Assembly (NCBI RefSeq): GCF_020515625.1 | Contig: NZ_JAIWPJ010000008.1 | Location: forward strand, 1 to 42,259 | Source of the DNA: Natrinema amylolyticum | GTDB lineage: Archaea > Halobacteriota > Halobacteria > Halobacteriales > Natrialbaceae | DNA length: 42,259 bases | Reading direction: 5' to 3' | Shown here: positions 1 to 42,259 of the stretch, piece after piece | How the letters are laid out: every line of letters starts with the position of its first letter | Position numbering within the stretch: the first letter of the stretch is position 1 | Notes under the pieces: generated by a model | Database searches by the model: none | What the model was told of the DNA's origin: nothing | What the model saw: the letters and a program-made list of their open reading frames with translations, nothing else | Translations under genes and position numbers: made by a program

Positions 1-717
1 AATCTGCATATGGAACTCGGCGGGAACGCCCCCGCGGTCGTCTTCGACGACGCCGACCTCACTGACGTCGCCGGCAACTGCGCCAAAGGATCGTTCAAGT
101 ACGCCGGCCAGCGCTGCTCGGCGATCTCGCGCGTGCTCGCTCACGAGTCGGTCCACGACGAGCTCGTCGACCTGATCGACGACCAGATGGACGCCTGGAC
201 CGCCGGCGACCTCTTCGACGAGGACACCGCCTTCGGTCCCCTCATCAGCGAGGACCAGGCCGACTGGGTCGAGACACTCGTCGAGGACGCCGTCGACAAG
301 GGCGCGGAGATCGTCCGCGGCGGGAGCCGTCGCGCCCCTGAGGGCGTGCCGGACGAACTCGCCGATCAGTTCTTCGAGCCGACGCTGCTCGCGAACGTCC
401 CGCGTGACGCCCGCATCGTCGACGAGGAGCAGTTCGGTCCCATCGCCGCGATCACGACCTTCGAGGACGAGGACGACGCCCTCGAGATCGCGAACGGCTC
501 CGATCTCGCGCTCGACGCGGCGGTCTTCACGAGCGACTACAAGCGCGCGATGCGGATGGCCAACCGCATCGACGCCGGCGCGGTCCGGATCAACGGCGCG
601 CCGAGCCACGGGCTGGGCGACGTCCCGTTCGGCGGCAACAAGGACTCGGGTATCGGCCGCGAGGGCCTCGACGCCTCGATCCACACGATGATGCGCGAGA
701 AGAGCATCGTCCTGTGA
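1..717 (+). CDS. Aldehyde dehydrogenase, GapN-like (3' part only)
   Basis: This is the C-terminal part of an NAD(P)-dependent aldehyde dehydrogenase; the frame is open from the first base, so the start lies outside the window. Visible are the ELGG motif with the general-base Glu and the catalytic-cysteine motif GQRCSAISR about 30 residues later, then the C-terminal half with FGP and the PFGGNKDSG motif. The form GQRC(S/T)AI near the cysteine and the overall pattern resemble non-phosphorylating glyceraldehyde-3-phosphate dehydrogenase (GapN), but other archaeal members such as lactaldehyde or succinate-semialdehyde dehydrogenases cannot be excluded. It ends in TGA and faces the next gene convergently, with a T-rich stretch between them. 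Confidence 0.9.
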   Translation, partial: NLHMELGGNAPAVVFDDADLTDVAGNCAKGSFKYAGQRCSAISRVLAHESVHDELVDLIDDQMDAWTAGDLFDEDTAFGPLISEDQADWVETLVEDAVDKGAEIVRGGSRRAPEGVPDELADQFFEPTLLANVPRDARIVDEEQFGPIAAITTFEDEDDALEIANGSDLALDAAVFTSDYKRAMRMANRIDAGAVRINGAPSHGLGDVPFGGNKDSGIGREGLDASIHTMMREKSIVL

Positions 718-807
718 TGCTCAGTCGCTTTTCCAACCCCGAAGGCCAAGTATATCCCCTTGTGCCGAACAGAAGTTGTTGAAGATCGATAGTGTTCTCT
801 GAATTAT

Positions 808-1605
808 TCACTCGTCTAGCCAGATGGCAAGCTGGACCTCGTCAACCAGTTCGTCGTCAATAAGATAGTGACCGTCTCGGTTTGACTCGATCGACCAGCC
901 GTTATCCTTAAGGAACGAGACAGCACGCTCATTGGTCTTCGGGAGATTCTGGTGAATTTTTCGATAGCCTCGATTTCGAGCCCAGTCAAGTCCGCTTTCC
1001 ATAAGCGTCGAACCGAGCCCGTTACCGCGATACCGCTCGAGGACGCCTACTGTCAGCTCGGCCGTGTGACTCATATTAGGAAACTGTACCCCTCCGACGT
1101 GAAGCCAGCCGACGGTATCATCGTCAACAGTAGCGACGAAGAATACTCGGTCTTCACTCTCATTGTGACGCAGGAGCACTTCATCACGGCTGATCTCGTC
1201 AGCCAGCCTGGCGGCTACGATGTGGGTGTCTCCGGTGGCAATCGCCTTGATCACACCGACGATACCGGTGATGTCCTCCTGGCGAGCGGGGCGAATGATC
1301 GCTTCGAGATCATCGAGTTTGACGGTTTTTTCGCCCGTATCCATCGGGAACGCTACTCGAAGTTTCCCATCTCGTTCCTTCAAATAGCCATCGCGCTTAA
1401 GAATAGAGACGTGGTGATTGAACTCCTCAGACGACATCATCACCGACGGTTCGAGATCGGATCCTGACCGTGCCGGCTTAGAGCTGGTTTCCGGCCGTAC
1501 TAGGACATTTTGGCGCACTGTTTCGGGTCTCACAGCACCGTTGCGCTCTATGTACTCGTAGATTTGACGCCGACGATCGTGGTCAAACTGTCGTAGAGAT
1601 GTCAT
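808..1605 (-). CDS. HTH domain - GNAT N-acetyltransferase fusion
   Basis: 265-residue protein. The N-terminal ~100 residues look like a winged helix domain of the haloarchaeal type (a segment beginning DHDRRRQIYEYIERNG and a second helix region ending ILKRDGYLKERDGKL). The C-terminal ~150 residues are a GNAT acetyltransferase with the acetyl-CoA loop RYRGNGLGSTLM and the late helix NERAVSFLKDNGW. The acceptor is unknown. The frame is open a further 53 codons upstream, but I choose the ATG at 1605 because an AT-rich TATA-like stretch lies about 26-36 bases before it, which fits a leaderless haloarchaeal transcript; an ATG at 1629 is the alternative. The HTH half could bind DNA or be purely structural. 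Confidence 0.85.
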   Translation of the reverse strand: MTSLRQFDHDRRRQIYEYIERNGAVRPETVRQNVLVRPETSSKPARSGSDLEPSVMMSSEEFNHHVSILKRDGYLKERDGKLRVAFPMDTGEKTVKLDDLEAIIRPARQEDITGIVGVIKAIATGDTHIVAARLADEISRDEVLLRHNESEDRVFFVATVDDDTVGWLHVGGVQFPNMSHTAELTVGVLERYRGNGLGSTLMESGLDWARNRGYRKIHQNLPKTNERAVSFLKDNGWSIESNRDGHYLIDDELVDEVQLAIWLDE

Positions 1606-1845
1606 GGGTGATAGCAATTTATCCTCCATAATAATTTTTTGTGAAGGATCTTTGATCGCTTTCCAATTCTCACGAGAGGGGCCAAGAGAACCATGAAAAG
1701 TTCTAATAACTTCAGATCCATATGAGAGTAGGCCCCGTTTAGAACCTCCGCGGGCGTCTAACATTATTCCAGATCAAATCCAACACGGCTACACGTTGTG
1801 AGATCTCCCAGAAGTTACAGTGATGAGATGCCGCTCGAGGTAGAT

Positions 1846-1998
1846 ATGAGCGAGCAGACACAGTCGGGAGAGGAGGAAGACTGGTCGCTACCGTCGTATC
1901 CGTACTGTTGGAAAGCGGTGATTCTGGTATACACACGCGGTCCGATGGAACATATCGCAGCGCCGTGCGGTTGTCGAGTCGCGTCGCCAGACCTCTGA
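1846..1998 (+). CDS. Possible small protein (50 aa), unrecognised
   Basis: Short open frame of 50 codons starting MSEQTQSGEEEDW and ending in a cysteine-containing tail (PCGC). A purine-rich GAGGTA sits just before the ATG. I recognise no family. It lies in the gap between the acetyltransferase gene and the right end of the IS200/IS605 element, and could be a genuine small haloarchaeal protein or leftover of a gene damaged by the insertion. The acidic N-terminus is compatible with a real halophilic protein; nothing else supports it. Confidence 0.3.
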   Translation: MSEQTQSGEEEDWSLPSYPYCWKAVILVYTRGPMEHIAAPCGCRVASPDL

Positions 1999-2065
1999 GG
2001 TAGACTCGGCCATCGACGCGACTGAAACCACCGCTACTGCATATTTTGCATCGACCTGACATCCT

Positions 2066-2085
2066 CCCACGGCTAAAGCCGTGGG
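2066..2085 (-). repeat. Right-end hairpin of the IS200/IS605 element
   Basis: Perfect inverted repeat CCCACGGC-TAAA-GCCGTGGG overlapping the last codons and stop of tnpB. In this family the right-end region is recognised by TnpA and also forms the 3' part of the omega (guide) RNA of TnpB. A near copy is present as an orphan at about 33586-33605. Confidence 0.85.
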
Positions 2086-3227
2086 GTTCCCCCACTGGGG
2101 GTTGAATCCACGGTTAGCGGGAGGTTCGCAGGTTCGTCGTCGCGTGGGACGATGACCTGCGTTTCGGGCTGTGCCAGTACAGCCCCCGCCTCGGACAGCG
2201 GTTTCGAGAACTTGCCCAAGGCTCGTTTGCCGATATTCAGCGCACCGTTCTTGTCCGCGTTATCGTCCAACCCACACTCGGGACACTCAAACCGCCCCTG
2301 CGTCTCACGGACGCCCTCGCAGGCACAATGGTTGCACGTCTTTGACGTGTCGTATTCGTCGACCAACTGCACGTCAATGCCCACGTCGTGAGCCTTGTAT
2401 TCGATGTAGTTCAGGAGGCGGGCGAACGGCATCTTGTGGGTCTTGTCGTTGACGTACCGTCCCTTGTCGTTGTCCTTGCGAATCCCGCCGAGGTCGCCCA
2501 CGACGATAACTGCGTTCCGTTCCTCGGCATCCTCCACTATTTGGCGAGCAATCTTGTGGAGGCGGTCGTCCACCTTCCGTGCCTCAGCGTCACCGATACG
2601 CTCCACGACCTGCTGGCCCTGTCGAGGTTTCGCCTTCCCGATGGACTTCCGCAGTTGCTTGTAGTGTTCGCGGATTCGACGCACCTCCTCACCGTAGAAG
2701 GTGGTATTGCGGTCGGAGAGGAACGCGCAGGTAGCGACCCAGCGTGCGCCCATGTCGATAGCCAGTACGTCGTCGTACTCGTCTTGAACGGTCACAGACC
2801 GTTTGACGACGATATGGACGTACCAATCACCATCTCGGCGCACAAGTTCGCTGTCCCGAATGTCGCCTTCTCGGACGAGTTGTTCGTCCTTGTGCGGGAC
2901 GTGTGCGGGACACCAGATAGAGTTTCCCCGCCCATGCTCGGGGTCGTAGATGGGGACTTTGACCCACCACGACGAGAGAACAGTATCCTCGTCGTAGGAT
3001 ACGTCGAACACGTCGTTGCGAAGGACGACGGGTTGTTCGGTGTCGGGGTTCGGGTCTTTCTGACGCTGGACTTTCGACACCTGTTGCTGGGTCGCGGAGT
3101 AGAGGTCGGCGTCTCCGCCGTGAACCTCGGTCTGGAACGCTTTGTACTCATGGGCGAGCAGGTCAGCCTTCCTGTTGGTCAGCGAGTGGAGTTTGACCCG
3201 CACCGTGGTTGAGATGTTCCGTTGCAT
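2073..3227 (-). CDS. tnpB: TnpB, RNA-guided nuclease-family protein of IS200/IS605
   Basis: 384 residues, full length for the family. The RuvC-like core is visible: RuvC-I Asp in LAIDMG (D158), a four-cysteine zinc knuckle (C298, C301, C315, C318) and the RuvC-III Asp in NADKNGALNI (D325). At the RuvC-II position, where TnpB normally has Glu (VxED-L), this protein reads VVGDLGGIR, so residue 244 is Gly. TnpB proteins use an omega RNA from the element's right end to cut DNA and maintain the element; loss of the Glu would predict a weak or dead nuclease unless another acidic residue substitutes. It starts two bases after the tnpA stop, so the two are probably co-transcribed. Confidence 0.93.
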   Translation of the reverse strand: MQRNISTTVRVKLHSLTNRKADLLAHEYKAFQTEVHGGDADLYSATQQQVSKVQRQKDPNPDTEQPVVLRNDVFDVSYDEDTVLSSWWVKVPIYDPEHGRGNSIWCPAHVPHKDEQLVREGDIRDSELVRRDGDWYVHIVVKRSVTVQDEYDDVLAIDMGARWVATCAFLSDRNTTFYGEEVRRIREHYKQLRKSIGKAKPRQGQQVVERIGDAEARKVDDRLHKIARQIVEDAEERNAVIVVGDLGGIRKDNDKGRYVNDKTHKMPFARLLNYIEYKAHDVGIDVQLVDEYDTSKTCNHCACEGVRETQGRFECPECGLDDNADKNGALNIGKRALGKFSKPLSEAGAVLAQPETQVIVPRDDEPANLPLTVDSTPSGGTPRL

Positions 3228-3229
3228 GG

Positions 3230-3619
3230 CTATTCACCTGCTTGGGCGTCGATGTACTCCTCGATGACCTCGCTGGATACGTCGCCCGCGCTTGAGACGA
3301 AGTACGAGCGCGTCCACAGCGACGGCAAGCCGAAGTCGAACTCGTCGCGGAGGTGGCGAGAGGAGTAGCCCTTGACCTGTTGCATGATTTTGTTCGGGGC
3401 GAGCGTGGGGTCGCCCGTGATGAACAAGTGTACGTGGTCGGGGCGAATCGCCAACTCCAAGATTTCGAGGTCGAGTTCGTCGGCCTTCTCCTCGATGAGT
3501 TCTTCGAGACGGATGCGTACTTCGCCCTCAAGCACCGATTTTCGGTATTTCGGGCACCAGATGAAGTGGTACTGGAGTTTGTGGACGGTGGTACGTTCCC
3601 GGTCGAACCCACGAGGCAT
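3230..3619 (-). CDS. tnpA: TnpA, IS200/IS605-family Y1 HUH transposase
   Basis: About 129 residues from the ATG at 3619 (137 from a GTG at 3643). It carries the HUH motif RPDHVHLFI and a catalytic tyrosine in the C-terminal helix IEEYIDAQ, the standard arrangement for single-strand DNA cleavage and joining by these transposases. The motif QYHFIWCPKYR near the N-terminus is typical. I prefer the ATG at 3619 because homologous proteins usually begin a few residues before the HKLQYHFIW motif. A TATA-like CTATATA lies between the two candidate starts, so the start is not certain. Confidence 0.93.
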   Translation of the reverse strand: MPRGFDRERTTVHKLQYHFIWCPKYRKSVLEGEVRIRLEELIEEKADELDLEILELAIRPDHVHLFITGDPTLAPNKIMQQVKGYSSRHLRDEFDFGLPSLWTRSYFVSSAGDVSSEVIEEYIDAQAGE

Positions 3620-3717
3620 CGTCAGTATATAGAAATTGCCCACCTAAAGATGCTATGCAAGCATCTAACCCCAGCCGTGGCTACGAGCGTGGATAGATTC
3701 CCAGTTGTCGGCTTCAT

Positions 3718-3737
3718 CCCACCCCTGAAGGGGTGGG
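3718..3737 (-). repeat. Left-end hairpin of the IS200/IS605 element
   Basis: Perfect inverted repeat CCCACCCC-TGAA-GGGGTGGG, about 100 bases upstream of tnpA. It is the expected subterminal structure recognised by the Y1 transposase at the left end. Confidence 0.8.
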
Positions 3738-3760
3738 CTTTCGCCTCGCTACCGCTGTAA

Positions 3761-3936
3761 CTCCGAGTCTCGCCTGTGATGGGGGAGATAGGAGTAACAG
3801 CTGGTTGGCACAGCCATCGACTTTCGTGTTCGATTCCGAGTGCGGTGCGTTCGTACCGCAAGAACACGTGGCTCGTAAACCCTAATATCCCAAACGCGGT
3901 CGGGATTCCCGCGTCTTCAGGCGCGGGAGGATGTCA
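3761..3936 (+). mobile_element. Relic of the 3' end of a second IS200/IS605-type element
   Basis: The + strand carries a second right-end hairpin (3908-3927, stem CCCGCGTC/GGCGCGGG with one G-T pair and a TTCA loop) followed by GGGAGGATGTCA. This is the exact reverse complement of TGACATCCTCCC at the right end of the complete element (2057-2068). The preceding codons read ...NAVGIPASSGAGGC, resembling the extreme C-terminus of another haloarchaeal TnpB type. So only the last ~170 bases of an oppositely oriented element remain, apparently cut off by insertion of the complete one. Its end supplies the stop codon of the neighbouring GH15 gene. Confidence 0.6.
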
Positions 3937-5796
3937 ATGTTCGGAAGACGTGATCGGATCGCCGAGCCGAATTCCCATCGGTGCCGGTCCGGGCGTCTCG
4001 TTCCCCCGCATATAGCCGAGGTAGAGGGCGCTGTTGACGATGCCGATGTGGCTGAACGCTTGCGGGTAGTTTCCGAGGTGCGCCCCGGTCTCCGGGTCTA
4101 TTTCCTCCGCGACGAGTCCGAGTGGATTCAGGTACTCCAAGAGCGACTCGAATCGGGACTGCGCTTCTTCGACGTGCCCGGAGAGTGCCAGCGCGTCGAT
4201 CAACCAGCACGAGCAGAGGACGAACGCCCCCTCGTCGCCCGGGAGGCCGTCGTCGCCATCGTACCGCGACACGAAAACGTCGTCCTCGACTAACGTCTCC
4301 TCGATCGCATCGATCGTTCCCCGAATGCGATCGTCGTCGAACGGCAGGAAGCCGACGATCGGGAGCAACAGCCCCGTCGCGTCCAACGCATCGGTCCCGT
4401 AGGACTGCACGAACGCGCCGACATCCTCGTCGTAGCCGTTCTCGAGGACGTCCGTCCGGATCGTCTCGCGGGTCTCTCGCCACGCCTCGAGCGGGGCGTC
4501 GTGGTCTCCGTCGGTCGCGATCGCGATACCCCGATCGAGGGCGACCCAACACATCACTTTCGAATAGACGAAGTGTTCGTTCCCGCCGCGGACTTCCCAG
4601 ATGCCCGCGTCCGGTTCGTCCCAGATTTCGCGAACGTAGTCGACGACGTCACGGATTCGGTTCCACTCCTCATCGTCCAGCTTCCGCCCGTGGTGGTGCA
4701 TCTCGTCGACGGCCAACAGGAGTTCGCCGTAGATATCGAGCTGTCGCTGCTCGGCCGCTTCGTTTCCGATCCGAACCGGACGCGAACCGCGATAGCCCTC
4801 GAAGTGATCGAGTTCGCGCTCCTCGAGATCGGACTCGCCGTGAAGGCTATACAGCGGCTGGATCGCTGCCGGATCGTCCGCCTGACAGAGATCCATGAAC
4901 CAGTCGAAGTAATCGGTCGCCTCCTCGGCGGTACCGAGGTTCATCAGCGCCTGAACGGTGAATCCGGCGTCTCGCAGCCAGTTGAACCGGTAATCCCAGT
5001 TCCGGACGCCGCCGATATCTTCGGGCAACGACGTCGTCGGCGCGGCCGCGATCGCTCCCGATTCGGCGTGCGTGAGGAGTTTGAGAACGAGTTCCGAGCG
5101 GACGACCTGATCATGCCAGGGCCCCTCGAAGGCGCAGTCGTCTTCCGGGCCGCAGCTATGCGCCCAGTCGGTCCAGTACGCGAGCGTCTCCTCCAGTGCG
5201 GCGTCCGGGTTCGTATTCGCGTCCTCGGCGCCCGTACACCGGAGCAGGAACCACTCCGTCTCGCCGGCATCGAGCGACAGTTCGCCGGTGATTCGCCCGC
5301 CGTCGATTTCCAGGTCGATCGGGCTCTCGAGTAGCGTCCGTTCATCCTCACCGTCGGCGAGGATACCCTTCCCGACCGATTCGATCGACGTCTCCGCACG
5401 CCCGTAATCGAACTGCGGATCGAGTTCGACTTCGAGGTCGATGGTTCCGTCCGTACAGGTAACTTTGCGGTAGAGAACCTTCTTCGGATGGGCGACCTGG
5501 CCGGCTGGGGGCAGGAAGTCCGTCACCGTCACCGTGGCGCCGTCGGTTCGAAAGGTCGTCTCGAGGACGTTCGTGTCGTCGACGTAGTGACGATCCGTCT
5601 CGAAGGAATCGACCGGCGTGATCCGAAATCGACCGCCGCGCTCGGCGTCGAGAATCGCGGCGAGGATGCTCGGCGACTCGAGGTGCGGGAAGGGGAACCA
5701 GTCGACCGAACCGTTCGGCGCGACGAGCGCGCACGTCTCGAGGTTGCCGACGACGCCGTAGACTTCGATCGGAGGGTACGCGCCGGACTCAGTCAT
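3934..5796 (-). CDS. Glycoside hydrolase family 15 (glucoamylase/trehalase-like)
   Basis: 620 residues. The N-terminal segment (YPPIEVYGVVGNLETCALV...GSVDWFPFP) is the beta-rich trehalase-like domain found in bacterial and archaeal GH15 proteins. The C-terminal (alpha/alpha)6 barrel contains RNWDYRFNWLRDAGFT, a catalytic-acid region AGIWEVRGG and a catalytic-base region LVAEEIDPETGAHLGNYPQAFSH. It should release glucose from alpha-glucans or split trehalose-like sugars; no signal peptide is seen, so it is probably cytoplasmic. I start at the ATG at 5796 because the conserved N-terminus begins there. Its TGA (3934-3936) lies inside the end sequence of an IS200/IS605 relic, so the last residues (SSEH) may differ from the ancestral C-terminus. 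Confidence 0.92.
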   Translation of the reverse strand: MTESGAYPPIEVYGVVGNLETCALVAPNGSVDWFPFPHLESPSILAAILDAERGGRFRITPVDSFETDRHYVDDTNVLETTFRTDGATVTVTDFLPPAGQVAHPKKVLYRKVTCTDGTIDLEVELDPQFDYGRAETSIESVGKGILADGEDERTLLESPIDLEIDGGRITGELSLDAGETEWFLLRCTGAEDANTNPDAALEETLAYWTDWAHSCGPEDDCAFEGPWHDQVVRSELVLKLLTHAESGAIAAAPTTSLPEDIGGVRNWDYRFNWLRDAGFTVQALMNLGTAEEATDYFDWFMDLCQADDPAAIQPLYSLHGESDLEERELDHFEGYRGSRPVRIGNEAAEQRQLDIYGELLLAVDEMHHHGRKLDDEEWNRIRDVVDYVREIWDEPDAGIWEVRGGNEHFVYSKVMCWVALDRGIAIATDGDHDAPLEAWRETRETIRTDVLENGYDEDVGAFVQSYGTDALDATGLLLPIVGFLPFDDDRIRGTIDAIEETLVEDDVFVSRYDGDDGLPGDEGAFVLCSCWLIDALALSGHVEEAQSRFESLLEYLNPLGLVAEEIDPETGAHLGNYPQAFSHIGIVNSALYLGYMRGNETPGPAPMGIRLGDPITSSEH

Positions 5797-5991
5797 CGAC
5801 ACCACCGACAGCGCGAAGGGAGGCGCCGAGCGCAGAGTATCCGCGGGGCGAGACGATGCACATACTGTCCCGTTCGAGGACCAGCAAGAAAAAAGCGGAG
5901 CACGCAACGACCCGCAAAGAATAGCAGTGCGTGTTCTCGAAAATTGTCGTAGGGTGAATACTTACGCGGCTCACTCTCGAGGGTCTGTACG

Positions 5992-6423
5992 ATGGGCTGC
6001 GTTCCGAAACTCGTCTACGACGACGACTGTCACTTCTGTACGTGGTCCGCGACGTTTGCCGTTCGCCGAAGCGACATTCAGTCGATCAAGCTCTCGGAAG
6101 TCCGAGAGGGACGATCACGACTCAGCGACTTCGAACGGGAGCACCTCCCCGACGGCTACGAGGAGTGCGCGCAACTGATCACCGAGAACGCGGTGTACTC
6201 CTGTGGCGCCGCGACCGAAGAGTCGCTCGTCATCGCCGGCGTGCTGCCGAGACGACTGGTCGAGTTCTTGCGGCGGTTCGAGACGTACGGGCGGCTACGA
6301 GAGAAAACGTATCACACTGTTTCGAGCAACCGAGACATCGTCTCGAACGTACTCGGCAGGGATCCCCCAGTTAGCGATCACGTCTCCGAGGACGAGGTCC
6401 GTCCCGAACAGTCGTCCAGATGA
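5992..6423 (+). CDS. DCC family (DUF393) thiol-disulfide oxidoreductase-like protein
   Basis: 143 residues with the signature VYDDDCHFCTWSA near the N-terminus (C13 and C16), which matches the DxxCxxC motif of the DUF393/DCC family of predicted thiol-disulfide proteins with a thioredoxin-like fold. The substrate is unknown. The last ~30 residues are hydrophilic and not part of the usual domain. It is transcribed divergently from the GH15 gene; a TATA-like GAATACTTACG at 5956-5966 is suitably placed for a nearly leaderless transcript from the ATG at 5992. Confidence 0.85.
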   Translation: MGCVPKLVYDDDCHFCTWSATFAVRRSDIQSIKLSEVREGRSRLSDFEREHLPDGYEECAQLITENAVYSCGAATEESLVIAGVLPRRLVEFLRRFETYGRLREKTYHTVSSNRDIVSNVLGRDPPVSDHVSEDEVRPEQSSR

Positions 6424-6625
6424 CGCCGAGTAGCCCTCGATGAACGAATCTACAGGCGGTTCGAGGCGGTTCACCGAACCCGAGTACGAGATGCGAAATC
6501 ATCGGTCGGCAGTGCTCGAAGAAGGATGCGATATGAATGCGGTACTCGTCGCCACGGGGACGAGGCCCGAAAAATCACGGTACGAGGACGCTCGATTGCG
6601 GGACCGATCCGCAGTCCGGTCTCGC

Positions 6626-6724
6626 TCACATCTCGTCTTCGTGCTCCTCCTGTGCGTGTTCGTGGAGTTCTTCTTCCGTGTCGAACGACTGACTACAGAG
6701 GTCACACTCGTGTTCATCTGCCAT
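6626..6724 (-). CDS. 32-residue C2H2 zinc-finger protein
   Basis: A tiny gene: 32 codons plus TGA, starting MADEHECDLC. The residues fit the classical zinc-finger spacing exactly: C7-x2-C10, F14, L20, H23-x4-H28. The protein is very acidic, as expected for a halophile. A TATA box TTTATTTA lies 33-26 bases before the ATG (+ strand 6750-6757), the arrangement of leaderless haloarchaeal genes. Haloarchaea encode many very small zinc-finger proteins, some involved in regulation or stress. Overlapping longer frames on the + strand have no protein-like features. Confidence 0.8.
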   Translation of the reverse strand: MADEHECDLCSQSFDTEEELHEHAQEEHEDEM

Positions 6725-6852
6725 GGGTACGGCTCTCACCATCTAATAGTAAATAAACGCTCGCTAACCTGGCGGTCATTCGGTCACCGGTCGGTAACCC
6801 GTTTCGAGACGAGGGGCAAAGAAGTGGCGCGAAAACAGAACGAATACTACTA

Positions 6853-6882
6853 GTAACAAGGTTACGATACGTAACTATATAC
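6853..6882 (+). promoter_or_regulatory. Promoter with triple GTAAC half-site operator of the HxlR gene
   Basis: Upstream of the HxlR gene the sequence reads GTAAC-aag-GTTAC-gatac-GTAAC and then runs into the TATA box (CTATATA, 6875-6881) about 30 bases before the ATG at 6906. Neighbouring half-sites are inverted with respect to each other. Such overlap of an inverted repeat with the BRE/TATA region suggests repression, most simply autoregulation by the HxlR dimer. Confidence 0.6.
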
Positions 6883-6905
6883 CGATTCGGGTCTAATCGG
6901 TACTT

Positions 6906-7280
6906 ATGGGCGAATCGACGCAGCAACTGAAAGTGTGGTGTACGGGCGAAGACTGGTGTCCGATCACCTCCACTGCAACGCTGATCGGCAGGAAGTGGCA
7001 TACTGTAGTCATTCATCGGCTACTCGCTAACGGTCCGCTCGGGTTCAATGCCCTCAAAGAAGAAGTCGGAGGCATATCCAGTAAGGTCCTCTCCGATGTT
7101 CTCGAGGACCTCGAACAGAAGCAACTGATCGACAGAGAGATCGTCAACGAAAAGCCAGTCCGGGTCGAGTACTCGCTGACCGACATCGGTGAGTCACTCG
7201 AACCTGTTATTCAAGAGATGGCTCACTGGGGAGAAGCACACCTGACGGCTGCACCGGACGAAGAGAGTTCGGTCGCGTAA
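6906..7280 (+). CDS. HxlR-family winged-helix transcriptional regulator
   Basis: 124 residues with the HxlR signature: an N-terminal cysteine segment (WCTGEDWCPI, C12 and C18), LIGRKWHTVVIHRLL, the recognition-helix region GISSKVLSDVLEDLEQKQLI and the wing VEYSLTDIGESLEPVI. HxlR proteins sense reactive or electrophilic compounds or redox state, often through cysteines, and usually control an adjacent gene. The divergent neighbour is a tiny zinc-finger gene, and the upstream inverted repeats overlap the TATA box, which suggests autoregulation. The target genes cannot be told from this window. Confidence 0.93.
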   Translation: MGESTQQLKVWCTGEDWCPITSTATLIGRKWHTVVIHRLLANGPLGFNALKEEVGGISSKVLSDVLEDLEQKQLIDREIVNEKPVRVEYSLTDIGESLEPVIQEMAHWGEAHLTAAPDEESSVA

Positions 7281-7419
7281 CCGAATCATGTCGTTCGCAG
7301 CTGCCCGCCGCGATAAGCATCGATTCTGTATATACCACTGATCCTTCATCGGCCAGAGTCGTCTTCGCGACGGGGAACAGAACTCTTTGCAACGAAAGTC
7401 TACCGTGAGAAATCTGAAG

Positions 7420-9627
7420 TCAGAATACGATTCGTTCGACGGCCCGACGGAGAGGACCGGGGCCTCCCCATTCCGACTCGACTTGGATGGCCGTACAATC
7501 GACGCTATCGATGATCCGATCTGCCGGCCGCCCGAATAGGTTCCCTCGTATCCGTCCTCCATCCGTTCCGATAACGAGTATATCGGAAGTGTTAGTCACC
7601 GAGACGAAATCCCGTTCGGGTTCATCAGTCTCGATAATCGATCGGTTCACGGGGACCGTACATAGCGACTCTAATTCTTCGAGGTATTCGTCTATCGTCT
7701 CATGTTGCGTCTCAGTCGCTGTACTCTCGAGTGGGTACAGCAGGTCAATACTTCCTCCTGCCTCGCTCGCTAACGCGTTCGCGACAGTGATCTTCTGCGG
7801 ATCGAAGGGGCCGCGATCGGTGATGACTGTAACGGAATCAATCCGGTCCAGATCACGGTCCTCGATAAGCAAGACGTCACACGGAGCATTACGAGAGATC
7901 CATTCGACAGTAGTACCGAATATCGAGGCGTACAATGGGTCGTCACTTCGTTCGAGCAGGAGGAAGTCTACATCCTCGTGTTCGGCGAAGTTAGCGATCG
8001 CTCGCTTCGTGTCGTGACTCACGATCTCGCCATAGTGAACGGGGACATCGAACTCCTCGGTGAGCGGTTCCGTTTGTTCCTCAAACTGGATATCCGCTGG
8101 CGACTGCGTCTCTGATGCCTGTTGGAGCGGTACCTGATCGGCCACTTCGTCGAACTGAACGACAGTGACGCTCCCGTCATTCTCGCGGGCGATGTCAGCA
8201 GCGATCCGAATTAGCGTGCGTTCTCGCTGCTCACTCGTTTTCTCGGTGATAGCGACGAGAACTTCATACCCGTCAACCACATCGAAGGTTGACTTCGTCC
8301 GTTCAACGGCTTTGCGGCCGACAGTCCGCCGCACGACATCCGTGGCAGCGCCTTCGCGCTGGACACGACCTCGTGCGTAATACGCATACCAGAGCATCGA
8401 TCCGACTATGATGATGACAGCACCGACGAGCGGTATTGTCCCCATGTACCCGATAAGAAGGAATCCACCGGCGATTCCGAAGATCTGAGTCCACGGATAG
8501 AGCGGCGACTCGAAGCTGGGATCGTACTCTCCGACGTTCCCCTCACGAAACGCGATAACTGCACCATTGACTAAGGCAAAGACGATGATCTGGAAGGCAC
8601 TCGCCAGCTTCGCAATCTGGAGGATCGGGACGAATGCGATGAGGAGCAACATCACAGCGCCAGTGAGCGTAATCGCCTGCACGGGCGTCCCCCACTCATC
8701 GTGAATCTCCGTCAGAGACGGCGGTGCAAGCTTGTCTCGAGCCATCGCAAATGGATACCGAGACGACGACAGAATACCCGCGTTGGCCGTACTAATCAAT
8801 GCGAGTACGGCTGCAATAATAACGGCAACCACGCCCGGCCAGGCGAGCGTTGCTTCGGCCGCGTGAATCATCGGTACCCCGGAGTCACTCAAGAGGTCGG
8901 GCGGCGTCACCCCGACCATCACCACGACGATGAGTACGTACAGGAGCGTCGTAAAGGAAAGTGAACCGAGGATTCCGAGTGGGATGTTCCGGTCCGGATT
9001 CTCCACTTCCTCAGCGACACTCGCGATCTTGGTCACGCCCGCGTACGAGACGAATACGAGACCAGTAGCGGCGAGGAGACCGCCGGAACCCTTACTGAAG
9101 AAACCGTCATAGTAGGCGCTGCTCGTCGACGGAAGCCCACCGACGACGAACCAGACCATCGCCGCGAGCATCACTGTGACGATGACGATCTGGAGGCGCC
9201 CAGTCTGTTTTGCGCCGATGAGGTTGACGAGTACGAGAACGGCAGCCAACACGAGTGCGACCGGCTTCACTGGCAAGTCGAATAGGTATAGGAGATAGGG
9301 GACGCCTCCGACCAGCGCTAGTGCGCCCTTGAACGACAGAGAAAACCACGTACCGACGCCGGCGATCGTTCCGAGTAGCGGGCCCATGCCACGCTCGATG
9401 TAGATGTATGTGCCACCGGCCTCTGGCATCGCTGTTGCCATCTCTGCCTTACTTAAGGCAGCTGGCAGGACAAGTACCCCTGCGAGCAGGTACGCGAGAA
9501 TAACAGCCGGCCCTGCTGTCTTCAGTGCTAAACCGGGGAGTATGAAGATCCCGCTTCCGATCATCGCGCCGATACTAATAGCGACTACCGCGAACAGTCC
9601 GAGATCTCGTTCAAGTTCTTTTGGCAT
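7420..9627 (-). CDS. APC-family amino acid permease fused to two UspA domains
   Basis: 735 residues. Residues 1 to ~430 form about twelve membrane segments of an amino acid-polyamine-organocation permease, with the typical N-terminus GAMIGSGIFILPG and the AEMATAMPEAGGTYIYI region. After a basic cytoplasmic segment come two UspA-like domains (~455-600 and ~605-725); the second has the nucleotide-binding type loop VIGTDGGRIRGNLFGRPADRI. Such permease-UspA fusions are common in haloarchaea, and the Usp part probably regulates transport by binding ATP. The nearest upstream gene, in the same orientation, encodes an Lrp regulator, which is consistent with amino-acid-responsive control. The substrate cannot be told from sequence. 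Confidence 0.92.
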   Translation of the reverse strand: MPKELERDLGLFAVVAISIGAMIGSGIFILPGLALKTAGPAVILAYLLAGVLVLPAALSKAEMATAMPEAGGTYIYIERGMGPLLGTIAGVGTWFSLSFKGALALVGGVPYLLYLFDLPVKPVALVLAAVLVLVNLIGAKQTGRLQIVIVTVMLAAMVWFVVGGLPSTSSAYYDGFFSKGSGGLLAATGLVFVSYAGVTKIASVAEEVENPDRNIPLGILGSLSFTTLLYVLIVVVMVGVTPPDLLSDSGVPMIHAAEATLAWPGVVAVIIAAVLALISTANAGILSSSRYPFAMARDKLAPPSLTEIHDEWGTPVQAITLTGAVMLLLIAFVPILQIAKLASAFQIIVFALVNGAVIAFREGNVGEYDPSFESPLYPWTQIFGIAGGFLLIGYMGTIPLVGAVIIIVGSMLWYAYYARGRVQREGAATDVVRRTVGRKAVERTKSTFDVVDGYEVLVAITEKTSEQRERTLIRIAADIARENDGSVTVVQFDEVADQVPLQQASETQSPADIQFEEQTEPLTEEFDVPVHYGEIVSHDTKRAIANFAEHEDVDFLLLERSDDPLYASIFGTTVEWISRNAPCDVLLIEDRDLDRIDSVTVITDRGPFDPQKITVANALASEAGGSIDLLYPLESTATETQHETIDEYLEELESLCTVPVNRSIIETDEPERDFVSVTNTSDILVIGTDGGRIRGNLFGRPADRIIDSVDCTAIQVESEWGGPGPLRRAVERIVF

Positions 9628-9937
9628 TAACTTATATTATCAATTTTCAGTCATCTCTTCGCCTCGCAGCGAAGCCCTATAGACAGGATCAACGTCGATA
9701 TCGTCAAACGGAGTCACGTTTCACAGGCCGGTAAGGTATCACTCATGAGTGTTCTCTACCGGAATGTTGGCCCGGATCAGCATAAATACGGTGTTTCCAT
9801 TCTCGAATCAACAAAATATACCCCTATATCCTGTGGTACTGTCCTACAAAGTACAATGGAGATGAGAGCGAGCATTCTCGGCACACGTCGATAAGACGGC
9901 TCTCTCAACAAAGCAGGAGAGGACAGCTCTACGAAAT
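9628..9937. other. Gene-free stretch between permease and Lrp genes
   Basis: About 310 bases of lower GC without a credible gene. It must contain the permease promoter; AT-rich stretches occur at 9628-9645 and 9811-9830. A 6-bp inverted repeat (CTTCGC...GCGAAG, about 9658-9675) lies just upstream of the permease start and could be an operator. Confidence 0.5.
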
Positions 9938-10411
9938 TCACTCCACGCTTTCAACGTCAAATCCGTGAAAGGCACGCTCGTACTCGTTCCGTATCAGGTC
10001 CTCATCAACGACTTCGAGGCCGAGTTCGTCGAGGTCTCGGCCGATCCGGCTGAGGTCGTCACTATCCGAACCGATTGCTTCGACATGGACGTTCTCTGTG
10101 CCGGTCATAATCTCTCTGACTGCAACGACACCTGGTACCTCGAGAGCTTTCCGCGCGAGGGCCTCTCGATCGGGGATCGGTGCAGTACAGACAATAAGCG
10201 TCTGCAACTGGTAACTAGCAGCCTCGTAATTCACCTCAGGATGGTATCCAGTAAGGATGTCTGCGTCTTCCAAATTCCGTATTCGATTACGGACTGTACT
10301 AGCCGAGACACCCGCCTGTTCTGCGATCTCGCTCGCCGATGTCTTGCGAGCATCTTGCTGAAGGCTATGTACAATGCGTCTGTCGAGATCATCGAGTGAC
10401 TCCTCGCTCAT
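9938..10411 (-). CDS. Lrp/AsnC-family transcriptional regulator
   Basis: 157 residues from the ATG at 10411, with an N-terminal HTH (LDDLDRRIVHSLQQDARKT...AEQAGVSASTVRNRIRNLEDADIL) and a C-terminal ligand-sensing RAM domain (VVAVREIMTGTENVHVEAIG). Members bind amino acids and control their transport and metabolism. The frame stays open to an ATG at 10477, adding 22 residues not typical of the family, so I prefer the internal start MSEESLDDLDRR. It lies upstream of the APC-UspA permease in the same orientation, across a 310-base gap, and is a good candidate regulator of it. Confidence 0.9.
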   Translation of the reverse strand: MSEESLDDLDRRIVHSLQQDARKTSASEIAEQAGVSASTVRNRIRNLEDADILTGYHPEVNYEAASYQLQTLIVCTAPIPDREALARKALEVPGVVAVREIMTGTENVHVEAIGSDSDDLSRIGRDLDELGLEVVDEDLIRNEYERAFHGFDVESVE

Positions 10412-10477
10412 ACGCATGAGTAATTGCGCCGTGAAAAGTAGCTTTTCCTGCGAACTCGGTAATCGATCTTCAGACAT

Positions 10478-10919
10478 CTAACGAGGGGATAGCCATACCT
10501 ATCAATTATTTCCTAGATAAAATCATATAGTATACTTACCCAAAATGGAATGAGTTTATTGTGAAGGGAGAAGTGTACTAATTCTCCACAAATGGAAACT
10601 GTTGAGAATAGGCGCTATCTATGATGTGTGGACACGAATAGTATCCGCCCGATGAGGCCGAATAGCTGAGGACAAGCCCGCAGGCCACAATGCCACTGTC
10701 CCGGTGACTTTGGCCATGTTCTCCGCACGACAATGAGTGTCATATAGCGGCCACTATGTGGGAGTAAGTATGAACAGAAGCGGCGAACACTGGTACCACC
10801 TGAAGAGATTATCCCGCTCGACCACTGAGGACCCATATGCAGTGGTGTGACCAGCCAACGAGACCATCCGGGATCGAAGGTGTGAGGGCCCAGAACCGAA
10901 GCCCGCAGGGGGAAGTGGC
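10478..10919. other. 442-base gene-free region before rnhA
   Basis: No credible protein gene. Two copies of AAGCCCGCAGG occur here, about 226 bases apart (around 10673 and 10899). The segment around 10684-10716 can fold (GGCCA...TGGCC with an inner CAC/GTG). AT-rich sequence at 10505-10560 is the likely promoter zone of the Lrp gene. I do not recognise a known structured RNA. Confidence 0.4.
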
Positions 10920-11573
10920 GTGACCGACGATCCCCTCCCGGTCGAACACCTCTCGCCGGTCGCCGCGCTCGTCGACGAGGTACTCGCGGGCGTCGGCTAC
11001 GAGGTGGCGGCCGCCACCGACGCCATCGACGACGCTGTCCCCGGTTACGGCGGTCTCTTCGATCCCCAGACCACCCCGGCCGAGTTGCGTCGCGTGCTCG
11101 AGAGTCTGCTGGCGTCAGGACTCACCCGGCCATCCGTCCCCGAACCGACGAGCGACACGTTCGTCCTCTACGTCGACGGCAGTTCACGCGGTAACCCCGG
11201 GCCCGCAGGTGCGGGCGCTGTCATCATGGACGCTGCGGAGGACCAACTCGCCCGTCTCGGCCGACCCGTCGGCTCCCGGACGGGGAACAACACCGCCGAG
11301 TACGTCGCCCTCCAGCTCGGGCTCTCCGAACTGTTGGCTCGCTACGAGCCACGCAGACTGGAAGTGCGCATCGATTCGATGACAGTTATCCGAGACGTCT
11401 GGGGTGGCGATGACCCGACTGAATCGGGCGTCGAGACATACAGCGAGGCCATCACGGCGGCACTGTCGAGCATCCCGGACCACCAGTACACGCATCTGGC
11501 TGACAGCGACCCGAACCCCGCCGACGCACTGGCGACAGTGGGTGCCGATATCGCGGCCTTTGGACCTGGATAG
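10920..11573 (+). CDS. rnhA: Ribonuclease HI
   Basis: 217 residues. After an N-terminal helical region (~1-75) typical of haloarchaeal RNase HI come the catalytic motifs: VLYVDGSSRGNPGPAGAGA (first Asp), GNNTAEYVALQLGL (Glu), VRIDSMTVI (second Asp) and a C-terminal ADSDPNPADALA region with the last acidic residue. It removes RNA from RNA-DNA hybrids. The start is a GTG preceded by GGGGGAAG; no in-frame ATG suits better. It stands alone, downstream of a long gene-free region and upstream of a degenerate region. Confidence 0.9.
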   Translation: MTDDPLPVEHLSPVAALVDEVLAGVGYEVAAATDAIDDAVPGYGGLFDPQTTPAELRRVLESLLASGLTRPSVPEPTSDTFVLYVDGSSRGNPGPAGAGAVIMDAAEDQLARLGRPVGSRTGNNTAEYVALQLGLSELLARYEPRRLEVRIDSMTVIRDVWGGDDPTESGVETYSEAITAALSSIPDHQYTHLADSDPNPADALATVGADIAAFGPG

Positions 11574-11664
11574 GAGAGTTACACCGCTTACAGTTCAAAA
11601 TCCCGGCACCGTTGAAATTCTCAGAAGCTACTAGAAACCACGTACTGACTACACCTCTCTGTAC

Positions 11665-11935
11665 TCAGCACGCGGTCCCCATCAAGTGTTGGAGAAGTGC
11701 AAGTAGCGCCCCGTCAGTTGCCGTATATCCAGCGAGGGCTCCAGGACGGTCGGTGACGCCGCCTGCGAGACCGAATACGCGGTCACTAACACTGAATCAC
11801 ACATCTTCGGAGCCGACAGCAGAGACCGTCCCCGCGACATCGCTGTGAGGGATTGTCGAAGCGACGGCGACTGATCAGGAAGATCCCACGACGAACCTTT
11901 GTGTCGATGGAATGTACACTCGTCGCCTCTACGTC
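11665..11935 (-). pseudogene. Fragment of an MDR-type quinone oxidoreductase/alcohol dehydrogenase
   Basis: A minus-strand frame interrupted by stops shows the family motif IPHSDVAGTVSAVGSEDV, a stop, then FSVSDRVFGLAGG, matching the N-terminal catalytic domain of medium-chain NADPH:quinone oxidoreductases (PHSDxAGxVxAVG...FSxGDRVFG). The nucleotide-binding Rossmann half is missing. It is a decayed gene next to a dead IS6-type element. Confidence 0.6.
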
Positions 11936-11965
11936 GCCGAGCCATGTTTCGGCGGTTGCTGGATC

Positions 11966-12586
11966 GGCGTTCTGAAATAGATATTAAACTGGTATGTACG
12001 TCTTTTTATATTTTAGAATATACATTCGGTGGCGTTCCGATTTCCATATTTTTCGTATGGAAATCAGTGCTCGAGATGGTGGAGTACAATCTCGAGTCAC
12101 GGTGCTGAATCGACGAGAAACACGGCGTCTTCGACGTCATATTTCTCTCTGATTCGTGGAGAAAAATATCAGTAAGTGCGGTTGTACGCGTTGAATAGAG
12201 CTTGACGTGGAGAAATTCGTTCGTTTCGGGATCGATAGCAGCGTACAGCCAGTAGCACGGATCAGTGAATCGGATCACGGGTTCGTCGAGTAGAACGTGA
12301 TCCGGCTGTTTTCCAGTTGTCGGATGTGAATCGGCTTTCTACACCTAATTATGGATCGCCGATCTCGCCCGTTCGACATCGAATCTCTCTAAGACAGAAA
12401 CAGTATCTGAAATTGATATCTCGGCCAGGTGGAGCTGGATACTCAATCGATGAGCTCGCGCGGTGTCGCCCCACGCTCCACAAAATCTAATCGAAAGCCG
12501 CTACCAGCGCCGTTGAGGCGGCTGAATTCCGGCATGGACACCTAGAATTCTGACCGCCTCGCTTTTCAGACCTTATCTGAACAACG
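11966..12586 (-). mobile_element. Degenerate IS6-type element, copy 1
   Basis: About 620 bases bounded by imperfect inverted ends: GGCGTTCTGAAATAGA on the left and the complement of GGCGTTGTTCAGATAA on the right. It contains a dead IS6-type transposase on the minus strand and lacks the C-terminal third of that gene. A related copy of about the same structure is at 41601-42184. The ends are estimated from the resemblance of the two copies. Confidence 0.6.
12098..12534 (-). pseudogene. IS6-family transposase, dead copy 1
   Basis: Minus-strand remnants in two frames read MPEFSRLNG..., then QLHLAEISISDTVSVLERF and, after two internal stops at positions expected to be Trp and Gln (HNWVQKAD in intact relatives), PDHVLLDEPVIRFTDPCYWLYAAIDP and TRTTALTDIF. 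A frameshift then leads to DVEDAVFLVDSAP and a stop. This is the DDE core of haloarchaeal IS6-type transposases with the first and second Asp still visible; the third catalytic region is deleted. It is not functional. Confidence 0.8.
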
Positions 12587-12710
12587 CCTACGGGAACAGA
12601 CCCAACATTGATTCGACACTCGAGAAGACCCGCTCCGAGTCACCGTGTCTCCGCTGTGACCGAACAGGTACGGGATCAAAAAGAGGTTGCAGAAGTGTGG
12701 ACTGGCACAT

Positions 12711-12977
12711 ATGCAATCGCTCATCTCCGTCGTCGATCGCATCGACGCACCGACTGATCGACCACAGGAGACGATGGATGTCCGGTCGCTCGGCCCGCCG
12801 GAACCGCTCAAGGACACTCTCGAGACGCTCGCCGAACTCCCGCCCGAAACGGTTCTCGCTCAGCGCAACGACCGCGTCCCCCAGTTTCTGTTCCCGAAAC
12901 TCGACGACCGCGGCTACGTCTACGAGACGGTCGAGCGCAACGAGGACGTCGTGACCGTCATCTGGTACGAACAGTGA
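12711..12977 (+). CDS. DUF2249 domain protein
   Basis: 88 residues ending in the compact DUF2249 fold: MDVRSLGPPEPLKDTLETLAELPPETVL, then RVPQFLFPKLDDRGYVYETV. These small proteins have a TusA/SirA-like fold and in haloarchaea typically sit in denitrification and terminal-oxidase loci; their function is unproven. The position, first in the nitrogen-oxide island and about 100 bases before ctaB, fits that pattern. Alternative starts are 12687 and 12774; the latter has an AGGAG ribosome-binding site but would remove a segment (APTDRPQE) that I think is conserved. Confidence 0.8.
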   Translation: MQSLISVVDRIDAPTDRPQETMDVRSLGPPEPLKDTLETLAELPPETVLAQRNDRVPQFLFPKLDDRGYVYETVERNEDVVTVIWYEQ

Positions 12978-13071
12978 CGGACCGAACGGACGAAGACGAC
13001 CGACGCGGTGTCGGTGGGGACCGGGAGCGTGCAGCGGGAAACGTCGGAGAGACTCCGCCCATTGACGAAAG

Positions 13072-14505
13072 ATGAACTATTCACTCACCCGACAACGGTT
13101 CGCGAACCTACTCGCGACGACGACGATTGCGGCGTACGTTCTCGTCGCACTCGGAACCGCCGTTTCGACGACCGACGGCGCAGCGACCTGTGCGACCTGG
13201 CCGAGCTGTTCGACCGACCTAGCACTCGGTCCGCTCTCCGTCGAATCGCTCCTCTTCTGGGGTCACCGGGTCGCAGCCCTCGTGGCCGGCCTCCTCGTCG
13301 TCGCGTCCGGGCTCGCCACCCGGCAGATCGGGGTCGGTCGCCGGGTGAGGGGCTTGGTCGGGTGTGCGGTCATCCTCTTTCCCGTCCAGGTCGCCCTCGG
13401 TGCTGTGCTCGTCGTCGGCGGCCCCGCCGCTGCGAACGGACTACACCTCGCGCTCGCGATGATCATCTTCGCCTGCCTGCTCGTCGCACTCGTCTGCGTC
13501 CTCGAGGACAGCGCGCGCGAGAGAACGGATACCGCCCGCGAAACCGGTTTCGGTCCGGGAACGAACGAAGCTATCGACTCCGGAGGCACGACGAGCGCCC
13601 GCGAGCGACCGAGCAATCCGCTCGTCCGCCTCCGGCAGACGGTCGGGGCGTACCTGACGCTCACCAAACCGCGGCTGATGTGGTTGCTCTGTCTCGTCGC
13701 AGTCGCGGGAATGGGGCTGGCGACGCTGACAGGTGAGACGCTCGAGTTGACGACCGTGGTCGCGACACTCGTCGGGGGTGTCCTCGCGATCGGTGCGAGC
13801 GCCACGTTCAATCACGTCTACGAACGCGACCGTGACCGGCGGATGAATCGCACGGCAGACCGGCCGCTGGTCCACGATCTCGTTCCGGTACGGAGCGCCC
13901 TATCGTTCGGGATCGTGCTCGTATTCGCGTCGATGGCGATCCTCCTGACATGGGTAAACGTGCTGGCAGCGGCGCTGACCGGCGCTGCAATCGTCTACTA
14001 CGCCATCCTCTATACAGTGGTTCTCAAACCGAACACTGCCTGGAACACGGTTCTCGGCGGTGGGGCGGGAGCACTCCCAGCCGTCATCGGCTGGGCGGCC
14101 GTCACCGGCGACATCGGAGCGCCCGCCATCGCCCTCGCTGCAGTGATCTTCCTGTGGACGCCCGCACACTTCTATAACCTCGCGATCGCCTACCGAGACG
14201 ACTACTCCCGTGGCGGCTTCCCGATGTTCCCCGTCGTCAACGGAGTGCTCGCCGCGCGCCGACACGTCGCGTTCTACCTGGGCGCGACGCTGCTGGCCGC
14301 GAGTGTCCTCGGCTGGCTGGCCGGCCTCGGTATAGTCTACGCGGCCACATCCGTCGCCCTCGGCGCGGTCTTCCTCCGGTCAGTGATTCGGCAGTACCGT
14401 ATTCAGACCGATGAGGCCGCGCTGCAGTCGTTCTATGCCTCGAACTATTATCTCGGTTTCGTTCTTTTCGCAATCATCTTCGAGACGGTCATAGTCGCCA
14501 CGTAA
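13072..14505 (+). CDS. ctaB: CtaA-like domain - CtaB (heme O synthase) fusion
   Basis: 477 residues. Residues ~1-155 form four membrane helices resembling half of heme A synthase CtaA: a cysteine pair in CATWPSC (C40, C46), a heme-ligand type His in GHRVAAL (H65) and another in NGLHLALAM. The rest is a UbiA-family prenyltransferase with the diphosphate motif NHVYERDRDRRMNRTADRP, characteristic of protoheme IX farnesyltransferase. It makes heme O, and perhaps heme A with another protein, for heme-copper enzymes, which fits the reductase genes 3 kb downstream. The fusion is a known haloarchaeal arrangement. Confidence 0.93.
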   Translation: MNYSLTRQRFANLLATTTIAAYVLVALGTAVSTTDGAATCATWPSCSTDLALGPLSVESLLFWGHRVAALVAGLLVVASGLATRQIGVGRRVRGLVGCAVILFPVQVALGAVLVVGGPAAANGLHLALAMIIFACLLVALVCVLEDSARERTDTARETGFGPGTNEAIDSGGTTSARERPSNPLVRLRQTVGAYLTLTKPRLMWLLCLVAVAGMGLATLTGETLELTTVVATLVGGVLAIGASATFNHVYERDRDRRMNRTADRPLVHDLVPVRSALSFGIVLVFASMAILLTWVNVLAAALTGAAIVYYAILYTVVLKPNTAWNTVLGGGAGALPAVIGWAAVTGDIGAPAIALAAVIFLWTPAHFYNLAIAYRDDYSRGGFPMFPVVNGVLAARRHVAFYLGATLLAASVLGWLAGLGIVYAATSVALGAVFLRSVIRQYRIQTDEAALQSFYASNYYLGFVLFAIIFETVIVAT

Positions 14506-14535
14506 CGGGTTTCGGATCCTCATTCCCGTTGTCTT

Positions 14536-14565
14536 CCGGCGACGGCCGGTAGCGTGTATATTTAA
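14536..14565 (+). promoter_or_regulatory. nirK promoter: inverted repeat and TATA box
   Basis: A perfect inverted repeat CCGGC-GACG-GCCGG (14536-14549) is followed directly by a TATA-like TGTATATTTAA (14555-14565), about 100 bases before the nirK ATG. A transcript starting ~25 bases later would have a leader of about 75 bases with a Shine-Dalgarno-like GGTGAGG. The repeat could be an operator or the end of the ctaB transcript. Confidence 0.55.
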
Positions 14566-14663
14566 TGCCCCCGGTATGCAGGGAGTTGTCGGAAAGTTTA
14601 CCATCTACCGAGAATCGTCTCTCCGCTTGAATATGGGTCTCCCTCTACTCACAGGTGAGGACA

Positions 14664-15752
14664 ATGACCCAATTCGATCCCGACCGACGACGGTTTCTAC
14701 AGGCAGTGGGTGCAACCGGCGCGATCGCAGTCGCCGGTTGTCTGGAAGGAAACGAATCGTCGGAACCGACCGACGACGACGAATCGGCAGACGGGGAAGG
14801 GCTGCCGGCGGCGAAAGCGGTTGACGTGGATCGGATCGCCCGGGATCCGACGGATATCCCGGATCCAGTCGACTGGAACGAACCGCGCGAACACGACATC
14901 ACGGTCCGGACCGAGCGGGTGACCGCCGAGATCGAGCTGGGGGTCACCTTCGACTACATGACCTTCGAGGGGCAGGTGCCGGGACCGATGGTCCGAGTCC
15001 GGCGCGGCGACCGGGTGAACCTTACCTTCGACGTCCCGGAGGATCTGAACGTGGCCGCCCACAACATGGACTTCCACGCGGTCTACGGCCCCGGCGGCGG
15101 GGCCGACGCGACCACGATCGCGCCCGGCGACGACCCCACCCAGATCAGCTTCACCGCTGACTACGCGGGCGTGTTCATCTACCACTGTGCGATCCCGAAC
15201 ATGGACCAGCACATCAGCAGCGGCATGTTCGGCTCGATCCTCGTCGAACCCGAGGACGGCCTCCCCGAGGTCGATAACGAGTACTACCTCGGCCAGCACG
15301 AGATCTACACCGACGGCGACGTCGGCGAGAAAGGCCACCACGGCTTCGACTTCGACGCCATGCTCGCCGAACAGCCGACCTACGTCGTGTTCAACGGCCA
15401 GGCCTACGGCTTCACCGGAGACGGTGTCGGCCCCATGCAGGCCAATACGGGCGAGACCGCACGGGTCTACTTCGCCAACGGCGGCCCGAACCTCCTGAGC
15501 TCGTGGCACCCCATCGGCAACGTCTGGAGCCGCTTCTACCGCGACGGCGACCTCCTGACCGAGCCCGAACAGAACATCGAAACCGCACCCGTCGCACCCG
15601 GGACGACGGCCGCGGCCGAAATGGAGTTCCCGGTGCCAGGGCCGGTCAAAATCGTCGACCACGCGCTGACCCGCGCGGCCCGCCGCGGCGCCCTCGGCGT
15701 CATCGACGTCAGCGGCGAGCCCACCCGAGACATCTACGACGAAGACCCGTGA
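14664..15752 (+). CDS. nirK: Copper-containing nitrite reductase
   Basis: 362 residues with a twin-arginine signal (DRRRFLQAVGATG) and lipobox AGC (Cys26), so exported folded and probably lipid-anchored. It has two cupredoxin domains. Type 1 copper ligands: H133, C175, H183, M188 (AHNMDFH, YHCAIPNMDQHISSGM). Type 2 ligands: H138, H174, H333. The catalytic pair is D136 and H282. This is the full set for NirK, which reduces nitrite to NO. The ATG at 14664 has GGTGAGG just upstream; an upstream GTG at 14655 adds three residues. It is next to a thiol-redox pair and a putative NO reductase, which fits denitrification. Confidence 0.93.
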   Translation: MTQFDPDRRRFLQAVGATGAIAVAGCLEGNESSEPTDDDESADGEGLPAAKAVDVDRIARDPTDIPDPVDWNEPREHDITVRTERVTAEIELGVTFDYMTFEGQVPGPMVRVRRGDRVNLTFDVPEDLNVAAHNMDFHAVYGPGGGADATTIAPGDDPTQISFTADYAGVFIYHCAIPNMDQHISSGMFGSILVEPEDGLPEVDNEYYLGQHEIYTDGDVGEKGHHGFDFDAMLAEQPTYVVFNGQAYGFTGDGVGPMQANTGETARVYFANGGPNLLSSWHPIGNVWSRFYRDGDLLTEPEQNIETAPVAPGTTAAAEMEFPVPGPVKIVDHALTRAARRGALGVIDVSGEPTRDIYDEDP

Positions 15753-15758
15753 ACTGAC

Positions 15759-15845
15759 ATGGGACTCGTCGAACGGGCCTACACCGGTGGCCCGCCGAAT
15801 GGGAGCACCGTCGACGACGCGAGAGCTGTCGTCGAGGGGTGGTAA
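15759..15845 (+). CDS. Possible 28-residue peptide between nirK and tlpA-like gene
   Basis: An ATG six bases after the nirK stop opens a 28-codon frame (MGLVERAYTGGPP...) ending in TAA three bases before the next GTG start. The spacing suggests it is translated within the operon, but it has no recognisable domain. It may be a small protein, a translational-coupling leader or a remnant. Confidence 0.35.
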   Translation: MGLVERAYTGGPPNGSTVDDARAVVEGW

Positions 15846-15848
15846 GCC

Positions 15849-16385
15849 GTGAAGCGTCGTGATCTCCTCACTGGCGCGGTCGGCCTTACCGTCGCCGGGG
15901 GCGGCGCAGCCGTCGCAGTCGGTGACCTCGATATCGATGGCGACGACGCGGGGATCAACCCGGTCGTACTCGAGACGATCGATGCGCCGGGAAGCGAGGC
16001 GGGGACGACGACGGTCCCCCAACGTGGTCGCGTCACGTTCGTCGAACTGTTCGCCACTTGGTGCACCGTCTGCCAGCACACGATGGAGCCGCTCTCGGTC
16101 GTCCACCACGATGTCGGGGAGGACGTCCAGTTCGTGTCCGTGACGAGCGAACCGGTCGGAAACACCGTTACCCGCGACGACGTGGCAGCGTGGTGGACGG
16201 CCAACGGCGGCGACTGGACTGTGGCGCTGGACACCGACCTCGAGCTGACCGAACAGCTCGACGCCGGAGGCGTCCCATACGCGTTCGTGCTCGACGAATC
16301 GAACACCGTTACCTGGTCCGAACGCGGGTACAAGTCCGCCGATGCGTTTCAACGACCGATCGAAGCCGCGCTCACGGACGAGTGA
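15849..16385 (+). CDS. TlpA/ResA-like thioredoxin-fold protein
   Basis: 178 residues with an N-terminal export signal (MKRRDLLTGAVGLTVAGGG; RR pair, twin-arginine type). The thioredoxin active site is FATWCTVCQ (C72, C75) with cis-Pro region GGVPYAFVLDE, the layout of extracytoplasmic TlpA/ResA/Sco-like reductases. It should keep cysteines of exported metalloproteins reduced, here plausibly the CuA site of the neighbouring subunit II or NirK, receiving electrons from the adjacent CcdA-like protein. The start is a GTG. The frame continues through its TGA into the ccdA-like frame. Confidence 0.85.
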   Translation: MKRRDLLTGAVGLTVAGGGAAVAVGDLDIDGDDAGINPVVLETIDAPGSEAGTTTVPQRGRVTFVELFATWCTVCQHTMEPLSVVHHDVGEDVQFVSVTSEPVGNTVTRDDVAAWWTANGGDWTVALDTDLELTEQLDAGGVPYAFVLDESNTVTWSERGYKSADAFQRPIEAALTDE

Positions 16386-16386
16386 G

Positions 16387-17039
16387 ATGGCCGGTGTGAA
16401 CCGGTCGGAACCGTACTGTTCGCCCTCGGCGCGGGCACTGCTACGTTTTTCGCTCCTTGTTCGTATGCCCTGCTACCCGTCTACGTCGGCTACTACGTGG
16501 CGGCGACGGACGAGGAGGGCGCCCCGCTCTCCGGCGCCGTGAGCCGCGGACTCGCGGCTGCGGTCGGTTCGATAGCCGTTCTCATCGCTCTCTCGGCCGT
16601 CGCCCTCGTCGCCGGCATCGCTCTCGAGTCTCTGCTGCCGTTTCTCGAGTACGCCGTCGGTATCGCGTTGATTGCCCTCGAGGTGTGGGTGATTTGGGGC
16701 GGGACGGGCGCCGTCCACGTCCTCCTGCCGGAACGACGAGCGACCGTGACCGGATCCGCGGCTTTCGGTGCGATGTACGCTCTCGCGGCCGTTGCCTGTG
16801 TGGTACCGCTGTTTCTGTCGCTCGCGTTTCGGTCGATCACGATGTCAGTCGCAGAGACCGCGGCGATCATGGACAGCCACGCGGCCAGGTTCGCCGTCCT
16901 GCTTCTCAGTGTGACCGGTGCGACTGCAGTGGGGCACGACCTCACAGCCGGCCGGTTCACCGCCTACGCCGACCGATTCGTTCGCCTCGCCGGCGTGTCG
17001 CTCGTCCTCGCCGACATCGACCAGCTATACGTCGCCTGA
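16387..17039 (+). CDS. CcdA-like membrane thiol-redox protein, apparently frameshifted near the start
   Basis: The protein frame (16386 onward) reads GTVLFALGAG, then FAPCSYALLPVYVGYYV and continues to 17039, with six or so membrane segments and a second Cys in VACVVPLFLSL: the two-cysteine layout of CcdA, which passes reducing power across the membrane to TlpA-like partners. No ATG, GTG or TTG occurs in this frame before codon 38 (16497). The ATG at 16387, just after the tlpA stop, is in another frame; adding one G in GTGTGAACC would give MAGVEPVGTVLF. So either one base was lost here (gene damaged) or the sequence has an error. Translation from 16497 alone would lose the first membrane helix and its cysteine. 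Confidence 0.75.
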
Positions 17040-17241
17040 TTTTCGAGGGAATTCCGTCCGAGGTCGGAGCCGGTTCTCGGGCCGCTCGTCGTCCAGCGAC
17101 GCAAGTGGCGCGTCGCTCGAGCGGACAGTTCTCATGCAACACGGCCTGAGATACCCGTTCGTCGCCGCACTGGGCGTCACTTCGACGAACGTGTACGGGA
17201 GAATCACTATGGCAATAACGTATCCATTTCAGGTTGAAGGG

Positions 17242-17391
17242 ATGACTATAGACAACGCGGACGAGTCGGAGCCGGTGATGCAACGGTTGTACGACCGTAT
17301 ATGGTTGCTCGCAGCGGCGGCACTCGTGTTTTTCGCCGTTTCGTACGTCGCGTGGGGATGGGTCGACGTGTTCTCAGTTCCACTGGGGTGA
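17242..17391 (+). CDS. Small single-span subunit of the heme-copper reductase
   Basis: 49 residues: an acidic N-terminus (MTIDNADESEPVM), then one membrane span (IWLLAAAALVFFAVSYVAWGW) and a short tail. A one-helix subunit of this kind precedes subunit II in ba3-type (B-family) oxidase operons. It is followed by subunit II after four bases, so they are surely co-transcribed. GAAGG precedes the ATG. Confidence 0.75.
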   Translation: MTIDNADESEPVMQRLYDRIWLLAAAALVFFAVSYVAWGWVDVFSVPLG

Positions 17392-17395
17392 TTCC

Positions 17396-17938
17396 ATGAC
17401 GTCACCGATCAAACCCCCGGACGGTAACTGGTGGGATCAACCGGTCAACAGACGCGAATCCATCTGGCTGGGACTGGGTGTCGGCTGGTCGCTCATTCTC
17501 TTCGGCTGGATGAGCGTCTGGACGCGCGTCGGCGATCAGAACCCCATCGGCGAGACGTTCAGCGTAGAGGCCGAGGAGTTCCGCGAGAAGCTGCAGGACT
17601 ACAAGGAGCGTGCCGAGGAGACAGACGCGGGTCTCGTCCCGCCGGAGCAGGACGTCTACCTGCAGGCGATGCGATTCCAGTGGGATGGCGCGCCAGTTGT
17701 CCTCGAGACGGGGACGGAGTACGACTTCCATCTCAACTCGATGGACGTCCAGCACGGCTTCTCGCTGCGGCCCGAGGACGCGCTGAGCAAACAGATCAAC
17801 CTGCAGGTGCTGCCCGGCTACGAGTGGGTGGTGCCGATGACCTTCGACGAACCCGGCACCTACCACATCATCTGTAACGAGTTCTGTGGCCAGGGCCACC
17901 GGACCATGCACGGGACGATCGTCGTGGAGGAGGGATAA
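17396..17938 (+). CDS. Heme-copper reductase subunit II with CuA site
   Basis: 180 residues: one N-terminal membrane anchor (~24-42) and a C-terminal cupredoxin domain outside the membrane. The binuclear CuA ligands are all present: H120 in MDVQHGFSL, C160 and C164 in CNEFCGQGH, H168 and M171. It accepts electrons from a halocyanin-like or other carrier and passes them to subunit I. The single anchor and the order subunit II before I are as in ba3-type enzymes. The next gene starts two bases after the stop. Confidence 0.93.
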   Translation: MTSPIKPPDGNWWDQPVNRRESIWLGLGVGWSLILFGWMSVWTRVGDQNPIGETFSVEAEEFREKLQDYKERAEETDAGLVPPEQDVYLQAMRFQWDGAPVVLETGTEYDFHLNSMDVQHGFSLRPEDALSKQINLQVLPGYEWVVPMTFDEPGTYHIICNEFCGQGHRTMHGTIVVEEG

Positions 17939-17940
17939 CG

Positions 17941-19686
17941 ATGGCACACAAACTGGACGTTCTCGGCCTGTTCGACAACGAGTATCGCGACGACGGCTTC
18001 CGGACCTGCTCCGTGACGGGGCTCGAGGTTCACCGCTCCGTCGACAACCACGTCAAGCTGTTCGGTCTCACGGCGGTCGTTGCCCTCCTCTACGGAGGCA
18101 TCTTCGCGTTTACCGTCGCGATGACCCGCTGGGAAGTGATCGGGTTACTCGATGCCGCGGACTTCTATACGCATCTCAGCCTGCACGCGTGGAACCTGCT
18201 GATCTTCTGGATGGTGTTCATGGAGATCGCCATCCTCTACGTGGGCGGGCCGATGGTACTGGGCAGACGGCTACCGTTCACGAAGGTCGCGAAGGCGGGA
18301 TGGCTCGTCATGGCCGCCGGGGCGGTGCTCGTCAACTACGCCATCTGGACCACCGAAGCGCCGAACGAGGCGCCGCTGTTGACGGCCTACGTCCCGATGC
18401 CGATTTCGCCGCTGTTCTACGCCGGCGCGATCGTCTTCATTCTGGGCACCGTCGTCGCGGCACTGCCCTTTTTCGCGACGATGTGGTACGAGAAGCGCGA
18501 GCACCCGGACAAGACGCTGCCGCTCGTCAGCTTCGCCGCGTTCGTCACGTCGATCATCGCCGTCGAGGCGCTGGTCGGCGGGCTGGTGGCGTTCGTTCCC
18601 ACCCTGCTGTGGCGACTCGAGATGATCCAGTGGTGGGACGCGGCCTGGTACCGCCAGATGTACTGGATCATCGGGCACGGAACACAGCAGATCAACCTCG
18701 TGGCGATGATCGCCGTCTGGTACTTCCTCACCCACGTCGTCGCCGGCGCGGAGGTCGTCAGCGAGAAGGTCTCGCGGACGGCGTTTATCCTCTACCTGTT
18801 CTTCATCAACCTCGGGGCGGCACACCACTTGCTGTCCGACCCCGCGGTGTCGACCGGCTGGCGCATCTGGAACACGTCCTACGCGTTCTACGGCGCGACG
18901 TTCGCGAGTCTGATCCACGCGTTCGCCATCCCGGCGGGGATCGAGGCCGGCCGCCGAAAGCGCGGGAAGGGCGGCGGGTTGTTCGGCTGGCTCACGTCCG
19001 CTCCCTGGTCGAACCCGGTGTTCTCCTCGACGATCTTCTCGATCATTCTGTTCGGGTTCCTCGGCGGAATCACTGGGGTCATGATGGGACAACTTCAGCT
19101 CAACATGACTTGGCACAACACGTTCGCGACGGTGGGTCACTTCCACGGGACGGTCGTCCTCGGAACGACTGTCGCGTTCATGGGCCTGGTCTTCTTCGTG
19201 ATTCGGACCATGTTCATGCGACAGTACATCTCCGAGCGGCTCGCGTCGATCCAGCCGTTCTTCTACTCGGCCGCGATGGGCGTGGCCGTCCTGATGATGA
19301 TGTACGTCGGTATTCTCTACGGCATCCCGCGACGGACCGCCGAGGTCGTCGAGAACATCCCCGGCACCGAGTTCAGTCTCTCCGCCGCGTCGCCGCTGTT
19401 CGCGATCTTCGGGATCTTCGCCCTACTCGCCATCGCGGGCGGGGTCCTGTTCGTTCTCGTCGCGGTCGGTTCGCTCGTCTTCGGCGACCGGGTCGAAAAC
19501 GGCGCGGACAACGCGGATCTCGTCGCCGACGGGGGGCTGGGGATGGCCCAGGATCCGGACGACCCCGTCCACGCCTACGAGATGCGCGGCACGTTCGTCC
19601 TCTGTCTGGTCTTCCTCGCCGCGTTCGTGATCACCTACCTGCTGAACTGGTATCTGCTCACCCAGCTCTGGTCGATCGGCGCCTGA
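17941..19686 (+). CDS. Heme-copper reductase catalytic subunit I; probable nitric oxide reductase
   Basis: 581 residues, about 13-14 membrane helices. Heme and copper ligands visible: H82 (HLSLHAW), the first CuB/FeB-type His H246, H295-H296 (AAHHLLSDP), and H400/H402 (VGHFHGTVV). In oxygen reductases of the A and B families the His in helix VI is followed four residues later by a cross-linked Tyr (HPEVY); here the motif is GHGTQQ, with Gln250 in that place. Lack of this Tyr is characteristic of NO-reducing members of the superfamily, and families with a CuA subunit are known among them. With nirK in the same island, NO reduction to N2O is my preferred role. A cbb3-like rescue by a Tyr from another helix is the alternative. 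Confidence 0.9.
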   Translation: MAHKLDVLGLFDNEYRDDGFRTCSVTGLEVHRSVDNHVKLFGLTAVVALLYGGIFAFTVAMTRWEVIGLLDAADFYTHLSLHAWNLLIFWMVFMEIAILYVGGPMVLGRRLPFTKVAKAGWLVMAAGAVLVNYAIWTTEAPNEAPLLTAYVPMPISPLFYAGAIVFILGTVVAALPFFATMWYEKREHPDKTLPLVSFAAFVTSIIAVEALVGGLVAFVPTLLWRLEMIQWWDAAWYRQMYWIIGHGTQQINLVAMIAVWYFLTHVVAGAEVVSEKVSRTAFILYLFFINLGAAHHLLSDPAVSTGWRIWNTSYAFYGATFASLIHAFAIPAGIEAGRRKRGKGGGLFGWLTSAPWSNPVFSSTIFSIILFGFLGGITGVMMGQLQLNMTWHNTFATVGHFHGTVVLGTTVAFMGLVFFVIRTMFMRQYISERLASIQPFFYSAAMGVAVLMMMYVGILYGIPRRTAEVVENIPGTEFSLSAASPLFAIFGIFALLAIAGGVLFVLVAVGSLVFGDRVENGADNADLVADGGLGMAQDPDDPVHAYEMRGTFVLCLVFLAAFVITYLLNWYLLTQLWSIGA

Positions 19687-19714
19687 TCGACCACGCGTTT
19701 CGCTGTACCCACCC

Positions 19715-20458
19715 ATGACGCCACACTCCGACGACGCGACCGCATCGCCGCTCGAGTCCGTCACGCGGGCCATCGCCCGGGCCTGGCGTGACCTGTTGAG
19801 TGTCTACTACGCGAATACGCCCATCTGGCGACTGTTCAAGAGCGTCGGACTGCTCTTTTTCGGCTTCTTCTGCTGGACGGCCTCGAGCCTCGTACTCTCC
19901 TACGGCATCGAGTGGACCATCCTTGAGTATACGAGGGCCTACGGATTCGTCCTCATCCTCTGGGGGCCGCTTACCCACGCCGTGATCGTCCCGCTCGTAA
20001 TTCGGCTTCGCCGGACTGCCGACCGACCGCTCGTCCGAGCGATCGCTCGGAACGGGTCGAAGATCAACCTCTCTATATTCCTGGCTATCGTCCTGATACT
20101 CGGAACGGCACCCGTCTCGCCGATGCTGCTCGACTTTCAGTCGCCGCTCCAGAGCGATTCGGGTTCGGACGTCAACCCCGACCTCTCGTGTACCCGCGCG
20201 GACGGGGAAATTTCCTGTACGCTCTCCGAGACGGAGGGGATCGACAGCGTCGTCGTGACCAGCGGCGAAAGTCAGATCGCGCGCGTCGAGGACCCGCCGT
20301 ACGACGTCACGTTCCGGGAAGACGACCTCGAGTCAGTGGTCGGGCAGAAGGAGTTCGTCGTCGAACTCCGCGACGAAGACGACGAGACCCTGCGGCGATA
20401 CCGTCGGTCCGTCTCGTCGGTTCCGAACGCGTCGCTCGAGCCGTCGTCGGGAGCCTGA
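19715..20458 (+). CDS. Unrecognised membrane protein next to the reductase
   Basis: 247 residues that I cannot assign to a family. After a hydrophilic start there are three predicted membrane spans: GLLFFGFFCWTASSLVLSYG, YGFVLILWGPLTHAVIVPLV and INLSIFLAIVLILGTAPVS. The C-terminal ~100 residues form an acidic beta-rich domain outside the membrane, with a cysteine pair (LSCTRADGEISCTL) and an Ig-like look. It starts 28 bases after subunit I in the same direction, so it is probably an extra subunit or assembly factor. Confidence 0.75.
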   Translation: MTPHSDDATASPLESVTRAIARAWRDLLSVYYANTPIWRLFKSVGLLFFGFFCWTASSLVLSYGIEWTILEYTRAYGFVLILWGPLTHAVIVPLVIRLRRTADRPLVRAIARNGSKINLSIFLAIVLILGTAPVSPMLLDFQSPLQSDSGSDVNPDLSCTRADGEISCTLSETEGIDSVVVTSGESQIARVEDPPYDVTFREDDLESVVGQKEFVVELRDEDDETLRRYRRSVSSVPNASLEPSSGA

Positions 20459-20777
20459 TCGCCCTGCGGAAGCCCGGGTCGTTCGTTCCGTCCGGTCCCG
20501 TTCTCGTGCGGTCCTGTCCTCGTTCCGTCCAGTCCAGGTCTCGTCCTGTCCGTACCCGTCCTCGTTCTCGTCCGAGACGGGTGTCCCAATTCGTCGCGTA
20601 GTTCACGGTCGGTCTCGGAGATCCGATCCAGCGATCCGCTCACGGTCGTCGTCGAGCCCCGGGAGTTGTCTCGGAACGCCACCGCCGCCTCCCTCTCCAT
20701 CCCTCTGTCTCGAGGACAGACACACTACACCGCAGTATCGGAGTCCGAAACCAGTGGGTAGCGATCGAATCCCACGA
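20459..20777. repeat. Gene-free stretch with a pyrimidine-rich degenerate repeat
   Basis: Between the convergent membrane-protein and ATPase genes, roughly 20476-20577 consists of repeated short words such as GTTCCGTCC, GTCCTGTCC, GTCCAGTCC and CCGTCCTCG, giving a pyrimidine-rich + strand of about 100 bases. It may be a bidirectional termination zone or a slippage-expanded tract. No gene is credible. Confidence 0.5.
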
Positions 20778-23270
20778 CTAGTCGTCCAGCACCGGCCGCG
20801 AGGAGTTGCCGACGACGATGGCGCTGCTCGTCGCCATCGCGACGGCCGCGAAGAGCGGGTTGATCAGTCCGGCGACGGCCAGTGGGATCGCGACGGCGTT
20901 GTACAGCAGCGCCCAACAGACGTTCTCGCGGATGCGCCGCCGGGTTCCGGTCGCGAGATCGAACACGGATCGAACGGACCGGAGGTCGCTCGAGGTGACG
21001 ACCGCGTCGGCGGCGTCGGTCGCGCGGGCCGTCCCGTTTCCGAGGGCGATCCCGACGTCCGCCGCGGCCAGCGCCGGGGCGTCGTTCGTGCCGTCGCCGA
21101 CCATCGCCGTCACCCCCTCGCGGGAGAGCTGTCGGACCGTTTCGACCTTTCCGTCCGGCGGGACACCGGCGAAGACCCGGTCGACTGCGGGATGGTCGCG
21201 AACCGTCGCCGTCGCGGCTTCGTCGTCGCCCGTTAGAACGATCACCTCGCGGTCGGCGAACGACTCGAGGACCGATTGCCACTCCGACCGCGTTCTGTCG
21301 CCGACGACGGCGACGGCCCTCGCCCGGCCGCCGTAGCCGATGACTGTCGGTAACCGTCCATGCGCTCGCGCGTCATCGATCGCCGTCTCGAGGTCGTCCG
21401 GAACCGGACCGACCAACCGCTCGACGAGCGCGGGCGTCCCGACGGCGACCCGATCGCCCGCTCGTCGCTCGTCGCCGGTCTCGAGGGCAGCGGAGTCCGC
21501 CGTCGTTTCCTCGACCGTCGCACTGACGCCCTCACCGGGATGCCGTTCGAAGTCGGTCACCGCGAACGATCGCTCGTCGTCTCCGGCGGCTTCGGGTTCG
21601 AGGGAGCCGCCGTCGAACGCGACACGCTCGTCGGCCCCACCGTCGTGGTCCCGCTCTGCCGGCCCGGCGCTCGCCGCGGCCACGATGGCCTCGGCGACGG
21701 GATGCTCCGAGCGGCGCTCGACGGCCGCGGCGAGGTCGATCGCATTGATGTCGCCGTGTACTTCGAGCACCGTCATTTCACCGGCTGTCAGCGTGCCAGT
21801 TTTGTCGAAGACGATCGTCTCGACGGCCGATGCCGACTCGAACAGTGTCGCGTTCGCGACGACGATCCCGTGCTCGAGGGCGTCGCGGAGGCCAGATGCG
21901 ACCGCCAGTGGCGTCGCCAGCCCCATCGCACAGGGACAGGAAACGACGAGCACTGTCAACCCCGTGAGCACCGCGTCTGCGATCGGCGTTCCCGTCGCGA
22001 GGCGCCAGCCCGTCGCGACGACCGCCAGTGTCAGTACAAACGGAACGAAGATCGTCGCGAGCTTGTCCGCCAGCCGCTGGACGCCCGGCGTCGAACTCTG
22101 GATCTCCCACATGAGCGACGCGATGTGATCGAGCGTACTCTCCGCGTCCTCGCCGACCTCGACGACCAGCGCACTGTCGGTCGCGATCGCGCCGCCCACG
22201 ACGCGATCACCCGGTCGCTTCGTGACCGGCAACGATTCGCCGGTAAGGACGGACTCGTCGACGGCTGCCGTTCCCTCGAGTACTCGCCCGTCGACGGGGA
22301 TCCGCTCGCCGGGTCTGACGAGCACCTCCTCGCCTCCCGCGAGCCGCTCGACCGGAACCGTCTCGGTCCCGCCGTCGATTCGACGGGTCGCAGTGCGAAC
22401 CCGTGCGGCGGTGATGTCCGCGAGCAGGTCGGTCGCCCGCCGCTTGATCCGGCGTTCGTAGTAGGTTCCGAGCGTGACGACCAGGATGACGGCGACGGTC
22501 ACGTCGTAGTAGAGGTGCGTGCGTCCCATCACCAGCGCGACCGTACTATAGGCGTACGCCGCGACCGCGGCGATCGCGATCAGCAGATCCATGTTCGGCT
22601 GCCCGACCCGCAGGCTGACGTACGCGCCTCGTAAGACCGGATAGCCGGTGTAGAACAGCACGCCGCCCGTCAACAGGCCGATCACGGCGAGTGGAAGGTA
22701 AATCCCGACGGATGTGGTTGCATCCACCGAAAGGATTCCCGTCTCGATCCCGACGTAGCTCGGATAGAGGTAGAACAGGTACCACGGCATGACGAGCATC
22801 GCCAGAAACCCGCCGACGAGCAGCCGCGGGACGAGGTCCTCGTCGGTTCGCGTGCCGTCCCCCTCGCCGTCGCGAAACCGCGCCTCGTAGCCGTATCCCG
22901 AGAGCGTTTCGGGGAGTTCGTCCTCGTCCAGCCGGTCGGGGTCGTAGACGACCCGGGCAGTGTCGGTCGCGTAGCTCGCCTCGACGATCAGAATCCCCGC
23001 CTCGCGCTCGCCCAGCAGCGCGACGAACCCCTCGCAGGTCGAGCAGTGCATCCCGTCGACCGCGAGGAACGCCTCCGCAGCGTCGTCCGGAATTTCCCGC
23101 TCGACGGTCCCGGCTGTCCGGTCGACGACGCTCTCGCGATCGATGTCGTCGACCGTCTCGAGCGTTGCGCTCACCTCCAGACAGCCGCGACAGCAGAACC
23201 GTCCCTCGACGTCCGCCGCGGTCACCGGTGACTCTGGCGTCGGAAGGCCACAGAGTGAGCACGAATCCAT
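20778..23270 (-). CDS. Copper-transporting P1B-type ATPase with N-terminal TRASH-like domain
   Basis: 830 residues. The N-terminus has a cysteine-rich metal-binding segment ([10 protein letters not shown]...GRFCCRGC), then an HMA domain with GMHCSTC (C76, C79), membrane helices, TGES (343-346), the transport motif CPC (445-447), DKTGT with phosphorylated D489, HP in RSEHPVAEA and [15 protein letters not shown] and the CxxC HMA domain indicate Cu(I) transport. The form with N-terminal cysteines resembles FixI/CtpA-type pumps that export copper for assembly of heme-copper enzymes, and its place beside the CuA enzyme and nirK supports delivery rather than detoxification. It faces the reductase operon convergently. 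Confidence 0.93.
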
Positions 23271-23351
23271 CTCACGGTCGCTACTCGCGGACGCTGGGTA
23301 GCCGTGATGCCGAACGCGTTCGCATCGATCGCGGTCGGGATCGATCGTCGC

Positions 23352-23783
23352 TCATCGCCGTCGAACGCCGGCGGTCACCGCGAGCCGCCACGGAAGGACG
23401 AATCCGAGACCGAGGACAGCAGTGACGAGCAGGAACTCCGGTGGTGCGCTACCGGGAAACAGCGCCGTCGAGCGGATGGCCCCGCCGAGCAGCGACGCGA
23501 CCACCCATGCGACAGCGACGATGGCGAGCGTCCGTCTGAACGACTCGAACACCCGCCTCCGATACGCTCCGAAGAGCGGGGCGACGGCCACCCATCCAAT
23601 CACGAACGGGATCGCAGTCCGGAGGGTATAGGCTGGAAACGCCCACGGTTCGATCGCGTGCTTCAACAATCCGAAAGCGATGAACGCGACGACGATGAGC
23701 ACGTCGACGGCAGCGAGAGTAATGACGAACGGTTCAGACGCAACTCGCCCGATTGACTCCCAACTCAGGTGTGATTTGATCAT
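23352..23783 (-). CDS. DUF3054 membrane protein
   Basis: 143 residues with four membrane spans. The segment TLRTAIPFVIGWVAVAPLFGAYRR matches the signature of DUF3054, a family of small actinobacterial and haloarchaeal membrane proteins of unknown function. I start at the ATG at 23783 because homologous sequence begins only there; the open frame extends upstream without protein-like content. It lies upstream of the ATPase in the same direction, about 80 bases away. Confidence 0.8.
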   Translation of the reverse strand: MIKSHLSWESIGRVASEPFVITLAAVDVLIVVAFIAFGLLKHAIEPWAFPAYTLRTAIPFVIGWVAVAPLFGAYRRRVFESFRRTLAIVAVAWVVASLLGGAIRSTALFPGSAPPEFLLVTAVLGLGFVLPWRLAVTAGVRRR

Positions 23784-24076
23784 GGCTTGGAACTCGAACG
23801 CGACGCGAGGGGACGGACGGGAGACAGCGACGATCTCTGTCTCGATGACCTGCGGTGACGGTCGGTCGAATCGACACGCGCCAAGTATGCGACTTTGCTC
23901 CCGAACGTGTTCAGTGGATTGCTCGAACGACCGAAGCGAGGTGACGGCCACCGAGATGCTGTATGCGTTCGTTGAGCCGATATACGGCCGGACATCCGCC
24001 TTACTCGTGACGGATGATCCTCAGTTTTTGGGAATGATGGAGGATATCGAAGGAGAGGTAAGTCGAATCATTAAAC

Positions 24077-24442
24077 ATGAGCGACACGATCGATCGACCG
24101 ATCCGGTGTCCGTACGCCGAACAGGATAGTGAGATCGACTGTGATCCCTACCGGATCATGGAACTGCTCAATGACGACGACGCTCGAGCGGTGTATCTCT
24201 ACGTCGAGGAGCCGGCGACGGTCCGTGACATAGTCGAAGCTCTCGATCTCCCCCAGTCGACGGCGTACAGAAAGGTCGAGAACCTCCGTGAAGCCGGCCT
24301 CATCTCACGGCTCAATGAGCGCTCGCGGACTGGAACCCCTGCGCATTACGTCCAAGCCATGGATCGGGTTTCAGTGACCTATGACGACCCGTTGCGGATC
24401 GAGTGTACGTTCAGCGGGCAAACCCTCTACTGTGAGCCCTGA
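24077..24442 (+). CDS. Winged-helix regulator with four cysteines
   Basis: 121 residues. The central domain is a winged HTH: DPYRIMELLNDDDARAVYLYV, ATVRDIVEALDLPQSTAYRKVENLREAGLI and a wing RTGTPAHYVQ. Two cysteines precede it (C11, C22) and two follow (C110, C119), the latter in IECTFSGQTLYCEP, so a metal or Fe-S site, or a disulfide switch, is possible. It sits between the NirK/reductase half and the heme d1 half of the island and is the only regulator there, so it may control the island in response to oxygen, NO or copper (inference). Confidence 0.8.
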   Translation: MSDTIDRPIRCPYAEQDSEIDCDPYRIMELLNDDDARAVYLYVEEPATVRDIVEALDLPQSTAYRKVENLREAGLISRLNERSRTGTPAHYVQAMDRVSVTYDDPLRIECTFSGQTLYCEP

Positions 24443-24613
24443 TTCCACGTCGCTCGAGCAGTATGCTGTTCCAGCCACAACTCGTTCGCTTCGTTCGACG
24501 GCGAGAGGGAGTCGATGAGGACCGTACCCGTTTCGTCACGCAGGCAGTTGCGACCTCCGTTTCCGCCTACGTCGGTAGGCCGATACGAACGAACGGCGTA
24601 CCGATGGTCCGTC

Positions 24614-25054
24614 TCAATCTGTCGTCGTATCCGTCTCCTCGGTCGTTTCGCCACGGGGCTCGTCGTCGGCCATCGCGCAGAGGTGTTCGAGCAGAAGTCC
24701 GAACCCCTCTGGCTTGAACCAGGTCGTAACTGCGCCCTCGTCTTCGACCTCCGCGAGGACGGTCTCCTCGTCGCGGACTGGAACAGAGACCTCGACCGGT
24801 CGATCGAACCGATCCTCGTTTTCCTCGATTAGGTACTTCGCCTCCGCGAGTTCGCGACGAACGTACTCGTACGGACCCATCGACTCGGTGTCGTCGCCGA
24901 TGACGAACCGGCGAGTTCGCCCGTCGTCCAGTGTCAGTCTGACGACGCCGTCCACTATGCGATCCTCCTCGAGATACTCGGCCAGGACGTCCTCGAAGAA
25001 GTCGGTCGTCATCCGATCGCCTCGAGCTTTCGACGCCGTGCTGTCGGTCGTCAT
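24614..25054 (-). CDS. Uncharacterised acidic cytoplasmic protein
   Basis: 146 residues, acidic, no membrane span or signal. It contains a short beta-rich segment (VDGVVRLTLDDGRTRRFVIG) and an alternation of strands and helices afterwards (PVEVSVPVRDEETVLAEVEDE). I recognise no family. A TATA box (TTTATAAAA) lies 27-19 bases before the ATG at 25054, which supports this start and a leaderless transcript. It is transcribed away from the heme d1 operon. Confidence 0.75.
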   Translation of the reverse strand: MTTDSTASKARGDRMTTDFFEDVLAEYLEEDRIVDGVVRLTLDDGRTRRFVIGDDTESMGPYEYVRRELAEAKYLIEENEDRFDRPVEVSVPVRDEETVLAEVEDEGAVTTWFKPEGFGLLLEHLCAMADDEPRGETTEETDTTTD

Positions 25055-25071
25055 GTGTCATACTATCGAGT

Positions 25072-25081
25072 ATTTTATAAA
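25072..25081 (-). promoter_or_regulatory. TATA box of the 25054 gene
   Basis: ATTTTATAAA on the + strand reads TTTATAAAAT on the minus strand, about 19-27 bases before the ATG, typical of leaderless haloarchaeal promoters. Confidence 0.6.
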
Positions 25082-25308
25082 TTACTGTACCGCCGACTCC
25101 AACGAGCTGGGAACCGTCGTCGAACGGAGTCGGATACTACGGCCGACATAGGGATCGTTACGACGTCGGATTCCGGATCTCTAGTGTGGTGTTATCATGA
25201 CGGAAAAACTCCGACGCGAACATCTTCCCCGTACCTCTCACGAACTCGAAACGTTGCTGCCCGGTTATAGGTGTCGGGTCTGGAGATTCAATTGGAGAGG
25301 TGCCCAGC

Positions 25309-27144
25309 ATGTCACAATCCGAGTCAGCGGCCGAGTCGACGGCGGACCACGAGGAACGAATCAAGCGCCACTTGAGCGCTTCGAGGGAGATCGCGAAGAA
25401 CCTGGAGTTCGACGACGAACTGCACTTCGAGATGGGGTTGCCGATCCCGGGCCGTCGGACGTTCCTGAAGACGAGCGGCATCGTGGCGGCGTCGGCGGCG
25501 CTCGCGGGCTGCACCGACGACGAAACCGACGAGACGGGTAATCAGACTGCCGACGAGGGGGAGTCATCGGGAGAGGAGCCGGCGGAGGTGGAACGAAGTG
25601 AGACCGTTCAGCTGGCGGCCCACCAGTACGAGTTCCAGCCCCAGGAGATCCGGGTGCCGCCGAACACGGAACTCACGATCGAGTTCACGAAATCGACCTT
25701 CGAACAGAACCCGGACTTCAAGTACCACACGTTCTACCTCGAGGAGCCGTACGATATCGGGCCGGTCAATCTCCCAGAGAACACGGACGACGAAGCGTTC
25801 GATTCAGTCACGTTCGTCACTGACGAGGAGGGGACCTTCGACTTCGAGTGTAACGTCTACTGCGGGGACGGACACGCTCAGATGAACGGCCAGCTGTATG
25901 TCGTTCCCGAGGGCGAGTCCGTCGACAAGGTTGACTTCACCGACATGGAGACGCTGAAAGAGCGTCACGAGGTTCTCAAAGAAGAAAGCGAACTGGCAGG
26001 AGAGCCCCAGCACGACCTCGACCTGCGAGACATCATGGTCGTCACCGAGCGCAACAACGCTTCGGTGGCGATGATCGACACGGTCAACGACGAGTTCATG
26101 GAGCGCGTCGAGAACGTGGGGAAGGCGATCCACGTTCACGACTTCCATCCCGACCTCCCCGAGCAGACGCGCGAGGGTGCGTACGTGTACACGCAGTCGC
26201 GACAGGGGGAGATGTACAAGATCGATCTGTTCGACTTCGAACGGGTCGCCGTCGCCGACGCCGGGACGGACGCCAGGGACATCGCCGTCTCCCGGGACGG
26301 CAACTACGTGATCGGCGGGTTCTACAACCCGAACCACCTGGTCATCTGTGACGCGGACACGATGGAGCCGATCAAGCGGATCCCGACCCACACCGTCAAC
26401 CCCGACGGCGAGAGCCTCGGGAGCCGCGTCTGCTCGCTGTACGACGTCCCACAGGAGGGGCTCTTCCTCGCGGGGCTCAAGGAAGGCGGTGAGGTGTGGC
26501 TCATCGACTACACGCAGGACGAGTTCCCGGTCGTGGCGACCATCGAATGCGGTCGAACCCTCCACGACGGGTTCTTCACGGAGGACGGTCGCTACTTCAT
26601 GATCGCCTCCCAGACGGATAACCAGATGGACATCATCGACACGCGAGAACGAAGCCACGTCGCCGCGATCCCGATGGACGGTGTGCCACATCCCGGCCCC
26701 GGCGCGCTGTACCCCGACGAGGACCTCGCCTTTACCACCCACGCGGGTGCGCCGAGCGTCGGCGTCTGGAACACGGAGACCTGGGAGGCCGAGGAGATGA
26801 TCGACGTCAGGGGATCGGGGCTGTTCATCCGGAAACACGAGAACAGCGACTACGTCTGGGCCGACGTCATCCTCACCGACAGCGAGGACGACGCCTACGT
26901 CTACACGATCGACCCCGAGACCCTCGAGGTCGACCAGGAGATCGACTGCAGTCAGTGGGGTGCCGACGCCGCGATCCATCCCGAGTTCAGCCGCGACGGC
27001 GAGAAGGTGTACATCAGCGTCTGGATGGGCGAGAACGAATCGATCCTCGTGTTCGATCCGAACACGGGCGAGATGCTGACCCAGATCGAGGATCTGCTGG
27101 CGCCGACCGGAAAGTTCCTCGGCGTCCGCGCGGAGGGACACTGA
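25309..27144 (+). CDS. CuA cupredoxin - heme d1 propeller fusion (nitrite reductase NirS-like)
   Basis: 611 residues. Twin-arginine signal after an unusually long 48-residue leader (GRRTFLK, RR 49-50) and lipobox LAGC (Cys68), so exported and lipid-anchored. Residues ~95-200 are a cupredoxin with a complete CuA ligand set: H140, C181, C185, H189, M192 (CNVYCGDGHAQM). Residues ~240-611 match the eight-bladed d1 domain of cytochrome cd1 nitrite reductase: GKAIH (H275, proximal ligand), GRTLHDGFFTEDGRYFM (H419, distal), VPHPGPGA, SGLFIRKH, ISVWMG and the end APTGKF. The second distal His of NirS seems replaced by Ser369. The cytochrome c domain is absent. The ATG at 25309 has GGAGAGG upstream. 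NirN-like d1 handling is the alternative role. Confidence 0.92.
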   Translation: MSQSESAAESTADHEERIKRHLSASREIAKNLEFDDELHFEMGLPIPGRRTFLKTSGIVAASAALAGCTDDETDETGNQTADEGESSGEEPAEVERSETVQLAAHQYEFQPQEIRVPPNTELTIEFTKSTFEQNPDFKYHTFYLEEPYDIGPVNLPENTDDEAFDSVTFVTDEEGTFDFECNVYCGDGHAQMNGQLYVVPEGESVDKVDFTDMETLKERHEVLKEESELAGEPQHDLDLRDIMVVTERNNASVAMIDTVNDEFMERVENVGKAIHVHDFHPDLPEQTREGAYVYTQSRQGEMYKIDLFDFERVAVADAGTDARDIAVSRDGNYVIGGFYNPNHLVICDADTMEPIKRIPTHTVNPDGESLGSRVCSLYDVPQEGLFLAGLKEGGEVWLIDYTQDEFPVVATIECGRTLHDGFFTEDGRYFMIASQTDNQMDIIDTRERSHVAAIPMDGVPHPGPGALYPDEDLAFTTHAGAPSVGVWNTETWEAEEMIDVRGSGLFIRKHENSDYVWADVILTDSEDDAYVYTIDPETLEVDQEIDCSQWGADAAIHPEFSRDGEKVYISVWMGENESILVFDPNTGEMLTQIEDLLAPTGKFLGVRAEGH

Positions 27145-27170
27145 CCGCGGTCGACCGGTCCCACAGGCAC

Positions 27171-28313
27171 ATGTCCGACACCAGCAACACGACCGCGCGA
27201 ACGCGGACGGACCGACGACCGGCGGGACCGCTCGCGCTCGTCAAACACCTCCGCGGCGAGGGACTGACGGCGATCGACGCGGCGACCCACGAGCCGCTCG
27301 AGCGGATCGGCGACGGCCGCCAGCCACACGCGCTGGCCGTCCGTCCCGGCGGTCGCTGGGCGTACGTCCCCTACATGGGGTCGAACGCGCTCGAGATCGT
27401 CGACCTGTGGACGCTGTCCGTCGCGGACCGCGTCGACGAGGTCGGGACCGCGCCCGTGGGAGCGGTCCTGACCCGAACGGGACGGTACCTGTTCGTCAGC
27501 ACGTACGGCGGCCTCCCGGACGACGACCAGCCGGGACTGGCCGTCTTTCGGACGGCCGACGAGCGGGTCGACCGCGTCGCACGACTTCCCGTCGGGAAGG
27601 CCGCCGGCCTCGCCGTCGACGCCGACAACGACGTGTGGGTCGCGCTCCGAGACGACGACGAGTTGCTCCGGATCGGCGGGACGCCCCCCTTCAACGTCCT
27701 GGACCGGTTCGCGGTCGGTGCCGGTCCGCAGGACCTGGCCCACGAACCGACCCGGGGACTGCTGGGCGTGAACAACGCCGACGGGGACAGCGTGACCGTC
27801 GTCGACACGCACGCGGCGACGGTCCTCGGGACGGTCCCGGCCCCGAACCCGAGGGGCGGGACCGCCGTTCCGGGCAGCGATCGCTGGATCGTCGGCGACA
27901 CGGAGGGAGACGGAATCACGGTCGTCGACCTCGAGGCGGTCCGCCGCGGGGATCTCGAGTCGGCGGTCGCCGATCGCGTCCCGCTGGGGACGCCCACTGC
28001 CTTTCCCGACGTCACCCCCGACGGGTCCCTGCTCGCCGTCGATGCCTACGACGACGATCGCGTCGCGTTCCTCGACCCCTCGAGCCTGGGCGTCGTCGCG
28101 CGGGTCGAGACCGGGCCGACGCCGCGCCACCCGCGGTTCAGCGCGGACGGCCGGGTCTGTTACGTCCCCAGCGTCGACGCCGACACCGTGACCGTCGTCG
28201 ACGTCGACGACGTTCGAGCGGGCGACCCCGACCCGATCGCGGCGACCATCGACGTGTCCGAAGGGGCGGCCCCCGCGGGCTGTTTTCGGACCGATAGAGG
28301 TAGATACCAATGA
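27171..28313 (+). CDS. nirF: NirF-like propeller protein, first copy
   Basis: 380 residues made of beta-propeller blades. The segment DGRQPHALAVRPGGRWAYV matches the NirF region (SHASAVFSRDGRYAYV-type) that carries the functionally important His of NirF. NirF acts in the last steps of heme d1 synthesis and binds heme d1. The C-terminus AAPAGCF is a degenerate form of the NirF end motif KPSGIF. No signal peptide is seen, so a cytoplasmic location is likely. It begins 26 bases after the CuA-d1 gene; its TGA overlaps the ATG of the next gene (ATGA). A generic YncE-like propeller is the fallback assignment. Confidence 0.8.
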   Translation: MSDTSNTTARTRTDRRPAGPLALVKHLRGEGLTAIDAATHEPLERIGDGRQPHALAVRPGGRWAYVPYMGSNALEIVDLWTLSVADRVDEVGTAPVGAVLTRTGRYLFVSTYGGLPDDDQPGLAVFRTADERVDRVARLPVGKAAGLAVDADNDVWVALRDDDELLRIGGTPPFNVLDRFAVGAGPQDLAHEPTRGLLGVNNADGDSVTVVDTHAATVLGTVPAPNPRGGTAVPGSDRWIVGDTEGDGITVVDLEAVRRGDLESAVADRVPLGTPTAFPDVTPDGSLLAVDAYDDDRVAFLDPSSLGVVARVETGPTPRHPRFSADGRVCYVPSVDADTVTVVDVDDVRAGDPDPIAATIDVSEGAAPAGCFRTDRGRYQ

Positions 28314-29446
28314 CACCGGACACCGACACCGTCGCGAGCGACCGCTCGTCCGGCGCGCCGACGATCGTCAAGAACGCCGCGAGCAGCCACTTCAGCGCGG
28401 TCGATATCGAGGACGGTGAGGTCCTCAAAGCGGTCGGCGACGGGCGATACCCGCACACGGCGCTGTTTCACCCGGACGCGCCCGTCGCGTACCTGCTGTA
28501 CATCTCCAGTGCGCATCTCGAGGTCCTCGACCTCGAGCGTCTGGAGACCGTCCAGCGCGTCGACCGACTCGGAACGATGCCAGTCGGGAGCGCACTCGGC
28601 CCCGACGGCGACCGGCTGTTCGTCGGCACCGCCGTGGCTCTGCCGGACGCGCCCGATCCGGGCGTCCTCGCGTTCGAGATCGACGCCGACGGCCGGCTCG
28701 AGGCGGGCGGCGCGCGGCCGCTCTCGCGGAGTTCGGGTATGCGAATCGGGCCGGACGGCCGCCTGTACGTGGGCCAGAAGACCGCGGACGAGATCGCCGT
28801 GTGCAGCGCCGATTCCCAGTTGGCCGTCGAGGCGCGGATCCCCGTCGGTGCAGAGCCACACGATCTCTACGTGCTCGAGGACGACGGGCTGTTGGTCGTC
28901 AACCACGCTGGGGGCTCGTCCGCGTCGTTCGTCGATCCGGAAACGGGTCGGGTCCGCTGTACTGCCGAGACGGGGACGAATCCGCACGGCTTCGCCGTCG
29001 CGGACGGCCCCGACTATCGGTACGGGCTGCTCCCGGCGCGCGAGGACGAGCGGGTAGCCGTCGTCGACCTCGAGGCGGTCGCGGCCGGCGAGTCGTCGCC
29101 GACGGAGGCGCTGCTCGACGTCGGAACGACGACCGGCTTCGCCGACGTGACGCCGGACGGCCGCTACGCGATCGTCGACTCCTACGAGGAGCCGTTCGTG
29201 ACGATCCTGGATCTGGGTGACCGCTCGATCGCCGGCCGAGTCGAAGTCGGCGGGGAACCGCTTCACGTCGTCTTCGGACCCGAAGGGGAGGAGTGCTACG
29301 TCGGAAATATGGAGCGAACCGATCTCGCGGTGCTCGACGTACGGCCGCTGGCCGACGATCGGCCAGCGGACGTGTCCGTCGCTCGCCGAATCGAGGGACT
29401 CGGAGACAAACCGAGCGGTATCTTCCGCCCGGAGGGAAGCCAATGA
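28310..29446 (+). CDS. nirF: NirF-like propeller protein, second copy
   Basis: 378 residues, a diverged paralogue of the preceding protein. It has DGRYPHTALFHPDAPVAYL at the NirF histidine region and ends in GLGDKPSGIF, the NirF C-terminal motif almost unchanged. No export signal is visible. Start and stop both overlap the neighbours by ATGA, so three genes are translationally coupled. Two consecutive NirF-like proteins are unusual; they may form a heterodimer or serve different d1 intermediates (inference). Confidence 0.82.
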   Translation: MTPDTDTVASDRSSGAPTIVKNAASSHFSAVDIEDGEVLKAVGDGRYPHTALFHPDAPVAYLLYISSAHLEVLDLERLETVQRVDRLGTMPVGSALGPDGDRLFVGTAVALPDAPDPGVLAFEIDADGRLEAGGARPLSRSSGMRIGPDGRLYVGQKTADEIAVCSADSQLAVEARIPVGAEPHDLYVLEDDGLLVVNHAGGSSASFVDPETGRVRCTAETGTNPHGFAVADGPDYRYGLLPAREDERVAVVDLEAVAAGESSPTEALLDVGTTTGFADVTPDGRYAIVDSYEEPFVTILDLGDRSIAGRVEVGGEPLHVVFGPEGEECYVGNMERTDLAVLDVRPLADDRPADVSVARRIEGLGDKPSGIFRPEGSQ

Positions 29447-30663
29447 TCGACCTGACACGCCTCATCAGAGGACTCGACAATCGACCCGAACAGATCCGTT
29501 ACGAGAAGCGTCACGCGAGCGATGCGCTCGTCCCGCTGGTCGTGTGGAACACGACCCCTGCGTGTAACTTGCAGTGCAAACACTGCTACTTCGGGGCCTG
29601 CGACGAGCGCGACAGCGGGGAACTGTCGACCGCCGAGGCGAAGGCGTTCATCGACTCGCTGGCCGCGGTGAACGTGCCGGTACTCGTCTTCAGCGGCGGC
29701 GAGCCGTTCTTCCGCGACGATCTCACCGAACTCACCCGGTACGCGACCGAGCAGGGGCTCCGTCCCATCGCCTCGAGTAACGGCACGTTCCTGACCGAGG
29801 AGCGCGCTCGGGAAGTAGCCGACGCCGGGATGCAGTACGTCGGCGTCTCGCTGGACGGCGTCGGGGCGACGAACGACGAGTTCCGCGGCGTCGACGGGGC
29901 GTTCGAGCGTGCCCGCAACGGGCTTCGCAACGCTCGCGACGCCGGGATGGGGACCGGGATCCGGTGCACGATGACCGAGGGGACCGTCGACGACGTCCCC
30001 GCGGTGATCGACCTCGCAGTCGAGGAGGGGATCGACCGTGTCAACGTGTTCCACCTCATCTACTCGGGGCGCGGCGGCGACATCACCGACGCCGACCTCC
30101 CCTTCGAGCGCACGCGTGAGGTGGTCGATTACCTCTACGAGCGAACCAAAACGCTCGCCGAGACCCACCCCGACATGCAGATCCTGACCGCGGGTAACTA
30201 CGCGGACGCGGTCTACCTCTACCACCGCATCCGCGAAGACATGCCGGCTCACGCCGAGCGGGCTCGGGAACTCCTGTTCGACGACGGTCCCGGGCGAGTG
30301 GTCAAGAACGGCGACGCCGGCCCGAAGGTCGTCAACGTCGACCACCGCGGCGACGTCCACCCGAGCATGTTCCTCTCACAGTACACGCTCGGGAACGTCC
30401 GAGAGCAACGGCTCGACGAGATCCTCGCCGAAAGCGACCGCTGGGACGAACTGGCCGAACCGACCGAGCATCTCAAAGGGAAATGCGGCCGTTGCCCGTG
30501 GAAGGAGGTCTGTGGCGGGAACTCCCGCGCCCGGGCCGCTGCAGTCTACGACGACCTCTGGGCCGAGGACCCTCGGTGCTATCTCACCGAGGCCGAGTAC
30601 AGTACCGACGACCTGCCGACCGACCACGCACCACCGGTCGACGCGCCCGCAGTGCTCGAATAG
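29443..30663 (+). CDS. nirJ: Radical SAM/SPASM protein, NirJ-like (heme d1 biosynthesis)
   Basis: 406 residues. The radical SAM cluster motif is CNLQCKHC (C41, C45, C48), followed by FSGGEP for SAM binding. The C-terminal SPASM-type cysteines are C348, C351, C357 and C379 in CGRCPWKEVCGGNSRARA...DPRCYL, the ending typical of NirJ and the heme-synthesis enzymes AhbC/AhbD. NirJ removes propionate side chains during heme d1 formation. The neighbours (NirF-like proteins and a d1 enzyme) favour NirJ over AhbC/AhbD, which haloarchaea need elsewhere for ordinary heme. Confidence 0.85.
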   Translation: MIDLTRLIRGLDNRPEQIRYEKRHASDALVPLVVWNTTPACNLQCKHCYFGACDERDSGELSTAEAKAFIDSLAAVNVPVLVFSGGEPFFRDDLTELTRYATEQGLRPIASSNGTFLTEERAREVADAGMQYVGVSLDGVGATNDEFRGVDGAFERARNGLRNARDAGMGTGIRCTMTEGTVDDVPAVIDLAVEEGIDRVNVFHLIYSGRGGDITDADLPFERTREVVDYLYERTKTLAETHPDMQILTAGNYADAVYLYHRIREDMPAHAERARELLFDDGPGRVVKNGDAGPKVVNVDHRGDVHPSMFLSQYTLGNVREQRLDEILAESDRWDELAEPTEHLKGKCGRCPWKEVCGGNSRARAAAVYDDLWAEDPRCYLTEAEYSTDDLPTDHAPPVDAPAVLE

Positions 30664-30667
30664 ACAG

Positions 30668-31969
30668 ATGGACGCGCTCGATCCGGCACCTACCGACTCG
30701 AGAATCGATTCCGATCCGGCGGCGGGAGCGGCAGCTCCGAAGAGCGTCCGCCGACTCGCGTGTTGCCGCCTCAGTCACGCGACTCACTCGACGGACGAGC
30801 TCGGTGCGGTCACACCGGACGAACCGCTCGAAGTCGCTCGTCGGATCGCGCAACACGACCGCGTCACCGAGTCGGTCGTCCTGTCGACGTGCAACCGAGT
30901 GGAAGTGTATCTCAGCACCCGCACACCGGCGGACCGCGACGCAGCGCTTCGCGTGGCGTGCGACGCGCTCGCCGATCCCGACGGCCTCCGGACCGAAACG
31001 GGGATCGACGTCGTCGAACACCTGTTCCGCGTCGCTTGCGGTCTCGACAGTACCGTGATCGGCGAGGATCACGTCCTCGGACAGGTCCGTCGAACGTTCG
31101 AAACGGCACTCGAGGCGGGACTCACCGGCGGCGTGGTGACGCGAACCGCGGACGCGGCCGTCTCAGTGGGACGGGCCTGTCGCGACGAGACCGACATCAA
31201 TGAGGGCCACGTCAGCTACGGGAGCGCGACCTGCGACCGACTCGAGGCATGCGGCTGCACGCCGAACCGCCTCGTCGTCGTCGGCGCAGGTGAGATGGCG
31301 ACCTCGGTCGTAAGGGCGGCCAGCCATCGATGGGACAGTCGCGTCGACGTCGTCAACCGATCGAGCGCACCGAAGCTACCCACCGATGACGGACGGTACT
31401 GGCCGCTCGAGTTCCTCGAGTCGGCGCTGACGGATGCCGATGCGGTCGTGACGGCGACCGGCGCGTCGGAGCCGGTGTTGACCGACGAGACGGCGGATGC
31501 CGTCGCGGAGGATACGCTCGTCGTTGACCTGGCGAACCCGCCCGACGTCGCCGACGCGGTCCGGGAATCGCCCGGAACGGTCGTGACTCTCGACGAGATC
31601 CAACGCCAGATCGAGGTGGTCGTCGCGGACCGGCGTGAGGCGGTCCCAACGGTCGAGGACGCGATCGCAGACGCGATCGCGTCGTTCGTCGATCGAGAAC
31701 GCGAGAACCGCGCCGAGGATACGCTCCGCGCGCTCCACCGAACGGCGGCAGCGATCCGTGAGAACGAACTCGAGCAGGCGCGGGCCCGCCTCGAGAACGG
31801 GGACGACCCCGAGGTCATTCTGGAGGAGTTCGCCAGCGCGCTGACCGGATCGCTCCTCGGGACGCCGACCGAACGCCTTCGAACGGCCGCACGTGACGGT
31901 GACGATGCGATTATCGAGGCCACACACCGGCTGTTCGATCTCGACGCCGTCCTCGAGGAGTCGTCGTGA
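30668..31969 (+). CDS. hemA: Glutamyl-tRNA reductase
   Basis: 433 residues. The catalytic-cysteine motif VLSTCNRVEVY (C75), GLDSTVIGEDHVLGQVR, the NADPH-binding VVGAGEMA and the C-terminal helical dimerisation region are all present. It makes glutamate-1-semialdehyde, the committed step of tetrapyrrole synthesis. It starts four bases after the nirJ-like stop, so it ends the heme d1 operon and probably raises precursor supply when the d1 enzyme is made; a housekeeping hemA is expected elsewhere in the genome (inference). The N-terminus is ~20 residues longer than usual and low in conserved content. Confidence 0.93.
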   Translation: MDALDPAPTDSRIDSDPAAGAAAPKSVRRLACCRLSHATHSTDELGAVTPDEPLEVARRIAQHDRVTESVVLSTCNRVEVYLSTRTPADRDAALRVACDALADPDGLRTETGIDVVEHLFRVACGLDSTVIGEDHVLGQVRRTFETALEAGLTGGVVTRTADAAVSVGRACRDETDINEGHVSYGSATCDRLEACGCTPNRLVVVGAGEMATSVVRAASHRWDSRVDVVNRSSAPKLPTDDGRYWPLEFLESALTDADAVVTATGASEPVLTDETADAVAEDTLVVDLANPPDVADAVRESPGTVVTLDEIQRQIEVVVADRREAVPTVEDAIADAIASFVDRERENRAEDTLRALHRTAAAIRENELEQARARLENGDDPEVILEEFASALTGSLLGTPTERLRTAARDGDDAIIEATHRLFDLDAVLEESS

Positions 31970-32063
31970 GTCGGCGACTCTCCGCAGGCGTCCGAGACGT
32001 CCGAGTTAGTTTACTTCCCGCTGTTATTCGATTAGTCCCGCGAGGGTTGCACGATCCCGTATA

Positions 32064-32528
32064 TCAAACGACACTATCTCTCGATCCGACGAACTGACCA
32101 CGACCGGTGATTTCGGTGATCTCTAACTCGTACCACACCGTCTCGTACTCGGAGATCGGGGCGTTAAACACCTCGAGCGCTGCCTCTTCGCCTACATCGG
32201 AGAATAGCGTCGCCGCTTCGGCCAAGTCGGAGTCGGATACCTGTCGGATATGGCCTCGGAGGACGACGCTCTTCCACTGGTTTTTCGTGGCCCACTCGTA
32301 GACGGTGAGGCTCGCGAGGTCCGTTTCCGAAACGAACGCCCGCTTCATACCGCCTTCGTCCATGATAAACCGGAAGAAGCATCGATTCGAACCACCGTCG
32401 TAGGCGAAGGCGATCGGGATCGTGTATGCTTCGCTTCCCTTCGCCAAGCCAAGCACTCCGAGCCCCTGTTCTCGCAGAAATGTTTCGATTTCTTCCGCGT
32501 CTAACTCCACACCGATATCCGGTGACAT
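32064..32528 (-). CDS. Pyridoxamine 5'-phosphate oxidase-like (split-barrel) protein
   Basis: 154 residues. The pattern LREQGLGVLGLAKGSEAYTIPIAFAYDGGSNRCFFRF followed by a later VVLRGHIRQV strand is that of flavin- or heme-binding split-barrel proteins common in haloarchaea. The substrate is unknown. I start at the ATG at 32528, since the preceding 18 codons of the open frame are not conserved-looking. It is convergent with hemA and does not look part of that operon. Confidence 0.85.
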   Translation of the reverse strand: MSPDIGVELDAEEIETFLREQGLGVLGLAKGSEAYTIPIAFAYDGGSNRCFFRFIMDEGGMKRAFVSETDLASLTVYEWATKNQWKSVVLRGHIRQVSDSDLAEAATLFSDVGEEAALEVFNAPISEYETVWYELEITEITGRGQFVGSRDSVV

Positions 32529-32629
32529 ACCGGCGAGTACCACAATGGGGGCAAAAAGCCTGTGCTGACCAGCTAGGATCACTACCAGTCAATTATATTA
32601 CATTGCACTCATCGTAGTTTAATTTTCCA

Positions 32630-33190
32630 CTATCGATCCGATCTGGCGAAATTGTGGAGGGCGTGGTCGCCGAGTAGAAGGACGATAGCAGCGCCGACGA
32701 GATTAAAAACGAGATCGAAGAGCGTGTCGGTCTTTCCGTAGGTGACGAGTACCGGTTCGAGACCGATCCGGTCGGCCGTGGCATGGATCGTGTACTCGAC
32801 GAGTTCCCAGAGGATCCCGGCGCAGACGACGACAGCAATCACGAGGGGACGAGGATCGCGCCCGCGGCGACGAACCGCTACGAAGGTGAATCCGCCGAGA
32901 ATCGTTGCCGAATGGGTGTGTGTCAGGTGGTCCCACCACCAGACGTCGTCGTAGGGACCGAGCATACCGACGGCGTGTGTGAGCATAGCGGTCTCGAGAT
33001 AGACGCGCTGCCACGGTCGGAATTCGACATCGTACCGTCGTTCGGAAACGAGCGGAAGAAACGTCCCGATGAGTCCGAGGATAGCGTTTGCGACTGCACT
33101 GGGATCGCGTCGGCGAACGCCGATTGCGAGTACCGCCAGGATTCCGTACCGAACACCGCGTTCTCCCTTCCGAACGACCGACGGTCGCAT
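32630..33190 (-). CDS. DUF2238 (YjdF-like) membrane protein
   Basis: 186 residues with about five membrane segments. The motif DDVWWWDHLTHTHSATILGG and the later ILWELVEY are typical of the DUF2238/YjdF family, whose function is unknown. A TATA-like TTTATC lies ~30 bases before the ATG at 33190, supporting the start. It lies upstream of the split-barrel gene in the same direction with about 100 bases between. Confidence 0.8.
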   Translation of the reverse strand: MRPSVVRKGERGVRYGILAVLAIGVRRRDPSAVANAILGLIGTFLPLVSERRYDVEFRPWQRVYLETAMLTHAVGMLGPYDDVWWWDHLTHTHSATILGGFTFVAVRRRGRDPRPLVIAVVVCAGILWELVEYTIHATADRIGLEPVLVTYGKTDTLFDLVFNLVGAAIVLLLGDHALHNFARSDR

Positions 33191-33912
33191 GTAACCCGGT
33201 ACAGGCGTCGGTCCGATAAAGATGGCGTATCGAATCCCACGTCGACAGCAGTGACCGGTTCGACTGGTATCTGCTGAAGTGACGACGGAACTCCGTTTTC
33301 GATCGAGACACGGCCAACGGATTTCGCTCTCCGAGACGGATCAGTAGCGGGATCCGATTACGAACGTATTCCGTTAGCGCCGATCAACACCACCGTTCGA
33401 CCGCGGAGAGGCACGAACTGGCCACAGATACGCGACGGGAACCCCCTCTGACGCTCATCGATCCCATCGGAGGATGTGCGACTCGAGCCGTCAACCAATA
33501 GAGCGACGGATCGGATTACTCTCGCGCTGTTTTGCTATCGTCCGAACAGATAGCCGAAGACGTGATGACAGTTAGCTAGCGGAAGCCCACGGCTTTAGCC
33601 GCGGGAGGAAGTCAAAAGCGCGAGGTCGTCGGAAACGACGTCGTAGCAGACCAAGCGGCGGGGACGGCTCCAGCGGTCGTGATAACGGCTCGGTATCTCT
33701 TCTCGTCTTCGGCTTCTCATCCCGCGAGAGACGTTCTCTCCGTCCGAACCGTTACGACCGTTTCGCTGGTTGTTTCGAGAACGTATCCGCTATATGTCGG
33801 CCGTTTATAGCTTTTATTACAAACCTATGTGTGTAACGGGAACCAGGGCAAAAATACCGTATTACCCGTTGTACCGAGCCAGTATATGGCAATTTAGAAC
33901 GGTATAAACGGA
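33191..33912. other. 720-base gene-free region with transposon relic
   Basis: No credible gene. GC falls towards 33790-33905. It holds the orphan IS200/IS605 end at 33574-33614 and an inverted repeat AACGGG...CCCGTT (about 33835-33870) just before the truncated ABC1 gene. The missing N-terminal part of that gene is not visible here in any frame. Confidence 0.5.
33574..33614 (+). mobile_element. Orphan right end of an IS200/IS605 element
   Basis: The + strand reads ...ASGSPRL-stop followed by hairpin CCCACGGC-TTTA-GCCGCGGG (33586-33605, one mismatch) and GGAGGAAGTCA. This parallels the end of the complete tnpB (SGGTPRL-stop, same stem) at 2066-2090. Only the last ~40 bases of an element are left. 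Confidence 0.65.
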
Positions 33913-34878
33913 ATGACGGACGCTACTCCGACTACTCACTACTCCTACTCGATCACGGTGTATCCCGAGTTGTGTTCGGAACGACTCATCGTGATGGAGT
34001 ACATCACCGGTGACAAGATCACGGACGATCAGGCTCTGGCGGATGTCGGCGTCGAACCCACCGAGATGGCGACGGTGATCGCCCGCACGTATCTGAAAAT
34101 GGGACTGGTCGACGGTGTGTTCCACGCCGATCCCCATCCCGGAAACCTCGCGGTGACCGATGAGGGACGACTGGTCATTTACGACTACGGAATGAGCAAA
34201 CGACTGAGTCCGCAAGAACAGGACGATATCACGAGTCTCTACCGCACCCTCGTCCGTCGCGACGTCGACGGCCTGCTGAACACGCTCATCGCGCTCGAAG
34301 TCCTCGACCCGACGGTCGATCGGGTCGCGGTTCGGCAGGTCCTCGAACTACTGATCGAGAACCTCGAGGGACGCGCCGACATCACCTGGCGCTCGATCAT
34401 CACCGAGCTGTTCTCGAGGCTTCATGACTTCCCGTTTCGCGTCCCGCCGAACGTGATGTTGCTCGTCCGGGTCGGAACGGTCGGCGAAGGCGTCTGTCGA
34501 ACGCTCGATCCGGGGTTCGACTTCATCGCCGTCACGCGGTCGTTTCTCGTCGATTACGGATTTATCGAGAGCGAGATTGACGCAATACTCGAGGATATCC
34601 GGAACGATATCCGGGAATCGGCACCGGTACTCGCACGAGCGCCAGCGCGATTCGATACCGTCTTCGGTCAACTCGAGCGCGGTGAACTCGTCGTCAGAAC
34701 CGAGCCGATCGACGCGCCGAGCGGAGGGGATCCGGCGGTCGGTTACGCCATCGTCTCCGGGTCCCTGTTCGTCACAGCCGCCGTACTGACGTTTCACGAA
34801 CTGCCCCTCGACGTGGTCAGTGTGCTTCTCGCACTCGTGTTTCTCGGGCTGTACGTTCGCCGGCGGCGGACAATCTGA
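33913..34878 (+). pseudogene. ABC1/UbiB-type atypical kinase, N-terminally truncated
   Basis: 321 residues covering only the second half of an ABC1 (AarF/UbiB) protein, usually ~550 residues. Recognisable are ERLIVMEYITGDKI, the catalytic VFHADPHPGNLAV, the metal-binding VIYDYGMSKRLSP and two C-terminal membrane spans. The N-terminal KxGQ segment and the alanine-rich nucleotide loop are missing, and the first ~17 residues (MTDATPTTHYSYSI) do not look native. It lies 300 bases downstream of an IS200/IS605 relic, so a deletion linked to that element is likely. Probably not functional, though the frame is intact. Confidence 0.8.
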
Positions 34879-35000
34879 GGGGCCCGCAACCGAGATGTGA
34901 TCACGACACCTCATGGACGGTGTTCGTGAAGAACGATGCGAGTGGCAGCCAGTCGGTTGTATGCGGTTGCGATTCCAAGTCGGTGGGATTTCACCGAGTG

Positions 35001-35008
35001 CATATATT
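35001..35008 (+). promoter_or_regulatory. TATA box of the 35030 uspA gene
   Basis: CATATATT lies 22-29 bases before the ATG at 35030, the spacing for a leaderless transcript. Confidence 0.6.
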
Positions 35009-35029
35009 CTCATCCGTCGAACGGCATGT

Positions 35030-35446
35030 ATGCGAGTACTCGTCCCGATCGACGACTCCGACCCGGCGCGAACGGCACTCGAACACGCCGTCACGACGCA
35101 TCCAGACGCCACTATAACGGTGTTACACGTGATCAATCCGTCACTCACGATGTATCACGGCGAGATGTCGTACGACTACGAACGGCTCATCGATCTCGAG
35201 GAAGACCGATCCGAGTCGCTGTTCGAGACCGCACGAGAGATCGCCGATGAGCACGGTGCGTCGATCGAGACCGAGACGGTCATCGGCCAGCCGTCCCGCA
35301 GCATCGTCGAGTTCGCGGCCGAAAACGATGTCGATCAGATCGTCCTCGGCAGTCACGGTCGATCCGGCGTCTCACGCGTGCTGCTGGGCAGCGTCGCGGA
35401 AAAGGTCGTGCGTCGCGCACCGGTTCCGGTGACGGTCGTCCGGTAA
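35030..35446 (+). CDS. Universal stress protein, single UspA domain
   Basis: 138 residues. Starts MRVLVPIDDSDPARTAL and ends with the nucleotide-binding motif GSHGRSGVSRVLLGSVAEKVV followed by VPVTVV, the complete UspA fold of the ATP-binding type. The start at 35030 is set by the family's N-terminal strand and a TATA box ~25 bases upstream. It stands alone. Confidence 0.93.
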   Translation: MRVLVPIDDSDPARTALEHAVTTHPDATITVLHVINPSLTMYHGEMSYDYERLIDLEEDRSESLFETAREIADEHGASIETETVIGQPSRSIVEFAAENDVDQIVLGSHGRSGVSRVLLGSVAEKVVRRAPVPVTVVR

Positions 35447-35820
35447 TCCAACGATGGATAACGCCGGCCGCAACGGGGCCGCGCAGAACGCGGCTATGTT
35501 TTTCTCCTCCGTTCCCGGCTCGGTCAGTGGTGATCGTGGTCGCTGGAGCTGAGACCTCGACTTCGCCCATCGGTTCGCCTCGCGCCGCGTGTCGCTTTCG
35601 GCCGCCTCGTCGGAAGTTCTCCCTCGATTCTCGAGCATGCGGTGATCGTACTTATCCTTTCACGCTCTGTTACGGGACCGAACCCGATAAAGAGGAATGT
35701 TGAGGCTCGAAACGACGTAGCCGAGCGACCCGCGGTCGCTCGGCGAGTGCCGACGGGATCGGACTGCGGTCGTGCCACCCGGCGGCACGTCTCGAATCGG
35801 CGGTCGAGAAACTGTGTGTC
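35447..35820. other. Gene-free stretch with two inverted repeats
   Basis: No gene seen. A perfect 9-bp inverted repeat CCGAGCGAC-CCGCG-GTCGCTCGG occupies 35721-35743, and GTGCC...GGCAC follows at 35774-35790. They lie in the ~100 bases downstream of the convergent MFS gene and may form terminator-like structures. Confidence 0.5.
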
Positions 35821-37110
35821 TCAGCCCTCGAGAGCCGCACTGTGAGGGGAGTCCGGTGCTGGTGCCGGTGGCTCGTGAGTACCGAACTCGGGATGCGTTT
35901 CCTCCATCCACACGTAGACGACGGCACCGGAGAGGAACATCAAGACCGCGGTCATGTAGAACGCGGCTTCGGCGTTCACGAACTCCATCGAAAGGCCGAT
36001 CAGGATCGCACCGACCCCATATCCGGAGTCACGCCACATTCGGTAGACGCCCATGCCGGCCGACCGCCACGTCGGATGGGCAGCGTCGCTGGGGACAGTC
36101 ATCAGATTGGGATAGAGCAGTGCCATTCCAAGCCCGGAGAGCCCGGACAGGATCACCCACGGGAGATAGCTCTCGACGAACACCATCCCGAGAACGCCCG
36201 CTCCGGCGAGGAACATTCCCGCAACGACGGGGGGACGGCGGCCGATGCGGTCGGCAAGGCCCCCGGTTCCGATCTGGAGGAAGTACATGGCGCTGTGGAC
36301 GCCGACGACGACGCCGACGGCTTCGATCGCGAGCCCCTGACTCGTGAGATAGAGCGGCACCGCGATCCAGAACAGCGTGTCCACGAAGTTCTCGATGTGG
36401 CCGGCCTGGGCCGCGGCGAAGAGCGTCCTATCACCGTAGGTCGCCCGCTTGAGAACGTCGATAAACGGGAGGTTCGCGTCTCGGTGATCGTCGTCGCCCT
36501 CCATCTGTGCGAGTTGGACGGTCTCCTTGATGAGGAAGACCGAGATGAGAAATGCGAGCACGACGACCGCTGCGAGGAAGAAGAACGGTTCAGGCCGAAG
36601 GCTCGTCTGGCCGGCGATGACACCCGTGATCCACGCGCCGACGGCGACACCGGTGTAGCCGAACGCCTCGTCGATACCGACCGCGAGCCCGCGCTGCTCG
36701 GGCCCCGCGAGATCGATCTTGGCGTTGATCGCCATGCTCCAGGTCAGCGCTTGATTGATCCCGAGCAGAACGTTCCCGACGGTAATCCAGCTCCAGCTCG
36801 GGGCGTAGATGAGGATAATCGGGATCGGCAGCGCGGTCACCCAACCGAGAACGAGTACCGGCTTGCGCCCGTACTCTTCGCCCCATTTCCCGGCGTAGAG
36901 GTTGAGTAGCGCCTTGACGAAGCCGAACGAAACGACGAACGAACCGATGACCAAGAACGACTCGACGCCGAGTACGTCCTCACCTAAGATGGGCACGACG
37001 GTCCGCTCGGACCCGATCGTCAGACCGGTCGCGAACACCAGCAAGACGTGTAGCGAGAACTGTCCGAGGTGTTCGCGAATTCCCTGTTTCAGTGTCGATC
37101 GCTCACTCAT
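35821..37110 (-). CDS. MFS transporter
   Basis: 429 residues, about 11-12 membrane segments. The MFS loop motif is LYAGKWGEEYGRKPVLVLG between helices 2 and 3, with a second copy-like GLADRIGRRPPVV in the other half. The substrate is unknown. It begins three bases after the stop of the rhodanese/MBL gene, so the two form an operon; export or import of a sulfur compound would fit but is inference. Confidence 0.92.
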   Translation of the reverse strand: MSERSTLKQGIREHLGQFSLHVLLVFATGLTIGSERTVVPILGEDVLGVESFLVIGSFVVSFGFVKALLNLYAGKWGEEYGRKPVLVLGWVTALPIPIILIYAPSWSWITVGNVLLGINQALTWSMAINAKIDLAGPEQRGLAVGIDEAFGYTGVAVGAWITGVIAGQTSLRPEPFFFLAAVVVLAFLISVFLIKETVQLAQMEGDDDHRDANLPFIDVLKRATYGDRTLFAAAQAGHIENFVDTLFWIAVPLYLTSQGLAIEAVGVVVGVHSAMYFLQIGTGGLADRIGRRPPVVAGMFLAGAGVLGMVFVESYLPWVILSGLSGLGMALLYPNLMTVPSDAAHPTWRSAGMGVYRMWRDSGYGVGAILIGLSMEFVNAEAAFYMTAVLMFLSGAVVYVWMEETHPEFGTHEPPAPAPDSPHSAALEG

Positions 37111-37113
37111 CGG

Positions 37114-38235
37114 TTATTCGGCAGCACAGCGGTTGGGGCCCAGTTCGAGTTCGGACAGTTCCTCGTCGGGGACATCCTCCTTCCCGACGTTCGTGCGCTT
37201 GACGCGCTCGAAGTTCGGCGGATGGTCCGGAATGTCCGAGGCGAGCGTCTCGACGAACTCCTCGCGGTCGCGTTCGAGGTCCGCGTTCCGTTCTCGAAGC
37301 TCGCTTAACGTCGCGGTCACCGGCGGCTCGGGCGATCCGGGATCGTGTGCCGGGAGGACGACTGTATCGTCCGACCGATCCAGAAGACGCTGGAGGCTCT
37401 CGTAGAGCGTCGCGGCGTTCCCCTCGACGTCGGAATCTTCGATACCGGCTTCGACGCCGAGCTCGACGCGGCCGACGCTCTCGTGGAAGAGCGTATCGCC
37501 CGTGAGCAGGGCCTCGCCCTCGAGATCGAACGAGACGCTGCCCTCGCTGTGTCCGGGCGTGTGGATGACCTCGACGTCGATCGATCCGATCGCGATCGAA
37601 TCTCCGTCTTCGATCGGAGTCGCGTCGATAGCGAGCGCGTCCGTCGGATGGAGGTAGTACGGAACGTCGCGTTGCTCGGCGAGTTCCGCACCGCCGGAGA
37701 CGTGGTCGGCGTGGGCGTGTGTATCGAAGACACCGACGAGTTCGGCGCCGTGGGCGTCGATAATTTCGTCGTACTCCTCGAGGTAGTGGGAGGGGTCGAA
37801 CACGGCGGCTTCACCGTCCGAAAGAAGGACGTGAGAGAGGCATCCCTTCCCCGGACGGGCGACCTGGACGAGCGTTCCGTCGAGATCGGCCGGGACGGGT
37901 GCGCTCCGGTGAACGCGACTCCACCCGTTCATGCCGTCGGCGAGCGTTCTGGCGTCGTATCCCATCTCTCGCAGGACCTCCGCTGCGGTCCGTGAGACGA
38001 CCCCTGCGGTGCAGACGGTGACGATCTCGCGGTCGTCCGGGAGATCCTCGAGATCGTCTTTCGCCGTCTCCGGATCGTCGATCAGTTCGTCGTAGACATC
38101 GACGTTGACGCTGTCCGGAACGTGCCACTCCTCGTACTCGTCTCGGTGGCGAATATCGAGGACGAGGACGTCCCCACTCTCGTCTTCGCCGTCCCGCAAC
38201 CGATCACTGAGTTCCGTCGGGCTGATTTCCGTCAT
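37114..38235 (-). CDS. Rhodanese domain - metallo-beta-lactamase fold fusion (persulfide dioxygenase-like)
   Basis: 373 residues. The N-terminal ~110 residues are a rhodanese domain with the active-site loop VCTAGVVSR (C75). The remainder is a metallo-beta-lactamase fold with THAHADHVSGG (H173, H175, D177, H178), HTPGHSEGSV and GDTLFHESVGR, the pattern of ETHE1-type persulfide dioxygenases. Fusions of the two domains convert glutathione- or thiol-bound persulfides to sulfite and thiosulfate. It shares an operon with the MFS gene and a 86-base divergent promoter region with an HTH regulator. Confidence 0.9.
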   Translation of the reverse strand: MTEISPTELSDRLRDGEDESGDVLVLDIRHRDEYEEWHVPDSVNVDVYDELIDDPETAKDDLEDLPDDREIVTVCTAGVVSRTAAEVLREMGYDARTLADGMNGWSRVHRSAPVPADLDGTLVQVARPGKGCLSHVLLSDGEAAVFDPSHYLEEYDEIIDAHGAELVGVFDTHAHADHVSGGAELAEQRDVPYYLHPTDALAIDATPIEDGDSIAIGSIDVEVIHTPGHSEGSVSFDLEGEALLTGDTLFHESVGRVELGVEAGIEDSDVEGNAATLYESLQRLLDRSDDTVVLPAHDPGSPEPPVTATLSELRERNADLERDREEFVETLASDIPDHPPNFERVKRTNVGKEDVPDEELSELELGPNRCAAE

Positions 38236-38251
38236 CGATTATTCGTACGAA

Positions 38252-38259
38252 CGGTACCG
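38252..38259. promoter_or_regulatory. Palindrome in the divergent promoter region
   Basis: CGGTACCG, an 8-bp palindrome flanked by further partial symmetry (GAACGGTACCGG), lies between the rhodanese/MBL start (38235) and the HTH gene start (38322), downstream of a CTCTATTCC TATA-like element on the minus strand. It could be the operator for the adjacent regulator. Confidence 0.35.
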
Positions 38260-38321
38260 GAATAGAGGTGGTGCGGGACATGACCGGCACCGTTAATCAT
38301 CTCGAGACCGAACGATGGTGT

Positions 38322-39056
38322 ATGAGTCTCTTCGAGGCCTCATTTCGGTTGAAACACGAGTGTCCGTACCGAGAGATCTCGGAACGCTATCCGGACCTCA
38401 CTATTCGAGAGTGGTATCTGAGCGACTGTCAGGTGCTCGAAATCACCTCCGCGGAGGCACCGACCGACGACCTGCTCGAGGAGATCAACGGGATCGGAAC
38501 GGTCCTCCACCGGTCGATCGATGATTCGGGACTCCACGTCGTCACCCAATCCTGCCTCTGTTCGCTCGAGGGATCTATCCTGGAACGGTTCGAGGCGCAC
38601 AATTGCCTCTACCAGCCGCCGACGATTCACCGTCAGGGCTGGGAGCATTACACGGTAATCGCCTTCGACGAGGACGACGTTCGGGCGCTGGTTCAGGACC
38701 TCGAGGCGGATCGAGATATCGAACTGCTCTCCAAGACCGCTATCACGGAGCAACAGATCCCGCATAGCATGTTGGCGCCGGTCGATCAGCTCTTCGAGGA
38801 TCTCACCGATCGCCAACTGGCAGCGTTACAGTTGGCACTGGAGAACGGCTACTACGAACAGCCGCGACAGACATCGCTACGAGGACTGGCCTCGCAGACG
38901 TCGGTGGCCCGCTCGACCTTCGAGGAACACCTCCGGAAGGCGGAGAACAAGCTCCTGACGAACGCCGGCACGTATCTGCGGTTGGTGACGTCGGGGTCGG
39001 CAGCGAACCCGCTGCAAGCGGGTCGGTCGGGAACGTCCGAACAGAGCGCTGACTGA
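38322..39056 (+). CDS. Bacterio-opsin-activator type HTH-10 regulator
   Basis: 244 residues. The C-terminal HTH-10 domain is clear: LTDRQLAALQLALENGYYEQPRQTSLRGLA, then SVARSTFEEHLRKAENKLL. The N-terminal ~170 residues are the Bat-type sensing region typical of haloarchaea. I choose the ATG at 38322 because the conserved region begins at MSLFEASF and a TTAATC TATA-like element lies 29 bases before; an ATG at 38280 is the alternative. It is divergent from the rhodanese/MBL-MFS operon and probably controls it. Confidence 0.9.
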   Translation: MSLFEASFRLKHECPYREISERYPDLTIREWYLSDCQVLEITSAEAPTDDLLEEINGIGTVLHRSIDDSGLHVVTQSCLCSLEGSILERFEAHNCLYQPPTIHRQGWEHYTVIAFDEDDVRALVQDLEADRDIELLSKTAITEQQIPHSMLAPVDQLFEDLTDRQLAALQLALENGYYEQPRQTSLRGLASQTSVARSTFEEHLRKAENKLLTNAGTYLRLVTSGSAANPLQAGRSGTSEQSAD

Positions 39057-39101
39057 TCTCTCGCTCGTCAGAACGCTCCCTCCGGTGGCTCGCGGACTCG
39101 G

Positions 39102-39998
39102 TCACGGCGACCGCGTGACGATCAGTACCGGAACATCGACCGTCCGTAACACGTTCGAGGCCACGCTGCCGAGCAGGTGTCTTCCGAGGTTCGACCGGCC
39201 ACGCGCTCCCATGGCGATGAGATCGATATCGTTGTCCGTGACGTACTCGCTAATACCGGCAGCGACCCCGTCGAACGACGTCGTTCGCTCGACGGCGGTT
39301 TCCACGGTCACGTCGGACGCCACGTCGTCGATTTCGGCCGCAACTTCGTCGACTATCGCTGCTCCGTTCGCCTCAAGCCGTTCGACGAGTTCTTTCTCGA
39401 GGCCGCCTACGTCAAACACGCCGCCCGAAGCCTGGAGATCGATGACGTTCAGCACGTGGATGATCGATCCGTACTGCCGCGCCACGGCCACGCCGTGGTC
39501 GATCGCAGTGTCGGCGTTCTCGCTCCCGTCGGTCGGAAGGAGGAGCCGGGAATAATCGAACGCTTCCCCGGTCGTTCGGTCTTCCTCCGGGACGACGAGT
39601 ACAGGGACGTCACTTCGACGAAGGAGTCCCTCCGTGACACCGCCGAGGAGGCGTTTTCCGAGACTGGTCACACCTTGTCGGCCGACGACGATCAGCGTCG
39701 CGCCCCGATCCGCGGCGTACTCGGCGATCCGTCTCGCGGGCTCCCCCTCGGTCAACTCCATCGTTACCGAGTGACCAACGTCCGAGGCGATCGACTGGAT
39801 GTCCTCGAGTATCGTTTCGCCCCGCTCTCGAAGCCGGTCCGCCTCATCAGCCGTCTTCGTGAGCCGGAGAGCCTTCTTCTCGACGACGTGGAGAACGTCG
39901 ACAGTTGCATCGAAGTCCCGGGCGAACTCGAGACCGCGTTTCGCCGCCTGCTTGGCTTCGTCACTCCCGTCGACGGCGAGCAAGATGTGATCGTACAT
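39102..39998 (-). CDS. Tandem UspA-domain protein
   Basis: 298 residues with two UspA domains. The first ends GRQGVTSLGKRLLGGVTEGLLRRSDVPVLVV and the second GARGRSNLGRHLLGSVASNVL, both with the ATP-binding pattern. Begins MYDHILLAVDGSDEA. Such double-domain proteins are common haloarchaeal stress factors. It is divergent from the DUF21-CBS gene. Confidence 0.93.
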   Translation of the reverse strand: MYDHILLAVDGSDEAKQAAKRGLEFARDFDATVDVLHVVEKKALRLTKTADEADRLRERGETILEDIQSIASDVGHSVTMELTEGEPARRIAEYAADRGATLIVVGRQGVTSLGKRLLGGVTEGLLRRSDVPVLVVPEEDRTTGEAFDYSRLLLPTDGSENADTAIDHGVAVARQYGSIIHVLNVIDLQASGGVFDVGGLEKELVERLEANGAAIVDEVAAEIDDVASDVTVETAVERTTSFDGVAAGISEYVTDNDIDLIAMGARGRSNLGRHLLGSVASNVLRTVDVPVLIVTRSP

Positions 39999-40267
39999 CG
40001 TATCGGGATTCGACGTGCGAAACCTTCATTGTTAGTCACTATTTCGCGACCATCTACTCGATCTGTACGAACGCCCGTCGCCCGATCGGGTGGTCCGTCG
40101 GGGTCGTAGTGCGGTCGAATGATTCTCCGGATTCGTTTGCTGTGTTAGCTTGCGAGCGGATCTCCGGACGCCTGTCACCGACGGTCGACGACCCGTGTGA
40201 GTGAGAAAATTCTATAACCGGGAAACGAAGATACCTTGATACGACAGGGCGGCGAAACGCCGATCGA

Positions 40268-41341
40268 ATGGACTCCGTCGAAATCGGACTCCGGTTGATC
40301 GCCGGTATCGGCCTGATCCTCGCGAACGCCTTCTTCGTCGCGGTCGAGTTCGCCCTCACGCGCGTCCGCCAGTATCCCGAATCGGCGTTCGACGAGCCAG
40401 GGCTTCGGCGCGCGTGGGAGATGACGGACGATCTCGAGATCTACCTCACCAGTTGTCAGGTCGGGATTAGTGCAACGAGCATCGCTGTCGGGATCGTTGC
40501 CGAGCCAGCACTCGCGACGGTCGTCGGCCCGCTTTTTGCAAATACTGCACTCGCGTCTGCGGGAGCCGGCGCCGTCCTCGCGTTCGTGATCATCAATCTC
40601 CTCCACCTCACGCACGGCGAACAAACACCGACCTACCTCGGCGTCGAGCGAACGAAGTTCGTCGCGAGATACGGAGCGGCGCCGCTGTACTGGTTCGCGC
40701 GACTGCTCTCGCCCGTGATCTGGCTCGGCGACGGCGTCGCGAAATGGACCCTCCGACGGTTCGGGATCGAGATGACCGGTGCCTGGCTCGAGACCGAAAC
40801 GGAAATCATCGAGACGCGAGCCGACCTCCGGAATCGGCTCACGTCCGTCCTCGAGCAAGGGGACCTCCCGGACGAACGGCGAGCGGAGATCATCAACGCG
40901 TTTACCGTCGGCGAACGACCGGTCGAAGACGCGATGACCGGCATCGAGGATGCCGTCTTTCTCTCGACGAACGCGTCAGTCGAGGAAAACCTCGACCGTA
41001 TCGGCTCGACCCCCCACACGCGATTTCCGTTGATTGAGGATACGCCCGCTGAGTTCGTCGGTATCGTCTACGTCCCGACGGTCGTCGATCACATAGACGA
41101 GCTTCGAAACGGAGAAGTGACGTTCGAGGACCTCGCAACGCCACCGAACATGCTCCCCGCAGACATGCTGGTTAGCGACGCTATCGACGAATTCCAGGCG
41201 GCCCACCAGGAACTCGCACTCGTCGAAGACGACGGCGAGATCGTCGGGTTGCTCACGGCCACGGACGCCCTCGAGGAGTTGGTCGGCGCGTTCGACGATC
41301 CGCTCGATACGGTGGACTTCGTCCCTAATCAGACCCGATGA
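40268..41341 (+). CDS. DUF21 (CNNM)-CBS domain membrane protein
   Basis: 357 residues: an N-terminal DUF21 domain of three to four membrane segments (LILANAFFVAVEFALTRVR, TSCQVGISATSIAVGIVAEPAL, then LLHLTHGEQTPTYLGV) and a pair of CBS domains (PVEDAMTGIEDAVFL to the end; VGLLTATDALEELVG). This is the CorC/CNNM family of presumed Mg2+/Co2+ efflux proteins. The usual C-terminal CorC/HlyC transporter-associated domain is absent. A TATA-like ATTCTATAACC lies ~50 bases before the ATG. Confidence 0.9.
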   Translation: MDSVEIGLRLIAGIGLILANAFFVAVEFALTRVRQYPESAFDEPGLRRAWEMTDDLEIYLTSCQVGISATSIAVGIVAEPALATVVGPLFANTALASAGAGAVLAFVIINLLHLTHGEQTPTYLGVERTKFVARYGAAPLYWFARLLSPVIWLGDGVAKWTLRRFGIEMTGAWLETETEIIETRADLRNRLTSVLEQGDLPDERRAEIINAFTVGERPVEDAMTGIEDAVFLSTNASVEENLDRIGSTPHTRFPLIEDTPAEFVGIVYVPTVVDHIDELRNGEVTFEDLATPPNMLPADMLVSDAIDEFQAAHQELALVEDDGEIVGLLTATDALEELVGAFDDPLDTVDFVPNQTR

Positions 41342-41600
41342 GTATCGGCCTCGGCGGACGGTACGAGCCGACTCGGAGAGCAGCGCTGCCGATTTTTGAG
41401 CTGTCGCAGCCCGACTTCGTACTCGGAACGAAGATAGTAGTATGAATTCACAGTATCCATGAAAGGGTCAGGAATGTGACTCCATATTCCCATCAAATTA
41501 TCAAATTATATGATTGTATCGTTGGATTATTGTCCGGAGTAGCTGACTCCAGCAGTATGAGTGACTCTACTATCATGTTTTACCAGTCTCTAGTTCGGCG

Positions 41601-42184
41601 TTTCTAAAACAGTCTTCGATATGAGATATATGATATTGTATATCTTAAACGAAACGTTCGACAGCGTTCCGATTCCTCTGTATTTTATCGCGAAATCGAA
41701 GCCTATGATTGTGGGTGCAGCTTTGAGTCACGGTGCTGAATCGACGAGAAACACGGCATCGGAGACGTCGAGTGTCTCTCGAAGTGCAGTGAAAAACATC
41801 GACGAGAGTGCCGTTGTTCGTGGTAAATAGAGCTTGATATGGGGAGGTTCGTTCGTCTCAGAACCACAGCAGCGTACAGCCAGTAGCGCTGATCGTCGAG
41901 TTGGATCGCGGGTTCGTTGAGCACGAGGTGATCCGGCTGTTTCTCGTCTATCGGCTGTAAGTCGACTTTCTGTACCCACTTGTGGACGGTTGATCGTGCC
42001 AATTAATACCAATCCCATATATGAAAGTAACAGTATTTAAAATTGGTATCTAAGCCAGGTGATGACGGATATTCAATCGCATAAACTCGTGTGGTATCGG
42101 TTCGATTAAACCAGATAGGATCGACTTAAACGGGAGCCACGTCGGTATAATCACGAATATTTATGTATTGTATGATAGAAACAA
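41601..42184 (-). mobile_element. Degenerate IS6-type element, copy 2
   Basis: About 580 bases with short inverted ends (GTTTCTAAAACAG at 41601; complement of GTTTCTATCATAC at 42172-42184). It resembles copy 1 (11966-12586) over most of its length, for example the shared stretch GAGTCACGGTGCTGAATCGA and the region before the transposase core. The surrounding sequence (41342-41600) is AT-rich and gene-free. Confidence 0.6.
41728..42130 (-). pseudogene. IS6-family transposase, dead copy 2
   Basis: Minus-strand fragments in shifting frames read RLNIRHHLA, then STVHKWVQKVDLQPIDEKQPDHLVLNEPAIQLDDQRYWLYAAV, and after a frameshift TNEPPHIKLYLPRTTALSSMF...DVSDAVFLVDSAP followed by a TGA. The C-terminal third with the last catalytic Glu is missing. 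The stop after VDSAP is at the same position as in copy 1. Confidence 0.8.
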
Positions 42185-42198
42185 TTTATCGAGAACGT

Positions 42199-42259
42199 AT
42201 GACAGCCGATAGTTCGCCAAGCGACGCGGAGAGCGATAGCTTCACCCGGTGTTTAGGAT
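42199..42259 (+). CDS. Start of a possible gene cut by the window end
   Basis: An ATG at 42199 opens a frame of 20 codons (MTADSSPSDAESDSF...) that runs off the end. The acidic, Ser-rich start is plausible for a haloarchaeal protein, and AT-rich TATA-like sequence (TATTTATG, about 42160) lies upstream. Nothing can be said about function. Confidence 0.4.
   Translation, partial: MTADSSPSDAESDSFTRCLG

Follow-up and report, generated by a model that had tools for sequence, protein, structure and literature searches.

A probable eNOR-family nitric oxide reductase operon in Natrinema amylolyticum and its haloarchaeal relatives

What does a heme-copper enzyme reduce when its catalytic subunit has glutamine in place of the active-site tyrosine and its genes stand next to a nitrite reductase gene? 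A contig of the haloarchaeon Natrinema amylolyticum (NZ_JAIWPJ010000008.1) raises this question; the whole stretch analyzed, positions 1 to 42,259, is referred to here as the window. On the forward strand, an open reading frame at 17941-19686 encodes a 581-residue protein that matches Pfam COX1 (E 1.3e-50). Within it, positions 18658-18711 (+) translate as MYWIIGHGTQQINLVAMI and hold the helix VI segment GHGTQQIN. From this segment, a sequence-only reading had proposed that the CuB-ligand histidine is present, that the tyrosine is lost, and that the protein is a CuA-type nitric oxide reductase (NOR), probably labeled in error as an oxidase of the ba3 or cbb3 type.

Both residue assignments held when we aligned the protein with the Thermus ba3 oxidase. 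In a local alignment (E ~1e-30) and in multiple alignments, His246 pairs with the CuB ligand His233, and Gln250 with Tyr237, in the usual ba3 numbering, which we take to be the 4fa7 index minus 6. Glutamine occupies this position in all 113 eNOR-type rows of the multiple alignment (the window protein, 29 haloarchaeal proteins, 80 mostly proteobacterial ones, and three plasmid-borne ones from Thermus, Thermomicrobium and Defluviimonas), and tyrosine occupies it in 7/7 B-family rows (Thermus ba3 and six others). Such uniformity rules out sequencing error or chance. Most bacterial rows read QQINV and were retrieved with a helix-II pattern rather than with the pattern QQ[IV]NL[VAL]AM, so the glutamine was not the criterion by which they were selected.

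The metal ligands are intact. The window protein keeps all six metal-ligand histidines (82, 246, 295, 296, 400 and 402), and these are invariant over the 113 rows with the exception of one Thermus row. Also invariant are Gln250, its neighbor Gln249, Asn252, Glu95, Tyr285, Tyr314 and His326. At the K-channel positions of ba3, the eNOR rows retain Tyr248 and Ser309 (Tyr261 and Ser323 in the window protein), while Tyr244 is replaced by valine or isoleucine and Thr312 by the invariant His326. In C-family (cbb3) oxidases, the active-site tyrosine comes from helix VII and precedes the HH pair by six residues. A replacement tyrosine at that position, which would have spoken for oxygen reduction, is absent: the window protein has Ile289, and leucine or isoleucine is found in 113/113 rows. 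The NorB-type motif HMWVEG, with the FeB-site glutamate that marks qNOR and cNOR, is that of the genome's own quinol-dependent NORs (qNORs); it was not found in the window protein, and an eNOR query gave no match to the genome's qNOR reading frames.

Two departures from these patterns were seen elsewhere. Three Thermus thermophilus plasmid records (L152 183-1868, L153 383-2065 and L040 7983-9668) have VGHFK for the VGHFH of the other 112 alignment rows, replacing the low-spin heme ligand histidine with lysine. On Azospirillum brasilense plasmid p1 (L048), a distant heme-copper-like protein differs at several metal ligands, with HNLHY in helix VI, YH for HH and GYFH for GHFH.

We placed the protein in trees containing proteobacterial, Thermus and Thermomicrobium relatives together with A-family and B-family oxidases. 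A first tree also included qNOR and the divergent Azospirillum protein; their long branches joined, so the placement of qNOR in it carries no weight, and a second tree omitted these sequences. The glutamine-bearing sequences form a single clade, with support of 99/99 with all outgroups and 100/100 minus four long-branch rows. The window protein lies inside a haloarchaeal clade (100/100) that groups with the glutamine-bearing bacterial proteins, apart from the B-family oxygen reductases. The check that the sequence-only reading had called for thus places the protein outside the oxygen-reductase families, in a set that leaves aside bNOR, sNOR, gNOR, nNOR and the characterized Rhodothermus enzyme.

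The eNOR family was reportedly described by Hemp and Gennis in 2008 and by Murali et al. in 2024 (doi 10.1073/pnas.2316422121). Its published criterion is glutamine in place of the tyrosine together with a cupredoxin subunit II, and members have been reported from Halobacteria, Natronomonas among them (PMC8756737). A further paper counts eNOR with the NORs that have been characterized biochemically and relates it to B-family oxidases (PMC11388526). Because Gln250, the metal ligands and the clade all fit the published definition, the earlier interpretation holds: the window protein is a member of the known eNOR family and has lost the tyrosine. We are confident that the operon is best explained as encoding an eNOR-family nitric oxide reductase. 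That NO is the substrate is inferred from family membership, from the published characterization of another eNOR and from the association with nirK described below; the papers searched report no activity measurements on an eNOR from haloarchaea.

An AlphaFold2 model of subunit I, of medium confidence and built without cofactors (pLDDT 74, pTM 0.81), supports an oxidase fold. Its best Foldseek matches are ba3 oxidases (TM ~0.75), and VIA-align 2 places it about equally close to A- and B-type oxidases (Z 32-35, rmsd 2.5-3.2 over ~460-490 residues). The model confirms the predicted fold, and not the chemistry. NCBIfam has no eNOR model, and subunit I matches only CtaD and QoxB, far under cut-off. 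The anticipated mis-annotation is borne out by public records, in which the Thermus, Thermomicrobium and Defluviimonas homologues are labeled ‘cbb3-type’ or ‘b(o/a)3-type’ oxidases. Plasmid 4 of T. thermophilus NAR1 (L152) bears an eNOR annotated as a cbb3-type oxidase; this strain has been reported to be without a norCBH operon (PMC7694296).

The genes around subunit I are those of a CuA-type enzyme. Immediately upstream, 17396-17938 (+) encodes a CuA-domain subunit II (Pfam COX2 E 3.6e-5; NCBIfam CoxB E 1.6e-12, below cut-off) with the ligand pattern DVQHGF...CNEFCGQGHRTM, which together with the eNOR clade supports, at the level of sequence, the proposed CuA-type NOR. A CuA subunit adjoins eNOR in 20/20 haloarchaeal loci and is matched in 82/83 bacterial loci. 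Preceding it, 17242-17391 (+) encodes a 49-residue single-helix protein, a putative small subunit in a position like that of ba3 subunit IIa. By tblastn, this protein is matched upstream of CuA in 20/20 haloarchaeal and 62/83 bacterial eNOR loci, and members from both domains share PxMQRxxDNxxLLxxxxxxxxxxYxxWGxxDIxSxP. The 49-residue protein, the CuA subunit and eNOR are the operon core.

Further upstream on the same strand is nirK, as the sequence-only reading had noted (14655-15752; TIGR02376, 364.6 bits against a cut-off of 296.3), encoding the copper nitrite reductase that is a source of NO. The genome has three nirK copies; the other two (C1:1432116-1433207 and C5:125867-126961) are 89% identical to that of the window. 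Some of the 20 haloarchaeal loci were picked for a nearby nirK, which biases its frequency among them. The gene at 13072-14505 (+) encodes CtaB, the heme O synthase (TIGR01473 at 288.8 bits, over the cut-off), whose N-terminal part resembles CtaA/COX15 (COX15-CtaA E 2.4e-7). Since ctaB is conserved near eNOR (13/20 haloarchaeal and 67/83 bacterial loci), its presence suggests heme o or a as the cofactor. Between nirK and the core, a thioredoxin/TlpA-like protein (15849-16385, +; Redoxin E 2.9e-11), possibly a thiol or Cu-site assembly factor, and a membrane protein of the same gene run without Pfam or NCBIfam match (16497-17039, +) recur in subsets of the haloarchaeal loci. On the opposite strand, 20778-23270 (-) encodes a CopA-like heavy-metal/Cu P-type ATPase (TIGR01525 and TIGR01511 above cut-off); with matches at a majority of those 20 loci, it likely serves copper supply or homeostasis. 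Anoxia regulation is unsupported, as the window holds no exact CGAAC-N4-GTTCG site, which we take to be the NarO motif. One-mismatch sites number 15 in the window against 5.5 expected, with none in the eNOR operon, and were given no weight.

Directly 3' of subunit I, 19715-20458 (+) encodes a 247-residue membrane protein that we regard as a candidate haloarchaeal eNOR partner. It stands beside eNOR in 20/20 haloarchaeal loci, each of which also has the 49-residue protein and the CuA subunit, and in 0/83 bacterial loci. It is present in 52/53 haloarchaeal genomes with eNOR, and in the sole genome without a match (G034), eNOR is truncated at a contig end. Only two matches, both partial, occur in genomes without eNOR. 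One of these (genome G280, L149 6096-6858) is an eNOR operon remnant from which subunit I is gone: its 49-residue gene contains a stop, and the first 82 CuA codons are fused into the last part of the 247-residue gene. Members of this protein family contain several hydrophobic segments, and two cysteines of their C-terminal domain are invariant. A profile search of the PDB gave a pilin at best (E 0.009), then E 0.4, and Pfam matches were weak and scattered (Big_7 in 4/18 members; none reliable in Pfam or NCBIfam for the window protein), so we claim no family for it. It is the only part of the conserved core not traced to a described family in the databases and literature covered; strictly linked to eNOR, it is a concrete new gene for testing.

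These components suggest how the enzyme could work. NirK would produce NO outside the membrane, and a blue-copper donor, probably halocyanin, would pass electrons to CuA of subunit II. From there, electrons would move to the low-spin heme (His82/His402) and on to the high-spin heme/CuB center (His400; His246, His295 and His296), where 2 NO would be converted to N2O. Gln250 stands where oxidases have the tyrosine that gives a proton and an electron for O-O cleavage, a step that NO reduction does not need. Protons would probably come from inside by a modified K-type route, with Tyr261 and Ser323 kept, valine or isoleucine at the Tyr244 position and His326 at that of Thr312.

Comparison with known systems brings out what the haloarchaeal enzyme shares and what sets it apart. 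It resembles the bacterial eNORs in the glutamine, the intact heme and CuB histidines, the adjacent CuA subunit and the kinship to the B family; it differs in forming a clade of its own, with the window protein ~38-42% identical to them, and in the additional downstream 247-residue protein. It shares fold, metal ligands, a CuA subunit and the position of a small one-helix subunit with T. thermophilus ba3 and with the genome's own B-family oxidase (L007), but Tyr237, Tyr244 and Thr312 are replaced, the invariant Glu95, Gln249, Asn252 and His326 are specific to eNOR, and the clades are separate. The genome's qNORs (NorZ; L008 and L010) presumably carry out the same reaction, 2 NO to N2O, but they are single-subunit quinol enzymes that lack a CuA subunit, carry the HMWVEG motif and show no close sequence match. 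bNOR is likewise a CuA-type NOR of B-family ancestry (PMC11388526) but is reported only in Bacillota, and it is set apart here by description only.

We then asked how widespread eNOR is in the window's class. Calling eNOR at no less than 62% identity, below which a clean gap extends down to ~30% (B-family), we found it in 53/292 genomes. nirK accompanies it in 50/53, compared with 112/239 of the others (p 1.4e-11). Among the matches listed, the association holds when genomes are stratified by genus (CMH p 8e-8, MH odds ratio 38; 0/200,000 permutations reached the CMH value), and in 21/53 genomes the distance between nirK and eNOR is no more than 15 kb, far above a generous chance estimate (P ~6e-20); genomes of one genus are related, and these p values serve as a guide only.

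At a threshold of E 1e-180, 19 of the 53 eNOR genomes lack qNOR, and 18 of these 19 have nirK. These genomes conflict with a survey of haloarchaeal denitrification in which qNOR is the only NO reductase of the group (PMC8400030). We considered and rejected the idea that eNOR replaces qNOR: both occur in 34/53 genomes, and avoidance is not significant (p 0.17) and weak among nirK genomes (p 0.03). N. amylolyticum itself has seven genes of the heme-copper superfamily: two for qNORs, three for A-family enzymes with GHPEVY, one for a B-family enzyme with GHAVVY and that for eNOR, and hence more than one NOR. Useful additions to a known family are the survey of haloarchaeal genomes, those genomes in which eNOR is the sole recognized NOR, and the linked 247-residue protein. 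Standard annotation names eNORs oxygen-reducing oxidases, by which 19/292 genomes, 18 of them with nirK, would be mis-scored as lacking a NOR, and recognizing eNOR alters what is predicted for the formation of N2O in salt lakes.

Could the complex nonetheless reduce oxygen, as a B-family (ba3-type) reductase that tolerates glutamine or draws the proton and electron from another residue? The closest solved structures are ba3 oxidases, the fold and subunit plan are oxidase-like, and Tyr285 and Tyr314 (invariant) and Tyr317 (near-invariant) are specific to the group. Yet the trees put the window protein outside the B clade, Tyr237, Tyr244 and Thr312 of the K-channel are all altered, eNOR is linked to nirK, and oxidases with the tyrosine intact are already present in the genome (three A-family and one B-family); we consider oxygen reduction highly improbable. 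The notion that subunit I is a decaying, non-functional oxidase copy has in its favor the loss of one active-site residue and the deleted operon remnant in another genome, but the substitution is invariant over 113 sequences that keep the ligands, and the reading frame is unbroken and shares 93-96% identity with its counterparts in the genus, leaving this a negligible prospect.

If the enzyme is an eNOR-family nitric oxide reductase, its physiological role can still be read in two ways. It might mainly detoxify NO when O2 is low, alongside NirK and the qNORs, and not provide a main energy-conserving respiratory step, and the two qNORs of this genome and the reduction of NO by eNOR under microoxic conditions (PMC11388526) are in line with that. 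A CuA-linked, oxidase-like complex with polar residues conserved at proton-path positions suggests energy coupling instead, and eNOR is the sole recognized NOR in 19 genomes, so that a mainly detoxifying role strikes us as rather unlikely. We tentatively propose, as a possibility somewhat short of probable, that the 49-residue, CuA, catalytic and 247-residue proteins of haloarchaea form a lineage-specific eNOR complex of four parts, which conserves energy while reducing NO and is the main or only NOR in about one third of the haloarchaea carrying it.

A separate cluster in the same window may also combine CuA with nitrogen-oxide chemistry. At 25300-30660 (+), a reading frame joins a CuA-type cupredoxin at its N-terminus (CNVYCGDGHAQM) to a propeller of the cytochrome d1 kind (Pfam E 9e-75); two more propeller proteins come after it, then a radical-SAM protein resembling NirJ (best TIGR04347, below cut-offs) and hemA. 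The cluster resembles a heme d1 system of the NirS type in which CuA replaces cytochrome c; haloarchaea have been surveyed as having NirK only (PMC8400030). A 48% homologue is encoded near eNOR in another locus (L140).
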